Shown in pieces: positions 1 to 64,000 of a stretch of 64,000 nucleotides of DNA. The notes below the pieces were generated by a model. That model had not been told where the DNA came from. It was given only the letters and a program-made list of their open reading frames with translations, and ran no database searches. The translations under genes were made by a program, and so were the position numbers. This stretch comes from Streptococcus rubneri (GTDB lineage Bacteria; Bacillota; Bacilli; Lactobacillales; Streptococcaceae). Position 1 is the stretch's first letter; every line of letters begins with the position of its first letter. Location of the stretch: positions 744,001 to 808,000 of the forward strand of contig NZ_SRRP01000001.1 of the NCBI RefSeq assembly GCF_004785935.1, written 5' to 3'.

Positions 1-1785
1 ATCATGAATCATATAAGGTTTATCATAGTTTTTATCTGCAATGCGAAAATTTCCAAATGGAACATTCGTTAAGACTAAATCAAAACTATTATTTTGATAG
101 GAAACTTCTTCAAATCCTCGCACTTCAATATGGGTATTGGGGTGGAGTTGTTTTGCGATTGCGCCTGTCACGCTGTCTAATTCAACTCCATAGAGTTCTG
201 ACCTCTCTCGTATACTTCTAGGCATAGCCGCAAAGAAGTTCCCAGCCCCCATAGAAGGATCTAAAATCCTTCCTCCTTCAAAACCATCATCCAGTAATTT
301 TTGCCAAATCTGGCGAATAATCATTGGGTCTGTATAATAGGCTGTAAGAGAACTTTGTTTCATGGTGGAGTATTCTGATTTACTTACTAAGCTCCTAAGA
401 GTTAAACGTTCTGATTCGTACTTTGGATTGAGTTCATCGAAAAATTCATTGGCAAGACCACCCCATCCAACATACTTGGCTAGTAGTTCTTGTTCTTCTG
501 GATTCGCTTGTCGTCCCTCTTTTTCTAATCTTTTAACAAGTTCAATTGCGGCGATATTCGTTTCAATCTTTTCTCGATTTGTCTTAGGATAAAAGTCCTC
601 TAAGTCATCTGGAAAAACAAAATCTTGAACAGTAACATCCGTCTCTTCTATACCTGAAATTAAAGGTTTTATTTCCTTATCCTTTTCATTATCTTCTTCC
701 AGGTAGGAAAACAAATCTATTTCCTGACTTTCACTTGATGGATTAATCTCAATCTCTGAATCTTCTTTTTCAAGTTCTACATGAGACAATACTTGTTCAA
801 TCTCTTCCAAACTGTTCAAGTATAAAATAGGGTTCTCTTCAAATAACTGGTTAGAATCATTGAATAGCTCTAGGCGAACTAAGTCATTTAACTGTGCATT
901 TTCAATCGAAACCAATTGAAATACTTGTCCTTTATAACTTACTTGTGAACCGATTGGATATTCCCTCAAAGCTTCTTCTACAATTTTATCTACTTTAGAT
1001 AGGGAATGAACTTCCACATTTTCTTCTACCTGGTCAATATTATCTAAAGGTAAGACCGCTTCCGCTACTTGCTTAGACTTTTCTCTTATAGCTTTCACTT
1101 CATCAAAATGAGTAATAATCTTCAGCTTTTGTGTCAGTGGGAGTTGTGTGTAGTTTTCTTCATGATGGACAAGATCCGTAACGGTATCTAAAGTAGCCAT
1201 CAATTCTGAACCCAAATAGGCTAGAGCATCTCCCTCTTTTTCTTCAAAATGAATCTCAAGAAGTTCTTTTTTTAGTTCTTTGGAATCAACCATTAGAAGA
1301 AATTCCTCTATATCTCTACTAATACGGTCAGATAGATTATTCGCAACCCGATAGACATTGACTAAATTGACATCCTGATTCTGATGAAATACAAGCTCAC
1401 TTAATGGTGTTAGCTTCTCTTTTTCAGATTGGATATAAAATCGAGTGGAAAGGTTATAGGTTGCGACTTCTAGCACCAAGTTTTTCTCAAAATTACTTAA
1501 TTGAGATAATTTACTTAGACCTGCTTGTCCAAATTTTCTTGTGTAACTTTCTAAATCTTGGTCATTATTTTCAGAACTGGCCTCTAGGAAAGAAACAATA
1601 TCTTGATGAAACGAATAGACATGAGGTATCTCTTCTATTTTGCCCTCTTTAGTCAAAAAACTCTCTACCAAATCCTGCCATTTCTCATCAAAATGTTGCG
1701 CTTGATAACGAAGAAATAGGTCCATTTTCTCCCTATCTTTTGGAATTGTTCCACGAAACATAGCCAATAATTGCATTACTTCCAT
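1..1785 (-). CDS. N-terminal part of giant N6-methylase/SNF2-helicase ICE protein (partial)
   Basis: The gene starts at the ATG at 1785 behind a GGAGCGAG ribosome site and runs off the window; 595 codons are visible. After a long N-terminal region with no recognised fold, residues about 428-450 carry the KYVGWGGL segment typical of these proteins. Residues about 508-520 form the SAM-binding motif DPSMGAGNFF, and about 574-579 the catalytic NVPFGN variant of NPPF, as in adenine-N6 methylases. Family members in streptococcal ICEs are often over 2,000 residues, with the SNF2 helicase in the unseen C-terminal part. They are thought to protect transferred DNA from restriction or help its processing, but the role is not proven. 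It is the last gene of the ICE transfer region. Confidence 0.85.
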   Translation of the reverse strand, partial: MEVMQLLAMFRGTIPKDREKMDLFLRYQAQHFDEKWQDLVESFLTKEGKIEEIPHVYSFHQDIVSFLEASSENNDQDLESYTRKFGQAGLSKLSQLSNFEKNLVLEVATYNLSTRFYIQSEKEKLTPLSELVFHQNQDVNLVNVYRVANNLSDRISRDIEEFLLMVDSKELKKELLEIHFEEKEGDALAYLGSELMATLDTVTDLVHHEENYTQLPLTQKLKIITHFDEVKAIREKSKQVAEAVLPLDNIDQVEENVEVHSLSKVDKIVEEALREYPIGSQVSYKGQVFQLVSIENAQLNDLVRLELFNDSNQLFEENPILYLNSLEEIEQVLSHVELEKEDSEIEINPSSESQEIDLFSYLEEDNEKDKEIKPLISGIEETDVTVQDFVFPDDLEDFYPKTNREKIETNIAAIELVKRLEKEGRQANPEEQELLAKYVGWGGLANEFFDELNPKYESERLTLRSLVSKSEYSTMKQSSLTAYYTDPMIIRQIWQKLLDDGFEGGRILDPSMGAGNFFAAMPRSIRERSELYGVELDSVTGAIAKQLHPNTHIEVRGFEEVSYQNNSFDLVLTNVPFGNFRIADKNYDKPYMIHD

Positions 1786-1832
1786 ACTCGCTCCTTTCAT
1801 CTATACGAAAATAGGAGAATCACATGATTCCC

Positions 1833-2243
1833 CTACAACTCTATCTCCATTTCAACCTCTTGAGGACTGATTTCTAAATCACTAGATAAAAGAGAAACGG
1901 CATCCGTTCTCATGTAGTAAGTATATAAGTCTTCTAGGTCTTGTTGGTTTTCAATCCCTGTTTCAATACTAATCAGAGCCTGTATAAATTCCTTGTAGTG
2001 ACTCTCCATCATATCTGAAATCTTTTGTTTCATTTCCATAAATACTGAGGACGGTTCAGTGATACTTGTTTGGTCTATGTCTTGTAAATCCTTTTCTAAG
2101 GGATTGGTTCCTTCTTCTATTTCCACTAAATCTGAACGTCCATCACCATCAGAATCTGCGCTAAGAGGATTGGTTCCTAGCGCCAATTCTTGAGCATCAG
2201 TTAGTCCATCTTGATCCGAATCACGTTGATAAATGGCTTCCAT
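1833..2243 (-). CDS. Small protein with thrombospondin type 3-like Ca-binding repeats
   Basis: This 136-residue protein has two calcium-binding loops of the DxDxDGxxD kind at residues 8-20 and 30-42 (DSDQDGLTD and DSDGDGRSD), each followed by GTNPL, a hallmark of thrombospondin type 3 repeats. The rest is acidic and predicted helical. There is no signal peptide or membrane segment, so it probably stays in the cytoplasm or acts with its neighbour. It sits 47 bases before the methylase/SNF2 gene and just after a terminator, with a GAAGGAAG ribosome site. Similar small proteins accompany the giant SNF2 gene in related ICEs. Function unknown. Confidence 0.75.
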   Translation of the reverse strand: MEAIYQRDSDQDGLTDAQELALGTNPLSADSDGDGRSDLVEIEEGTNPLEKDLQDIDQTSITEPSSVFMEMKQKISDMMESHYKEFIQALISIETGIENQQDLEDLYTYYMRTDAVSLLSSDLEISPQEVEMEIEL

Positions 2244-2313
2244 ATACTTCCTTCTTTCCTAGTTAATCTTTTTTCACTCCAATCCTACCAAATATTCCTT
2301 GAAAGAAGTATCA

Positions 2314-2350
2314 CAACAAAAAAAGAGAACGAGCCAAAACTGCGTTCTCC
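2314..2350 (-). terminator. Rho-independent terminator after the PBECR4 gene
   Basis: On the minus strand, GAGAACG and CGTTCTC arms enclose an 11-base loop and are followed directly by seven T. It lies 45 bases after the PBECR4 gene stop and before the Ca-repeat gene. Confidence 0.85.
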
Positions 2351-2394
2351 TTAAAATGATAAAAATATATATTATGCTACAAAAAATATGTAAA

Positions 2395-2961
2395 CTAATC
2401 TTTTAAATAATAAAAAAGTTCCGACGTTTGTAAATGTTTTGAGTAAATTGAAATTACTTTTTGACCTTTTGGAAATACTGTCTTTCTCTTCAAATCTAAT
2501 AAAGATTGAGGAACAATTTTCTTTGATGTCTCTTTCAATGTTAATGCTAGTATCTGTTTTCTTGTACGTAGAGCATAGTCAAACTCCAAATACAAATAAC
2601 GTCCTGAACCAGTTAGATGAACATGTTTTCCCAATAATTCCTCAATGGATCCTAAAACTTGTAACTTTTGCATCGTGGTTCCATCTTTTTTTATTTTCAA
2701 CTCATCAATTATGATATGTCTATTTAAACAATCGTCAAAGAAACTGCCTGCACCTTTTCGGTAATCAACACCACATAGGTGCATGAAATTAGTAGGTGAA
2801 AAATGAAGTTCAACACTTTCTATTTCCGTTTCATAATACATGATTTTGCCAACGAAGTGCTCTTTAAAAAAAGAAGCCGCAATATGTAACTGATTAAAAA
2901 AATGCTGAAGTTTTATTTTTTCGGTGTAATTTGGATTACAATAATCTCTAGAATTTGCCAT
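2395..2961 (-). CDS. PBECR4-domain (phage/ICE nuclease-like) protein
   Basis: A 188-residue protein. The central part (FMHLCGVDYRKGA, FFDDCLN) resembles PBECR4, one of the Phage-Barnase-EndoU-ColicinE5/D-RelE nuclease-like domains predicted by comparative genomics. I chose the ATG at 2961 because a GTGAGGA ribosome site lies just upstream and a strong terminator hairpin (2973-3005) lies in front. A longer frame up to 3090 would read through the terminator and the 54-base repeats, and is probably not translated. The gene is its own unit between two terminators in the ICE. Toxin, anti-host or DNA-processing roles are possible; none is shown. The family call comes from recognising these motifs only. 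Confidence 0.65.
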   Translation of the reverse strand: MANSRDYCNPNYTEKIKLQHFFNQLHIAASFFKEHFVGKIMYYETEIESVELHFSPTNFMHLCGVDYRKGAGSFFDDCLNRHIIIDELKIKKDGTTMQKLQVLGSIEELLGKHVHLTGSGRYLYLEFDYALRTRKQILALTLKETSKKIVPQSLLDLKRKTVFPKGQKVISIYSKHLQTSELFYYLKD

Positions 2962-2972
2962 TTTTTCCTCAC

Positions 2973-3005
2973 AAAAAAGGTGGTTTACAGAATCTGTAAG
3001 CCACC
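2973..3005 (-). terminator. Strong terminator after the ICE transfer operon
   Basis: Twelve-base arms (GGTGGCTTACAG and CTGTAAACCACC, one G-T pair) with a 3-base loop are followed by TTTTTT on the minus strand. It ends the transfer operon after the wall hydrolase gene and lies immediately upstream of the PBECR4 ribosome site. Confidence 0.85.
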
Positions 3006-3020
3006 TAGTCAGTCGGTTTA

Positions 3021-3124
3021 TTCTGGTGTCTGCCACCGCTTGGCCCTTACGTCCAAGATTGCTATCGGATTTCGTTCTGGTGTCCGCCACCGCTTGGCCC
3101 TTATGTCCAAGATTACTATCAGAT
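3021..3124. repeat. Two tandem 54-base direct repeats between wall hydrolase and PBECR4 genes
   Basis: Two copies (3021-3070 and 3075-3124) differ at only about three positions and repeat with a period of 54 bases. The period is a multiple of three, so both strands stay open, but no ribosome site precedes either reading. I therefore treat it as non-coding. It lies in the 3' untranslated region of the transfer operon, just before the terminator. Confidence 0.85.
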
Positions 3125-3198
3125 TGACCATGAGCCGACCACTCATCTACACTATTTATTCTACCTGAAAATGGCTAAAATTTCAAGTGTAAACTCTT

Positions 3199-6012
3199 CT
3201 ATTTCGTAGTATAGGCAAAACTAATAGCGCTATCTGCTTGCGAGATTTTTCTAAAGGTATAGTTAGGATTGCCACCATAGTTGGTTTCAGACACAAGGAA
3301 AGAACCATCATCATAGACCTTCTCTACAAAAGCCACATGACCGTAGATGGCTGGTGTGCCATGTGTACCTCCCACAAAAGAAACAATAGCACCTGCTCTT
3401 GGTGTGGAACCCGTTTCTCCACCAAGACTTGACGCTGTCGCAACCCAGTCCTGACCATTTCCCATGGTATTAATGATTGAAATCTTCTCTCCATTACTTC
3501 CTTTTAATTTTAAACCTAATTGATTCATACGAGCCGCAACACCCCATGTACATTGTCCATAGGCATAGGCCATACCATCTCCACCACCAGGAACAGAATT
3601 CTCATACAAGTCTCCACGGACACCTTCAAGGGATTGCGGGTCACTCTTTGCATGTCCTCCATTTGTTTGGCTAAAGCCTTTTTCAATTTGGTAATACCAT
3701 TCCGTTGCTCTGGTTTGTCTTTCCAGTAGTTTGTCACCAGAATTTCCCTCCCAATAGGTAAGGAAGAGTTGGGCTAGATTGGCTGCACTGCCCGTATTTC
3801 CAAAGAAATCCTTTAACCAACTTTGATAGTAAGGACTATCCCCGTGAAGCATAAAATCAAGTTGGAGGTCTAAATCATACCACTTCTTATTTTTGATATG
3901 TGCATAATTCAATAAAGCTGTATGACGTGTTGAACCATCTGCGGTATCTGTCCATTGCCCTAAACCTAGACCTCTATGAAGAATATTAGGATAAGCACCA
4001 CTATAAATGGCTGGACCTCCAATCGCTAACCAGCTTTCATCATCCCATGAGGAATCGGTAGCGCCAACAGGAGGAGATAAATAATCTCCTTCAGCTCGTT
4101 TAGGATTAATAGAAGACTCTACCGACCAATTTCCTAAAATTGCCGCAATGGCTTGGGGACTTGCCCCTTGAGATTTCAAAAACTCATAAATATGTTTTGC
4201 TCGTTCAAACTCATCTCCACCAAACTGACCAATGGCTGGTAAGATAGTGGTCTGAAGTTGAATGACTTTTGGAAAATAAAATTGCGGATTGACATACACC
4301 AATTTTTCTTTCTTGTTTTTATACTTTTGATAGGAAACTTTCAAACCTGTATCGTCTGGTGTTTCACCAATAATATCACCCGTTAGGACTCTTGTCCCCT
4401 CAATCGCACGGCCATTATGAATAGAATACAAGGTCAATCGACTCTCATTCTCTCCTTTTCCGTTAGTTAGAATAACATCATCTCCGTCTAGAGATACAAC
4501 ACCATCCATTGGTGCGACAATTGTTTGGTGAGCCTTCGCTTCTAGTAGAATATACTCCTGAAGAGTAGGTTTTCCGTCTAAATCATAGTATCCATAACGA
4601 TAAGTCATGGTTAGACTATCTTCGTTGCTTTTCCCCTCAAATGGATTGTCCAATTCCTGCATGGAAGCATAGACACCCTCTTCTTTTAGTTCCTTTATTT
4701 CCTCTTGATCGTCTTTCGATAGTTTATACTTAGGAGTTTCATAGAGGTCTTGCATGGATTTCAAATCATCCCCATCGTTTAAATCATGCCACAAAGTAGA
4801 CAGATAATCCTTGTAAGTTTCTGAACTAAATAAGTGAACTGGTTTGTGTAACTCATAGTCATGGAATTTAAAGTTCATATACCCCATCACATCATCAACT
4901 TTTGTGTAATAAGTAATTCCTTTGTCATTTGTGCGAGTATGTTCTGCATCTTCCCAAGTTAGGTGGGTATAAGCTTTTGTTAATTCAAATTCATCTTGTT
5001 GAATCAAACTGGCAGATGAAAATCCTAAAAAGAAGCTCATTATAAGTAAAAGAAGAAAGACTATTCCTCCAACTATCCAGGTTACAGGATTTCCAGCCGC
5101 AAATGTAAAGAAGGAAAAGGCTGCTTTTAGTTTTTGATAGATATTTCGGACACTTGTAAGACCTTGTTTCTTTAATTTTCGAAACCGATTTTTAAAGGAA
5201 CTTGGATTATCTTTCGCTAGTTTCCATCCTTTTCCATCCTTAAAATGATGGTATCGCTCTTTTGTGTTGGTCAGCCTTTTCTTGGTAAAACGACCTGTTG
5301 CTTGTCCTGTTTTGACACTAGCTTTTCCAAGGTTATAAGAAATCCGACTGTAGCGTTTCCCTTTTCTAATGGTATCTTTTAGAGTGCGATAAGCTTCTAA
5401 ATCTTCATTTTCTGAAGCTAACTCTCCACCTTCACGTCCAAGGACATAAAGAAAAGTTTTGGCTTTCCTACTGACTTTTTTGGACTTATAGGCTTGTTTA
5501 GTAGATTTTAGATTCTCTTTTGCGGCCTTGACTTCTTTCTTAGCTTTTAATTCTTCTAAACTCTTCCCTTGAAAGGAAAAATTAGATTTATGTTTCGATT
5601 CCTGACTGTAAAGAAATTTTTGATTGGTTTTTCTTTCTTTACGACTCTCTTTTCTTTCTTCTTTTGCTTCTACCTTGGCTTCTCTAAATTGCTTCTTGGC
5701 TATTTTCAATCGTTTCCTAGCATGAGGCAACCGTCTGTCTCTTAATTCTTTCCGATTCAAAAGAGATGGAGGACTATTTTGAAGAATATGATTGTAGTCT
5801 TCATTTGCTTGTCTTACTCTCTCCTTTGAAGCTTCTCTCATCTCCTCTAGCTTTTCTTTTATCTCTTTTTTCCATGCTTTTTCATCTAGTCCAGCGGAAT
5901 CATTTTTCTGTTTCCTCACCTCCTTCTTTCCTTGTTTCAAGAATTTCTTCTCATCTTTTAGAATTCTTCTAAATGCCTTTCGGGCACGTATGATTTCTCT
6001 TTTATCCTTCAT
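3199..6012 (-). CDS. Conjugation cell-wall hydrolase: M23-like, lysozyme-like and CHAP domains
   Basis: This 937-residue protein is the VirB1-like wall-opening component of the transfer machine. Residues 1-300 are very Lys/Glu-rich and probably a cytoplasmic coiled region; one membrane helix spans about 309-336. Outside follow a degenerate M23 (LytM)-like beta domain at about 497-565, with the usual APMDGVV and VLTGDIIG strands but no HxH motif; a phage-tail-lysozyme-like domain at about 598-780 with probable catalytic Glu632 (NWSVESSINP); and a C-terminal CHAP amidase/endopeptidase domain at about 808-937 with Cys821 (GQCTWG) and His892 (GHVAFV). It is the last gene of the transfer operon, 11 bases after virB4. 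Confidence 0.93.
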   Translation of the reverse strand: MKDKREIIRARKAFRRILKDEKKFLKQGKKEVRKQKNDSAGLDEKAWKKEIKEKLEEMREASKERVRQANEDYNHILQNSPPSLLNRKELRDRRLPHARKRLKIAKKQFREAKVEAKEERKESRKERKTNQKFLYSQESKHKSNFSFQGKSLEELKAKKEVKAAKENLKSTKQAYKSKKVSRKAKTFLYVLGREGGELASENEDLEAYRTLKDTIRKGKRYSRISYNLGKASVKTGQATGRFTKKRLTNTKERYHHFKDGKGWKLAKDNPSSFKNRFRKLKKQGLTSVRNIYQKLKAAFSFFTFAAGNPVTWIVGGIVFLLLLIMSFFLGFSSASLIQQDEFELTKAYTHLTWEDAEHTRTNDKGITYYTKVDDVMGYMNFKFHDYELHKPVHLFSSETYKDYLSTLWHDLNDGDDLKSMQDLYETPKYKLSKDDQEEIKELKEEGVYASMQELDNPFEGKSNEDSLTMTYRYGYYDLDGKPTLQEYILLEAKAHQTIVAPMDGVVSLDGDDVILTNGKGENESRLTLYSIHNGRAIEGTRVLTGDIIGETPDDTGLKVSYQKYKNKKEKLVYVNPQFYFPKVIQLQTTILPAIGQFGGDEFERAKHIYEFLKSQGASPQAIAAILGNWSVESSINPKRAEGDYLSPPVGATDSSWDDESWLAIGGPAIYSGAYPNILHRGLGLGQWTDTADGSTRHTALLNYAHIKNKKWYDLDLQLDFMLHGDSPYYQSWLKDFFGNTGSAANLAQLFLTYWEGNSGDKLLERQTRATEWYYQIEKGFSQTNGGHAKSDPQSLEGVRGDLYENSVPGGGDGMAYAYGQCTWGVAARMNQLGLKLKGSNGEKISIINTMGNGQDWVATASSLGGETGSTPRAGAIVSFVGGTHGTPAIYGHVAFVEKVYDDGSFLVSETNYGGNPNYTFRKISQADSAISFAYTTK

Positions 6013-6023
6013 TTACCTTCCCC

Positions 6024-8381
6024 TTAATTAGAAGCCATTTTATCAGGATCTGTACTCATGATATCAAACAATTGAGTACCTTGAGGAATCTTATTTTTAA
6101 AGGGAACAACAACTGAACCAGCTTTTATCAGTCCTGCCCCTTTTTCTGGATTGGCAAGGTATTTTTCAAGTTCTTTTGACAAGCCTAAGAGTTGAACCAG
6201 TTCTTCTCTATCATTTTTTGCTTGCTTGAGGAGAATCATAAATTCACTATTTGCAATAATCCGTCTACCATTTGGATCTAACAATAAGGTTTCGACGTTT
6301 TGAGTTATTCCAGTCGGACTAGCTCCATATTTTCTGACACGACTCCACAATTTAAAGAAGAAATCACTGGCATATTTATCTAATAAGAGAAGCTGCATTT
6401 CATCAAAATAAATCCAGGTCTTCTTCCCTAATTTTTGGTTCCGAACGACACGATTCCATATCTGATCAAAAACAACCATAAGGGCGATTTGTTTCAGCTC
6501 ATCTCCTAACTTCTTAACGTTATAAATCAAGAAATTAGATCCTGTCTGAATATTTGTCTTATGAGAAAAAATATCAAGAGAACCTTCGACATACAGTTCC
6601 ATATCAAGTGCCAAATTCTGCGCTTCTTCTTCTGGTTGTTGACTCAATACAAAGACCCATTCTTCCAAAGAAGGCTCTTTAAATGACTGATAGGTGAGTC
6701 TCGTAACTCGGTCGATAATCGATTTTTCTCTTCCATCCATTTTTCTATCCAATAACTTGCCGATAAAGGATAAAAGAAATTCTGATTTTACCTTTACAGG
6801 ATCTTCATCCATATTTTCCTCAGACAAGTCAAGGACATTGAGATAGGTTTGGGAGTCAGGCGCAATATCAATCATTTCTCCCCCAAAAGTCCGTCCAATG
6901 ACACTGTACTCTGCTTCTGGATCCACGATGATAATTTCAGTATTTTCACCAGATTCCTTGATTTTGGTCGTGATAATTTCATGCTTGGTTGCCATCCCTT
7001 TCCCAGCTCCAGATGTTCCTAAAATCAGACCAGACGGTGTATTTAATAGGCTGCGATCAATGGTAATAATATTACTTGATATTTGATTGATACCGTAATA
7101 TTTCCCACTACGGTCTTGTAAATCTACTGAAGTCCAAGGTGAGTTCACTGCTATATTGGACGTTAATAAACTCCGTGATACTCCCTCTAAAAAATCACAA
7201 CCAAATGGTAGCAAACTATTAAAGGCTGCTTCTTGCATATATGGAAGTTTATCAATCATTAGGTCATTTGAGCCGGCCACTTGTTGGATAGTGTCTAGGG
7301 CTTGTTTGAGTTCTTCTTCATCCTGACCAAAGACCCCAATCAAGAAGACCGTTTGAAATAGTTTATCTCCTGTCTCGGTCATGGTTTTTAAGAGTTCCTC
7401 AGCTTCATCGATATTGCTTTCTAATACATGACCTACTTTTTCCAAATAGATACCTGTACGAGCTAGTTTTTGTTGTTCCCCAATCTTTTGGGATTCCATT
7501 AAGGTTTTCTTTGTTCGTAGTTTCTTCATGGCATCTGCCTTGGTCGAACTTTGAGCATGAAGGCTTACAATCAATTCCAGATCTCCTTGCATGAGGTCTC
7601 GGATAAACTGATCCCCTAATTCCATACCGTAGTCTCTCACATAGACAATCTGTAATAAGCGGTCATTGATTTGTAGGTAATTCTTGTTTTTAAAATCCAA
7701 TAGATTAGGTGCTATGAAGTGACGAGTTGTCTGGCCAGATCTCGTTAAATCACGATAAGAAAAAGGAAGATGGTGTTCTCCTCTAAGCATATCTGCCAAC
7801 AAGTTCACCCGTTCTTCTCCAGTCAAGGATCCAAATCGAGCATCAATTTCTGAGAAACCACTCTTGAAATATTCGCCTATTTGAGACAAGGAACGATAAG
7901 CTTGTTTGGGATTAGAATCCTTTCTACCAAAACTAATCAGTTTCACAGCCGAAAAGTTATTTTCACCACTATCTAAATTTTGATTCATCATCCGATTCAA
8001 TTCTTTACGATAGCTATCGTACCCATCTTCTTTTTCCTCATACAAAACACTGTGTCTGAATTTTTCTAAATTCAATCTTTTATTAAAAATGGTCAATTGG
8101 AAGTTGGTTTGGTCATCTAAAGAGTTAATCAAATCAGAATACTTCTCAATGATTGCTCCCTTATCTTCTAAACCAACAGTCTGGTAATTGACATCACCAA
8201 GTAAATAGCTTTGTGAGAAATAATCTTCTTTTACCTGCATCAGACCATTTTGATACAAGGCTTGATAGGAAAGAGTATTAGCCGTTGATGGTAACACTTC
8301 CTCTTTTTTATCTTTAACTTCTTCCTTTTTATTAGTCGTTGAAGTTTTTTGTTTCTTTAATGTATTTGATTTTCTTTTCAT
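6024..8381 (-). CDS. virB4: VirB4-like conjugation ATPase
   Basis: The ATPase that powers the type IV secretion channel. Counted from a TTG codon at 8387, Walker A is GTSGAGKG at residues 457-464 and Walker B is IYFDEMQ at about 659-665. The N-terminal third lacks membrane helices, as in the soluble TrsE/VirB4 group. I prefer the ATG at 8381 (785 aa) over the TTG because AAAGGA lies seven bases upstream. The start lies about 50 bases inside the end of the prgI gene, so translation is coupled. The Lys-rich first 30 residues are poorly conserved in this family. Confidence 0.95.
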   Translation of the reverse strand: MKRKSNTLKKQKTSTTNKKEEVKDKKEEVLPSTANTLSYQALYQNGLMQVKEDYFSQSYLLGDVNYQTVGLEDKGAIIEKYSDLINSLDDQTNFQLTIFNKRLNLEKFRHSVLYEEKEDGYDSYRKELNRMMNQNLDSGENNFSAVKLISFGRKDSNPKQAYRSLSQIGEYFKSGFSEIDARFGSLTGEERVNLLADMLRGEHHLPFSYRDLTRSGQTTRHFIAPNLLDFKNKNYLQINDRLLQIVYVRDYGMELGDQFIRDLMQGDLELIVSLHAQSSTKADAMKKLRTKKTLMESQKIGEQQKLARTGIYLEKVGHVLESNIDEAEELLKTMTETGDKLFQTVFLIGVFGQDEEELKQALDTIQQVAGSNDLMIDKLPYMQEAAFNSLLPFGCDFLEGVSRSLLTSNIAVNSPWTSVDLQDRSGKYYGINQISSNIITIDRSLLNTPSGLILGTSGAGKGMATKHEIITTKIKESGENTEIIIVDPEAEYSVIGRTFGGEMIDIAPDSQTYLNVLDLSEENMDEDPVKVKSEFLLSFIGKLLDRKMDGREKSIIDRVTRLTYQSFKEPSLEEWVFVLSQQPEEEAQNLALDMELYVEGSLDIFSHKTNIQTGSNFLIYNVKKLGDELKQIALMVVFDQIWNRVVRNQKLGKKTWIYFDEMQLLLLDKYASDFFFKLWSRVRKYGASPTGITQNVETLLLDPNGRRIIANSEFMILLKQAKNDREELVQLLGLSKELEKYLANPEKGAGLIKAGSVVVPFKNKIPQGTQLFDIMSTDPDKMASN

Positions 8382-8691
8382 GTTCAAGTCCTTTCTTTCC
8401 TGAAATTGTGCGTAGGGGTATCGTTAGTTCAAAATGAAGACGGTATTTCAAATAATGTTCAAAATATAAATCATTGGGTTTATAGACTCCAAAAAGCAAG
8501 AGGGGGATGGTAAAAGCAAACACAAAACCGTAAACAAACCAATCTCCAAATTGCCAGAAAAAGAGATTCAAGCCCAAAACAATAATTGTGACAATAAAGG
8601 CTGGTAAAACAAAGATGATTTGTCTTGTGGTGAAACCTAACCAAGCCCTGTGTTGGTATTTTGAGATGTCTTTAAAAACACGTGTATTCAT
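8332..8691 (-). CDS. PrgI-family membrane protein of the transfer machine
   Basis: A 119-residue protein with two adjacent membrane helices (about residues 25-45 and 48-70) followed by a basic cytoplasmic tail containing YKPNDLYFEHYLKYR. This is the PrgI/VirB3-like architecture. In Gram-positive transfer systems it sits directly before VirB4, as here, and the two genes overlap by about 50 bases. It probably forms part of the inner-membrane platform holding VirB4. Confidence 0.88.
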   Translation of the reverse strand: MNTRVFKDISKYQHRAWLGFTTRQIIFVLPAFIVTIIVLGLNLFFWQFGDWFVYGFVFAFTIPLLLFGVYKPNDLYFEHYLKYRLHFELTIPLRTISGKKGLEHEKKIKYIKETKNFND

Positions 8692-8705
8692 GACTTTCCT
8701 TTCTA

Positions 8706-8739
8706 AAAAGGCTAAGAAGCAACCACTTCCTAGCCTTTA
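8706..8739 (-). promoter_or_regulatory. Intercistronic hairpin between virB6-like gene and prgI
   Basis: On the minus strand, AAAGGCTAGGAAG and CTTCTTAGCCTTT pair around a six-base loop. The T run is mostly inside the stem, so it may be a weak attenuator or an mRNA-stabilising/processing hairpin. It would set different VirB6 and PrgI-VirB4 levels within one operon. Confidence 0.5.
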
Positions 8740-8744
8740 TCTAA

Positions 8745-9599
8745 TTACATACCTAAGATTGAGCGAGCAGTACGTTGAGAACCAACGAGGGCAATAATCA
8801 GTAAGATAGCTTGTACCAAACTACCAAACATAATCGCAAGTGATTGCAGGACTCCTGCACCATTTGAAACAGCTATTTTACCAGCAGATTCAAACAAAGG
8901 AACAAGAGAAACAATCAGAAAAATAAGAACCCCTTGTACCGCATAGACCATAATATTTTTTAAATAGCCTATACCAATAGACTTCCATTCATCACTTAAA
9001 AATGTTGGAAACGTAAGAGGGGCAAATGGGATCATAAGGTAGAGTTGAATAAATCGAATAGATACCAAAAGATTAACCATGGCTGCACTTACTATCCGAA
9101 CAAGCCAAATGAGGAGGGCGAAAAAGCCCACAATCATCCGGCCAATAAATCCTGACCCTTTTAATCCAGAGAGTGTATCATACTTTGCCCCACCGTGAGC
9201 CACAATCGAGGCCACTTGTTCAATGGCATGACTCGCAATCCCGATGATGGCTTCTACAATGACGGTAGTGTTGGTAATTACAACTGCGACCATAATATAA
9301 CTAATCAGCATTGGCGCTAAGGCTTCAAAGGTCATCGCTCCACCAGAGTTAGCAATTTTCTTTGCCATCTTCGAAAATTCTAAGATGAGAACAACTGATA
9401 AAATCGCAACTCCAAGAGGCTGCATGACACTTTTAGTAATACTAGACATGTAAGTCCAAACTGTTGGATTGTAGCTAGATAGGGATTTAATCAGATCTAC
9501 CGTAGATTGTAAATCCACATTAAATCCTTCAAATAAATTTTCAGCTGATATTTTTTCAGATGCAAGGTAAACAAAGGGTGAGACTAAACTTAGATTCAT
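8745..9599 (-). CDS. VirB6/TrbL-like polytopic channel protein
   Basis: A 284-residue protein with an extracellular N-terminal part and about six membrane helices (for example around 62-80, 93-112, 150-180, 215-235 and 255-275). This fits the VirB6 position of conjugation systems: after the small 80-aa membrane protein and before prgI. The start is unusual. The ribosome site AGGAGG is seven bases from a two-codon frame (ATG ACA TGA at 9604-9596), whose stop overlaps the ATG used here at 9599. It is a core part of the transmembrane DNA channel by family analogy. Confidence 0.85.
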   Translation of the reverse strand: MNLSLVSPFVYLASEKISAENLFEGFNVDLQSTVDLIKSLSSYNPTVWTYMSSITKSVMQPLGVAILSVVLILEFSKMAKKIANSGGAMTFEALAPMLISYIMVAVVITNTTVIVEAIIGIASHAIEQVASIVAHGGAKYDTLSGLKGSGFIGRMIVGFFALLIWLVRIVSAAMVNLLVSIRFIQLYLMIPFAPLTFPTFLSDEWKSIGIGYLKNIMVYAVQGVLIFLIVSLVPLFESAGKIAVSNGAGVLQSLAIMFGSLVQAILLIIALVGSQRTARSILGM

Positions 9600-9615
9600 G
9601 TCATTGTTTATCCTC

Positions 9616-9858
9616 CTAAATTGAAATTTGAGTTACAAAGGCTCCAGCAGCCCCTACCATAACACCACCGACAATTTCAAGAATGGCATTCCGAACACCT
9701 GGTCCACCATCTTTAATATTGGTTGCAAGGTTGACAATCCCTACAACAACGAGAAAGGCACCAACCGCAATCAATCCCTTCTGTAACAAAGACATAGCTT
9801 GTGCAAACATAGCACTTGCGTCTACTCCATAAACAAAACCTTTAAAATGCGTAATCAT
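9616..9858 (-). CDS. Small two-helix membrane protein of the transfer operon
   Basis: An 80-residue protein with an amphipathic N-terminal part, a helix at about 24-47, a polar loop (NIKDGGPGVRN) and a second helix at about 56-78 rich in Gly/Ala/Val. Size, topology and the place between virD4 and virB6 recall VirB2/TrbC pilins or Maff2-type proteins. No cleavable signal peptide is evident, so the pilin comparison is only an inference. Ribosome site GAGGAAAT. Confidence 0.6.
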   Translation of the reverse strand: MITHFKGFVYGVDASAMFAQAMSLLQKGLIAVGAFLVVVGIVNLATNIKDGGPGVRNAILEIVGGVMVGAAGAFVTQISI

Positions 9859-9878
9859 CTATTTCCTCTTTTCTATTT

Positions 9879-11759
9879 TTATTTTAAACTAGATTCAAAA
9901 GTTAAATCACGAATTCTAAGGCCTTCAAGATGATTTTCTTGTCTTTGATTCAAAGGATTGATCTGATAGTTCCACCACCGTTCATCGGTTTCTTGATTGG
10001 CTAGGTACTTCCAGTTTGGATGCTTAGTGGAATTGTATTTTTTGCTTTTAAAGACAGGCATATTGGCAATTCGAACCAAGCATTCATGCCGTTTCATATT
10101 TCCGACTTCATCAGGTGTCATTAAATCACGAGCAATCTTTTGATGAGAAAGGGATCCTGAACCTGTCTGGCCAAAGGAACGACTAGTATTTCGAACATCA
10201 ATGGTTTGTTTACCGAGTAACCCACTCATAAATTTAAAGGTGTCTTCATCATTACCACCTAAGTAGACTAAGCTATCACAGTTCCCCAAAATGGTTTTCC
10301 AAGCTTCTTTTTCTTTATAGAGCCCTTGAAGTTGGGCAATATTTTGTAGAATAGGAACGAGACTCATGTTTCGAGAACGGACTGTTGAGGTTTGTTCAGC
10401 AAAATCTGGGATTTCTCCGATATTTGCGAACTCATCTAAGTAAACTCTCACATGAAGAGGCAATTGACCCTTAAAATCAATATCTGCTTGTCTTGTTAGA
10501 GTTTGAAATACGGTTGAAAAAAAGAGGGCTGAAAGAAAGCGAAAGGTACTATCGTTATCTGGGATAACTAAGTAAACCATTGATTTTTCCTGGCCCCATG
10601 TCTTCATATCAAGGGTATCTCTTTTGGTCAAATCCATGACACTTTGAATATTGAAGAGGGCAAATTTAGCAGTGGTTACAGCTATCACAGAATCCAGAGT
10701 CTTATCCTTATAATTTTGGAAATCTGCCCAATTTCGCATGGTAAAATTTTCAGTTCCATACTTTTTAGCATAATTTTCAAATAGAATTTCTAAGACACTT
10801 TTTTCTTGGTTTTCACCCTTGGATAGGTGTTTAATGAGTTTTGAGATTTCAGCAAAACTTGGATAACGCCCTCGTTTTTTTCGCTCTTCCACTTCTTTTT
10901 TTTGACGTTTCAACAAGTTTTGGTATTCCTTTTGACTTAAACGACTTTCTTCTATGAGCTGTTCTCTTGTTTTGGGTGGATTATAGAAATCGACCAAGTA
11001 GGAGGCTAAAGCTCGTACCAAAGTCATAGAAGCTTCATCCCAAAATGGATCACTACGGGAGCCAGAGCCTTTAGTGTTATTGAAATAAACCGTCAGCATG
11101 CGATTCAAATCGTTTTCTGTCTCTATATAGCGAAAAGGATTAAAGCCATCTGAGTTCTTCATATTGACTAAATCTAACACCTTTACTTGGTAGCCATGTT
11201 CTAAAAAGAGTTTGCCTGTTTTCTCGGCCAAGTGATCTTTAGGATCCACTACAATATTAGAAGTATTCATCTGAATCAGATTGGGTTTCACAAAGCGAAA
11301 TGTCTTCCCACTTCCTGAACCTCCGATCACCGCAATATTCTTATTTCTATCATATTGGGGTGGTTTTTTATCTAATAATGTCAAACGAACATCTTGTGCT
11401 AAGATCGTATCATGTGAAAATTTCTTACCGTAAAAGAGCTTCTTTTCTTTTAGAGTTCCAAAACGGGCGCTCCCGTATTCTACCCCTTCTCGGTATTGTT
11501 TTTTGCCAGTCTCTAGATAGAGATAAACCAGCAACATCATCACAAAGCCTAGTAGAAAAAAAGCACTGGATTTTCCAGTAAAGGAAACATTCCATGGCGA
11601 CTGAAGAACTTCATCTTGACCTTCCATTAGAAGATGAGTCCATTTATCTAAGCTATTTCCAGTATAGGAATCATACAAAAGCGTCAAACGATGAAAAAGA
11701 TAACCTAGTAAGATACCTAACAGTGAGAATAGTAGGAATTTCTTTCCACTGTACATCAT
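9879..11759 (-). CDS. virD4: VirD4/TraG-type coupling protein
   Basis: A 626-residue conjugative coupling ATPase that brings relaxase-bound DNA to the channel. Two N-terminal membrane helices (about 8-24 and 65-82) are followed by Walker A GGSGSGKT at 146-153 and Walker B LDEFANIG at 441-448, and the family's all-alpha insertion lies between. The start overlaps the stop of the preceding gene (ATGA), so the two are translationally coupled. The pairing with a PcfB-like gene is the usual pcfB-pcfC order. Confidence 0.96.
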   Translation of the reverse strand: MMYSGKKFLLFSLLGILLGYLFHRLTLLYDSYTGNSLDKWTHLLMEGQDEVLQSPWNVSFTGKSSAFFLLGFVMMLLVYLYLETGKKQYREGVEYGSARFGTLKEKKLFYGKKFSHDTILAQDVRLTLLDKKPPQYDRNKNIAVIGGSGSGKTFRFVKPNLIQMNTSNIVVDPKDHLAEKTGKLFLEHGYQVKVLDLVNMKNSDGFNPFRYIETENDLNRMLTVYFNNTKGSGSRSDPFWDEASMTLVRALASYLVDFYNPPKTREQLIEESRLSQKEYQNLLKRQKKEVEERKKRGRYPSFAEISKLIKHLSKGENQEKSVLEILFENYAKKYGTENFTMRNWADFQNYKDKTLDSVIAVTTAKFALFNIQSVMDLTKRDTLDMKTWGQEKSMVYLVIPDNDSTFRFLSALFFSTVFQTLTRQADIDFKGQLPLHVRVYLDEFANIGEIPDFAEQTSTVRSRNMSLVPILQNIAQLQGLYKEKEAWKTILGNCDSLVYLGGNDEDTFKFMSGLLGKQTIDVRNTSRSFGQTGSGSLSHQKIARDLMTPDEVGNMKRHECLVRIANMPVFKSKKYNSTKHPNWKYLANQETDERWWNYQINPLNQRQENHLEGLRIRDLTFESSLK

Positions 11760-12244
11760 CTCACCATCTCTTTCTGTTTGACGGCTCCTTCTTGTCTAAA
11801 GGTAATTTGGGATTTAGCCTCATCAATTGCATCGTCTAATGACTTATCCATGGTAAGATCAGCTAATTTCTCCGGATCATTAACCATTTTTTCTAACAGA
11901 TGATCTAAATGATTGTCTAGAATCGAACGGTCTTTCGTGTAGAAATGCAGAGAATCCCCTTGCCAAGCGATGGCTAAAGGAATCTCTTCTTTTTCTAAAA
12001 AAGCTTTAAACTTCTCTATATCAATTGGTTTGTCTAAAAAATCTTTTTTCAGATTAATTGTATCAATCGAATAGGGAGATTGTAGCAATTCTTCTAATTT
12101 CTGTGCCCCTATCTTATAGGCGGAATCCTGTGCTAAAGCCTGACGTCTAGACCATTCTAGAATCTTTAAGAGACTTCTTACAGTAAATAAAAGGCTACGC
12201 TCTGCATATTGAACTGCTATTCGTTCCTGTTGTTCAGAGGACAT
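11756..12244 (-). CDS. PcfB/DUF3801-like conjugation accessory protein
   Basis: A 162-residue soluble protein. I chose the ATG at 12244 because AAGGAGGT lies eight bases upstream, inside the last codons of the previous gene. The segment IDIEKFKAFLEKEEIPLAIA followed by a strand-rich stretch looks like the DUF3801 core. Such proteins (PcfB in pCF10) sit directly before the coupling-protein gene, as here, and help load the relaxosome on VirD4. The assignment rests on position and weak motif similarity. Confidence 0.55.
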   Translation of the reverse strand: MSSEQQERIAVQYAERSLLFTVRSLLKILEWSRRQALAQDSAYKIGAQKLEELLQSPYSIDTINLKKDFLDKPIDIEKFKAFLEKEEIPLAIAWQGDSLHFYTKDRSILDNHLDHLLEKMVNDPEKLADLTMDKSLDDAIDEAKSQITFRQEGAVKQKEMVR

Positions 12245-12533
12245 CTGACACCTCCTTCTTAACAAATAGCAGTTTTCCTTCTTTATAGCGATAAGCTATC
12301 AATTTCTGATGTTGCTTAATTGACTTGACAACCTGCAGTAGATCTCTCGAATAAGGTTCTCGAAGAGTAACTTCTACTGCCTTCCCATCAACGATACCAA
12401 CACGTTTAAATTCAATGTAGTCTTTTTTGAGATGTCCTAAGCCCATACCAAAGGGAAAGTGATGAATCAATTGGATGGTACAACCACCTTTATTTCCCAT
12501 TTGTTTCAAATCATATAAGTTTACTACCTTCAT
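12234..12533 (-). CDS. Unknown 99-aa protein, first gene of the transfer operon
   Basis: A basic, soluble 99-residue protein with no motif I recognise. It starts at the ATG at 12533 with a good AAAGGAG site and overlaps the next gene by 11 bases; its last codons contain the next gene's ribosome site, so the two are coupled. It lies immediately behind the structured leader (12534-12714), which makes it the first product whose level that leader would set. Proteins in this place are conserved among related ICEs but uncharacterised as far as I know. Confidence 0.7.
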   Translation of the reverse strand: MKVVNLYDLKQMGNKGGCTIQLIHHFPFGMGLGHLKKDYIEFKRVGIVDGKAVEVTLREPYSRDLLQVVKSIKQHQKLIAYRYKEGKLLFVKKEVSDVL

Positions 12534-12714
12534 GATTAACTCCTTTATCTAGTTTGTCGCATCGTTTGAGTCTGGTAACGATAAACTCCGTGTCTGTTAG
12601 AAAATTCTCACACACGTCTTGTGCCAGTTGCCCTTCACAGGGAAATACTCTCAGTCCCTACTTACACAGGCACGCTAATCAAGACGGAGTGGATTCAATT
12701 TTCAAAGAACAGGT
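12534..12714 (-). ncRNA. Candidate structured 5' leader RNA of the ICE transfer operon
   Basis: About 180 bases between a TATAAT box and the first transfer gene contain nested complementarity on the minus strand. CGTCTT (12686-12681) plus GTGCC (12673-12669) pairs with the contiguous GGCACAAGACG (12625-12615), an 11-base-pair helix with a 7-base bulge. ACTCCGT (12690-12684) can pair instead with ACGGAGT (12591-12585), sharing the CGT of the first helix, so the two are alternatives. A third hairpin has arms ATCGTT and AACGAT (12582-12561), close to the ribosome site. Two small GGG/CCC hairpins lie inside. No reading frame or known riboswitch family fits. A switch controlling translation or elongation is inferred. 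Confidence 0.55.
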
Positions 12715-12720
12715 AGCTTT

Positions 12721-12726
12721 ATTATA
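12721..12726 (-). promoter_or_regulatory. Probable -10 box (TATAAT) of the transfer operon
   Basis: A perfect TATAAT on the minus strand about 190 bases before the first transfer gene. No good -35 box is visible (only an A/T-rich stretch 17 bases upstream), so the promoter may need an activator. The remaining gap 12727-12866 holds only A/T-rich sequence and a weak hairpin. Confidence 0.5.
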
Positions 12727-12805
12727 GATAAGAGTAGTTGAAATTTTTATCACATTTTTTATTTTTCTGTAGAGCTAAATTCATACTAAACAAAGATTTT
12801 GAAAT

Positions 12806-12834
12806 AAAAGACTAACATAGTTACATAACGTTAG
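12806..12834 (-). terminator. Weak possible terminator after the CPBP gene
   Basis: GCTAAC and GTTAG arms separated by about 13 bases precede TCTTTTATTT on the minus strand. The stem is short, so some read-through from the replication operon into the transfer operon is possible. Confidence 0.35.
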
Positions 12835-12866
12835 CATTTCATTTCCCTAAAACAAGCTAATTTGGT

Positions 12867-13454
12867 CTAAAAAAGCAGCAAACTATAAACTAGTAGGTTC
12901 CACACCAAATGTAGCCCCATACTGCCCCATAAGTCCGATTTGTAGCGTACAAGCCCTAAAAACATCCCAAGTGAAATATATAAACACCAAGCTAGAATGG
13001 TTCCTGGATGATGTGCTAAGGCAAATAAAACACTTGTCAAAGCAACTCGAATATCTAATTTTCTGACCAAGTTCCATAAAATTTCTCGATACAGAAATTC
13101 TTCAACCATACTCGCATTGATTAAGAACAATAAAAATGAAAACCAAGGAACTTGATGTTGAAGGCCAATTAAGTTTGCTTGATTCGTAGTGCCTTGAGCA
13201 TGGATTAGACTAAAACATAGACTTATAATCAGTAGGCTAACAAATCCAATACCAAGCCATTTCATCCTAGTTTTCATATTGACTTTGACCACTTGTTTTC
13301 GTTGATCATACATCCATAAAAAAGAAATGAGCGACGTACCATAGAGAATCTGTAGTATAGTTAACTCACCGATACAAAGAAATTTCAGTAAGTATAGAGA
13401 TACAAATAGGACATTTACTTGTTGGAATATATAAACTGGAATTATTCTTTTCAT
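12867..13454 (-). CDS. CPBP-family intramembrane metalloprotease (CAAX/Abi)
   Basis: A 195-residue polytopic protein. The active-site signatures of the CPBP family are all present: EEFLYRE (EExxxR), FALAHHP (FxxxH) and HLVWN (HxxxN). Family members cleave substrates within the membrane; in lactic acid bacteria some protect against the cell's own bacteriocin and others act in peptide processing. No bacteriocin gene is nearby, so the target here is unknown. The ATG follows the stop of the HTH-like gene by two bases, with CGGAGGTAA forming both the ribosome site and that stop. It is the last gene of the ICE replication operon. Confidence 0.88.
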   Translation of the reverse strand: MKRIIPVYIFQQVNVLFVSLYLLKFLCIGELTILQILYGTSLISFLWMYDQRKQVVKVNMKTRMKWLGIGFVSLLIISLCFSLIHAQGTTNQANLIGLQHQVPWFSFLLFLINASMVEEFLYREILWNLVRKLDIRVALTSVLFALAHHPGTILAWCLYISLGMFLGLVRYKSDLWGSMGLHLVWNLLVYSLLLF

Positions 13455-13456
13455 AG

Positions 13457-13690
13457 TTACCTCCGAAATAAATCTTCATAATCTAAATCTAATACCTGCA
13501 CAATCCTTTCTACCCATGGACTTTGAGGCATTCGTTGTTCCATCTTGTAGTGCCGAATCTTTTGATACAAACGATTCAATTCACTTGGATAGTGAAACTC
13601 TCCCGCAAACATTTTTCTGGTTAACTCAATCCAGCTGATATTTCTTTCAGCCAAAATAATGGACAAGTTCTCCCAAAATCGTTCTGCCAT
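13457..13690 (-). CDS. Small helix-turn-helix-like protein
   Basis: A 77-residue basic protein. Its helical pattern (LSIILAERNISWIELTRKM, then YQKIRHYK, then VERIVQVLDLDYEDLF) resembles a Cro/C1-type DNA-binding domain, ending in the LxLxxxDLF segment often seen there. It could regulate the ICE replication operon in which it lies or the neighbouring transfer promoter. It is coupled to the CPBP gene downstream. The fold call is from pattern only. Confidence 0.55.
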   Translation of the reverse strand: MAERFWENLSIILAERNISWIELTRKMFAGEFHYPSELNRLYQKIRHYKMEQRMPQSPWVERIVQVLDLDYEDLFRR

Positions 13691-13702
13691 ATTGCTTCTC
13701 CT

Positions 13703-14083
13703 TTAGTTAGATAAATAATGTGTTTGTGCCATGTAAATCAATTGTTTCGTATCTCTTGGCAATAGAGCTCTAGCCTCCTCTAGATTCAGATTTGGATAAA
13801 CTCGCTTATTTGAAACCGCAAGAGGAAGCCTGATGGTTAGTTCAGGATTTTTTAATATCATTTCAATGAAATCCGTTAATCTTAGATTGTCACGGTTCTT
13901 AAATCGTAATAAATTGGGAGATAAAAATTCAAAACAATCTGAAGAATAGCTCATCATCTCAATTAATTTGTCCTTTGTCATTTCAGAAACTGAATGACAA
14001 GATACCTCGATGCCATAGTTTTGGAAGAAGTCTAAAAGAAGTTGATTTCTTTGGCTATTTTTACTTAGATAGAGATCAATCAT
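13703..14083 (-). CDS. Spx/ArsC-fold protein lacking redox cysteines
   Basis: A 126-residue protein that follows Spx over its whole length: LYLSKNSQRNQLLLDFFQNY in place of LYTSPSCTSCRKA, then EMMSYSSDCFEFLS, LTDFIEMILKNPELTIRLP and EARALLPRDTK. Spx binds the RNA polymerase alpha subunit and redirects transcription; its CxxC is a redox switch. Here the CxxC site is replaced by NSQR, and the only two cysteines (in VSCHS and SDCFEF) lie elsewhere, so redox sensing by that route is not possible. A role as a constitutive Spx-like RNA polymerase modifier during ICE activation is inference. The start overlaps the preceding stop by eight bases. Confidence 0.7.
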   Translation of the reverse strand: MIDLYLSKNSQRNQLLLDFFQNYGIEVSCHSVSEMTKDKLIEMMSYSSDCFEFLSPNLLRFKNRDNLRLTDFIEMILKNPELTIRLPLAVSNKRVYPNLNLEEARALLPRDTKQLIYMAQTHYLSN

Positions 14084-14525
14084 GGGAGACCTCCCAAAGA
14101 TTCGGTTCCATTTGATATTCTGATACGATTAAGGATTCTAATAAATTTGCGAAGTTAATCGGTTGCTTGTCTTCATCATAAGCTTTTACAGTTACTTGGG
14201 TTGTAAGTATTCCCTCTTTTCCCTCGGCTCGATAGCCTTGTCCATATAAAACAAAAACAAGATTCTGATTATCATCTACAAAGGCATCAGCTCCGTTCTT
14301 TATATCCTGACTTTCGAGGAATTCCATAACGTTTTGAAGATAGGATTCATAAAATAGTGGATAGTTGTGTTTTTTATGGTAATCATCTAAAAATGTCACT
14401 TCAAACTCACATGGATAATTGGGCATTAAAAATATTTGTTCATCCAGCTGTTTGATTTCTGCATCATGTAATTCTGTTTCTAATTCGTCACAATCTAGTA
14501 TTGACTCTTTATTTAAAGCTTTCAT
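14076..14525 (-). CDS. Unknown acidic ICE protein (149 aa)
   Basis: An acidic 149-residue soluble protein with no motif I can name. The second half has a beta-rich stretch (NQNLVFVLYGQGYRAEG, ILTTQVTVKAYD). It overlaps the methyltransferase gene before it by 17 bases and the Spx-like gene after it by eight, with AGAGGAAA as ribosome site. It is clearly a real, coupled member of the ICE replication operon. Function unknown. Confidence 0.75.
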   Translation of the reverse strand: MKALNKESILDCDELETELHDAEIKQLDEQIFLMPNYPCEFEVTFLDDYHKKHNYPLFYESYLQNVMEFLESQDIKNGADAFVDDNQNLVFVLYGQGYRAEGKEGILTTQVTVKAYDEDKQPINFANLLESLIVSEYQMEPNLWEVSHD

Positions 14526-15867
14526 CTTTTTCCTCTATTTCTTTTAATTTCTTTGCGATTGCAGCAATCACAGGTACGGTTACACTATTACCAGCTTGTT
14601 TATAGAGCTGACTATTACTAGAGACTTTTCTAGCAGCTTCAAAAGCCCAATCAGGAAATCCCTGCAGGCGAAAACACTCTTTAGGGGTGATTCGTCGTAT
14701 TCTCAAACGGTAAAATTGTCCATCTACTAAGACACCAGCTACATGGTAAACTTGCTTATCTTCTCCTTCATAGCTAGCCACTACTACTCCCATTTGACCA
14801 CTAGTTGTCAAAGTATTAGCTATACCTTTTCCAACTCTACCACGCCTATACTGAGAACTTGGTCTTTCTAAATTGATTGAATCTCCAATCTCTGCTTGAG
14901 CATACCCTTTTTTAGTTGCTTCCCTGATTTTTAGAAAATGGATTGGTTCTGGGATCAGTATTTTGGGAATTTTATCTCCACCTTGCATCGTAGTTAGTGT
15001 TGGAGATAACCCATCACTTCCATATACGCGACCAGTCTCCTTAAAGCTAGTTGGTAAATCTCCAACAACAACAATACCATGGCGATCCTGAGTATTCAAA
15101 GTAAACATTGGCTCTTGGTTTTCCTTAAATCGTCTACCATTTTGTCTTTTTTCTAATCTGTCTGGTGTCATACAAGGAATCGCAACTTTAAATCCTTCTC
15201 CTTTTCCACGAACTAATGTTGGCGCTAACCCCTCTGAATAATAGACTTTACCGCTCATGCCACTTTTTGATGGATTCAAATTTCCTAGTGTTTTTAAAGT
15301 CTCAGAGTTAGTTGCTTGACCTTCTCGTCTGAAAGGAAATAGGAGTCGGGTACCTTTCTTTCTAGAATGTCCGATAATAAACACCCTCTCTCTGTTTTGG
15401 GGAACGCCAAAATCCTTACTGTTAAGCACCTGCCACTCAACATCAAACCCCAACTCATCAAGTGTGGTAAGGATTGTGGTGAACGTCCGTCCCTTATCGT
15501 GATTGAGTAAGCCTTTAACATTTTCAAGAAAAAGAAAACGTGGTTGGATTTGTTTGGCCGCCCGAGCAATTTCGAAGAACAAAGTTCCTCTAATATCTTC
15601 AAATCCCAATCGTCTTCCTGCGATTGAAAATGCTTGACAAGGGAATCCCCCACAGATGATATCGACTTTCCCTCTAAGTTTTTTAAATTCGTCATCTGAA
15701 ACATCTCGTATGTCATGAAATTCGATTTCTCCTTCCGTTTGAAAAATGGATTTATAAGATTCTCTAGCAAATTTATCAATCTCGCAAAATCCAATACACT
15801 CGTGTCCGACACTTTCCATTCCAAGTCGAAAGCCACCGATACCTGAAAATAAATCAATAAATCTCAT
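14509..15867 (-). CDS. DNA (cytosine-5) methyltransferase
   Basis: This enzyme methylates cytosine C5 in a specific DNA sequence. From the ATG at 15867 it has 452 residues with the classical order: motif I DLFSGIGGFRLG at 5-16, catalytic PCQ with Cys77, ENV at 115-117, QNRERVF at about 157, a variable target-recognition region, and QAGNSV at about 424. The ATG at 15867 is preferred over an upstream ATG at 15951 because it matches the family start (MRFIDLFSG), overlaps the 33-aa gene by ATGA and has AGGGGTG upstream. No matching endonuclease gene is nearby, so it most likely masks ICE DNA against host restriction. Confidence 0.95.
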   Translation of the reverse strand: MRFIDLFSGIGGFRLGMESVGHECIGFCEIDKFARESYKSIFQTEGEIEFHDIRDVSDDEFKKLRGKVDIICGGFPCQAFSIAGRRLGFEDIRGTLFFEIARAAKQIQPRFLFLENVKGLLNHDKGRTFTTILTTLDELGFDVEWQVLNSKDFGVPQNRERVFIIGHSRKKGTRLLFPFRREGQATNSETLKTLGNLNPSKSGMSGKVYYSEGLAPTLVRGKGEGFKVAIPCMTPDRLEKRQNGRRFKENQEPMFTLNTQDRHGIVVVGDLPTSFKETGRVYGSDGLSPTLTTMQGGDKIPKILIPEPIHFLKIREATKKGYAQAEIGDSINLERPSSQYRRGRVGKGIANTLTTSGQMGVVVASYEGEDKQVYHVAGVLVDGQFYRLRIRRITPKECFRLQGFPDWAFEAARKVSSNSQLYKQAGNSVTVPVIAAIAKKLKEIEEKDESFK

Positions 15868-15965
15868 TTCTTTATCACCCCTTTCTGATCGACTATCAAT
15901 GCCCAAAGAGTCATACCGCTTGAAATTAAAATGAGCAAAACTAATATCCACTCGATTGACGACAT
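15864..15965 (-). CDS. 33-aa single-span membrane peptide
   Basis: A short frame begins MSSIEWILVLLILISSGM and ends IKK. It has one hydrophobic helix at about 6-26 and a basic C-terminal tail. It is supported by a perfect AAGGAGGTGG ribosome site seven bases upstream, by abutting the RepA stop with no gap, and by overlapping the methyltransferase start by ATGA. Such packing is hard to explain unless it is translated. Function unknown; it may simply couple RepA to methyltransferase translation, or act at the membrane. Confidence 0.7.
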   Translation of the reverse strand: MSSIEWILVLLILISSGMTLWALIVDQKGVIKK

Positions 15966-16745
15966 CTAACCACCTCCTTTTCTAACACGGTTATTCCAAA
16001 CAGAATACAGGCCATTAAACACAAATTCAGCAAGTACTTCCGCTCGTCTAACAAAGCGAACATTGTCAAGAGCATACTGATAGATTCTCTCAAAATCAGT
16101 CATAGCAATTTCACTGGCTGTTTCAGAAAACCCCTCTCGTCTAAATTGATCTTGTACCAATCCCCAAATATAATCTCGATCATATTTTGTGACCTTTTCT
16201 ACATTTCTTTTCAAGATAGGTTGAGTATTCCTCTCCTCCTCATCCTCAATAAATAAAGAATCAGTCTCACTATATTTAGTCTCACTAACTTCAGTCTCAC
16301 TAGGGGCTAAATGTGAGACGGGGGCCGTTTCATTTTCATCCTGCCCTAGTCTTTTTTTAACACTAGGCCTGTTTGAATTAGCTACTGGGGTAGAAGATAA
16401 TTCCCCTAAATAAATCTTATTAGCTAGTCTTCCTTTCTCACTTGAAGACTGTTGGACTTCATCAATTAAGTCATATTCTTTAAGAATTTTTTTGATGGAC
16501 AATAATTTTGACTTCGAACAACCTAACAGCTTCATCAGTTTAGAATTAGAAAATACTAAATAGACTGCTCCTTCTTCATCTATCCAACCACGACTAAGAG
16601 ATAATTCTAAACGATCTTTTAAAATAGAATAAGCCACCTTTACTTCTAGTTTCATATCCATATATTTCTCATCCTCAAAAAGAATTTTAGGTAATTTATA
16701 ATACCGTTCTGAAGTTTGGTATTGATTTGCGGTAATTCGCTTCAT
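15966..16745 (-). CDS. repA: RepA-type replication initiator of the ICE
   Basis: A 259-residue protein with the RepA_N domain: ANQYQTSERYYKLPK near the N terminus, then a winged-helix pattern through SNSKLMKLLGCSKSKLLSIK at about residues 87-106. A Ser/Thr-rich linker leads to a C-terminal helical domain with DYIWGLVQDQFRREG. RepA_N initiators drive theta replication of plasmids; in ICEs they are thought to help keep the excised circle. It overlaps the upstream 57-aa gene by ATGA. No iteron array is obvious near it. Confidence 0.9.
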   Translation of the reverse strand: MKRITANQYQTSERYYKLPKILFEDEKYMDMKLEVKVAYSILKDRLELSLSRGWIDEEGAVYLVFSNSKLMKLLGCSKSKLLSIKKILKEYDLIDEVQQSSSEKGRLANKIYLGELSSTPVANSNRPSVKKRLGQDENETAPVSHLAPSETEVSETKYSETDSLFIEDEEERNTQPILKRNVEKVTKYDRDYIWGLVQDQFRREGFSETASEIAMTDFERIYQYALDNVRFVRRAEVLAEFVFNGLYSVWNNRVRKGGG

Positions 16746-16915
16746 AGCGCTCCTCCAAGTTCTTTGAGTATTAAATCTCCACTTGATTCCAATCGAACCA
16801 AGCCACTTTTTTCTAATTCAGCCATAAGAGAGATGGCCTCAACAATATCTATTCCCATTTCACGTACTAAAAATGAAATGACAATATAGCGTGATGATTG
16901 TAATTCTTTTGTCAT
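16742..16915 (-). CDS. Small 57-aa protein upstream of RepA
   Basis: From the ATG at 16915 (GGAGGG site) this is a 57-residue protein with a helical pattern. Its ISFLVREMGIDIVEAISLMA and SGLVRLESSGDLILKEL stretches look like a small winged-helix remnant. A longer frame up to 16993 would be translated across a terminator-like hairpin, so I prefer the short form. It overlaps repA by four bases. Possible copy-control or helper protein; not recognised. Confidence 0.6.
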   Translation of the reverse strand: MTKELQSSRYIVISFLVREMGIDIVEAISLMAELEKSGLVRLESSGDLILKELGGAL

Positions 16916-16931
16916 TTTCCCTCCAGAAAAT

Positions 16932-16962
16932 AAAAAAAGGAGAACAATATACAATTGTTCTC
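16932..16962 (-). terminator. Attenuator-like hairpin upstream of the repA operon
   Basis: Perfect nine-base arms, GAGAACAAT and ATTGTTCTC, with a five-base loop are followed at once by seven T on the minus strand. They lie between the leader frame (ATG at 16993) and the first real gene (ATG at 16915). As a terminator inside the 5' leader it would limit RepA synthesis. Confidence 0.65.
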
Positions 16963-17123
16963 TCTTTAGATAAATATTTATTGTTGTATTCATTTTTCAG
17001 ATGCGCAAACAACATCTACAAATACATATACATCTATGTGCCTTTTTAGAACTTTTTTGACGTCAAAATTGCCTTTATCTACAAAGACAAAATGCTTGTA
17101 AAATAGCTTAAAATCAAGGATTT

Positions 17124-18541
<1,418 letters not shown>

Positions 18542-18548
18542 AATTATA

Positions 18549-19868
18549 TCATCTTAAGCCCATTTGGGACAATTTGTTTTTGTAAGCTTCAAAATCCACT
18601 AGGAGACCTTGTCCGCCATACATATCATAAGCATCGACCCAATCCCCATTTTCTGGGATGGTAATGCGTTCAATTCCCTTGCTGGCACTTCCGACTAGCC
18701 CAATCCCGTTGGTCAAAAGGAAAGAGAAAGGAATATTGGTCGAGGTCATTGCAAAAACCTTACCAAGTGCTTCAGAACCAGTGAAGAGCTTAGTTGGATC
18801 CTTGATTTGGTGAACAATGGCAGACATGACTTCTTGTTGGCGTCTCGTCCGACCAAAGTCGCCTTCATCATCCTTACGAAAACGAGAGTAATTGAGGAGG
18901 GTTCGTCCATCCATCCGTTGTTTTCCGACCTTAATGGTCTGATTTGGAACGACCCCATCCTTCATATTTAAGTCATCCGGAACCTCAACTTCACTGACTT
19001 TTTCGCCGTCAACCTTAGAGAACTGCGCATTCATCTCCACTCCATTTGGAAAGAGGGTATCAATAGCCGTCGCAAAGGTTTGGAAATCGACCATGGCATA
19101 GTATTGGATGTCAATATCAAAATTATCTTTCAACATTTGACGAACCAACTCCGCTCCTTGGTTGTTATTTTGTTCCCCAATGGTAAAGGCTGTATTGAGT
19201 TTTTGATCATAGTAATCTGAATAATCCGGTTCGCTCTGCTGACTTACGCCATCAATGTGAACCAAGGTATCCCGCATAAAGCTGACCATCTTAACTTTTC
19301 CAGACTTATTGTTAACATTTACAACCATGATAGAGTCCGTTCGAGTCTCCTCTGAGCTTTCACCGATCCGACCATCTGTTCCCAGAATAAGGATGTTGAC
19401 TCCGTCCTTGGTTTTCTGTCCATTAAAGTATTCTTGGACTGCAGGTTTAGCGTCTCCTCTTGGCTTACTATTTAAGCCCTTGAAGAACATAATAACCATT
19501 CCAATAATAACCAATAAGAGGAAGACTGCTAACCATTTTAAAACCCGTTTAACACGAATCTTTTTCTTAGGCTTTTTTGACTGTTTCAACTTTGGCATAG
19601 GTTCAACACCTGAATCCTTGGCCTTGGATTTCCGAGTCCGGCTGGGATAGACCGGTAAGTCATCAAAGACTACTTCAGATTTTCCAGCTGATTCTTGAAT
19701 GTCTTCTTCAAGAGCAGGCACTACAACTTGTTCTATTTGCCCTTCTGATTTTTGTTTTAGGTATTGGTACTCTAACTGTTCTTTCTCATTCAAGTAATGA
19801 TAGTTTGAATAGAGGTATTCTAGACGCTTTTGTTCATGATGGGATAAGTTTTCTGATTCTCTGCTCAT
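18549..19868 (-). CDS. psr: LytR-CpsA-Psr family protein Psr
   Basis: A membrane-anchored phosphotransferase that attaches polymers (teichoic acid or polysaccharide) to peptidoglycan. It has a charged cytoplasmic part (about 1-107), one membrane helix at about 110-130, and an extracellular LCP domain starting at NILILGTDGR with the conserved TRTDSIMVVNVN, FMRDTLV and YSRFRKDDEGDFGRTRRQQE segments. Being last in the aromatic operon after pheA (overlap ATGA) is the streptococcal psr arrangement. Streptococci carry several LCP proteins, and which polymer this one handles is not determinable here. Confidence 0.9.
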   Translation of the reverse strand: MSRESENLSHHEQKRLEYLYSNYHYLNEKEQLEYQYLKQKSEGQIEQVVVPALEEDIQESAGKSEVVFDDLPVYPSRTRKSKAKDSGVEPMPKLKQSKKPKKKIRVKRVLKWLAVFLLLVIIGMVIMFFKGLNSKPRGDAKPAVQEYFNGQKTKDGVNILILGTDGRIGESSEETRTDSIMVVNVNNKSGKVKMVSFMRDTLVHIDGVSQQSEPDYSDYYDQKLNTAFTIGEQNNNQGAELVRQMLKDNFDIDIQYYAMVDFQTFATAIDTLFPNGVEMNAQFSKVDGEKVSEVEVPDDLNMKDGVVPNQTIKVGKQRMDGRTLLNYSRFRKDDEGDFGRTRRQQEVMSAIVHQIKDPTKLFTGSEALGKVFAMTSTNIPFSFLLTNGIGLVGSASKGIERITIPENGDWVDAYDMYGGQGLLVDFEAYKNKLSQMGLR

Positions 19869-20709
19869 TCTTTCTCCGTTTCATTTTCTTTTAGCATATA
19901 GACCGAATACTGGCCTAAAATTTTAATATGGACTCCCAAGGAATCAAGTTCCTCAAATGCATCCTCAAGGAGTTCTGCTTGCCTTTCTAAGATATCAATA
20001 ATGAAAAAATACTCACCTAAGGCCGTCTTTAAAGGGCGACTTTCAATCTTGGTAAGGTTTAATTCCCGATTAGCAAAGGTAGATAGGGCTTGACACAAAG
20101 AACCTGCAACATCACTTGGTAGCGTAATGGCCAAACTGACCTTCTGTACATCCACTTTAAGAGACGGACTGACTAGATAAGAGCTTCTGCCAAGTATCCA
20201 AAACCTTGTATAGTTCCTATCCATTTCTTGAATATCCCTTGCCACAACTATTAGGCCATATTCATTTTTAGCTTCCAATGGAGCAATTGCAGCAATCGGT
20301 AGTTCTGGATGCTGTGAGACATAACGAGCTGCATAGGAAGTCGATGTCGTCATCTCCAGTCGAGCATGTGGAAAATGTTCTTGAATATAAGCCTTCCCCT
20401 GGGCCAAGGCCTGAGGATGGGAATAAATCACCTCTATTGGTCGCTCCATAGAGCATGCTAACAACTGTTGCTTAATCGGGAAGACCACTTCAGCAATGGC
20501 TTGGAAATTCGCCTGGTGGAAGAGATAATCGATGGTCTCATGAACACTTCCCTCAATCGAATTTTCGACAGGAATCACAGCGTAATCCACCTGCTCTCTT
20601 TCATAGGCCTTGATAACTTCTGTAATAGAGCCGTATGGGCATAGGTCTGCATCTTGGAAACTTTCTAAGGCAACATGATGGGTAAAGGATCCCTTTGGAC
20701 CTAAATAAG

Positions 20710-20719
<10 letters not shown>
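19865..20719 (-). CDS. pheA: Prephenate dehydratase
   Basis: Converts prephenate to phenylpyruvate in phenylalanine synthesis. The catalytic domain begins MLVAYLGPKGSFTH and includes VIPVENSIEGSV and the TSTSYAARYV substrate motif (the Thr is catalytic). A C-terminal ACT regulatory domain has LTKIESRPLK, the phenylalanine-binding ESRP motif, so feedback inhibition is expected. It overlaps aroK by ten bases. Confidence 0.96.
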
Positions 20720-22474
<1,755 letters not shown>

Positions 22475-22556
22475 TTACCCCTTCAAGCTTTTCTAAAAAT
22501 TTTACCATAAAGTAAGGTCATTTTCAATCTCCTCTAGGGAGTCATGCTCTCCTAGA

Positions 22557-22587
22557 CAAAGAAAGAGGTGGCAAACCACCTCTTTTC
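22557..22587 (-). terminator. Hairpin after ylbF, probable partial terminator inside the aro operon
   Basis: AAAGAGGTGG and CCACCTCTTT form a perfect ten-base stem with a three-base loop, followed by CTTTGTCT. A second hairpin (arms CTAGG and CCTAG) follows between it and aroA. With a weak T tract it may reduce rather than stop transcription into aroA-aroK-pheA-psr. Confidence 0.55.
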
Positions 22588-22590
22588 CCC

Positions 22591-22929
22591 TTATTTAAAC
22601 AAGTCCTCAATCGGATCAAAAATAATTTTCTCAAGGTCCCCAATGTATACTGACAATTGCTGTTGTTTTGCGAAAAATTCATTCACTACTGAATTTCCTT
22701 GGATTTTCCCAGCAAATTCTTGAATCTTGGTTTGTTGGTCTGCGCTCGGCATTTGCCCTGATTGAATCACTGCTTGCAACTCATGTTGAAAGGCGAGATA
22801 ATCATCAAAGAGGGCTTTAGCAGTTGGATCAGTATCAATAGCTTCCTTGCTGGACACAACAGCTTTATATTCTGGTAAGTCTCGAAGTCCGCGAGATAAT
22901 TCATTTGCTAAATCATAAATATTTGACAT
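22591..22929 (-). CDS. YlbF/YmcA-family protein
   Basis: A 112-residue all-helical acidic protein of the UPF0342/YlbF family, with GLRDLPEYKAV, FDDYLAFQ and QQQLSVYIGDLEKIIFDPI segments. Bacillus relatives (YlbF, YmcA) act with RNase Y in mRNA processing and in competence and biofilm control. The presence of this gene inside the aro operon between tyrA and aroA is typical of streptococci. Its role there is not established. Confidence 0.85.
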   Translation of the reverse strand: MSNIYDLANELSRGLRDLPEYKAVVSSKEAIDTDPTAKALFDDYLAFQHELQAVIQSGQMPSADQQTKIQEFAGKIQGNSVVNEFFAKQQQLSVYIGDLEKIIFDPIEDLFK

Positions 22930-23024
22930 TCTGCTACTCCTTTAAAGTAATAGTTCTATTATACAAAGATTTTCCGGAAAATGTTAGAGCCAAGTTTCAT
23001 TTTTATTAAAATCAGCCTCTGGTC

Positions 23025-24131
23025 CTATTTGATCACCACACTATAATCCGTTTGCTCGGTGATCAGGGCTTCAGCCCGCGCTTGATCTGCAGCCGTCTTA
23101 AAGGAAATCTGAAGGATCCCGTAGACATCTTCCCGGTTTTCTTCATTAATATGAATATTGACCAAGGAGGTACCACGAAGCAGCTCCAAGATCCGAAGGA
23201 TGACATCTTCTTCATCTGGGACATCCACAAAAATATCGAAGGTACTTTCCACCCCTCCTCTCTTATGGATCTGCATATGCTGCCGTTGGTTTCGACTATG
23301 GTCAAAGAAGGACCAAATGGCATCCTCTTCTCCTTGGCGAATCATATCAGCAACTTGCTCAAGACGATCCTTAAAATCCGCTATCCGCTCGAGAACAGCA
23401 GCTGGATTGGACAGTAAAATAGAAGTCCACATGCTAGGCTCACTCTCTGCAATCCGCGTCATATCACGAAATCCTCCTGCAGCAAAGCGACCAGCTAGGC
23501 TATGCTCCTCTGTATAAGCAGCTGCTTGTCCCATCAGGGTAGCCGCCAATACGTGAGGAAAGTGGCTGATCTGAGAAGTAACCCGATCGTGTTCTATTGG
23601 ATCTACCTCGATGAAACGGGCTCCAAGCCCTGAGAGGAGGTCCTTCAATTCCAAGACCGCACTTGGGTCTGTCGTAGCTGTTGGCGTAAAAATATAGTAG
23701 GCATTTTCAAAGAGGGTGGAGTCAGCTGAGGCAGCTCCCGTCTTATGACTCCCCGCCATGGGATGCCCGCCGACAATACGGACTGGGAGATGTCTAAAAG
23801 CATTTTCCCCAGCTTCTACAATGGCCCCCTTGGTGGAGCCCACATCCGTCACAATGACTCCTTCTTTCAGTGGCATTCTCGCCAGTTGCTGAAAGGTTTG
23901 AATGGTTTGCTTGACGGGCAATGAGACGATGATAACATCTGCATGACTAGCAAAATCTTCCAAATCAGCTGTCACCTCATCAACAATTCCCTTCTTCAGA
24001 GCAATATCTCGTGAGGCCTGACTACGATTATAACCTAGTAGAGTTACTTGAGGATGGGCTTTTCGGATGCCCATGGCTAACGAAGCGCCAATCAGTCCTA
24101 GACCGACAATATAAACAACCTTTTCTTCCAT
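23025..24131 (-). CDS. tyrA: Prephenate dehydrogenase
   Basis: Oxidises prephenate to 4-hydroxyphenylpyruvate for tyrosine synthesis. The N-terminal NAD-binding motif GLGLIGASLA is at residues 10-19. DVGSTKG and GGHPMAGSHKTG carry active-site residues, including the catalytic His in SQISHFPHVLA. A C-terminal ACT-like domain (about 295-365) suggests tyrosine feedback control. It is 12 bases from aroC. Confidence 0.95.
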   Translation of the reverse strand: MEEKVVYIVGLGLIGASLAMGIRKAHPQVTLLGYNRSQASRDIALKKGIVDEVTADLEDFASHADVIIVSLPVKQTIQTFQQLARMPLKEGVIVTDVGSTKGAIVEAGENAFRHLPVRIVGGHPMAGSHKTGAASADSTLFENAYYIFTPTATTDPSAVLELKDLLSGLGARFIEVDPIEHDRVTSQISHFPHVLAATLMGQAAAYTEEHSLAGRFAAGGFRDMTRIAESEPSMWTSILLSNPAAVLERIADFKDRLEQVADMIRQGEEDAIWSFFDHSRNQRQHMQIHKRGGVESTFDIFVDVPDEEDVILRILELLRGTSLVNIHINEENREDVYGILQISFKTAADQARAEALITEQTDYSVVIK

Positions 24132-24143
24132 CTATTTCTCCAG

Positions 24144-25310
24144 TTAGAAAGCTTTGGTATAGGCCCGATGACGCTCGACAGCTTCCTTCAATTCTTCCAG
24201 ATTATCAGAAGAGAACTTGTCCAAGACTTCTGTGGCTAAAACCGTTGCCACCACAGCCTCCATGACAACCCCTGCAGCTGGAAGCGCTGTTGGGTCACTC
24301 CGCTCCACCGTTGCCTTATACGCTTCGTGTGTTTCAATATCGACACTCATGAGGGGCTTGTAAAGAGTCGGTATTGGTTTCATAACACCACGGACGATAA
24401 TCGGCTCTCCATTGGTCATACCACCTTCAAATCCACCCAAATGATTGGTTCGACGAGTATACCCATCCTGCTCAGACCAGAGAATTTCATCCATGACTTG
24501 ACTGCCTTTTCGACGACCTGCTTCAAAGCCTAGCCCGAACTCTACACCTTTAAAGGCATTGATAGAGACAACCCCTTGAGCGATCTTGGCATCCAATTTC
24601 TTATCCCATTGGACAAAAGAACCCAGACCGACAGGCACACCACCTACAATCGTTTCGACGATTCCTCCGATGGTTTCCCCTTCTTTCTTCACGCTATCGA
24701 TATAGGCCTTGATTTCCTCTTCTCGCTCTCGATTAACGATGGAAACTTCTGATTGAGCGACCGCTTCCTTGATTTGGGAAACTGTTAGATTTTCCGGAAC
24801 CTCTACTTCGATTCCTCCGAAATTGACGATGTGGCTGGCTACTTGAACCCCAATCTCTTCCAATAGACGTTTGGCTACTGCACCAACTGCTACTCGCATG
24901 GTTGTTTCCCGAGCCGATGACCGTTCCAAAGAATTTCGCAAGTCATCGAAACGATACTTGATGCCACCGACCAAATCGGCGTGGCCTGGACGAGGCTTGG
25001 TAATTTTCCGAAGCCCCTTCTTCTTTTCCTCCACATCACTGACAGACATGATCTCCAACCATTTTTGATGGTCTAGATTGGTGACATTCAAGGTGATAGG
25101 ACCTCCCATGGTCAAGCCATGGCGAACACCAGAGGTGATCTCGACCTGATCGCTTTCAATCTTCATCCGTGCTCCACGACCGTAGCCACTCTGGCGACGT
25201 TTTAATTCGACGTTGATATAATCAGCGGTCAAAGGGAGCCCTGCTGGCACTCCTTCGATAATAGCTGTAAGTCGTGGTCCGTGTGATTCTCCTGCTGTTA
25301 AATAACGCAT
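24144..25310 (-). CDS. aroC: Chorismate synthase
   Basis: Makes chorismate from EPSP with reduced FMN. The ATG at 25310 gives the family start [12 protein letters not shown] and has AAAGGAG seven bases upstream; an extended frame to 25382 would run into aroB. It has 388 residues. Motifs [33 protein letters not shown] and [11 protein letters not shown] are present, including the paired histidines His10 and His110-region used in catalysis. Confidence 0.97.
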
Positions 25311-25330
25311 GCTATCTCCTTTGTCGCTTT

Positions 25331-26395
25331 CTAGTGTAAGAAGTCTCTCATTTCTTCCAATGGGACTGGATGGATTTGACAAGTCCCGATTTCTGGTACC
25401 AAAACGAGTTTCAATTGATTGCCCCTGGCCTTCTTGTCCAAGGTCAAGGCCTGATAAAGCTTTTCCTTATCCCAAGTATGGAATTCTACTGGTAAGCCAA
25501 ATTTTTGACACATTTGGCGAATAGCCTGCGTTAAACCGGCTTGAACCAATCCCTTAGCTTCTGCCACCTTAGTAACTTGCACCATTCCAATCGCTACGGC
25601 TTCCCCGTGCATGACCTGGCCATAACCGGCTGTTGCTTCGATCGCATGGCCAAGGGTATGACCAAAATTTAGATATAGGCGAATGCCTTGGTCTAGCTCA
25701 TCTTCGACGACCATCTTGCGCTTGACTTGACAGGAATGGGCAATCAGGGATTCTGCATGCTCATAAATAGACTCAATGGAGCCATCCATTTGATCCAGTT
25801 CTTCCCATAAGGCAGGATCTTCGATGAGACCGTACTTAATGACTTCCCCCATGCCCTCGATCAACTCGCGCTGGCCAAGAGTCCGCAACACTTCAGGGTC
25901 AATCAATACCCCATCCGGTTGGGCAAAGGTTCCTACCATGTTCTTAGCATAGAGTGTATTGACTCCGGTCTTACCTCCGATAGAGGAGTCAACCTGAGCC
26001 GTCAAACTAGTCGGTACTTGAACGAAATGAATGCCCCTCATATAGGTAGAAGCTACAAAGCCAGCTAGATCACCAACAACACCACCTCCAAGAGCGAGAA
26101 TGCCGTCTGATCGTGTCATGCCATTCTTGGCTAAGAATTCATAGACTTTTTGAACGGTTGTCAGATTTTTACTGGCTTCTCCTTCTAGGAACTCATAGCT
26201 AACCACTGTAAAACCTTTACTTTCAAGGCTTTTCACAACCTGACCTGCATATAGAGATCCCACATGGTTGTCTGTTATGACTGCTACTTTTTGAGCTTTC
26301 CATAATTGACTGAGCCAAGTTCCAACCTTTTGGATTGCGCCATTCTCAATGACAATATCATAACCATTCTTTGGCAGATCAACATTCACCTTCAT
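25331..26395 (-). CDS. aroB: 3-dehydroquinate synthase
   Basis: Second step of the shikimate pathway. NAD-binding [20 protein letters not shown], the metal and substrate motif GKTGVN, and the zinc-binding HTLGHAIE are visible; the length (354 aa) is normal. The gene for the first step (DAHP synthase) is not in this window. Confidence 0.97.
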
Positions 26396-26465
26396 AAGGA
26401 TCTCCTTTCAAATCCATGTGAAAAAGATTACAATTTCACTATTGTATAAAAATAGAAAACAGAGG

Positions 26466-27371
26466 CTACTTAACTAAGTTTTTCTGTTTTCTAACATCAT
26501 TTTCTAATACATAATTAGGAAAGTTGGACTTTAAGGCTTGCCATACTTCTTCTTCCGGAAACTTTGTAGAGGTCATCAACTCAAAAGCAAGCTCTGCTTG
26601 ATAAAACAGCATTCCCAAACCATTTAAACAACTAACCCCTTGTTCTTCTGCTAATTGAAGAAAAGGTGTCTTGGCGGGAAAATAAGCTAAGTCAGCCACT
26701 AGGCATCCTTTAGGAAAGTTAAAGTCTTTCGGAATAGGGAGAGTAGCCCCATCCATTCCAAGTCCTGTAGCATTAATCAGTAAACCCGTCCCTTCTATCG
26801 TTGCATTCAACTGATCCCGACTGGATAAGTCATGGAGGACAATTGAAAAAGCAAGAGCTTGGGATAGTGGAGAAAAGATAGCTTGATACTTGGTTAAACT
26901 TTCTGGACGAACAAATAAATGAATCTCTCCAACTCCTTGCCGAATAGCCTCTACGACAATAGCAGTCGCAGCCCCACCCGCTCCTAAAAGGACAAGTTTC
27001 TTATTCTTTATTGAAAAAGTCTTGGGGAGACTCTTTAGAAAACCAAGTCCGTCTGTATTGTAGCCTGTTAAACAACCATCTTTCTGAACAATTGTATTGA
27101 CCGAACCAATAAGTTGCGCGCTTCCATCTACCTGATCTAAAAATGGCAAGACCTTTTTCTTATAGGGCATGGAAATATTGGCGCCCAACATATCGAGTAC
27201 TCGTAACTGTTGAAGACTTGGTTCAACTTGTTCTTCTTCCACTTCCCAAGCAAGATAGACTGCATTGGTTGCGGTTAGTTGGTAAGCCTGATTGTGAATA
27301 AAGGGTGAGATACTATGACGAATGGGATTGGCAATCACGGCCGCCATTCGCGTATAGCCATCAATCTCCAT
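26466..27371 (-). CDS. aroE: Shikimate dehydrogenase
   Basis: Reduces 3-dehydroshikimate with NADPH. SPFIHNQ near the N terminus, [10 protein letters not shown] with the catalytic Lys, GYNTDGLGF and the NADP motif [11 protein letters not shown] are all present. The ATG overlaps the end of aroD by 11 bases. Confidence 0.96.
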
Positions 27372-28038
27372 TTAGAATCTCCCGAATTTTGTGCATGCTA
27401 GTTAAACTAATTTGACCTGGTGCACTTTCTTCTCCAACACTTGCATAGGACCAAACCGAACCAGTTAAATCGGCAGCAATGCGAGAGATTCGGCCGATTT
27501 TCCCCATAGAAATGGTGACGAACTCTTGTTCTGGATTTAGCGTTTTAAAGCCACGTGTATAGTTCATCAAATCGAGAACATCCTGCTCGGTATGAGCCAT
27601 GACAGATACCTTGACCAATTTAGGGGTAAAGCTGGTTAACTCCGACATAATCTCCATCATATTTTCAGGAGTTTCCTGGAAATTATGATAGCTGAGGCAC
27701 AGATTGGAATAATTCATCATCTGTTCAAACTCAACTTTGTGACTAAAATATTCATAATCTATATAATCTGGATGGTAGATCGTATTGATATCGTGGATAA
27801 TCGATACATATTCATCACCTGAGAGATCAATTTGTCCTCCCTCTGGACGAGTCCGCAGGGTAAACAAAATTTCACGCCCCGCAAATTTTTCAAAAATTGC
27901 AGGTGCAACCGGTAGAATATCATTCTTATCCAAGAAGTCTGCCCGCCATTCGATGACATCTGCATCTTGATAGCGACTGGCATCGAGAGCCTGAGCGTCC
28001 TCCAAATTTCTAGGCATTACAGAAACAACTAATTTCAT
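27361..28038 (-). CDS. aroD: 3-dehydroquinate dehydratase, type I
   Basis: Class I Schiff-base enzyme, 225 residues. [18 protein letters not shown] with the conserved His, VKVSVMAHT with the Schiff-base Lys, and [10 protein letters not shown] are seen. The start overlaps the stop of the upstream methyltransferase gene (ATGA). Confidence 0.95.
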
Positions 28039-29198
28039 TCATCCACCCTAATCGTAAATACTTTTAAGTAATTACTACTTTCTTCTTTTTCGTTGTATCG
28101 AAAATCAGCTGGAAGTCCGACCTCACTGATATAGCGATGTTTCCGGCCTTTAAAGCCCTTTTCAATTTCCTTTTTAAATTTATCTCGACTGACATTGGCA
28201 GCATTGGTGCTAGCAATCAGAATTCCTTTAGGATTTAGGATTTCTAGAGATTGTTCAATCAATTTATGATAGTCTTTTGCCACCGAGAAAGTCCTCTTCT
28301 TATTACGAGCAAAACTCGGTGGATCTAGAACAATCACGTCATAAGACAATTCATGACGTTTGGCATACTTATAAAAATCAAAGACATCCATCACAATTAA
28401 GCGATGCTGGTCCAACTCTAATCCGTTTGCCAAAAAGTGAGCTTCTGATAGTTCTCTACTACGCTTGGCGAGATCCACAGAAGTTGTCTCTAATGCTCCC
28501 CCCATCGCTGCAGCTACAGAAAAGGCCGCGGTATAAGAAAACATGTTCAAAAGAGATTTCCCCGTAGCTAAGCCATCTACTAAGCTGGCACGTACTTCGT
28601 GTTGATCTAAGAAAATCCCAGTCATCAAGCCATCATTTAGAAAGACTTGATAGTGAACTCCATTTTCTAAAATACAGAAGGTCTCTGGAGCTTCTTGGCC
28701 GAAGAGATGGGCCGACTCATAACCTGGAGCTTTAAAGCGAATCTTTTCATATCCCCCTAAAACCTCTGGAAAGACTTCCTGAAAAGCTGCAACTAATAGC
28801 TCTCTGATACTGAATACAAAATGATTATAGATAGAAAAGACAGCATAGTCTCCATAGAGATCTACGGTTAAACCACCAAATCCATCTCCTTCTTGATTAA
28901 AGAGACGAAAAGCTGTATCTAAATCCGATTGATAGTAAGACTGACGCTTAGCCTTGGCTTGGCTAAATAGCTTAGTAAAATAAGCTTGATCTAGCGAAAT
29001 CTTTTGAGAAGAAAGAACCCAGCCTATACCCTTATTTTGCTCGGACAAGTAAGCCGTCCCCAAAGAACGACCTGACCCAGATACCAGTTCTACTAATTGG
29101 TTCTCAATGGGTAGTTCTTCAAAGTCAATTTTTTCTAAAATTTTATGACCTTTTTGAATTTTCTTCTCAACTTGTCGGTTTACTGTCAGCTTTCTCAT
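28035..29198 (-). CDS. RlmI-like class I rRNA methyltransferase, first gene of the aro operon
   Basis: A 387-residue SAM-dependent methyltransferase. It has an N-terminal PUA-like RNA-binding region (about 1-75), a middle EEHD-type domain, and a Rossmann domain with [19 protein letters not shown] and the [15 protein letters not shown] catalytic loop. RlmI in E. coli makes m5C1962 in 23S rRNA; substrate identity here is inferred. The ATG lies only seven bases after a TATAAT box and has no Shine-Dalgarno sequence, suggesting a leaderless mRNA. Confidence 0.88.
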
Positions 29199-29205
29199 GG
29201 CTTAT

Positions 29206-29234
29206 ATTATAACAAATTTTTTGAAAATTCACAA
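29206..29234 (-). promoter_or_regulatory. Promoter of the aro operon
   Basis: TTGTGA (29229-29234) and TATAAT (29206-29211), 17 bases apart, on the minus strand. The predicted transcription start falls on or next to the ATG of the first gene. No T-box or attenuator is seen in front. Confidence 0.8.
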
Positions 29235-29371
29235 AGTCACTTCTTATTAAATGAGTCTTTTCTTTTTCCTTTACAAACAGTTTGACACAAGAGATTAATT
29301 TGTTTATTTAATCTCCGTTTCAATCACTAATTCACATTAAAATAGCATAAGATAAAAGGCCTTTATTTTCA

Positions 29372-29400
29372 AATCGTTATAAATTATGGTATACTGATGT
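29372..29400 (+). promoter_or_regulatory. Extended -10 promoter for the LtaS-type gene
   Basis: TGGTATACT, an extended -10 box, with a weak TTTCAA 17 bases upstream of the hexamer, about 40 bases before the GTG start. The rest of the 29,199-29,440 gap shows no further feature. Confidence 0.65.
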
Positions 29401-29440
29401 AAGAAAATTTTTAGGAAATAAGACAAGGAAGTATATTTTT

Positions 29441-31636
29441 GTGAAAAAAATTACCCAAAAGATACTCAATCTTATGAGTACCAGACTAGGATTTGTCTTG
29501 ACCCTACTCTTGCTTTATTGGTTTAAAACCATGTGGGCATATACAGTAGACTTTAATTTAGATATTCAAGGATTCTACCAAGTATTTCTGGCAGTGATCA
29601 ACCCTATTCCCATTAGTCTTTTATTAATTGGACTAGCTTTTTATATTAAAGGAACCAAACGGTTTTATTTTATAGCCTTCACAATCTATGTCCTTCTTTT
29701 TATCTGGCTGATTTCCAATTCGATCTACTACCGAGAATTTACAGATTTTGTAACGGTCAATACCATGCTAGCTTCTAGTAAGGTATCTGCTGGTCTTGGA
29801 GCTGCTGCATTGGAATTATTCCGACCTTGGGATGTCATCTATATTCTTGATTTCCCGATTCTAGCTTTCCTCTTTATAAAGAAATTGGTCAAGCTGGATC
29901 GTCGCCCTTTTAATAAACGGGCAAGTTTTGCAGTAACTTCTTTATCTGCCATGCTCTTTTCGGCTAACCTTTTCCTAGCTGAGATTGATCGGCCTGAATT
30001 ATTGACTCGTGGCTTCTCTAACTACTATGTTGTTCGTGCTCTTGGTTTACCGGCCTTCTTGGGTTATAGTGCTAACCAGACCTACATGGCCAACAAAGAA
30101 CGCTCCAAAGCATCAGAAGTTGATTTGCAGCCAGTTGAAGAGTATGTTGCTAGTCATTACGCTCAACCAAATCCTGAAACCTTCGGTCTTGCTAAAGGTC
30201 GTAATGTCATCTATATTCACTTGGAAAGTTTCCAACAATTCTTGATCGATTACAAATTAAAAATCGATGACAAAGAATACGAAGTGACCCCTTTTATCAA
30301 CTCGCTCTATCATTCAAATGAAACCTTTGCATTTGCCAATGTTTTTAACCAGGTAAAAGCTGGAAAGACATCTGATGCAGAGACGATGATTGAAACGGGC
30401 TTGTTCGGATTGAACCAGGGTTCCTTCATGGTTAACTATGGTGGTACCAATACCCAGCAAGCCGCACCCTTCATTCTTTCTAAAAATGGCTATCAATCCA
30501 GTGCTGTTTTCCACGGAAATGCAGGAAGCTTCTGGAATCGTAATACAGCCTATAAACAATGGGGCTACCATTACTTCTTTGATGCCTCATACTTTACCAA
30601 GCAAGATGATACCAACTCCTTCCAATATGGACTCAACGACAAGATCATGTTGAAGGATTCTATCAAGTACTTGGAACACATGCAACAACCGTTTTATACG
30701 AAGTTCATTACGGTTTCCAATCATTATCCTTATACAACCAGTTTAATTGGCGATGAAATTGGATTCCCTCTAGCTGAAACGCAGGATGAAACCATTAATG
30801 GTTATTTCGCAACAGCCAATTATCTAGATTCATCCATTAAGGCCTTCTTCGATTATCTCAAAGCTTCTGGCTTATATGAGAAATCCATTATCGTTTTGTA
30901 CGGTGACCACTATGGTATTTCAAACTCTCGGAATCCAGCTCTAGCTCCTTTGCTAGATAAGAATTCTGAAACTTGGTCTAGCTATGACAATGCTATGTTG
31001 CAACGCGTGCCTTATATGGTAGTGATTCCAGGTATGGACAAGGGGAAAGTGATTGAAACTTACGGTGGTGAGATTGATATGCTTCCAACATTGGAACACC
31101 TGTTAGGAATTGATTCGAAGAACTTCCTTCAAGTCGGACAAGACCTCCTGTCACCTGCTCACAGTCAGATCGTAGCATTCCGTTCTTCTAACTATTTTGT
31201 AACACCAGAGTATACAAGTTATAGTGGGCGCACCTATTATACTAAAACAGGCGAAGAGATTACCAATCCGGATGAAACAACGAAAGAGCAACTTGATAAA
31301 ATCCGAGAGGCAGCCAATCTTCAGCTTCAGATCAGTGATTGTATCCAAACAGGAGATCTCCTCCGCTTCTATACTGGAAATGATCTTGGAAAAGTTAATC
31401 CAGATGATTACTCTTACAATAATTCGATGAAAGCCTTGAAGAAAATCGAAAAAGAGAAAGGAGTCGAATCAACCAGTCTTTATAGCCAGAGAGGCAATCA
31501 ATCAACGGTTGATCTCTTCAAAGCTCCAAGCTACAAAGAGCTCCATCCAGAACAGTTTAGCCCCTCTTCCTCAAGTGGATCGTCAGGTTCGGATAGTTCG
31601 AGTTCTTCTTCATCCTCTTCATCAGAAAAAAAATAA
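29441..31636 (+). CDS. LtaS-type lipoteichoic acid synthase/phosphoglycerol transferase
   Basis: A 731-residue membrane enzyme with about five N-terminal helices and an extracellular sulfatase-fold domain. Catalytic residues match LtaS: Glu262 (HLESF), Thr310 in GKTSDAE, and the Asp-His pair in YGDHYGIS. It would transfer glycerol phosphate from phosphatidylglycerol to a growing polymer. The C terminus is an unusual Ser-rich tail (about 25 Ser in the last 32 residues). The start is GTG with AGGAAG nine bases upstream. It is alone on the plus strand between two minus-strand operons. A second, distinct member of the superfamily is at 57,506. Confidence 0.9.
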   Translation: MKKITQKILNLMSTRLGFVLTLLLLYWFKTMWAYTVDFNLDIQGFYQVFLAVINPIPISLLLIGLAFYIKGTKRFYFIAFTIYVLLFIWLISNSIYYREFTDFVTVNTMLASSKVSAGLGAAALELFRPWDVIYILDFPILAFLFIKKLVKLDRRPFNKRASFAVTSLSAMLFSANLFLAEIDRPELLTRGFSNYYVVRALGLPAFLGYSANQTYMANKERSKASEVDLQPVEEYVASHYAQPNPETFGLAKGRNVIYIHLESFQQFLIDYKLKIDDKEYEVTPFINSLYHSNETFAFANVFNQVKAGKTSDAETMIETGLFGLNQGSFMVNYGGTNTQQAAPFILSKNGYQSSAVFHGNAGSFWNRNTAYKQWGYHYFFDASYFTKQDDTNSFQYGLNDKIMLKDSIKYLEHMQQPFYTKFITVSNHYPYTTSLIGDEIGFPLAETQDETINGYFATANYLDSSIKAFFDYLKASGLYEKSIIVLYGDHYGISNSRNPALAPLLDKNSETWSSYDNAMLQRVPYMVVIPGMDKGKVIETYGGEIDMLPTLEHLLGIDSKNFLQVGQDLLSPAHSQIVAFRSSNYFVTPEYTSYSGRTYYTKTGEEITNPDETTKEQLDKIREAANLQLQISDCIQTGDLLRFYTGNDLGKVNPDDYSYNNSMKALKKIEKEKGVESTSLYSQRGNQSTVDLFKAPSYKELHPEQFSPSSSSGSSGSDSSSSSSSSSSEKK

Positions 31637-31659
31637 GGTTGGGAATTCCCAACCTTATT
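31632..31659. terminator. Bidirectional terminator between LtaS-type gene and pulA
   Basis: A perfect palindrome with 14-base arms (AATAAGGTTGGGAA and its complement) and T runs on both sides serves the two convergent genes. Confidence 0.93.
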
Positions 31660-33967
31660 ATTTTTTATCTGATTTTTTCCATTCAAAGACAGAGGCTGTC
31701 AAATTTTCAACGTAGAATGGACGTTTGTGTCGGCTATTCCCGACCAAGAGATGAAGTTGGTCGGCATTCTGTAGATAGAATGGCAAACCGCTAGTATTGA
31801 AGATAACTAGATATCGTTTATCCCAGTTAAGTTCAAATACAACAACACCACTTCCCATATCAGCTGTATGGACAAAGACATGCTGGTAAATATCTTCATA
31901 AGAATCTAGTGAGAAGACAGGAAGAGTTTTCTTGAGCTTGATTAATCGACGAACATAGTCAATGGTATCTTTGTGCACAGAAACCAGATTCCAATCAACT
32001 TGGTTGACCGCATCTGGAGCATTAAAAGAGTTCATAGCCCTTTCTCTATCTTGGGCTGTTACCTCTCCATCTTCTCCTGTTGCAACCAACTTGGTACGCA
32101 GGAACTCTTGGCCGACCTGCATAAAGCACATGCCTTGGAAGAGGAGGTTCATAGCTGTCGCCACTTCTATCTGTTTCTTAATTTGTTCTTTGGAATCAGT
32201 TGGATGGACATAAGAAAGCAAATCGTGTAGGTTGTAATTATCATGGGCCTCAACATAGTTGAGAACTTGGCTAGGTGTTAAGAAGGATCCCAACTCAGCG
32301 CTGCCTAAAACAGAACGTGCGATAATATCTTCCGTTGACTTCCGACTAACATAGCCTCGTTTGATGGATCCGAAGACCTCTGCTCCCTTAATAGCATCAC
32401 GAGCACTATCATTAAAGAAACCAATTTCAGCTAATTGATAGGCATTGTCTTTCTTGGCCTTATCTTTTGGTGCTAAGCCGGTCCCCATGTCCCAACCTTC
32501 TCCGTATAGGAGAATGCGTGGGTCTATAGCATCCATAGCTTCACGAATTTCATTCATGGTATCCACATCATGAATCCCCATCAAGTCAAAGCGGAAACCA
32601 TCAATCTTGTATTCCGTTACCCAATGAGTCAGTGAATCAATCATGAACTTACGGTACATTTCATGTTCACTAGCAGTTTCGTTACCAACACCTGTTCCAT
32701 TCTGGAAGGAACCATTAGGATTCATCCGGTAATAGTAATCCGGCACAGTAGTTTGAAAAGCTCCATCCTCCGTCGAATAAATGTGATTATAAACGACATC
32801 CATGACAACCGAAATTCCAGCTTCATGGTAGGCGTGAATCAATTCTTTCAGTTCCCGCATGGTGGTCTTAGGATCTTCTGGCTTGGTTGAATAGCAAGTC
32901 TCAGGTGCAGAATAATTCTGTACATCATAACCCCAGTTATAGAGAACATTCCCCTCTTCATCATAGCTCTTATAGCGGTCACTAACTGGTTGCAGTTGAA
33001 CCACATTGACCCCTAATTCCTTAATGTAATCAAAAGCAGTGGCATCACCCTGAGCATTCTTAGTTCCTGTTTGGTGAGCTCCTCGATAAGTCCCTCGATA
33101 GGCTTGATCGACACCAGAACTTGGAGAGATAGTCAAATCTCGTACATGCATCTCATAGATGACTGCCTGACAAGGATTTTCTAGGCGCCAGTCTGCACGC
33201 TCATAGGCTTCTGATTGAAATGGGGCAAAGACACGATCACGATTGGAAAGAATAGCGGATTTTTTGCCATTTTCACTAGTGGCAATCGTATAGGGGTCAC
33301 GCGCAATTTCTGTATGGTAGTCAAAATAGACCTTATACTGATAGGATAGTCCACTAAGATTACCTAAGATATCCGCATACCAGACCCCACAATTATTCCT
33401 CATATGGTCACTGGTTTCCCTCTGTCCATGAACCATTGGGACAACCTTCCAAACTTGGCTATCATTCGCTACGGAGTCATAAATCAGGAGGTCAACCTTA
33501 TTAGCTGTTGGAGCCCATAATTTGAAGCGGTATTCATTCTCCTCTTCACGGTAGCCCAACCATCCTTGGTAGGCCCATTGAGCATCGAACTCTTCATGAT
33601 GAGTGGCCATATCAAAAGCATGTGGCTTACGTCTACTATACTCATGACTGGTCATCGCTGCCTGCAAGGAATAATACACCGTATCATCCCCTTGGATCAA
33701 CCAAACTTCTCTGACACGCCCTTCAGGCAGTAATTCGATTTGGTATTCATCCGATTGACTCACCCAATTGCCTTCTTTGAAGATGACATGCCCAGATTGC
33801 AGTGGTTTTTCACTACGATAGACAAGCTTCCCTTCAACTCCAAAATAATCTAGTTTCGAGAAAGAGACTTCCTCTCCCCAGACCCCTTCATGCCATTTCC
33901 ACATATCCCGTGAGAAATAATCTCCGACCGGATGATGGTAATGAACTTTCACTTGATACTGATGCAT
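31658..33967 (-). CDS. pulA: Type I pullulanase (debranching enzyme)
   Basis: A 769-residue GH13 enzyme that cleaves alpha-1,6 links. It has an N-terminal carbohydrate-module region, a CBM48-like domain around FKLWAPTANKVDLLIYD, and a catalytic barrel with YNWGYDV (type I pullulanase signature), DVVYNH, GFRFDLMG (nucleophile Asp), YGEGWDMG (acid Glu) and EAHDNYN. No signal peptide or cell-wall anchor, so it acts inside the cell on glycogen or imported glucans. It lies downstream of dagK and ligA, as in pneumococcus. Confidence 0.95.
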   Translation of the reverse strand: MHQYQVKVHYHHPVGDYFSRDMWKWHEGVWGEEVSFSKLDYFGVEGKLVYRSEKPLQSGHVIFKEGNWVSQSDEYQIELLPEGRVREVWLIQGDDTVYYSLQAAMTSHEYSRRKPHAFDMATHHEEFDAQWAYQGWLGYREEENEYRFKLWAPTANKVDLLIYDSVANDSQVWKVVPMVHGQRETSDHMRNNCGVWYADILGNLSGLSYQYKVYFDYHTEIARDPYTIATSENGKKSAILSNRDRVFAPFQSEAYERADWRLENPCQAVIYEMHVRDLTISPSSGVDQAYRGTYRGAHQTGTKNAQGDATAFDYIKELGVNVVQLQPVSDRYKSYDEEGNVLYNWGYDVQNYSAPETCYSTKPEDPKTTMRELKELIHAYHEAGISVVMDVVYNHIYSTEDGAFQTTVPDYYYRMNPNGSFQNGTGVGNETASEHEMYRKFMIDSLTHWVTEYKIDGFRFDLMGIHDVDTMNEIREAMDAIDPRILLYGEGWDMGTGLAPKDKAKKDNAYQLAEIGFFNDSARDAIKGAEVFGSIKRGYVSRKSTEDIIARSVLGSAELGSFLTPSQVLNYVEAHDNYNLHDLLSYVHPTDSKEQIKKQIEVATAMNLLFQGMCFMQVGQEFLRTKLVATGEDGEVTAQDRERAMNSFNAPDAVNQVDWNLVSVHKDTIDYVRRLIKLKKTLPVFSLDSYEDIYQHVFVHTADMGSGVVVFELNWDKRYLVIFNTSGLPFYLQNADQLHLLVGNSRHKRPFYVENLTASVFEWKKSDKK

Positions 33968-34039
33968 CTTTCTATTTTCCTATTTCTCATTTCCGTTTGA
34001 AAGAAGAACGAGGCTTTGCCCACTCTCCGCAATTTTGAT

Positions 34040-35011
34040 CTATTGTTCTTCTGCTTGATAAACTGCATGAACCAATGCATTGTCATTTATTTCATCGATG
34101 TTGGCAAAAAACTCTAGGTGATTGTGGAAGACTTCTAGCTCCACTGGCGTATCACCCCCATATTCTCCATCCAAGTTGATTTTCAACTCTTCTTTATTGT
34201 CCAAAACTTCAATTTTCAATTTGGAGGTTTTCAGGTATTCAACATTGGAATCATTGACATGTTTGCCACCATTTACAGCTTGCATTATGAGGGATAGCAT
34301 ATCAAATAGTTTAGCAGTCTTGACCATAATCAATGTAAAATTACCATCATCCAGCTTAGCATCTGGTGCCACACTTTCAAACCCTCCAATAGAATTCGTT
34401 AAAGCTACGAAAACGAGGGATACTGGCCCAAGATACACTCCATTGTCATGTTCAATCCGAACTTTACGAGTCTTATTTTTAGGAAGCTTCTTTACAGCCT
34501 CTGCTACATAGGCAAAATAGCCATAACGGGATTTGACATCACTTGGCACACTAAAGGTTAATTCTGACAAAGTCCCAGCTGCAGCAATATTAATAAAGTA
34601 TTTGATTCCAAATGCACGACCAATATCCATTTTAATCGTTTGGTTCTTCTCTATAATGCGAGCCGCTGCAACAGGATCTCCCATAGGAATCTTCAGAGCT
34701 CGAGCATAATCATTGGTGGTTCCGGTTGGAATAAAAGCCATTTTAGGCCGGTGATCTAGACCAGCAACCCCATTAACGACTTCATTGATAGTCCCATCTC
34801 CACCCGCCGCAATAATTAAATCAAAGCCTGCTTTGGCTGCCCGTTCAGCTTCCCGTTGAGCTGACAAAGGCTCAGGAGTCGTCTGGTAGGCACTAGTTTC
34901 ATAGCCCACATCTTCTAAAACATCCAATACTTCTGCGATGTTCTTCTTGATGATTTCCTGACCAGAGGTAGGATTATAAATTACGCGTGCTTTTTTAATT
35001 CTATCTTCCAT
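34040..35011 (-). CDS. dagK: Diacylglycerol kinase (DagK/YegS family)
   Basis: A 323-residue lipid kinase with RVIYNPTSG at the N terminus, AAGGDGTINEVVNG as nucleotide site and IPTGTTNDYARAL. In Gram-positive bacteria it recycles diacylglycerol released when lipoteichoic acid is made, which fits the nearby LtaS-type gene. It lies nine bases after ligA. Confidence 0.92.
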   Translation of the reverse strand: MEDRIKKARVIYNPTSGQEIIKKNIAEVLDVLEDVGYETSAYQTTPEPLSAQREAERAAKAGFDLIIAAGGDGTINEVVNGVAGLDHRPKMAFIPTGTTNDYARALKIPMGDPVAAARIIEKNQTIKMDIGRAFGIKYFINIAAAGTLSELTFSVPSDVKSRYGYFAYVAEAVKKLPKNKTRKVRIEHDNGVYLGPVSLVFVALTNSIGGFESVAPDAKLDDGNFTLIMVKTAKLFDMLSLIMQAVNGGKHVNDSNVEYLKTSKLKIEVLDNKEELKINLDGEYGGDTPVELEVFHNHLEFFANIDEINDNALVHAVYQAEEQ

Positions 35012-35019
35012 ACATGCCT

Positions 35020-37007
<1,988 letters not shown>

Positions 37008-37084
37008 TGTGGGCTTTCTGATTATTTCCTGCTAGAAAAAATAGCATTTTTTTGCTTCTCGTCCAAAAACCTTCTTCAATGACC

Positions 37085-37111
37085 AAAAAAAGCCTGAAGC
37101 AATGCTTCAGA
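37085..37111 (-). terminator. Terminator of queT
   Basis: CTGAAGC and GCTTCAG arms, then GCTTTTTTT on the minus strand. Confidence 0.88.
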
Positions 37112-37119
37112 CTCGTACT

Positions 37120-37632
37120 TTATTGAGTTAAATCAATTTGATTTGAAATACGTTTGATCAGAATCGCTCCTACAATAAGGGAAGCAAACTCTCCTATACC
37201 GGTGGTTAACCAATTTAAGAAGAACGGAGTACCATTAAGGATATGCAATTCTAAAGCAATCGTGAACATAGAAAGGGCAAAGAAAATAGAGAAATAGAAA
37301 TGATCCTTGCGAATCCATCCATTAAAAAGCTCTTCCTTTTCAAATCGTTTAAATAGATAAACCCCAAGTGTGACGAAGACCAAGGTAGATCCACCACCAA
37401 CAACCACATCGATTATCCCAAAACTTAAGAAGTTCGAGATCATACATCCAATTGTCAATGAAAGGATATATTTCCGATTGTAGAAAGCCATAAAATTGAG
37501 CATTTCAGAGACACGAAATTGGATCTCATTACTCCCAATAGCATTCAAGGGTGGCGTAATGGTCAAAACAACATAGAGGGCTGCGACAAGGGCAATCTGG
37601 GCCATGTCACGAACAGAATAGTTTTTCATCAT
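37120..37632 (-). CDS. queT: QueT-family queuosine-precursor transporter
   Basis: A 170-residue ECF-type substrate-binding membrane protein with about five helices, including IALVAALYVVLTITPPLNAI and the FRVSEMLNFMAFYNRKY segment typical of the QueT (COG4708) family. It imports preQ1 or another queuine precursor; the ECF energising module is encoded elsewhere. The preQ1-II riboswitch directly upstream confirms the ligand. The second ATG (37629) has better spacing from AGGAG and may be the real start. Confidence 0.93.
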   Translation of the reverse strand: MMKNYSVRDMAQIALVAALYVVLTITPPLNAIGSNEIQFRVSEMLNFMAFYNRKYILSLTIGCMISNFLSFGIIDVVVGGGSTLVFVTLGVYLFKRFEKEELFNGWIRKDHFYFSIFFALSMFTIALELHILNGTPFFLNWLTTGIGEFASLIVGAILIKRISNQIDLTQ

Positions 37633-37635
37633 TTT

Positions 37636-37695
37636 CTCCTTTAGCGGTTTTCCCGCGTGTAATATGCTTGGTGAAAGAAGCTAAGCACCAAGGGT
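37636..37695 (-). promoter_or_regulatory. preQ1-II riboswitch
   Basis: The minus strand shows the class II preQ1 pattern of Streptococcaceae: a P2 hairpin CTTGGTGC...CACCAAG, the ATATTACACGCGG segment, a small GCGG...CCGC hairpin and then AAGGAG of queT. Ligand binding would pair and hide the ribosome site, lowering transporter synthesis when preQ1 is plentiful. Confidence 0.93.
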
Positions 37696-37745
37696 TGCTC
37701 CTATCTCTCTCAGCCTTGGAAAAGAGATAAGTAAATCAACCTTTC

Positions 37746-37756
37746 AAGTATAGCAT
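37746..37756 (-). promoter_or_regulatory. Extended -10 promoter of queT
   Basis: TGCTATACT on the minus strand, about 50 bases before the riboswitch. A separate TGATAGACT on the plus strand (about 37,770-37,780) faces the other way to serve the gtrA-like gene. Confidence 0.6.
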
Positions 37757-37786
37757 AAAAAATAGAATTATGATAGACTAAATGGT

Positions 37787-38224
37787 ATGAAAAGCTATAT
37801 AAAAATTTTTTTTGATAATGAAGTCTTGGCCTACCTCTTTTTTGGTGTGGCGACCACTCTGGTTGCTGTCTCTACTCGGCTCCTAGTTTTTCACTGGACT
37901 GACCAAGAACAGCTAGCTACCATCATTGGAAATATTGCTGGGATTATCTTTGCCTTTGTCACCAATGACACCATCGTTTTTAAGCAAGAGAGAAAGGGCT
38001 GGTTCAAAAGACTGATCGCTTTTGGAATTGCCCGTCTTGGAACTCTTCTACTTGATGTCCTTTTAACCTTCCTTTTTGTCACTCAGTATCCTCAGATTAT
38101 TGGTCAGTTTGTAAACATGAATCGTTCTGCTATTAACGGTATTGAAACCATCTTTGCCCAAGTTTTGATTATTGTGCTCAATTATATTTTTAGTAAAGTC
38201 TTCGTCTTCCGAAACAAGAAATAA
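37787..38224 (+). CDS. GtrA-family membrane protein
   Basis: A 145-residue protein with four membrane helices and the GtrA pattern (YLFFGVATTLVAVSTRLLVF, FVTNDTIVFK, NYIFSKVFVFR). Family members help flip lipid-linked sugars or support glycosyltransferases. No partner glycosyltransferase is adjacent. The start lacks a clear ribosome site and lies about 12 bases after an extended -10 box. Confidence 0.9.
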   Translation: MKSYIKIFFDNEVLAYLFFGVATTLVAVSTRLLVFHWTDQEQLATIIGNIAGIIFAFVTNDTIVFKQERKGWFKRLIAFGIARLGTLLLDVLLTFLFVTQYPQIIGQFVNMNRSAINGIETIFAQVLIIVLNYIFSKVFVFRNKK

Positions 38225-38242
38225 AAATCTCTACATTTATAA

Positions 38243-38280
38243 AAATCGTCAGAAACACACTGTTCCTGACGATTTTTTTA
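38243..38280. terminator. Shared terminator between GtrA gene and B3/4 gene
   Basis: AAATCGTCAG and CTGACGATTT arms with T runs on both strands; it serves the convergent genes. Confidence 0.88.
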
Positions 38281-38985
38281 TACATCTAGGCTCGTTTGTT
38301 GAGCTGTTAGTTGGTAAATTTTTCCCTCTATTCCAAAATAGTCCTTTACCAAAACTTTTAATTCTTCCATCGCTTCTTTGGCACGTTCTGCTTGTTCTTC
38401 AGTCACTGCTTCCATCACAAGAATAGCCCTATTAGTTTCTTCTGTCAGCATGGTCCTTTGAGCTTCCCTCCAATTCAAACAACGGCAAACAGCCCCTTCT
38501 TGGTCATAATAGATGATCTCTTCCGGCAAAGCTGGAGCATCTTCCTCAGCTCCTAATGGGAAGAATGGCTCTCCACCCTTGGCTTTCCCTAAAGATAAGC
38601 CTCCAGCTAATTTTTCCATATCCTCACCACCACATGGGATAGCATAGGCAAGAGATACACTATTATACAGATCCACTAACGGATTGATGGGATAAAACTC
38701 CCGTCCTTGCGAAACACGTTTCAATAAAGCTTCAATGGAAGAACGGGCTCCCTTTTTGGTCTTAAATTTTGTAAATGCCTGACGCCATTCCTGAACAACA
38801 GGGCTGGCAGTGAATTGTTCATCATCAATGAAGATTTTTGATCGTGCGACTCCCTTGTCGAGCAGATCCTTAAAATAAGGATCCTTGCTCTCATCGACAT
38901 GATTGTCAATACCTTCTACTGTCATCACTACTACTTGTGCTTGGGGAAATAAGTCCCAAAACTCTTGATCTACTGTAAATTTCAT
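38278..38985 (-). CDS. B3/B4 tRNA-binding-domain protein
   Basis: A 235-residue soluble protein of the B3/4 family, named after the editing-like module of phenylalanyl-tRNA synthetase beta chain. Typical segments are NPLVDLYNSVSLAYAIPCGG, the charged Gly-rich turn and AVCRCLNWREAQRTMLTEET. Stand-alone members may edit or bind charged tRNA, but this is unproven. It overlaps the MarR gene by ATGA and so is co-translated with it. Confidence 0.85.
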   Translation of the reverse strand: MKFTVDQEFWDLFPQAQVVVMTVEGIDNHVDESKDPYFKDLLDKGVARSKIFIDDEQFTASPVVQEWRQAFTKFKTKKGARSSIEALLKRVSQGREFYPINPLVDLYNSVSLAYAIPCGGEDMEKLAGGLSLGKAKGGEPFFPLGAEEDAPALPEEIIYYDQEGAVCRCLNWREAQRTMLTEETNRAILVMEAVTEEQAERAKEAMEELKVLVKDYFGIEGKIYQLTAQQTSLDV

Positions 38986-39446
38986 TTCTTTTCCTCACTA
39001 TAGTTTCTTTTTTGACCTTTTTTCACCAATCCCCAATCAGCTGCAACATTCATCCTTACCTTAGCTAACCACTTTTCTAATTGTATAGCTTCTTCTTTAG
39101 AAAAACCTTCTAAAGCTATTTTCTCTGAATACTGATGCTCTGCAAGAATAAAAGGATAAACTGCTTTCCCCTTCTCCGTAAGAAACCACTGTTTGGACTT
39201 TTGATTAGTATTATCTTTTAGATCCTCTATTAATCCTTTATCGGCTAATTTTTTGACAGACCGGGCTACTGTGGAACGATCTACCTTTAGCCGATCTGAT
39301 AATTCCTCTTGAATAATCCCTGGTTCTTCTCCAATACGAACCAGATAGAGATACTGACCTCTAGCAAGTTCCAAATCACGAAATTCAATATTGGCTATAG
39401 AATCCAGGGCACGTGCAATAATACCAATCTCCCGTAGGATTGTCAT
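38982..39446 (-). CDS. MarR-family transcriptional regulator
   Basis: The ATG at 39446 follows AAAGGAGGAAAAC, giving a 154-residue protein; a longer frame to 39551 has no support. It is a winged helix with IIQEELSDRLKVDRSTVARSVKKLADKGLIED as recognition region and the wing after it. An inverted repeat overlapping the -35 box of its own promoter suggests autorepression. The B3/4 gene is the only clear co-transcribed partner. Confidence 0.9.
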   Translation of the reverse strand: MTILREIGIIARALDSIANIEFRDLELARGQYLYLVRIGEEPGIIQEELSDRLKVDRSTVARSVKKLADKGLIEDLKDNTNQKSKQWFLTEKGKAVYPFILAEHQYSEKIALEGFSKEEAIQLEKWLAKVRMNVAADWGLVKKGQKRNYSEEKK

Positions 39447-39472
39447 AGTTTTCCTCCTTTCATCGTAAAAAT

Positions 39473-39501
39473 AGTCTAACACATTTTTATTGCAAATGCA
39501 A
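39473..39501 (-). promoter_or_regulatory. MarR operon promoter with overlapping palindrome
   Basis: TTGCAT (39496-39501) and TAGACT (39473-39478), 17 bases apart on the minus strand. TTGCA-TT-TGCAA (39490-39501) is a perfect inverted repeat over the -35 box, a candidate operator of the MarR protein. Confidence 0.6.
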
Positions 39502-39512
39502 CAAAAGAAATG

Positions 39513-39545
39513 TTTTAAAAAAAGCCAGGAACACCTGACTTTTAC
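39513..39545 (-). terminator. Terminator of the murA-yihY operon
   Basis: AGTCAGG and CCTGGCT arms around TGTT, followed by seven T on the minus strand, just after the yihY-like gene. Confidence 0.85.
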
Positions 39546-39559
39546 AATCAATTCTAATC

Positions 39560-40537
39560 TTATTCAGCCTTCTCAGGCTTTTTTCCTATTTTCTTAAGAC
39601 GAAAACGACGTTTAAAAGAGGATTTCTTCTGATGGAAAGCCACGCGACTCGATTGATATTTAGCCACCACATCACCATCACGTGTTTCAAATTTCGCTTC
39701 AATAGCATATTGCACACTAGCATTTAAAATGCAACCGATAATCAGCACCTTGGCAACTAAAATAAACCAAAACATAATTACCGCTAAGAGGACTGAACCG
39801 AAGAAACGGGCATCCAAGAAATTAGTAATATAACGATCAACATACTTCCAGAAGATATTGAGGGTTACATAGAGAATCACCGTTACAAAGATAGCCCCAG
39901 GGAAGACATAGCGAAACTTAGGAATTTTGATATTAGGTAATGTGTAATAGAGCATGAGTAGGGTAAGAAAAAGAAGCAGATAAACTGATGGCCCCGTAAT
40001 CGTTAAGAGACGGATATAAAGGCTTTCATCAAACTCGAAAAATTGGTAGACTGAACGAATAATCATGCGACCAAACATCGTCAAAAGTAAAGAGAGACCA
40101 AATAAACCTTGTAAGGCAAAACTAATCAGGACACTAAAAATTCTGGACCAGATAATCCCCCTTTCCTTCTCCACTCCATAACTCTTATTAAAGGCCCTTT
40201 GCAAGTAGGCAATGCATTGAGAGGAGACCCATAATGCAGAAATGATAGAGAAGCTAAGCAAGCCAGTAGAAGGTTTCGTCAAAACACTAGAAATCACTTG
40301 TAGGACGATTCGATACATAGAAGCCGGTAAGACTTCTCGCAGGGTTAATAAAATCTGTGTCGGACGAATTTTAAAATAGGGAAGGATATTGGCTGCAATC
40401 AGCAATAAGGGGAGAATAGAAATCAATAAATAATAGGCTACTGCTATACTTGTGATATCCGATTCTGAAGCCATATAAAAGCGCATAAATCCCTTAATAA
40501 ACGGTCGCTCGAGCAACCATTTTATAAACTTTTTCAT
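39560..40537 (-). CDS. YihY/BrkB-family inner-membrane protein
   Basis: From the ATG at 40537 (GGAAGGGG site) the protein has about 325 residues. It has six or more membrane helices and a basic C-terminal tail (RFRLKKIGKK). The family was once thought to be RNase BN; that is not accepted, and the function is unknown. It is last in the operon murA-GNAT-spxR-map-yihY. Confidence 0.85.
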   Translation of the reverse strand: MKKFIKWLLERPFIKGFMRFYMASESDITSIAVAYYLLISILPLLLIAANILPYFKIRPTQILLTLREVLPASMYRIVLQVISSVLTKPSTGLLSFSIISALWVSSQCIAYLQRAFNKSYGVEKERGIIWSRIFSVLISFALQGLFGLSLLLTMFGRMIIRSVYQFFEFDESLYIRLLTITGPSVYLLLFLTLLMLYYTLPNIKIPKFRYVFPGAIFVTVILYVTLNIFWKYVDRYITNFLDARFFGSVLLAVIMFWFILVAKVLIIGCILNASVQYAIEAKFETRDGDVVAKYQSSRVAFHQKKSSFKRRFRLKKIGKKPEKAE

Positions 40538-40624
40538 AGGATCCCCTTCCAACTCAAGATCAAAAAAGAGCAAAGAGCGAAACCGGATCTTTGACTTCAG
40601 CTCCATTCTTTCCTCTACAATTTC

Positions 40625-41485
40625 TTAATAAGTTCCTTCTTCACCTTGACTGGTTAAAATGACCGGACCATCATTGGTGATGACAAACTGATGTTCGTAC
40701 TGACAAGATAGTCCACCATCTAATGTCTTGTGGGCCCAACCTGTCTTCATATCGGTATCAATTTCCCATGTACCCGTATTAATCATCGGTTCAATGGTCA
40801 AGACCATGCCCTCACGCAAACGCAAACCACGTCCCGCCCGTCCATAGTGGGGAACCATTGGTTCTTCATGCATGGTTGGACCAACTCCATGACCTACTAA
40901 GTCACGGACAACACCATAACCTTTGCTTTCAGCATATTCCTGAATAGCCGCACCGATATCTCCAATGCGATTTCCTACAACTGCTTGCTCAATCCCCTTG
41001 TAGAGACACTCCTTGGTTACATCCATAAGGTCTTTTACTTCTTGAGAAACAGTTCCAACCGCATATGCCCAACAGGAATCTGCCAAACCACCAGAGTAGT
41101 TCTCGGTATACTTTTTCATTTGTGCCACATTATCAAAATTCAACTTTGATACGTCGACGACTGACTTGTCTAATGGCTCTGATAAGACCGTATCCACCTT
41201 CAAGAGGTCACCATCTTTCAAAATGTAATGGCGAGGAAAGGCGTGAGCTACTTCATCATTGATGCCACAACAAGTCGCATATGGATAATCCATCACGCTG
41301 CCTTCTACCCCAATTTGAAGTGGTAATACATTGGCTTCCTTACAACGACGGCGGACATATTCTTCGACTTCCCAAAGGTCTAGACCTGGCTTAATTAAAT
41401 CACGTAAACCGATATGGATACTAGCAAGAAAGTCTCCTGCACGATCCATAGCTTCAATTTCACGTTGTGATTTCAATGTTATCAT
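40625..41485 (-). CDS. map: Methionine aminopeptidase, type I
   Basis: Removes the first methionine from new proteins. The 286 residues include the metal-binding Asp, His and Glu set: VDTVLSE, the later Asp (DVSKLN region replacing the usual DV.L), GHGVGPTMHEEP, and TIEPMI, and a late Glu in YEHQFVIT. An insert of about 40 residues after KVDTVLSEP (VSKLNFDNVAQMKKYTENYS) is typical of streptococcal enzymes. Confidence 0.95.
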   Translation of the reverse strand: MITLKSQREIEAMDRAGDFLASIHIGLRDLIKPGLDLWEVEEYVRRRCKEANVLPLQIGVEGSVMDYPYATCCGINDEVAHAFPRHYILKDGDLLKVDTVLSEPLDKSVVDVSKLNFDNVAQMKKYTENYSGGLADSCWAYAVGTVSQEVKDLMDVTKECLYKGIEQAVVGNRIGDIGAAIQEYAESKGYGVVRDLVGHGVGPTMHEEPMVPHYGRAGRGLRLREGMVLTIEPMINTGTWEIDTDMKTGWAHKTLDGGLSCQYEHQFVITNDGPVILTSQGEEGTY

Positions 41486-41503
41486 GATGTTTGTAATTCC
41501 AAT

Positions 41504-42781
41504 CTAATTTATTTTCAAAGTAACTGTCGCCTTAGAGACCAACTGCAAATTCAAGTAAAGGTCAAAATCAATAATAGCTGACCGTCTCGTCTGGCGAACA
41601 ATTCGAGTTTCGATTCGTAGGGTATCATCCACCTGAACAGCTTGTAGATAATAAACCAAGAGTTGTTCAATAATCAAGTTCTTTCCTGTATTCATCATTA
41701 GCTGTCGAGTGATAGTTGTCAACACTTCTGTCAGTACACCATTCGAGAGAACCCCACTTTTTTCAAGCATACTAGGTTCAACTGTTAGCTCAAAGTGATT
41801 GGCTTGATGGACTACCTTTTGGCTGATTTGCTCACTAAAAGTTGGTAAGCCAGACAATTGTTCCTTGCTCATCCGGTCCATAACAGCCCGACGGGTAATA
41901 ACTCCGAGCAAGGTCTGATTGCCTCGAATAACAGGAATCATCTCAAAATCTTCTGCAATCATCCGCTGACTGACATTAGCAATACTTGAGGATAGATTCG
42001 TTGTAAAGACAGTTCGTGACATGACCTTGTCAAGTGTGGTCTGTGGTGCCTTATCTCCTGCATCCCGCATGGTCACCACTCCAACTACCATCTGGTGTTG
42101 GTTGACGACAGGGAAGCGACTAAAACGGCTCTTGCGTACCAAGTCTAGATAATCACGAACTGTATCTGTTTCCCGCAAAAAACCATATTCGTGCATTGGG
42201 GAATAGACTTGTTCTACTGTTAAAATATCTGTCTTGATTTGCATATTGGCTAGGGCCCGGTTGATCATGGTCGCAACGGTATAGGTATCATGGCTAGTTC
42301 GTAAAATCGGAATTTGCCCCTTACTCCCCATCTCCAGAATAGAGGAATCAACCTCAAAACCACCCGTTACCAAAACAGCATTATCATGCTCCAGAGCTAA
42401 GCGTTGAATATTGGTCCGATCCCCAACAATCAAGAGCCCTCCCTCTGATACATAGTCGAGAATGTGTTCTTCTGTCATAGCTCCGATATAGAATTTGTTG
42501 AATTCTCGCTCCAACCCTTCTTGACCTGCTAAAACTTCAGAATTGGTAATCTCAACAATTTCACGGAAGGTCAGATGCTCTATGACAGCTTTTTTAGACT
42601 TAACGCGTACCGTACCACTTCGCGGTCTAGTTTCGACAATTCCACGATTCTCTGCTTCCTTGATCGCTCGATAAGCGGTTCCATCACTAACTTGCAAATA
42701 ATTAGAAATGCTTCGAACACTCACGCGCTTTCCAACTGGAAGCTTCTCTAAATAGTCCAAAATAGCTTGATGTTTACTCAT
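41504..42781 (-). CDS. SpxR-like HTH-DRTGG-CBS-HotDog regulator
   Basis: From the ATG at 42781 this is a 425-residue protein: N-terminal winged helix (VSVRSISNYLQVSDGTAYRAI), a DRTGG domain with VLVTGGFEVDSSIL, two CBS motifs (about 190-300) that may bind nucleotides or CoA derivatives, and a C-terminal HotDog domain. The same layout is known for pneumococcal SpxR, which controls spxB (pyruvate oxidase); the layout alone does not prove the same targets. It overlaps the GNAT gene by eight bases. Confidence 0.85.
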   Translation of the reverse strand: MSKHQAILDYLEKLPVGKRVSVRSISNYLQVSDGTAYRAIKEAENRGIVETRPRSGTVRVKSKKAVIEHLTFREIVEITNSEVLAGQEGLEREFNKFYIGAMTEEHILDYVSEGGLLIVGDRTNIQRLALEHDNAVLVTGGFEVDSSILEMGSKGQIPILRTSHDTYTVATMINRALANMQIKTDILTVEQVYSPMHEYGFLRETDTVRDYLDLVRKSRFSRFPVVNQHQMVVGVVTMRDAGDKAPQTTLDKVMSRTVFTTNLSSSIANVSQRMIAEDFEMIPVIRGNQTLLGVITRRAVMDRMSKEQLSGLPTFSEQISQKVVHQANHFELTVEPSMLEKSGVLSNGVLTEVLTTITRQLMMNTGKNLIIEQLLVYYLQAVQVDDTLRIETRIVRQTRRSAIIDFDLYLNLQLVSKATVTLKIN

Positions 42782-43328
42782 TCCATTCTCCTCTATCGAT
42801 GCAAAATTCATAATAATCTCGCATCTTTCGGGTATAGCGGTCGCTTCCTTTAAACTGTCTCTTTAGCGAATAACCTGCATGTAAGGCTACTTTCTGACTA
42901 GCCACATTCTCCACGTGGGTGATGATTCGAACTTGCTTGAGTTGAAACTCTTGAAAGGCCAAAAAGGTAATCTCTTTGACAGCCTCTGTCATTAAACCCT
43001 TCCCCCAAAAATCCTTATGTAAAAAGTAGCCAAGTTCAGCTTCTCTTTTGATCTCATCTAACTTTTCAAACTTGATTGAACCTATCATTTGCTCAGATTG
43101 CTTGTCGCAGATAGCCCAAATTCCCAAGGGATTCCTTAAAAAGTAATTGGCTAAGACATACCGACATTCTTCAAGAGAGGCTTGTGCTGGAAAAATAAAG
43201 GAAAGATTCTCGGGATTGGAAGAAATTTTATAAAAATCTGCTGCATCACTGAATAGAAAGGGCCTCAAGAAGAGGCGCTCTGTTTCAAAAAATGAGAAGG
43301 CAGCTAGTTTCGTCCAAATATTCATCAA
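42774..43328 (-). CDS. GNAT-family N-acetyltransferase (RimJ/RimL-like)
   Basis: A 184-residue acetyltransferase with ETERLFLRPFLFSDAADFY at the N terminus, ELGYFLHKDFWGKGLMTEAV (acetyl-CoA motif A) and NVASQKVALHAGY near the end. Substrate unknown; relatives acetylate ribosomal proteins or antibiotics. It is nine bases from murA. Confidence 0.88.
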   Translation of the reverse strand: MMNIWTKLAAFSFFETERLFLRPFLFSDAADFYKISSNPENLSFIFPAQASLEECRYVLANYFLRNPLGIWAICDKQSEQMIGSIKFEKLDEIKREAELGYFLHKDFWGKGLMTEAVKEITFLAFQEFQLKQVRIITHVENVASQKVALHAGYSLKRQFKGSDRYTRKMRDYYEFCIDRGEWNE

Positions 43329-43337
43329 TTTCTTTCT

Positions 43338-44600
43338 TTATACTTCTTCCACAAGAGCGATGTCTGCTCCTAATTGTTGCAATTTCTCAATAATGTGAGA
43401 ATAGCCACGTAGGATAAACTCAATATTGGTAATCTCAGTTTGTCCTTCGGCCATCAATCCCGCAATCACAAGAGCAGCTCCTGCCCGTAAATCCGTTGCT
43501 TTGACAGGTGCACCAGTCAACTTATTTGGTCCATGATAGACGATACGGTCTCCAACAGTTTCAATGGTTGCTCCCATGCGCATCAATTCAGCCACATGGT
43601 TGACCCGTTTTTGATAAATGGTATCTATAATGGTCCCTTTTCCATTTGCAGTTAAAAGCAAAGGAGTCAATGGTTGTTGCAAATCCGTGGCAAATCCAGG
43701 ATACGGAGAGGTTTTTATGTGAACAGCTCTCAGTGCTTCTTGTTTTTCGACAAAAATGCTATCTTCAGAGATGATCATCCGAACCCCCATCTCCTCTAGT
43801 TTTGCAATAAAGCTTTCTAAGTGTTCATAAAGGACATTATTAATTTGGATTCCTTGTCCAATAGCAGCTGCCATGGCGATATAGGTCCCTGCTTCAATCC
43901 GGTCAGGAATCACTTGGTGACGAGTCCCATGTAGGTAATCAACCCCTTCAATGGTGATTATGTCTGTACCGGCACCACGGATATGAGCCCCCATATTGTT
44001 CAAAAGGGTCACGACGTCAATAATTTCAGGTTCACGGGCCGCATTTTCAATAACCGTACGCCCCTTTGCCTTCACCGCAGCGAGAATTGTATTAATGGTC
44101 GCACCAACACTGACGGTATCCATATAGATCCCAGTGCCGTGTAATTGCTCACCATTGGTAGATAAGTTCATGCTGGTACCATCCATGGTCATCTGGGCCC
44201 CCATCGCCTCAAAAGCTTTAAGGTGGAGATCAATTGGACGAGGACCTAAATCACATCCTCCAGGAAGACCAACTGTCGCACGACCATACCGCCCTAATAG
44301 ACTACCATAGAAATAATAAGAGGCCCGAAGACTATTGATCTTTCCAAACGGCATTGGCATATCTTTAACACCACGCGGATCAATGACCAAGGTTTCTCCA
44401 TCTCGCTCCACAGTCGCACCCATCAGGGTCATGATTTCAATCAAACTAGCAACATCCGAGATATCTGGAACCCCATCAAGGGTCACGATTTCATCTGATA
44501 AAATCGTCGCCGGAATGAGGGCCACGACACTATTTTTTGCACCACTAATGGTCACCTCTCCTTTTAGGGGGCGACCTCCATTAATAATAATTTTTTTCAT
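43338..44600 (-). CDS. murA: UDP-N-acetylglucosamine 1-carboxyvinyltransferase
   Basis: First committed step of peptidoglycan synthesis. [20 protein letters not shown] is the usual start, so I take the ATG at 44600 rather than an upstream TTG at 44624. The catalytic cysteine is in [24 protein letters not shown] is near the C terminus. About 420 residues. Streptococci have two paralogues; this context next to map suggests murA2 (murZ type). Confidence 0.95.
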
Positions 44601-44648
44601 ATTAATCAGTATTAGCTCTTTCAATCATTCGGTAAAAATACCGTATCT

Positions 44649-44657
44649 ATTATATCA
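44649..44657 (-). promoter_or_regulatory. Extended -10 promoter of murA operon
   Basis: TGATATAAT on the minus strand, about 45 bases before the murA ATG; CGGTA and TACCG form a small hairpin in the leader. Confidence 0.6.
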
Positions 44658-44841
44658 CAGATTGGCTTTTTTTTCTATTCGTTCGTGCCTATCCATATGA
44701 CATTTTGATAACAAAATCTCTACAATTTATAATTTTCTATACAATTATTTCAGTGGACAGCACCTAGCCTTGACAGCTTTACCAGATTCCAGTATTGAAG
44801 GAGTCGTTCTAATCCTCCCTCTTTCATTAAAAAGAAAAGAA

Positions 44842-44882
44842 GTGTAACAGATAAGGATTATTTTTCACCTTCTGTTACACTC
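44842..44882 (-). terminator. Terminator of the copper operon
   Basis: AGTGTAACAG and CTGTTACACT arms with a 21-base loop, then TTCTTTTC. The stretch from 44,665 to 44,840 shows no gene or known element. Confidence 0.75.
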
Positions 44883-44890
44883 CATTTATT

Positions 44891-45100
44891 TTAATGGTTT
44901 ACTTGCTTACCCAGTTCATATTTACTACCTTTTAGAGCTCGGGTCAAGGCCCATTTCCAAGGTTTCCCTTCAATGGTTACTTGATTCTTTTCTAAATCGA
45001 CACTTACTTCTTCTACGCCTTTTACAGAAGATAGTTTTTCAGTGACAGCATTGGCACAACCTTGGCATTTCATTCCTGTAATTTCATATGTTTTTGACAT
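44891..45100 (-). CDS. copZ: Copper chaperone CopZ
   Basis: A 69-residue heavy-metal-associated domain with the Cu(I)-binding GMKCQGC at residues 8-14. It carries copper to CopA or CopY. The C-terminal extension after GKPWKWAL is slightly unusual for the family. Confidence 0.92.
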   Translation of the reverse strand: MSKTYEITGMKCQGCANAVTEKLSSVKGVEEVSVDLEKNQVTIEGKPWKWALTRALKGSKYELGKQVNH

Positions 45101-45147
45101 GATTCTTTCCTTTCTTTTGCATGAGGAGATGATTTTTCTCCTAGTTT

Positions 45148-47376
45148 TTACAATTTTTTTCTCTTTAATCTTAGAGCATTCAGTACAACCGATACTGAAC
45201 TAAAACTCATAGCTAGACCTGCTAGCATCGGGTTTAAGAGCGGGCCCCCAAAGAGATAGAGAAGGCCCATCGCCACCGGAATAGCTAAAACATTGTAGAT
45301 AAAGGCCCAGAACAAGTTTTCTTTGATGGTCTTAATCGTATAGCGACTGATTTCCAAAGCCCGGACAACATCCATCAATTGCGGTTTCATGACGACGATA
45401 TCCGCACTTTCCATGGCAATATCTGTCCCAGAACCCATCGCAATCCCGATATCAGCAGTTGCAAGAGCCGGTGCATCATTGATTCCATCTCCCACCATGA
45501 TCACAGACTTGCCTTCTGCTTGCAACTCTTGGATCACCCGTGATTTTTCTTGAGGAAGGACTTGACTGATGACCTGCTGGATTCCAGCCTTCTTAGCAAT
45601 AGCTTGAGCAGTCCGTTCATTATCCCCAGTCAGCATGATGACCTTCTTGCCCATTTTTTCTAGACTAGCAACCATTTCTGAACTATCTTCCTTGATGCGG
45701 TCTGCTACGCCAAATAGAGCCATGAGTTTTCCATCTTCAGCTAAGAAAATCGGGGTTTGTCCATCCTGGGTCAAGACTTCCAAGTCAGCCTTGGCAAGAT
45801 GAATATCGACCCCTTCCTCTTCCATGAGCGCTTGATTCCCAGCCAGATAAACCTTCCCAGCATAGCTAGCTGTAAGGCCTCTTCCTGTTAGACTAGAGAA
45901 GTTTTCCATCTCTAAGATGTCTATATGCGCTTCCTTGGCAGCATCCAGAATGGCTTGTCCTAGTGGATGCTCGGACTTAGCTTCCAGAGAGGCTAGTATT
46001 TGTAAGGCATTCCCAGCTTGTCCATAAGTATAAGAAGAAGACAACTGAGGCTTTCCTTGAGTGATGGTCCCCGTTTTATCGAAGACCAAGACTTGTGCTT
46101 GATGAGCTAACTCAAGGACATCCCCTCTCTTGTAGAGGATCCCATGTTCTGCCCCTAATCCTGTGCCTACCATAATGGCTGTCGGAGTAGCCAAGCCTAG
46201 GGCACATGGACAGGCAATGACCAAGACACTGATCGTTACCGTCATAGCAAAGGTGAAGGTTTCACCCATGATAAAATACCAAAAGAGACCAGATAAGAGG
46301 GCAATCCCCATAACTACAGGGACAAAAACTCCTGCCACTTGATCAGCAATCTTAGCGATTGGCGCTTTGGTTTGTTGGGCATCTTCCACCAGCTGAATGA
46401 TTTGTGCTAGCAAGGTATCCCGACCAACTTTTTCAGCCTGATAGATCAAACTTCCTTGACCATTGATGGAACCAGCGTAAACTGGACTCCCTTCAGTTTT
46501 TTGGATTGGGATTGATTCACCCGTCAGCATACTTTCATCAATGGCTGATTGTCCGGAAACCACTTGACCATCAACGGCTATTTTTTCACCTGGCTTGACC
46601 AGGATCTGATCTCCAATGACCAAGTCTTCTACAGGCAATTTTACTTCTTTTCCATCACGTAAGACCGTCGCATCCTTGGCAGCCAGATGCATGAGCTTTT
46701 TGATGGCTTGAGAAGTACGTCCTTTGGACAGGGTTTCAAAATATTTACCTAGAGTAATCAGGGTCAGAATCACGGCTACAGACTCAAAATAAAGCTGGTG
46801 TACGTGATGGTGGTGACCAAGCAAAATGTGATAAGTCCCATAAAGACTATAAAGAAAGGCTGCACTAGTCGCCAAAGCCACCAAAGCATCCATATTAGGA
46901 TGGCCTTTTAAAAGGGTCCGGAAGCCATTTCGATAAAAGGCTCGTCCGAAGATCATCACAGGAATGGTCAAGAACAAAAGAACAAGAGTATAAGCCACAG
47001 GTGCTCGATCAGGTGAAACAAATGCAGGTGCTGGTAGGCCAATCATGGGGCCCATCGCTAGATAAAAGAGTGGCAGGGTGAAGATGGAAGACCAAAAGAG
47101 CCGTTTTCGGATCAATTGTAGCTTGTCACCTTCTCTCTCTTCTTGGCTCTTAGCTGTATCTGGATTATATACTACTGCCTCATAACCGGCATCCGCTACC
47201 GCTTTTGAAATAGCTTCTGGACTTAATGGTTCCCCATTGTATTCCACTGTCATTTTTTCAGTGGTTAGGTTCACTGTCGCTTTTTCAACACCGTCCAGAT
47301 GGTTGACAGCTTTCTCCACATTGATCACACAGGATGCACAAGTCATCCCATTGACGACAAAGGTTTCTTCTTTCAT
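45148..47376 (-). CDS. copA: Copper-exporting P1B-type ATPase
   Basis: A 742-residue pump. N-terminal metal domain with GMTCASC; a His-rich loop (GHHHHVH) between the early membrane helices; TGES actuator motif; the CPC metal site in ACPCALGLATP; DKTGT phosphorylation site; HP in SEHPLG; and GDGINDAPAL. The start overlaps copY by ATGA. It removes excess Cu(I). Confidence 0.97.
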   Translation of the reverse strand: MKEETFVVNGMTCASCVINVEKAVNHLDGVEKATVNLTTEKMTVEYNGEPLSPEAISKAVADAGYEAVVYNPDTAKSQEEREGDKLQLIRKRLFWSSIFTLPLFYLAMGPMIGLPAPAFVSPDRAPVAYTLVLLFLTIPVMIFGRAFYRNGFRTLLKGHPNMDALVALATSAAFLYSLYGTYHILLGHHHHVHQLYFESVAVILTLITLGKYFETLSKGRTSQAIKKLMHLAAKDATVLRDGKEVKLPVEDLVIGDQILVKPGEKIAVDGQVVSGQSAIDESMLTGESIPIQKTEGSPVYAGSINGQGSLIYQAEKVGRDTLLAQIIQLVEDAQQTKAPIAKIADQVAGVFVPVVMGIALLSGLFWYFIMGETFTFAMTVTISVLVIACPCALGLATPTAIMVGTGLGAEHGILYKRGDVLELAHQAQVLVFDKTGTITQGKPQLSSSYTYGQAGNALQILASLEAKSEHPLGQAILDAAKEAHIDILEMENFSSLTGRGLTASYAGKVYLAGNQALMEEEGVDIHLAKADLEVLTQDGQTPIFLAEDGKLMALFGVADRIKEDSSEMVASLEKMGKKVIMLTGDNERTAQAIAKKAGIQQVISQVLPQEKSRVIQELQAEGKSVIMVGDGINDAPALATADIGIAMGSGTDIAMESADIVVMKPQLMDVVRALEISRYTIKTIKENLFWAFIYNVLAIPVAMGLLYLFGGPLLNPMLAGLAMSFSSVSVVLNALRLKRKKL

Positions 47377-47807
47377 TTAATTCCCTCCACATGACTGACA
47401 CAATGACATTGGCCTGGCTGGCAATCACATTGAACCTGCTCCACGCTCTCCTTAGAGGCGAGAATCTCTTGCAAGTCCTTGATCTGTTCTTTCGTCATTG
47501 GTGTTTGCTGGATCAATTTCCCCAATAAATGATGATGCTTGGTCAAGCAGATCTTACTTAATACTTCTTGAACAGCTGTTAAATTGGCCTCTTCTTCATT
47601 AAGGACAGCCTGATACAAATAGGTCCGACCTTCTCTCCGGCTCGTTAGATAGCCCTTATCTGCTAACCGTCCCAAGAGGGTTTTTACCGTTGAAGCTGAC
47701 CAGTCTTGCTTGGTGGAGAGAATCTTGGTTATTTCTGTAGAAGTCGTTTCTCCCTTGGTCCAGAGAACTCTCATGACTTCCCATTCAGCACTTGAAATTT
47801 TCGCCAT
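47373..47807 (-). CDS. copY: Copper-responsive repressor CopY
   Basis: A 144-residue BlaI/CopY-type repressor with a winged helix (SAEWEVMRVLWTKGETTSTE) and a C-terminal metal site CDCQPGQCHC (CxC-x4-CxC). Zinc-bound CopY holds the operator; Cu(I) releases it. First gene of the operon, behind two cop boxes. Confidence 0.96.
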   Translation of the reverse strand: MAKISSAEWEVMRVLWTKGETTSTEITKILSTKQDWSASTVKTLLGRLADKGYLTSRREGRTYLYQAVLNEEEANLTAVQEVLSKICLTKHHHLLGKLIQQTPMTKEQIKDLQEILASKESVEQVQCDCQPGQCHCVSHVEGIK

Positions 47808-47845
47808 TGTTTTTCCTTTCTATCTCCTATCAAAGACAATATATT

Positions 47846-47908
47846 TACATTTGTAGTTTAATTATACACCTTATTTTTTTCTTGTCAATAGTTTTGTTTA
47901 CATTTGTA
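47846..47908 (-). promoter_or_regulatory. cop promoter with two cop-box operators
   Basis: TACATTTGTA occurs at 47846-47855 and 47899-47908, matching the TACAnnTGTA cop box. Between them lie TTGACA (47883-47888) and TATAAT (47861-47866) with 16-base spacing, on the minus strand. CopY dimers on both boxes would bracket the promoter. Confidence 0.95.
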
Positions 47909-47921
47909 GATTTATTTCATA

Positions 47922-47949
47922 AAAAAATCTAGAACGGTTGTTCTAGATT
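47922..47949 (-). terminator. Terminator of metK
   Basis: AATCTAGAAC and GTTCTAGATT arms, loop AACC, then TTTTT on the minus strand. Confidence 0.9.
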
Positions 47950-47961
47950 CTTTCTATCTAA

Positions 47962-49152
47962 TCAATTAACTGCTTCTTTCAAGGCTTCTACCTTGTCTAA
48001 ACGTTCCCATGGAAGATCAATATCTGTCCGTCCCATATGTCCATAAGCCGCTGTTTGACGGTAGATTGGACGTTTAAGGTCCAGCATTTGGATAATTCCT
48101 GCAGGACGAAGGTCAAAGATTTGACGCGCTGCTTTTTCAAGTTTACTTTCAGCGACTGTTCCTGTACCGAAAGTATCGATACGGACAGATACAGGTTGAG
48201 CTACCCCAATCGCGTAAGCCAATTGCACTTCTGCTTTCTTAGCAAGACCTGCTGCTACAATGTTTTTTGCAATGTAACGAGCTGCATAAGAAGCGGAACG
48301 GTCCACCTTAGTCGCGTCTTTACCAGAGAAGGCACCACCACCGTGACGTGAATATCCACCATAGGTATCCACGATGATTTTACGACCGGTCAAACCTGAG
48401 TCCCCTTGAGGACCTCCGATAACGAAACGACCTGTTGGATTAATGAAGAATTTAGTCTCATCATCCAGGTAAGAAGCTGGAATCACTTCCTTGATAACCT
48501 TGTTAATCACATCCTCATGAATTTGTTCATTGGTAACTTCTGGATCATGTTGGGTTGAAATAACAACTGTATCCACGCGCACTGGCTGGTCATTTTCATC
48601 ATACTCAACCGTAACTTGGGATTTCGCATCTGGACGAAGGTAGTTAATTTCACCAGACTTACGGAGCTCTGCCAAGCGACGAACCAACTTGTGGCTGAGT
48701 GAGATTGGCAATGGCATGAGTTCTTCTGTCTCATCCACCGCAAAACCAAACATGAGACCTTGGTCTCCAGCTCCAATCAAGTCAAGTGGATCTTGATCCG
48801 TATTTCCACGGACTTCCAAGGCTTCATTAACCCCTTGGGCAATATCTGGAGATTGCTCCACCAAGGATGGGTGAACTCCTACCGTCTCCGCAGAAAAACC
48901 GTACTCTGTATTGGTATAGCCAATCTCTGCAATCGTATCACGTACCACACGGTTAATATCGACATAAGCTGTCGTTGAAATTTCACCGAAGACATGAACG
49001 GAACCAGTATAAACAGCTGTTTCAGCAGCCACGTGTGCCTCTGGATCCTGCTCTAAAATAGCATCCAAGATAGCATCTGAAATTTGGTCTGCAATCTTAT
49101 CCGGATGCCCCTCAGATACAGATTCAGACGTGAATAATTTACGTTCTGACAT
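47962..49152 (-). CDS. metK: S-adenosylmethionine synthetase
   Basis: Makes SAM from methionine and ATP. SEGHPDK at residues 14-20, [27 protein letters not shown] and the ISTTAYVD segment identify it; 396 residues is full length. An SMK riboswitch lies directly in front. Confidence 0.98.
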
Positions 49153-49158
49153 AAAAAA

Positions 49159-49258
49159 TGTCCCCCCTTAAAAAAATAGTGTTATAGAGTTACAAAGTAC
49201 TGATAGAAAAACCATTAGCGATAAATTTCAATCACCTTATCGGGACCATATAACACTT
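49159..49258 (-). promoter_or_regulatory. SMK box (SAM-III) riboswitch
   Basis: On the minus strand GGTCCCGATAAGG, CTTTGTAACTC and AAGGGGGGAC match the conserved blocks of the Lactobacillales SMK box in order. An outer stem AGTGTTATA/TATAACACT closes the domain. GTCCC (49242-49246) pairs with the GGGGG of the ribosome site (49161-49167) when SAM is bound, blocking metK translation. Confidence 0.93.
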
Positions 49259-49302
49259 CATTATACCATAATTTCCTATAGAGCTTCTTTCTTTCTAAAA
49301 AG

Positions 49303-49333
49303 AAAAAGATATAGTTTAAAACTATATCTTTTT
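49303..49333 (-). terminator. A/T-rich terminator after the 392-aa membrane gene
   Basis: AAAAAGATATAGTTT and its complement around AA, then TTTTTC-type run on the minus strand. Confidence 0.7.
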
Positions 49334-50510
49334 AACTTGTGCTTTCTTCTTCACTCTCCCGAGAACCAATCCAGATAAGAATTACTAACAAAATAGATAC
49401 AGGACTACGAGATACAAAAACGGAAAGCCCAAAAAATACCATCGCTGCGCTTAAAAATCCTGTTCTCCCCCGCTTCATTCCTAACCAAAGTAAAATTGTC
49501 GCAATAAGATAAAGGCCATGGAAAAGAAACGTAAAAGCTAGATATAGGATCGCATAGCTTCCTGCACTCATTAGGGCAAGAAAAAGAAAACTGAGGCTTA
49601 ACACAGCTATAGCCAAGGATGTCCATAGCCAAGGGGAATTTAGCGAGAGCCCTTTTGGATCATTGTCCGAATCAGCTTGACATTCACTTTGCTCAGGACT
49701 TTCTTTTATCACTTCATCCCCTGTATCATCTGATTTCAATCGTTTAATTTCAGAAGTTTCACTGACTTCCTCCGATCCATTCTCAGCTAGTCCTTCTATC
49801 GCATATTGATCAAAAACACCATTAACACGACACACTTGGTAAATAGATAAAAGAAGATAAAATATTACTGTAGACGATAAATCATAAGGTTGCACCAAAT
49901 AACCAATTGTTTTAACCGAACACAGTAGCAATAATATCGTCGAATATAATTTTAAGGATCTTAAATCCTCTTTTGTCATTAGGAGCAGAAAAAGTAAAAC
50001 CACAGCAACATTAAAGGCAAAGGCAAGAAAATACTGGATGATTACATAAGAAGGAACTGCAAAATATAGACTATTAGTAGACAGTTCAAAAGTTGCTAAT
50101 GCTAGGCCAAGAAAACAAGTCCCCGTTTGCCAACTACGTCTAGTCTTCCACGAAACCAAGAGCTGTTTCAGCTCCACCTTCCTTAGTAGCATGGAAGTCG
50201 ACAGGAAACAAATACCAAATAAACTTGCTAGTATAATTGACTTGTTTGGACTAAGGTAAAACAATAGGAGAGAATGAATAAATTGACTAAATGATAAAAT
50301 CGCAAGCCCTACCAATCCTTCAACATTTAGTTTTCTCTCCTGAATTTTCCATAAAAACCAGCAGATAAACCCATACTTCGGTATGTCAAATAGAAGAGAG
50401 AGCGGCTCTAAAGAACCCGATCCATTTTCACTACCTGCTATCCAAACAGTCGAAATATAAAGAAACACTACTAAATAAATTAGGCCCTGATACCATGTTT
50501 TTCTAGACAT
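49332..50510 (-). CDS. Unknown multi-pass membrane protein, paralogue 1 (392 aa)
   Basis: It begins MSRKTWYQGLIYLV. About seven membrane helices make up residues 1-230, followed by an acidic soluble linker (about 245-290) and a C-terminal four-helix module (about 292-385). That module resembles the stand-alone proteins at 50,646 and 51,206: LLWLGMKRGRTGFLSAA aligns with LLRLGMKRRNKTLLYAS. The N-terminal part resembles the start of the 51,946 protein (MSRKFWYGLLFLV). No enzymatic motif seen. Function unknown. Confidence 0.8.
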   Translation of the reverse strand: MSRKTWYQGLIYLVVFLYISTVWIAGSENGSGSLEPLSLLFDIPKYGFICWFLWKIQERKLNVEGLVGLAILSFSQFIHSLLLFYLSPNKSIILASLFGICFLSTSMLLRKVELKQLLVSWKTRRSWQTGTCFLGLALATFELSTNSLYFAVPSYVIIQYFLAFAFNVAVVLLFLLLMTKEDLRSLKLYSTILLLLCSVKTIGYLVQPYDLSSTVIFYLLLSIYQVCRVNGVFDQYAIEGLAENGSEEVSETSEIKRLKSDDTGDEVIKESPEQSECQADSDNDPKGLSLNSPWLWTSLAIAVLSLSFLFLALMSAGSYAILYLAFTFLFHGLYLIATILLWLGMKRGRTGFLSAAMVFFGLSVFVSRSPVSILLVILIWIGSRESEEESTS

Positions 50511-50608
50511 AAGTTTCCCTCCACGATCAAAGTAAAGTCTAAATTGATTTATTCACTCCCATTGTACCACATTTTGTAACCGCTTACTCTAAGTTTTCTT
50601 GCTATATA

Positions 50609-50641
50609 AAAAAGATAGGATTTCTCATCCCATCTTCTATC
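50609..50641 (-). terminator. Terminator after paralogue 2
   Basis: GATGGGAT and ATCCTATC arms around GAGA, followed by six T on the minus strand. Confidence 0.75.
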
Positions 50642-50645
50642 ATCA

Positions 50646-51070
50646 TTATTCATTTGGAAGCAATAAAGTTCCAATAAAAACCATCCCAGCTATTAAAAAT
50701 GATATAAACTGATTAAAATGCCAATACGGATCATTTACCGCAATTACAGAAATAAAATAACAAATTGTCGCTACATATAGAGTTGTTTTATCCCCCTTGT
50801 TTTTCCCATTCCGTAGTAGAACGGTCGCAATAATAAAACAGACCATATGAAGCAATATGTTAAGTAGGTACAAAATTACCCATGGTCCTACTGCGATAGC
50901 ACCACATAAAACAAAGCCAAGATAGCCGAGAGCTAGGTAAAATGTAAGAGTTAGAATTCCTGAAGTAGTGACATGCTTTTGTTGATCTTGCTCAACAATT
51001 GGTGGCTGAACATTCTCTTCAAGCACACTCTCTTTTCTTGGTTTGATTTATAATTTTGTTGATCTGTCAT
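50646..51070 (-). pseudogene. Paralogue 2 of the membrane cluster, apparently frameshifted near its start
   Basis: The good start is the ATG at 51070 with TAGGAG eight bases upstream, giving MTDQQNYKSNQEKR. That frame ends after 41 codons. The four-helix module is open from a GTG at 51026 in another frame (MLEENVQPP..., 126 aa, ending 50646). Removing two bases in the AGAGAGTGTG run at about 51,024-51,034, or adding one base, would join them into a protein parallel to its neighbour at 51,206. It may be a true null allele, a sequencing error or a slippage switch. The 126-aa product could also start from the GTG with weak AAGAGAG. Confidence 0.6.
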
Positions 51071-51205
51071 AACTTTCTCCTAAGGTTCTTACTTACTCTT
51101 TCAAAGAATAGCACTCAAAAATCGACAGGAAGAATTGATTTAATTATAGCTTTGATCAGCCCGAATACTTTTTATTGAGTAGAGTTATCCATCCCTATCT
51201 TTTCA

Positions 51206-51646
51206 TTAATAGCTTTTCTCGTCTTTAACTAGGAGCGTTCCAATTAAAACCAGAATACCTAAAACTATCGGTGCAATTCGAAAAATTTCCCAGTCTGGAT
51301 CAAAAGCCAAGATGATAGACAGCAGATAGAGTCCAATACTCGCATAGAGCAAGGTTTTGTTTCTTCTCTTCATCCCTAGTCGAAGTAAAAAGGCTCCAAT
51401 CGCAAGACTTAATAAATTTGGACCAAGGAAAATCAAAACGACAAATCCCCAACCGATATCCGAAAGGGCAAATAAAGAGATAAACAATACAAGATAGATA
51501 GTGGATAGGTAAAAGGCGACTGAAAGCAAGCCAGAAGTGTAGCGAACTTCTTTTGACTCATTTTGAGTCATTTCCGAGTGTTGGATCTCGTCAAGTGACT
51601 TATCTATCTCATTTTTTCTTTCCAAATATTTATTTTGATGTGCCAT
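51206..51646 (-). CDS. Unknown four-helix membrane protein, paralogue 3 (146 aa)
   Basis: A charged N-terminal region (about 1-35) is followed by four membrane helices. LLRLGMKRRNKTLLYASIGL and AFDPDWEIFRIAP are shared in pattern with paralogue 2 (LLRNGKNKGDKTTLYVA, NDPYWHFNQF). It ends in a short charged tail. No recognised domain. Between 51,647 and 51,945 no gene is seen; two short dyads (51750-51764, 51841-51854) lie there. Confidence 0.75.
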   Translation of the reverse strand: MAHQNKYLERKNEIDKSLDEIQHSEMTQNESKEVRYTSGLLSVAFYLSTIYLVLFISLFALSDIGWGFVVLIFLGPNLLSLAIGAFLLRLGMKRRNKTLLYASIGLYLLSIILAFDPDWEIFRIAPIVLGILVLIGTLLVKDEKSY

Positions 51647-51945
51647 TCTTTCATCCCTCTCTTTTACTCTTTTAAATACTCTTATTTAAGGAAGTTTCCA
51701 ACACAGTCAAACCTTAACTATATTGATTTATTAAACAATCAACTATTTTTGATGTTTAACATCAGTTATAGGAGCAGACTGAATTTCTGAACAACCAATG
51801 CAAACTGTCATTTCATCTCCCATAGAGCTGGTAGAAAGTTGATGTTTTTACATCGGCAAATGATTAACCCCTGTTTTCTACACAACTAGCAGAAACTACT
51901 TAACTTAAAATATATAATTCTGTCTAGCTCTTAATCTCCTTCACT

Positions 51946-53436
51946 TCACCACCTGTCTCTCAGTACCTTTGGCCGTTTTTCCCAAAAGATAGCACCAAGT
52001 ATGACAACAATAAATACTGAAAGGGATAGAAGTTGTAAAGGGAGTATCAAGCCAACTACAACAGATAGAACGTAGAATATACTTGATGTGCTCCAAAGTA
52101 GTCGAGAATCTATATTCAAAGCGTACTGGGATAAAGCAAATCCTATCGTGAATAAGATCAAATGAAGATGGGTTGCATAAAAGAATATGAATGCAACAGG
52201 GCCTGTTAGTAAAAGACCGATGATTCCCAAGCCATAATAAGTAAGACCTAGCCATTTGGGAAGAGCAAAAAGATACGAATAAAGAGACGATGCATTTTCT
52301 TTATTGGTTAAGACCCCGTTAACAGGCTGTCTAGAGTTCTCAAACGACTGATTGCTATTGTCGGCTTGCTCCAAAGTCACGTCCACTGTAGGCCTTTCTT
52401 GCCCAGCCTCTAACCCCTTTGTTACTACTCTTTCACTTCTGTCACTCGATTGGTTCCCAAATAACATAACAAGTGGAGCAATAAACAATTTTTCTCTGAT
52501 TAGCGAGAAATAATTAGGATAGCCTAGCCGTTTTGGGTGAGAAAGCAAATAGGATAATAAGGACGAAGATTCCTTATTTCCGGAGCGCCCTTCATTTGAG
52601 CTTCTTTGACTTTTTAACCGCTCAGCTGTGCCTTCTTCATCTCCACTTGCACCCCCTTCTTTGTCAGTATAGGCGTTTGCCTGCATCCCAAACAGCTTCT
52701 GCAAACTTTCCTTCTGTCTATAAACTAAGTAAAGGGAAATGACAGAATGGTAAAAAGGGATTGGTGAAGTAGTTTTTAAAACAAGCAAGTTTAGTAAGAC
52801 TGAGGGAACATAAAAAGAACAGTATAGACAAGTCACGATCACAAGAAATTTCTTATTCTTCATTATGAGAAAGCTAGTTAGCAAGGCTATTAGTAGAACT
52901 TCATCGTCCACAACTTCAAATAATCTCCAGTAAAAATCAGATTTTGAATGATCCAATATATTCCAGAAGCGTAAGAGAACAGGAATCCGATCTACCAATT
53001 GTAAGATACTGATCCCCAAGGAAACAAGAGGAAGCATTGGATACCAGGTATTTTCTTTTCTAATCGAAGAACATAATCGTAGCCAATCCACTTTCCCTAT
53101 AAGAAACATAAGGATAGCAAAAGAGAGGATTTGAAAGCATACAACCATAAACCCGCTACCATAGATACCAATAGGCAGCGCCTCAGGCCAAAACATACTA
53201 AGGGTCAATAGAACACTATAAGGAAGGAAGCCTTCTATTCTTTCTTCATTTCTCATGACAAGAACCGTCAGACTCACTTGGAAGGCAAGCCACAGCAGTA
53301 TCTGTGTCAAAGAAAAACCAATCACTGGATGGTTCTCCCCAATTCCAGTATATCCTGACAGCAACAAGAAACCTTGATACGCTACTCCAAGAATTTGAAC
53401 AAGGAATAGGAGGCCATACCAAAACTTTCGTGACAT
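51946..53436 (-). CDS. Unknown multi-pass membrane protein, paralogue 4 with decayed internal module (about 496 aa)
   Basis: From the ATG at 53436 (AGGAAGG site) the protein begins MSRKFWYGLLFLV, like paralogue 1, with about seven N-terminal helices. A hydrophilic linker follows, containing NKESSSLLSYLLSHPKRLGY and then a single hydrophobic stretch ending LVMLFGNQ. A second, similar unit (NKENASSLYSYLFALPKWLG) then leads into the complete four-helix module at the C terminus. The first unit looks like a truncated duplicate of the second. Function unknown. Confidence 0.78.
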   Translation of the reverse strand: MSRKFWYGLLFLVQILGVAYQGFLLLSGYTGIGENHPVIGFSLTQILLWLAFQVSLTVLVMRNEERIEGFLPYSVLLTLSMFWPEALPIGIYGSGFMVVCFQILSFAILMFLIGKVDWLRLCSSIRKENTWYPMLPLVSLGISILQLVDRIPVLLRFWNILDHSKSDFYWRLFEVVDDEVLLIALLTSFLIMKNKKFLVIVTCLYCSFYVPSVLLNLLVLKTTSPIPFYHSVISLYLVYRQKESLQKLFGMQANAYTDKEGGASGDEEGTAERLKSQRSSNEGRSGNKESSSLLSYLLSHPKRLGYPNYFSLIREKLFIAPLVMLFGNQSSDRSERVVTKGLEAGQERPTVDVTLEQADNSNQSFENSRQPVNGVLTNKENASSLYSYLFALPKWLGLTYYGLGIIGLLLTGPVAFIFFYATHLHLILFTIGFALSQYALNIDSRLLWSTSSIFYVLSVVVGLILPLQLLSLSVFIVVILGAIFWEKRPKVLRDRW

Positions 53437-53560
53437 CATATTCACCTTCCTCTCATTCACATCCTAAAATGGATAGGAAGAATTCCTTTAAAATAATTAT
53501 AAATGGAATTAGTAGAAACTAAACCTTTTTTAACCAACTTTCCCACAAAGACAAAATCAT

Positions 53561-54028
53561 CTAAATAAAATCAGCCTCTGCAATAGCTTCTTTGACCACT
53601 TCCAATGGGAGATGGACTAGTTCTACTTCTTTTTCACGGTAGAGGTACTCAGCATATTCATCGATACGGTATTGATGGATATAAACCACCCGCTTGCAAC
53701 CAACTTGAAGCAACTGCTTGGTACAGTTGAGGCAAGGGAAATGGGTCACATAGGCTGTGAAACCTTTGGGAATCCCCCGTTCGGCTCCCTGTAAAATGGC
53801 ATTGACTTCCGCATGGAGGGTTCGAACACAGTGCCCTTCCACCATGAGACAGTCATGATCCAAGCAATGTTCTGTACCAGAGACAGAGCCATTGTAGCCC
53901 GTCGCAACCACCTTATGATCCTTGACCAATACAGCACCTACCTTTGCCCGCTTACAGGTTGCTCGATTTGATATTAACAAAGCCTGTGCTGCAAAATACT
54001 CATCCCAGGCTAATCGCTTGTGTCCCAC
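53561..54028 (-). CDS. dCMP deaminase (ComEB-like)
   Basis: Deaminates dCMP to dUMP for thymidylate synthesis. Zinc-site motifs HAEVNAILQGA and PCLNCTKQLLQVGC are present. The GTG at 54028 (eight bases after AAGGAGG) starts the protein at residues equivalent to M-GHKRLAWDEYF, as in relatives. The upstream ATGs at 54067 and 54046 would put the ribosome site inside the gene. Confidence 0.9.
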   Translation of the reverse strand: MGHKRLAWDEYFAAQALLISNRATCKRAKVGAVLVKDHKVVATGYNGSVSGTEHCLDHDCLMVEGHCVRTLHAEVNAILQGAERGIPKGFTAYVTHFPCLNCTKQLLQVGCKRVVYIHQYRIDEYAEYLYREKEVELVHLPLEVVKEAIAEADFI

Positions 54029-54125
54029 AGTCTTATCCTCCTTCATAAACCTTCTAATTTTTTTCATTATAGCACGAAATCAGCAAGAAAAAAAGATGAC
54101 ACTGTCACAGCCGATTCCATCATCC

Positions 54126-54153
54126 AAAAAAAGAGATCCATGTGGATCTCTTT
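54126..54153 (-). terminator. Terminator of infC-rpmI-rplT
   Basis: AAAGAGATCC and GGATCTCTTT arms around ACAT, then TTTT on the minus strand. Confidence 0.92.
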
Positions 54154-54158
54154 ATCAA

Positions 54159-54518
54159 TTATTTACCAAGTTTTGCTTTAGCTGCGTCTGCAAGAGCCGT
54201 GAAAGCTGCTGCATCGTTAACAGCCAAGTCAGCAAGCATTTTACGGTTTACTTCGATCTCAGCCAATTTCAAACCATGCATCAATTGTGAGTATGAAAGA
54301 CCGTTCATACGAGCTGCCGCATTGATACGTGTGATCCACAATTTGCGGAAGTCACGTTTCTTTTGACGACGGTCACGGTATGCATAGTAGTAAGAGTTCA
54401 TTACTTGTTCTTTTGCAGTACGGAACAAGATGTGTTTAGCTCCATAGTAACCTTTAGCTAATTTAAGAATACGTTTACGACGTTTGCGTGATACAACGCC
54501 ACCTTTAACACGTGCCAT
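54159..54518 (-). CDS. rplT: Ribosomal protein L20
   Basis: A 119-residue basic 50S protein ([40 protein letters not shown]). L20 often represses its own operon by binding the infC leader. Confidence 0.98.
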
Positions 54519-54567
54519 TTATATTTCCTCCAATATTTCCTAGAATTCTTTACTTACAAATACGCGA

Positions 54568-54768
54568 TTATTTCAAGCGAGTAAGCATTGCTTTGATACG
54601 TTTGAAATCTCCTGAATGCACCATAGATGCTTTGCGAAGATGACGACGTTGTTTCTTAGTTTTTCCGTGGAAACGGTGAGAAGTGTAAGCACGGAAACGT
54701 TTAAGTCCACCAGAACCTGTACGTTTGAAACGTTTAGCTGATGCGCGGTGTGTTTTTTGTTTTGGCAT
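54568..54768 (-). CDS. rpmI: Ribosomal protein L35
   Basis: A 66-residue, very basic 50S protein ([19 protein letters not shown]). Second gene of the IF3 operon. Confidence 0.98.
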
Positions 54769-54801
54769 GATATTTTCTCCTTTTTTTAACTTTCTGACAG
54801 A

Positions 54802-55323
54802 TTATTTCTTGTCAGTTGCTGGCGCCAACTGCATGAACATTTGACGACCATCCATTTTAGCACGTTGTTCGATGATAGCAATATCTTGAGTTGCTTCAGC
54901 GAAGTCGGCTAAAACTTTTGCCCCAATCTCTTTATGGGTGATCATACGACCCTTAAAGCGAATGGAAACCTTCACTTTGTTCCCTTTTTCAAGGAACTTG
55001 CGAGCATTGCGAAGTTTTGTATCGAAATCACCCTTGTCAATAACTGGGCTCAAACGAACTTCTTTCACGGTCACAACGCTTTGTTTTTTGCGTTGTTCTT
55101 TTTGTTTCTTCTGGTACTCAAATTTGAACTTACCGTAGTCCATAATTTTCGCAACAGGAGGTTTAGCTTGAGGTTGAATGAGAACCAAGTCCACATTAGC
55201 GTCGTCTGCAAGTGCTTGCGCTTCACCAAGTGGTTTGATACCCAATTGTTCGCCCTCAAGACCGATTAAGCGAACTTCACGTACACGAATTTCATCATTG
55301 ATGAATAAGTCTTGCTTTGCTAT
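54802..55323 (-). CDS. infC: Translation initiation factor IF-3
   Basis: The two-domain IF3: N domain with [21 protein letters not shown], the Lys-rich linker [12 protein letters not shown], and C domain with [16 protein letters not shown] and [12 protein letters not shown]. There is no nearby ATG. The best ribosome site, AGAGGTG, sits six bases before ATA at 55323, which would begin [10 protein letters not shown]. infC is the classical gene with a non-AUG (AUU/AUC/AUA) start that IF3 itself rejects. The alternative is GTG at 55332, which would use the ribosome site itself as a start codon. Confidence 0.9.
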
Positions 55324-55350
55324 GGTTTTCACCTCTTTTTTTATTTTAGA

Positions 55351-55384
55351 GAAAAACAAGAGCGGACTTGCTAACGCAAACCCG
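55351..55384 (-). promoter_or_regulatory. Attenuator in the infC leader
   Basis: GCGGGTTTGC and GCAAGTCCGC arms around GTTA, followed by TCTTGTTTTTC on the minus strand. It lies between promoter and infC; ribosomal-protein (L20) controlled termination is likely, as in other Firmicutes. Another hairpin (AGAAGT-GAGA-ACTTCT) lies earlier in the leader. Confidence 0.75.
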
Positions 55385-55486
55385 CACTACATGATTATAG
55401 TTCATTTCTGAAACTTGATCCGTAGGGGCCAGACAACGTTAGTCGCAAGGCGAGAAGTTCTCACTTCTGCTTTTCTCAACTTTTAT

Positions 55487-55515
55487 ATGATATCAAGTTT
55501 ATGATGGATTGTCAA
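55487..55515 (-). promoter_or_regulatory. infC operon promoter inside the cmk 3' end
   Basis: TTGACA (55510-55515) and TATCAT (55487-55492) are exactly 17 bases apart on the minus strand. The -35 box lies in the last codons of cmk. Confidence 0.85.
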
Positions 55516-56182
55516 GGATTTTTTTTGCTTTTTCTTCAATAAATGCAACCACTTGATCAATCCCGACACCAGTCGTATCAAAATGAATGGCATCTGCTGC
55601 TGGTTTCAATGGAGAAACCTCTCGGTGACTGTCTTTATAGTCCCGCTCAGCAATTTCTTTTTTCAATACTTCTAAATCTGTTTCAATGCCCTTGCTCAAA
55701 TTTTCCTTATAGCGACGCTCTGCACGTTCTTCTACAGAAGCTACTAAGAAAATCTTCAACTCTGCATCTGGCAAGACAACCGTTCCAATATCGCGGCCAT
55801 CCATCACGATTCCACCTTGAGCTGCAATCTGCTGTTGTTGCGCTACCAAGCGTTCACGAACAGGTGCCAAGGCAGATACCCAAGAGACATTATTGGTCAC
55901 TTCATTGTCACGGATAGGATGTGTCACGTCGACATCAGCTACGAAGACTAATTGCTGGCCATCTTCAGACCGACCAAAGCTAACAGGATATTGGTTCAGT
56001 AGATCAACCAACTGGTCAACATCTGCTTCAGTCAAATCATGACGGAGAGCCAAATAAGTAGCTGCTCGGTACATGGCACCCGTATCCAGATAGGTGTAAC
56101 CTAGCTCTTTAGCAATAATCTTAGCAACAGTTGACTTCCCGCTAGATGCAGGACCATCAATCGCGATTTGAATCTGTTTCAT
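55499..56182 (-). CDS. cmk: Cytidylate kinase
   Basis: Phosphorylates CMP and dCMP. P-loop [13 protein letters not shown] is near residues 9-21, with [21 protein letters not shown] and the arginine-rich lid [10 protein letters not shown]. 227 residues is normal. Eleven bases from the LysM gene. Confidence 0.96.
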
Positions 56183-56192
56183 AGCTTATCCT

Positions 56193-56636
56193 TTATTTAA
56201 TCTTGACGACATCTCCTGGGTTGGCATACCATGATCCAGTAGACATATGGGAAGGATTCAGTTTCTCCAACTCAGCAATTGAGATACCTGCACGAGCTGC
56301 GATAGCAGCTTCCCCTTCACCTTCTAAGACTGTAATGGTTCCTTCTTCTGGCTTATCATCACTTGAAGCTTCTGATTTTTGTGCTTCAGGAGCTGCGCTA
56401 CTTGATGATACAACTGTGGTCTCTCCATTGTAGAAACCATTCATTTGTTTCTTCTTATCGCTTCCTCCTGTTGAAAGGAAAATCAAAAGACAAACCATCA
56501 TCACTACAATCACAAAGAAAATAATGGCTAAAATTGTTAATAGGCGATCTGCCTTGATTCCATTTAATTTACTTGTCCGTTTCAATGTTTCTTCTCCATC
56601 ATCATAAATCTCTTCTTCCCATGGTTCTTTTGCCAT
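56193..56636 (-). CDS. Membrane-anchored LysM-domain protein (SAG1386/EF1546 family)
   Basis: From the ATG at 56636 (AAGGAGGAAG site) it has 147 residues: an acidic cytoplasmic head, a helix at about 33-57, a Ser/Ala-rich linker and a C-terminal LysM domain (ITVLEGEGEAAIAARAGISI, LEKLNPSHM, NPGDVVKI) that would bind peptidoglycan outside. The short form of the family is usual next to cmk in streptococci. Role uncertain. Confidence 0.85.
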   Translation of the reverse strand: MAKEPWEEEIYDDGEETLKRTSKLNGIKADRLLTILAIIFFVIVVMMVCLLIFLSTGGSDKKKQMNGFYNGETTVVSSSSAAPEAQKSEASSDDKPEEGTITVLEGEGEAAIAARAGISIAELEKLNPSHMSTGSWYANPGDVVKIK

Positions 56637-56681
56637 GACTTCCTCCTTGTGTTTTCCTCTAAAAATCATTACAATATAAGT

Positions 56682-56879
56682 ATGAAAGTAACTCTAATAC
56701 CAGAACGTTGTATCGCCTGCGGGCTCTGTCAAACCTATTCTGACCTCTTTGACTACCATGACAATGGCATTGTCAAATTTGCTTCTGCAGAAGACCTCTT
56801 AGAAAAAGAAATTATCCAAGATGCCTCTGTCCTAGAAGCTATCAAAAATTGTCCTACCCGAGCTCTGATCAAAGATTAA
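56682..56879 (+). CDS. Ferredoxin, single [4Fe-4S]
   Basis: A 65-residue ferredoxin: MKVTLIPERCIACGLCQ supplies three Cys (CxxCxxC) and NCPTRAL the fourth. It is divergent from the LysM gene. There is no ribosome site, and a TATAAG box ends only four bases before the ATG, so the start signal is unclear (leaderless or an A/T-rich promoter coincidence). Confidence 0.92.
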   Translation: MKVTLIPERCIACGLCQTYSDLFDYHDNGIVKFASAEDLLEKEIIQDASVLEAIKNCPTRALIKD

Positions 56880-57364
56880 GAGCTTTTTTCATTGTCTGCA
56901 TAATAGAGTTGGTAGTAATCTACGTGAATAAAATTATCCGTCAACTCAATCTCACCCTTGAAATGGTCATTTAAGGCCAGGGCATTAATAAAGTATTTCT
57001 TAGGCCACTTACGCATGCAGAAGGTACGACTTCTAGATCCATCATTAAAAATCAATCTGATGGAGTTCTTTGTAACCTCAACTTTATCAATACTGGAAAT
57101 AGGCACTTTAATAGGTGTAAATGGGTTTGCAGTGATGATCCGTAAGATTCCATCATCGTATATGGTAAAGTAACGATGAACCCCTACAGCCATCATAGCC
57201 ATAAAGAGGAAAAAGGAAAATAGTACCAGTGTTGGAATACTGGAACTCTCATACATAAGAGCCAGACCAATAAAGACTGGGATCACTGATAAAGACCAAT
57301 AAGTAATCAACATTGATAGATCCGGCTGCCAATGGTAGCGGATTTTTCCAAAAATCTTGATCAT
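56876..57364 (-). CDS. EbsA-like membrane protein
   Basis: A 162-residue protein with two membrane helices (about 20-37 and 45-65) and a PH-like beta domain (IYDDGILRIITANPFTPIKVP, DKVEVTKNSIRLIFNDGS). It resembles EbsA of enterococci, linked to cell-surface binding substance. Convergent with the ferredoxin gene and overlapping its last bases. Function unproven. Confidence 0.7.
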   Translation of the reverse strand: MIKIFGKIRYHWQPDLSMLITYWSLSVIPVFIGLALMYESSSIPTLVLFSFFLFMAMMAVGVHRYFTIYDDGILRIITANPFTPIKVPISSIDKVEVTKNSIRLIFNDGSRSRTFCMRKWPKKYFINALALNDHFKGEIELTDNFIHVDYYQLYYADNEKSS

Positions 57365-57505
57365 ATGCTTAACCCCCTCCTACTAGTTTAGCATAAATTT
57401 AGCAAAAATAGAACAGGAAAGCCTGTTCTATTTTAAATTATTTAAGTCATCAAATAACCTAAGACCGTTTCTATCAGATTCTTACATCAAAGCCCGTTTG
57501 ACTTA

Positions 57506-60025
57506 TCATTTTGCTACAGGAACTTTAAAGAAATCTTTCGTTAGATATCCCTTCCCACTGATAAGATCATATTCGACCATTTTTAAATCATCTGCAATTT
57601 CTAACGCTTCTCCCTCAAGGGCCTTTTTATCGACACTGGCCTTTTTCAAGACCTCAGTCAAGAGAGCATAGTAAGGAGATACCTTAGAATTGGTTTGTTC
57701 AAAGACCATAGCTGAGAAGTCACTCGAGTTAACCAAAGGGTAGTCCATTTTTGGAGCATCAAAATTGCTCCAAATAAAGTAGTCTGTCTGATACTGTCCC
57801 TCTGGATAATCCTTGAAGGCTGACTCTGGATACAAGCCTGGCAAATGGTCCCCATAAAAGACTACCGTAATTTTTTTATCAATTTTCGATAACTTTTCAA
57901 GGAAGGCTTGGGTAGCAGCATCAGTCTGATAAAGGAGGCGACTATAGAAAGTTAATTTAGAATTTTCCTCTGAAGTAAAGCCTTGTCCTTTGGCATCTAA
58001 CGTTTCAGGATTTGCCTCCAGCCAAGGAGAATGATTCTGCATGGTCATTACTGAAAAGAATTGTCCCTTTTGAGGACTTAGATTCTCTATGACTAAATCG
58101 TAAGTCGACTCATCACTAGGACTAATGCCTTCATTTCTATACTTGACTCCCTTTGTATTAGTCGTGATGAAATCTTTAAAATCCAAGCGGGAATAGACAA
58201 TATCCCTCGAATAATTAGATTTACCAGCTAAGTGAATCGCAATTTTATCCTCCGTTGCATAAACATTACTAATCGATGGCACATCGTGAATTTTAGGAAA
58301 TACTTCCGTATACAAAACTGATACGGTCTGAGAAATGTTATAGAATGGTAAACCAGTCAAGGTCTGGAATTCCATATTAGCAGTTCCACCACCATAACCA
58401 TCCGATTGCATCTGCCCACTCGTGTGGGTCTGCATAATATTTTCAATGTTTGGAATTGGATTCTGTGTCACTTCTACCGTTGAAATTTTTCTAGGATCAG
58501 AGAAGCTTTCACTCAATATATAAATCACCGTCTGATCACTCAAGTAACCGTTTCTCTCTTTATTGATGACCTCCGCCAATTTTCGGTACTTCTCTTGAAT
58601 TTTTGCAAGTCGTTCCTTGGAATATCCTTCAGGCTTCTGAATCACTTCTGTGGTCAATTGATTCATCCAAACATAGGCAAGCCCTTTATAGCGAGCATTG
58701 GAGGTATTGCCTAACCAGTTGATGTCCTGGTAGTTATTCAAGGTAGTGATAATCGGAACATTTGATCTAATTTTCCCATTTTCTTTGTCTGAAAAGATAG
58801 ACATTACATTTCGAAAAGAGAAAAACATGGTTATTATGAGAAGTACTTGGATCTTCCAAGAGGAAATGATTTTCCCCTTGAAAAAGAACTTCATCCCAAA
58901 TACAGATAGAGCAACTATCGCTAGCAGACTCATGACAGTAAAAACTATTTGGGAGCTATCAACAAAACCAAGCAAAGTAGCTGGCTTACTTAACCAAGTT
59001 AAATCACTTGGTAGAACCGGCTCCCTTCTCATCCCAAATTTGATAAAGTTAGCAATGACAAAAAACACCGAAACTAGGAGAACCAAGCAAGAAGCAATCC
59101 AATACTGGTTGATACAAATATAGACAAAGAAAATCACGGCTGTCAGCACCAATATCTGGAATAAGATAGCATCCGGAATAGTGAAATGAATCCCAAGAAA
59201 TGGCTCTGTTCGTCCCAAACTAAATTGAAGGAAATAATTTAAAACAATTGCCGTAGTTACACTAGAGAAAAATGCTAATGATAAACTGGATTTATTCTTT
59301 ACAAAATCTCTTTGACCTTTTGTATAGAGAAAACCAAGGGCAGAGAGCAAAGGAAAGAGAAAAAATAAGAAATCATTCGTCAACCAAAATTGTTGAGCAG
59401 AATACTTTCCAATCTCCAAGGCTTTGTACAAAAAGTTATCCGTTCGGTATATTAACGTTGAAAAATTTTTATCCGTAACAATAAAGGTAATTAATAATTG
59501 AGAAAGGATAACATATTGATAATTTTCATTAATTTCATCCCTATGTCTTTTACGGTTGGACACCCGATCATAATGATACCTTAGCAAAACAAGTACCACG
59601 GTCAAGGCAAACAATATCCCTATTACCAGAAAAGAATTCGTTCGAAAGAATGGATTCTTCTGTAAATTCCACACCTTATATTTTGGATTATTGAGATAAA
59701 GGGTTATTTCCGTAAGATAAGATAGGGTATTGTAGATAAAATAACTAACGATTAATTTTAAAGGGAACCATTTTTTAAAGTTAAACTGGGACATAATGAC
59801 CACTAACAATGCAAAACTAATTCCAAAAAGAATTCCCAAAAAATTCACATATTGAAGAACGGTTCCAGTCGCCTTATTATGAATCGCCAAATTATTTTGT
59901 GCTAGATAAAAATTAAAGAAGAAAAATAGCACAAATGTAGTTGCATAATAAAATTGTGTTCTTGTAATTTTACGTTTTAAGTTAGTCAAAAACGTAATCA
60001 AATCAAATTTCTTTTTTCTTTTCAT
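57506..60025 (-). CDS. GacH/SccH-like glycerol-phosphate transferase of the rhamnan locus
   Basis: An 839-residue LtaS-superfamily enzyme with about ten membrane helices in residues 1-410 and an extracellular sulfatase domain. Glu506 (LSESF), Thr548 (YGGGTAN) and the Asp-His pair in YGDHLPG are the expected active-site residues; in GacH the equivalent Thr carries the glycerol-phosphate. The start overlaps rgpF by ATGA, so it belongs to the rhamnose-polysaccharide operon, where GacH/SccH enzymes decorate the side chains with glycerol phosphate. The specific acceptor sugar is not evident. Confidence 0.85.
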   Translation of the reverse strand: MKRKKKFDLITFLTNLKRKITRTQFYYATTFVLFFFFNFYLAQNNLAIHNKATGTVLQYVNFLGILFGISFALLVVIMSQFNFKKWFPLKLIVSYFIYNTLSYLTEITLYLNNPKYKVWNLQKNPFFRTNSFLVIGILFALTVVLVLLRYHYDRVSNRKRHRDEINENYQYVILSQLLITFIVTDKNFSTLIYRTDNFLYKALEIGKYSAQQFWLTNDFLFFLFPLLSALGFLYTKGQRDFVKNKSSLSLAFFSSVTTAIVLNYFLQFSLGRTEPFLGIHFTIPDAILFQILVLTAVIFFVYICINQYWIASCLVLLVSVFFVIANFIKFGMRREPVLPSDLTWLSKPATLLGFVDSSQIVFTVMSLLAIVALSVFGMKFFFKGKIISSWKIQVLLIITMFFSFRNVMSIFSDKENGKIRSNVPIITTLNNYQDINWLGNTSNARYKGLAYVWMNQLTTEVIQKPEGYSKERLAKIQEKYRKLAEVINKERNGYLSDQTVIYILSESFSDPRKISTVEVTQNPIPNIENIMQTHTSGQMQSDGYGGGTANMEFQTLTGLPFYNISQTVSVLYTEVFPKIHDVPSISNVYATEDKIAIHLAGKSNYSRDIVYSRLDFKDFITTNTKGVKYRNEGISPSDESTYDLVIENLSPQKGQFFSVMTMQNHSPWLEANPETLDAKGQGFTSEENSKLTFYSRLLYQTDAATQAFLEKLSKIDKKITVVFYGDHLPGLYPESAFKDYPEGQYQTDYFIWSNFDAPKMDYPLVNSSDFSAMVFEQTNSKVSPYYALLTEVLKKASVDKKALEGEALEIADDLKMVEYDLISGKGYLTKDFFKVPVAK

Positions 60026-61773
60026 TCCTTCGCTTTCATCATCATTCTTTTAATTATATACTTCACTGCTCTTGCAGGCCCTATTACAATATACTTCAAA
60101 GCACCTTTAATCCCTCCGATTTGATTAAAATCCACGAAGGTATGTGGCTGGAGATCTTCACGATTGTTCAACTGCTTATTGTCGATAAACGGTGTCAGGG
60201 AAATCGGATTTTGTGAGATTCTGAAATCAAATTTCTGATCCCAGGCAATATAGATCAATAAGCGCTCAATCGCATGCAAGATAGAATTTTGTGGCAAGGG
60301 TTCAGCAGGAACATCAGCTTCTGTTAGATTCAGAGCAAAGAGAGGAGACAAGGCTTCATATTTAAACCAGACGAAGGTACCGTAGCTCATAACAAAGGTA
60401 TTGAGATTTTTAAAATTGATACTCTTGGTCGCTCCCATTCGTTGCCAGAGCTTATTCATCTCTGGTGAGATTAAGGCTTCATTCCAAGCAACGACAATTC
60501 TATTGTATCGGAAGAAAGTTGGAATATCTGCGATGGTCATTCCGACTTTTGGATTACCCTCCATATTAGCAAGGATTTGATCTGCCGGTTTCACCAACAT
60601 GTCAATCAACTCTTTTCTCCAAGACTCGCCTGCCCAAAAATCTGCTTCTTTAGATTTTTTGGTATGAAAATGTCCTACATAATCATACTGTGACAATTGA
60701 TCTTTTAATTTCAACATCGGTAAGACATCTCGACCAACATTACCAGTCACCAAAATGCTAGCCATCTGTCCACGATGAGATAAGATTTGCTCGATTTCCA
60801 GCTTCTTTTCCTCTAGATCAGTGGTCACCCATAGATCATAGGAGAAATGAAACTCCTGAAAGGCATCCAAAAATTCTTCCAAGAGGTCCACATAAAAGAC
60901 ATGGAGGTGAACTGCTACTTTTTTATCAAAAGTTCCATCTAGTTCTTGATCTTTCAAATACTTACGAGATAAGAGATACGGATAGTCCGGACGATCAATC
61001 ATAGACATGTGGTTGAGAATTAAATCCAATGGATAGTCCGAAACCCGCTCCAATTCATCAAAAATGTAAGGCATGATCCCTTCATTGTTGGCAATGGTTT
61101 TGACTTTAATGAAAGGAACCTTATGATTGAGAATCGCTGTAGGATTGTAATAAGAAAAGTCTGGGTAGAGCATCCCCGTTGTGTCTTCTTGAATGGTATC
61201 AAACACTGTCTTATAGCGAAAACCTGCATCCAAGAAATTTGTTGTGACCTTGGTCTCGTAGTGATCAATCACATCTTGAACATTGGTGAAATCTTGAACA
61301 CCCTGCCAAAATTCACGGAAGGTACTTGATTCTAGCACCTGCTTTTTAAAACTGAGATAATAACTCTGAATATGCTCGTTAAAATCCTTGTCTTTCCGGT
61401 AATTGGTCATACCCCAGAAATCAACCTCATCATCATTCTCAAATTTTTGATAGATTGGCTCTAAATCCCAAAGAGGGCCAAAGCAAGTATCATTCATGAG
61501 GGTAAGAGAATCAAAATGAGCCAGTTGATCAAAGCCTACTGTCTTCATTCCGTCCCGCCATGCAGCAAAGTCAAATCCAATATTTTGACGTTCTACAATA
61601 TCATCCACTAAGTGACTTTGTGATAGCTCAACTTTGATGTCTTCAGGTAGTTTGCTATTTGAGATGAAGACCACTCGTGAATACAGGGGACGAATTTTTT
61701 CTAGTTGATAAAGGACATGTCCACTTATAAAATTAAACTTGTTAAAATGAACATATAAAAGTAAACGTTCCAT
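60022..61773 (-). CDS. rgpF: Rhamnan synthesis protein RgpF
   Basis: A 583-residue protein. The N-terminal half has the RgpF pattern (QNIGFDFAAWRDGM, LTLMNDTCFGP, DFWGMTNY), and the second half a DUF/GT-like fold with HFHTKKSKEADFWAGESW. It takes part in making the polyrhamnose backbone or its side chains on the inner face of the membrane. One base separates it from the rgpE-like gene. Confidence 0.93.
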   Translation of the reverse strand: MERLLLYVHFNKFNFISGHVLYQLEKIRPLYSRVVFISNSKLPEDIKVELSQSHLVDDIVERQNIGFDFAAWRDGMKTVGFDQLAHFDSLTLMNDTCFGPLWDLEPIYQKFENDDEVDFWGMTNYRKDKDFNEHIQSYYLSFKKQVLESSTFREFWQGVQDFTNVQDVIDHYETKVTTNFLDAGFRYKTVFDTIQEDTTGMLYPDFSYYNPTAILNHKVPFIKVKTIANNEGIMPYIFDELERVSDYPLDLILNHMSMIDRPDYPYLLSRKYLKDQELDGTFDKKVAVHLHVFYVDLLEEFLDAFQEFHFSYDLWVTTDLEEKKLEIEQILSHRGQMASILVTGNVGRDVLPMLKLKDQLSQYDYVGHFHTKKSKEADFWAGESWRKELIDMLVKPADQILANMEGNPKVGMTIADIPTFFRYNRIVVAWNEALISPEMNKLWQRMGATKSINFKNLNTFVMSYGTFVWFKYEALSPLFALNLTEADVPAEPLPQNSILHAIERLLIYIAWDQKFDFRISQNPISLTPFIDNKQLNNREDLQPHTFVDFNQIGGIKGALKYIVIGPARAVKYIIKRMMMKAKE

Positions 61774-61774
61774 C

Positions 61775-63124
61775 TTATTTCCTTATTCTTAAGAATTTCA
61801 AGATCTTTGTTGGGATGGTCCAACGTCTTGAAGTAATAACAGTTCTGTATGCTTCTTTCGCAGTTTCCAGCTCTGCTTCTAGTCTCTTCATGTTATTAAT
61901 AGACTGCAACATTGAAGCTGCAAAAACTTTTCCGATATAATCAGATGCAGAAGGATCATCTACTGAGAGCATCTTGTAGCTTAAATAGTAGATTCCTTCT
62001 TCCTCAACATCATAGATCAGTTGTGGATCAGGCTCGCTGAAAAGATAATAGCCGTCAGAGACGACACCATTCGTATAAACTGGAGGAATTAGGTTCCCTC
62101 TTGCATCTCTCAACTCAACCTGGGAGTAGTAACTTGGCTGTTCCGAAAGATCCACTCGAATAACCGACGTTCCTTTCGGAATTTCGATAGTGAGACGATC
62201 TTCTTTTTGAAGCAGTTTAGTCATAGTGCGATCTTCCGAATAGGTATTTTCTTCATCTCCCAAATAAATCTTAACAGATTCCATCCCAATATGTGAAAGG
62301 GAGTCCATTGGTTTAGACAAGCGAATCTCATAAGTATTAGTACGATCTAAGAGAATTTTTGTCATCTCTTTAAAATCTGCATTTGGATATTTATCAAGAT
62401 AGGCTAATTGAGTTTGCAGTAGCTTATGGAAGCGACGTTCCAATTTTCTAAAATCACAAGGACGAGAATCCGATCCTTGGTTGATAGTATAGGCAACCGT
62501 TGCTTCATCCAGATAGGCTAAAGAAGTCCGTTGAAAGAGTTCCAGTTGTAGATTAAAGGTATCGTCTGATGTCGTAAGATCTAGTTCTTGGTTCACATCT
62601 AACATCAGGTCTCGATCTACTAACCAGGTCGATGCCATGGTAAAGCCTCTAGTTGCAAGCATTTTTTCATAGGTATCTGCTAATGGAATCGTCTGATTGG
62701 CAAAGCCAGCATTAGAAACAAAATTGCCATGCTCATCATAGATATCAAAATCAGTATTAGACCATTTGCAGTCTGGCTTACTGGCCAATAAGTTTACTTG
62801 CTTCTGAAGTTTTAAAGGATCTATCCAAAAATCATCTCCGTCACAGCGAGCAATGTAGTACCCACGCGCTTCCTTACAGATAGCTACCCAGGTTTTGGCG
62901 ATTCCCTGATTTTCATCCTGATAAAAAGCACGAATCAGATTAGGGTAGTTTGCTTGATAGTCCTGAATAATGGAGCGAGATCCATCGCTTGAAGCGTCGT
63001 CCACCAAGATAATCTCAATAGCAAACTCTGTTTGTTGCGCTAGGAAGCTATCGATTGTCTTCTTAAGCCAGGGTTCTTTATTAAAAACTGTACAAATAAT
63101 CGAAACAAAAGGCGTCGTTTCCAT
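61775..63124 (-). CDS. rgpE: GT2 glycosyltransferase (RgpE-like)
   Basis: A 449-residue enzyme: GT-A fold with SIICTVFNKEPWLKKTIDS, DDASSDGS and the metal motif ARCDGDDFW, then acceptor region FTMASTWLVDRD, and a long C-terminal beta domain of about 170 residues ending in a basic tail. Sitting between rgpD and rgpF suggests RgpE. The sugar it adds is not determined. Confidence 0.8.
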   Translation of the reverse strand: METTPFVSIICTVFNKEPWLKKTIDSFLAQQTEFAIEIILVDDASSDGSRSIIQDYQANYPNLIRAFYQDENQGIAKTWVAICKEARGYYIARCDGDDFWIDPLKLQKQVNLLASKPDCKWSNTDFDIYDEHGNFVSNAGFANQTIPLADTYEKMLATRGFTMASTWLVDRDLMLDVNQELDLTTSDDTFNLQLELFQRTSLAYLDEATVAYTINQGSDSRPCDFRKLERRFHKLLQTQLAYLDKYPNADFKEMTKILLDRTNTYEIRLSKPMDSLSHIGMESVKIYLGDEENTYSEDRTMTKLLQKEDRLTIEIPKGTSVIRVDLSEQPSYYSQVELRDARGNLIPPVYTNGVVSDGYYLFSEPDPQLIYDVEEEGIYYLSYKMLSVDDPSASDYIGKVFAASMLQSINNMKRLEAELETAKEAYRTVITSRRWTIPTKILKFLRIRK

Positions 63125-63136
63125 ATCTCCCTCAGT

Positions 63137-64000
63137 CTAGTCAGTCATTGACCATGTTCCATTGCGTTGGATTAAGCCACTTGCTGCATCCATTGATGAT
63201 TTATCATCCAAAGCGATATCATCTCGATTGATAAAAATTAGTGGAGTTTGCGTAGCATCTGAAAAGGCCAGCATCTGTCCTTCAGCATCCCTTACTGTCA
63301 CTTCTAATTTCATTTTCAAGTCATTCACCGTTGGAAGGGAACAAGTGTAGTGAACTGTTTTATGTCCAGCCCCACTCATCAGCTGATCCATAGAATTATC
63401 ATTGTAGATCCAAATATTCCGATCGATATCTGTTAAAGACAGTGCAATATATGTCTGGATATCTTCACGTACATCAAAATCAATTTGGAAGTGAATCTTA
63501 TCTTGGGGTCGTAACTTGTTGGAACTTAACAACTGAAGCTGAAAGTTTTCAACCAAGACTTGTTCTTCCTGGTTGGGCTTACCCGCTCCACCAGCTTCTC
63601 CTCCCTGTTGCAAAGGAGCTGTATTATCAAAACTATACTGGTTGGCAACATTTTCAGGACTCCCAATTGCCTTCACTAAACCATTTTCAATCAAAACAGC
63701 CTTATTACAATACTTCTTGACAGCACCCATATCGTGGGTAACCAGGATAGTGGTTTTTCCTGATTTCTTCCGTTCTTGGAAGTAATCATTACACTTGCGC
63801 TGGAAGGCTTCGTCTCCTACTGCTAGGACCTCGTCCAAAATCAAGATATCACCTTGGGCCTTGATCGCAACCGAAAAAGCTAGACGAACCTGCATCCCTG
63901 ATGAGTAGTTCTTGAGTTTTTGGTTCATGAAGTCATGCAACTCAGCAAAGTCTACGATGTCATCATACATGGCATCAATTTCAGCTGTTGAGAAGCCCAG
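63137..64000 (-). CDS. rgpD: Rhamnan ABC transporter ATPase RgpD (partial)
   Basis: The gene runs off the window at 64000; about 288 C-terminal codons are visible. ABC signature YSSGMQVRLAF, Walker B ILILDEVLAVGDE and the H-loop VTHD are present; Walker A lies outside. A C-terminal Wzt-like beta domain (about the last 130 residues) would bind the polysaccharide cap. It exports lipid-linked rhamnan with RgpC, which should be the next gene upstream. Confidence 0.92.
   Translation of the reverse strand: MGFSTAEIDAMYDDIVDFAELHDFMNQKLKNYSSGMQVRLAFSVAIKAQGDILILDEVLAVGDEAFQRKCNDYFQERKKSGKTTILVTHDMGAVKKYCNKAVLIENGLVKAIGSPENVANQYSFDNTAPLQQGGEAGGAGKPNQEEQVLVENFQLQLLSSNKLRPQDKIHFQIDFDVREDIQTYIALSLTDIDRNIWIYNDNSMDQLMSGAGHKTVHYTCSLPTVNDLKMKLEVTVRDAEGQMLAFSDATQTPLIFINRDDIALDDKSSMDAASGLIQRNGTWSMTD

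Follow-up and report, generated by a model that had tools for sequence, protein, structure and literature searches.

The boxA antitermination of rRNA operons, which works through NusB and S10 from a site early in the transcript, acts mainly on Rho. In the conAn system of the plasmid pLS20, conAn2 lies after conAn1. The conAn2 RNA is described as responsible for antitermination and ConAn1 as the processivity factor of a system placed at the start of a conjugation operon (PMC8955417). A second conjugation-related element, canT of Tn916, is presented as a cis-acting, orientation-specific, processive, and most likely RNA antiterminator whose activity in a reporter required no further Tn916 gene (PMC11658703). 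Two further structured RNAs near operon starts, EAR of the Bacillus subtilis eps operon and put of phage HK022, are thought to modify RNA polymerase in cis (PMC11658703, PMC8955417). In ICESt1 and ICESt3 of Streptococcus thermophilus, the 5'-RACE products reported for the conjugation promoter Pcr stopped at a stem-loop lying some 100 bp downstream of it (PMC3234194).

Against this background, we analyzed a 64,000-nucleotide stretch of the Streptococcus rubneri genome (assembly GCF_004785935.1, contig NZ_SRRP01000001.1, positions 744,001 to 808,000; hereafter the window, in whose forward-strand positions all features are given). An earlier note on this DNA, made from the letters alone, had proposed a structured leader RNA ahead of the transfer operon of an integrative and conjugative element (ICE), and both the structure and the setting were borne out by covariation among homologs and by the genes downstream. 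The leader is encoded on the minus strand at 12557 to 12712, with a CAAX-protease gene on one side and a series of transfer genes on the other. The first of these genes (12234 to 12533) has its start codon at 12533 and a ribosome-binding site, AAAGGAG, at 12540 to 12546, and codes for a protein of 99 amino acids (aa). It is followed, in order, by genes for a 169-aa protein, VirD4, a Maff2-like protein (an assignment below the cutoff), a 284-aa protein, PrgI, VirB4, and a lysozyme/CHAP protein. The VirD4/TraG coupling protein (9879 to 11759; Pfam PF02534), the VirB4-like ATPase that served as the query for VirB4 searches (6024 to 8387; PF19044), and the VirB1-like lysozyme/CHAP protein (3199 to 6012; PF18013 and PF05257) are all encoded in this run, and the leader lies at the start of a conjugation operon. 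The transfer genes are followed by a gene for a PBECR4-type, Barnase/EndoU/RelE-like nuclease (2395 to 3090), a homolog of which is also found after the adhesin gene of the related locus L184.

A covariance model, R1, built from eight distantly related leaders of one subtype (B) with the window excluded, matched the window leader over its full length with 51.1 bits (E value of 4.6e-11), and this score is independent; a second model, R2, gave 84.5 bits, a score that is not independent because its training included the window. R1 likewise recovered the leaders of L062 and L021, which together with the window make up subtype A, the type B leaders being those of L064 to L080 and others. Near-identical copies (82 rows and 16 variants, with some genomes counted repeatedly via several loci) hold too few changes for tests of base pairs, and these tests were informed by L062, L021/L148, and the type B leaders. 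In alignment A4, which consists of 36 model matches (35 distinct), 97.4% of the cells pair and 30 of the 33 pairs show changes on both sides; in A8, a more diverse set of 35 leaders that includes six weak matches (L173 to L178), the corresponding values are 94.7% and again 30 of 33, all of these counts leaning toward the structure for helices P2 to P5, to which the alignments were fitted, and being free of such a lean for P1. The covariation scores were 0.621 in A4 and 0.660 in A8, against at most 0.091 and 0.086, respectively, in slid controls.

The conserved fold has five helices. The 5' strand of P1 (CTC and GTCTT; 12681 to 12689) pairs with GGGAC and GAG at 12650 to 12658, with 94.6% of the cells paired in A4 and 90.3% in A8 and with both-side changes in 5 of its 8 pairs in the helix test on the two alignments. 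P3 joins GTGCC (12669 to 12673) to GGCAC (12621 to 12625), and all nine of its pairs in A4 and A8 show changes on both sides. Since P1 and P3 interleave, the core of the RNA is a pseudoknot, and P1 is absent from the models because the covariance-model tool takes no pseudoknots. Within this core lies the P2 hairpin, CCCTGTGAAGGG (12631 to 12642), and beyond it the P4 hairpin (12590 to 12615), which carries a TAA bulge on its 3' side; both were placed in the window row by eye, with the helix test made in relatives. A GGAGTTT stretch between P4 and P5 (12583 to 12589) is similar in most relatives when the alignments are inspected by eye. The terminal hairpin, P5 (12561 to 12582), has ATCGTT/AACGAT arms and a conserved loop, ACCAGACTCA; its paired cells reach 100% in A4 and 99.2% in A8, and all four of its pairs show both-side changes. 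Single-sequence folding of a 211-nucleotide stretch gave a z score of -1.08, with 30 of 200 shuffled sequences folding at least as well, so that the pairings alone would not have revealed a structured RNA; the evidence for one lies in the covariation, for which the earlier note had asked and which the conserved fold displays.

The leader is a real structured RNA belonging to a family with no match in Rfam 15. In line with the earlier view that it fits no known riboswitch class, the Rfam search of positions 12534 to 12726 gave no match at the gathering score; at E values of up to 5, there were two matches of the snoRNA type, both on the other strand and far under their gathering scores, one of them reaching 12541. 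Elsewhere in the window, Rfam recognizes a preQ1-II riboswitch (37627 to 37757) and a ribosomal protein L20 leader (55348 to 55478), both on the minus strand. A literature search at the level of titles and abstracts returned no paper on this leader; one of two papers on new bacterial RNA motifs names a Streptococcus "YjbJ motif" located before a lytic transglycosylase gene. As a structured RNA near an operon start, the leader resembles EAR and put, from which it would differ, as far as the missing Rfam match tells.

All three pairings originally drawn for the leader can be read on the minus strand where they had been placed, but the fold conserved in relatives is a different one. The hairpin with ATCGTT/AACGAT arms is P5 and is conserved with compensatory changes. 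Of the bulged helix of 11 bp, the GTGCC/GGCAC half corresponds to P3 and is likewise conserved and compensated, whereas its CGTCTTG/CAAGACG extension lacks support from covariation: 62.6% of the cells pair, a share reached by none of 500 shuffles, and the covariation score was equaled by 52 of 500. The helix supposed to compete with it, ACTCCGT/ACGGAGT, pairs at chance level (54.2% of the cells, a share that 224 of 500 shuffles matched or exceeded). The proposed alternation between exclusive helices is therefore not supported, since conservation is limited to the P3 half of one helix and is absent from the other. In type A leaders, the GTCTT strand could in principle pair alternately in P1 or in the CGTCTTG helix. 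P1 and its pseudoknot with P3, P2, P4, and the boxA-like motif had all escaped the first reading.

The boxA-like motif, CTTTGAAAATTGAAT, is an exact match at the 5' end of the leader (12693 to 12707), and its core is present in 34 of the 36 leaders of A4 and in 32 of the 35 of A8. It agrees in 13 of 14 letters with a motif in the 16S-23S spacer of the host, the common part being TTGAAAATTGAAT. In the S. rubneri genome itself, TTGAAAAYTGAATA occurs at one place, between the end of the 16S gene and the sole 23S rRNA gene found, 87 nucleotides before the latter in the assembly. A control pattern, boxA read backward, also has a single occurrence in this genome, and the argument therefore rests on the place in the rRNA spacer and not on rarity. 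Judged on this one 16S-23S spacer, the leader motif appears to be the same as that of the rRNA operon of the host. The leader shares with the rRNA operons a boxA-like sequence close to the start of the transcript and is unlike them in that the motif is followed by a compact pseudoknotted RNA in the mRNA of a mobile element. A weak R2 match, L177, lies about 100 nucleotides after a 16S 3' end, in a stretch where the motif for the start of a 23S gene was not found. Three other weak matches (L174:1501-1701, L178:1501-1683, and L175:1501-1673) begin with a boxA-like motif and continue with other sequence and are possibly further classes of boxA-started leaders.

The same motif recurs in canT. Of 118 genomes, 17 encode a Tn916-type Xis, and 10 of the loci concerned were retrieved. 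In L088, the trinucleotide 283 nucleotides past the upstream stop codon is ATA, as in the S3 mutation of the canT paper (PMC11658703), which identifies this stretch as the canT region. The region contains the boxA-like motif at 120 to 139 (L088:1147-1176), as do L083 and L085, and the motif core is identical in the canT region, the new leaders, and the rRNA spacer. R1 matches 24 to 25 nucleotides at this motif in nine of the ten Tn916-type loci, the exception being L082. The main text of the canT paper contains no occurrence of the word boxA (PMC11658703). Beyond the motif, canT is unmatched by our models, with R1 reaching 13.6 bits over 24 nucleotides and R2 at most 18.4 bits with filters off. 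The leader is thus like canT in being an RNA that would serve an ICE transfer operon in cis and in carrying the same boxA-like motif and differs from it in the rest of its sequence and structure and in its linked protein, canT being reported to be independent of other Tn916 genes.

The protein encoded immediately downstream of the leader has no match in Pfam or NCBIfam at an E value of 0.001 and no PDB sequence match up to an E value of 1; members of its family show weak Pfam matches (E values of 0.02 to 0.11) in a few cases. Compared alone with ConAn1 by BLASTP, the window protein gave no significant result, nor did a family profile (A5) against one ConAn1 sequence. In a comparison of families, however, hhalign aligned the first-gene family (A7; 19 sequences) with the ConAn1 family (A6; five relatives, one of them annotated as "Antiterminator protein ConAn1") at a probability of 88.4% and an E value of 2.8e-6 over 83 columns, corresponding to ConAn1 residues 7 to 91. 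Decoys stayed far below, with 1.7% for the reversed alignment, at most 1.3% for 30 column shuffles, at most 0.9% for 150 more, and at most 0.8% for 30 window proteins. Judging from this profile comparison, the first-gene family is homologous to the N-terminal part of ConAn1 only, since the alignment stops at residue 91 of 172 and the window protein, with its 99 aa, lacks the C-terminal half. AlphaFold predicts a small, beta-rich protein; when it was compared with solved structures for a possible SH3-like/KOW fold, the matches, to ribosomal proteins of the large subunit and to a NusG domain, were weak.

Like conAn of pLS20, the leader opens a conjugation operon and is an RNA with a ConAn1-superfamily gene as its neighbor, and candidate terminators lie inside related operons. 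L185 and L188 have the leader followed by the ConAn1-like gene and then by a SEC10/PgrA surface-exclusion gene, an arrangement close to the order ConAn1, Ses in a Bacillus atrophaeus plasmid record. There are also clear differences: the leader RNA precedes the protein gene, the linked protein has about 100 aa and no C-terminal half (against the 172 aa of ConAn1), and the leader system occurs in Lactobacillales, whereas plasmid matches to ConAn1 come from Bacillus, Listeria, and Paenalkalicoccus. Five conAn1 regions gave a best R2 score of 9.0 bits, one of them, L205, comprising the gene and the 664 nucleotides after it and nothing before it; in the pLS20 stretch searched, neither a match to the covariance models nor, with up to two mismatches allowed, a boxA-like motif was found. 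We do not class the leader as conAn proper because the RNA is unmatched, the gene order is different, and the C-terminal half of ConAn1 is absent.

A ConAn1-like gene lies directly downstream of 44 of 51 leader loci among the matches listed, these 51 being the best places of the family- and order-level searches, near-duplicates included. The seven loci without an adjacent gene are the six weak matches L173 to L178 (25.5 to 41.3 bits), none of which has a ConAn1-like gene in the locus, and L182. The last appears to belong to an S. suis-type ICE, also seen in L184, in which the leader precedes genes for an AgI/II adhesin, PBECR4, and SNF2/methylase proteins and the ConAn1-like gene is about 12.5 kb from the leader (leader in L184; gene in L063). 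Conversely, a search with the first-gene protein found 58 of 284 genomes of the genus, with 40 places at least 94% identical and 22 diverged; a similar leader was recognized, by eye and with R1, upstream in 18 of the 20 diverged loci fetched, five of these 18 having served to build R1. The remaining two, L063 and L081, have no leader upstream of the first-gene homolog.

At the DNA level, the leader sequence has matches in 26 of the 147 genomes searched within the genus. Under strict filters, the leader was detected in 53 of 196 genomes and 5 of 10 genera of the family sample, in 25 of 395 genomes and 9 of 80 genera of the order sample, and in 1 of 398 genomes of the phylum sample, namely, the window's own; the 9 of 80 genera are an upper figure because of the weak matches L173 to L178 with no ConAn1-like gene, and in three of the genera the matches exceed 100 bits. 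Among the named hosts are S. mitis, S. oralis, S. pseudopneumoniae, S. infantis, S. cristatus, S. sanguinis, S. australis, S. sinensis, S. suis, and S. cuniculi. DNA searches of plasmids and phages with the leader gave no match, and one pattern scan of viral contigs gave none; a tblastn search of plasmids with a type B protein led to six records, and in all five fetched a leader lies just upstream (41.6 to 100.8 bits). One of them is pFI430 (NC_025249.1; L213:2714-2918), the sex factor of Lactococcus cremoris MG1363, which carries the leader and the ConAn1-like gene. The pattern scan of genome contigs yielded 36 stretches, 34 of which match R1; the other two, both from Campylobacter (L139 and L142), were set aside as chance finds.

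We next consider the terminators downstream, scanned by simple scoring of hairpins with a T tract in the 20 kb after each of 20 leaders and in the window, with the qualification that related elements are not independent. A VirB4 homolog was found downstream in 20 of the 21 regions, with an opposite-strand open reading frame (ORF) in between in L199 and L201. Between leader and VirB4, hairpins of -11 kcal/mol or stronger number 30 in the sense and 10 in the antisense orientation (26 and 10 unique; binomial P = 0.011), and such terminators occur in 16 of 20 regions in sense and in 8 of 20 in antisense. The counts are 47 versus 29 at -9 kcal/mol and 13 versus 5 at -13 kcal/mol, and 27 versus 7 at -11 kcal/mol when L199 and L201, in which the opposite-strand ORF breaks the run, are omitted. 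In the window gene run itself, the interval up to VirB4 lacks sense terminators that reach -11 kcal/mol and holds two antisense ones, its candidate intrinsic terminator on the minus strand at 11564 to 11580 being weak (-10.3 kcal/mol), and the simple scan shows no excess there (8 found and 8.5 expected). L187, L188, and L199 likewise have no sense terminator of this strength before VirB4. Two chromosomal control stretches of the window hold 8 sense and 0 antisense terminators in about 28 kb, a greater sense density than that of the leader-VirB4 intervals (30 in 165 kb), as several operons end in these stretches; given the denser controls, the sense excess is weak evidence, supportive only. In the S. 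suis-type ICE, the gene run after the leader of L184 includes two strong sense terminators.

That the same RNA can precede a different operon (L184), together with the boxA-like motif and the ConAn1-like gene just downstream, points to processive antitermination and not to the ligand sensing once suggested for the leader. We propose that the leader is probably the cis-acting RNA half of a two-part, conAn-like processive antitermination system with a new RNA architecture, and that antitermination of either kind, by two parts or by RNA alone, is more likely still. While RNA polymerase moves away from the transfer promoter, the emerging transcript would present boxA and fold into the P1-P3 pseudoknot, P2, P4, and P5. 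The folded RNA would then stay with the polymerase, probably with NusB and S10 bound at boxA, and the ConAn1-like product of the first gene would probably act as the processivity factor. Polymerases modified in this way might read through the intrinsic terminators of the long transfer operon, whereas transcription that starts spuriously, and so lacks the leader, would stop. In a bolder form, in which a previously undescribed boxA-plus-pseudoknot RNA common to conjugative elements of Lactobacillales and a minimal ConAn1-like protein would make RNA polymerase resistant to terminators by hijacking the ribosomal boxA machinery, with canT, the leaders, and L174, L178, and L175 forming one class, the proposal is tentative and falls somewhat short of even chances.

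Several results weigh against the two-part interpretation, namely, the missing model matches to the pLS20 region and to the body of canT, the nonsignificant comparison of the window protein alone with ConAn1, and the lack of strong sense terminators in the window. The distance of about 12.5 kb between the L184 leader and the ConAn1-like gene also counts against it and would suit an RNA that acts alone, like canT, whose reporter activity needed nothing else from Tn916 (PMC11658703), with the ConAn1-like protein serving some other role such as regulation or assembly of the type IV secretion system. We consider this unlikely in light of the gene's adjacency to 44 of the 51 leader loci among the matches listed and its relationship to a described processivity factor. 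The same linkage of RNA and first gene could also indicate that the leader is a binding site for the protein encoded by that gene, or for another protein of the element, in autogenous translational control or control of mRNA stability, like the leaders of ribosomal protein operons, and the weak ribosomal-protein and NusG matches of the beta-rich model might fit such a role. Yet the ribosome-binding site is outside the conserved fold, and the boxA-like motif and L184 would be left unexplained, which makes this reading very improbable.

There remain two explanations to which we give still smaller odds. One is a riboswitch-like or antisense-gated attenuator, in which two exclusive helices control the first gene. 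Both helices can be drawn in the window, L062 has, by eye, a compensated counterpart of CGTCTTG/CAAGACG, and the paired share of that helix exceeds all 500 shuffles; but ACTCCGT/ACGGAGT is at chance in relatives, the CGTCTTG extension shows no covariation beyond shuffles, a scan of 11700 to 13500 found no terminator-like hairpin in the leader, and the same RNA precedes an unrelated first gene in L184. The other holds that boxA merely shields the long transcript from Rho, as boxA complexes counter Rho in rRNA operons, the structured part having a different role such as protection against RNase; against it stand the sense excess of intrinsic terminators downstream, weak as it is, and the homology to ConAn1. 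Both appear to us quite remote.

The two-part antitermination proposed here would add to the RNA antiterminators of mobile elements, so far described singly, a family whose structure is supported by covariation and comes with dozens of natural variants. It offers a candidate entry point, boxA, that canT and the rRNA operons have in common, and it brings in a ConAn1-related protein as partner. Since pFI430 of Lactococcus cremoris MG1363 carries both leader and gene, the effect of the RNA on RNA polymerase is directly testable in a harmless model. The proposal also hints that conjugative transfer in streptococci is controlled at a shared point.

Upstream of the leader, TATAAT at 12721 to 12726 on the minus strand is the probable -10 element of the transfer-operon promoter, although no good -35 element lies at a distance of 17 nucleotides and the promoter listing of the window gives no sigma-70-type site at this position. 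Farther along in the window, a RepA_N gene (15966 to 16745) and a gene for a tRNA (uracil-5-)-methyltransferase-like protein (17124 to 18494) may mark the end of the element. Inspection by eye of the sequences upstream of many type B leaders (L064 to L080) revealed a recurring TTGACC...AAGTC near the presumed -10 element, which is perhaps the site of a regulator.
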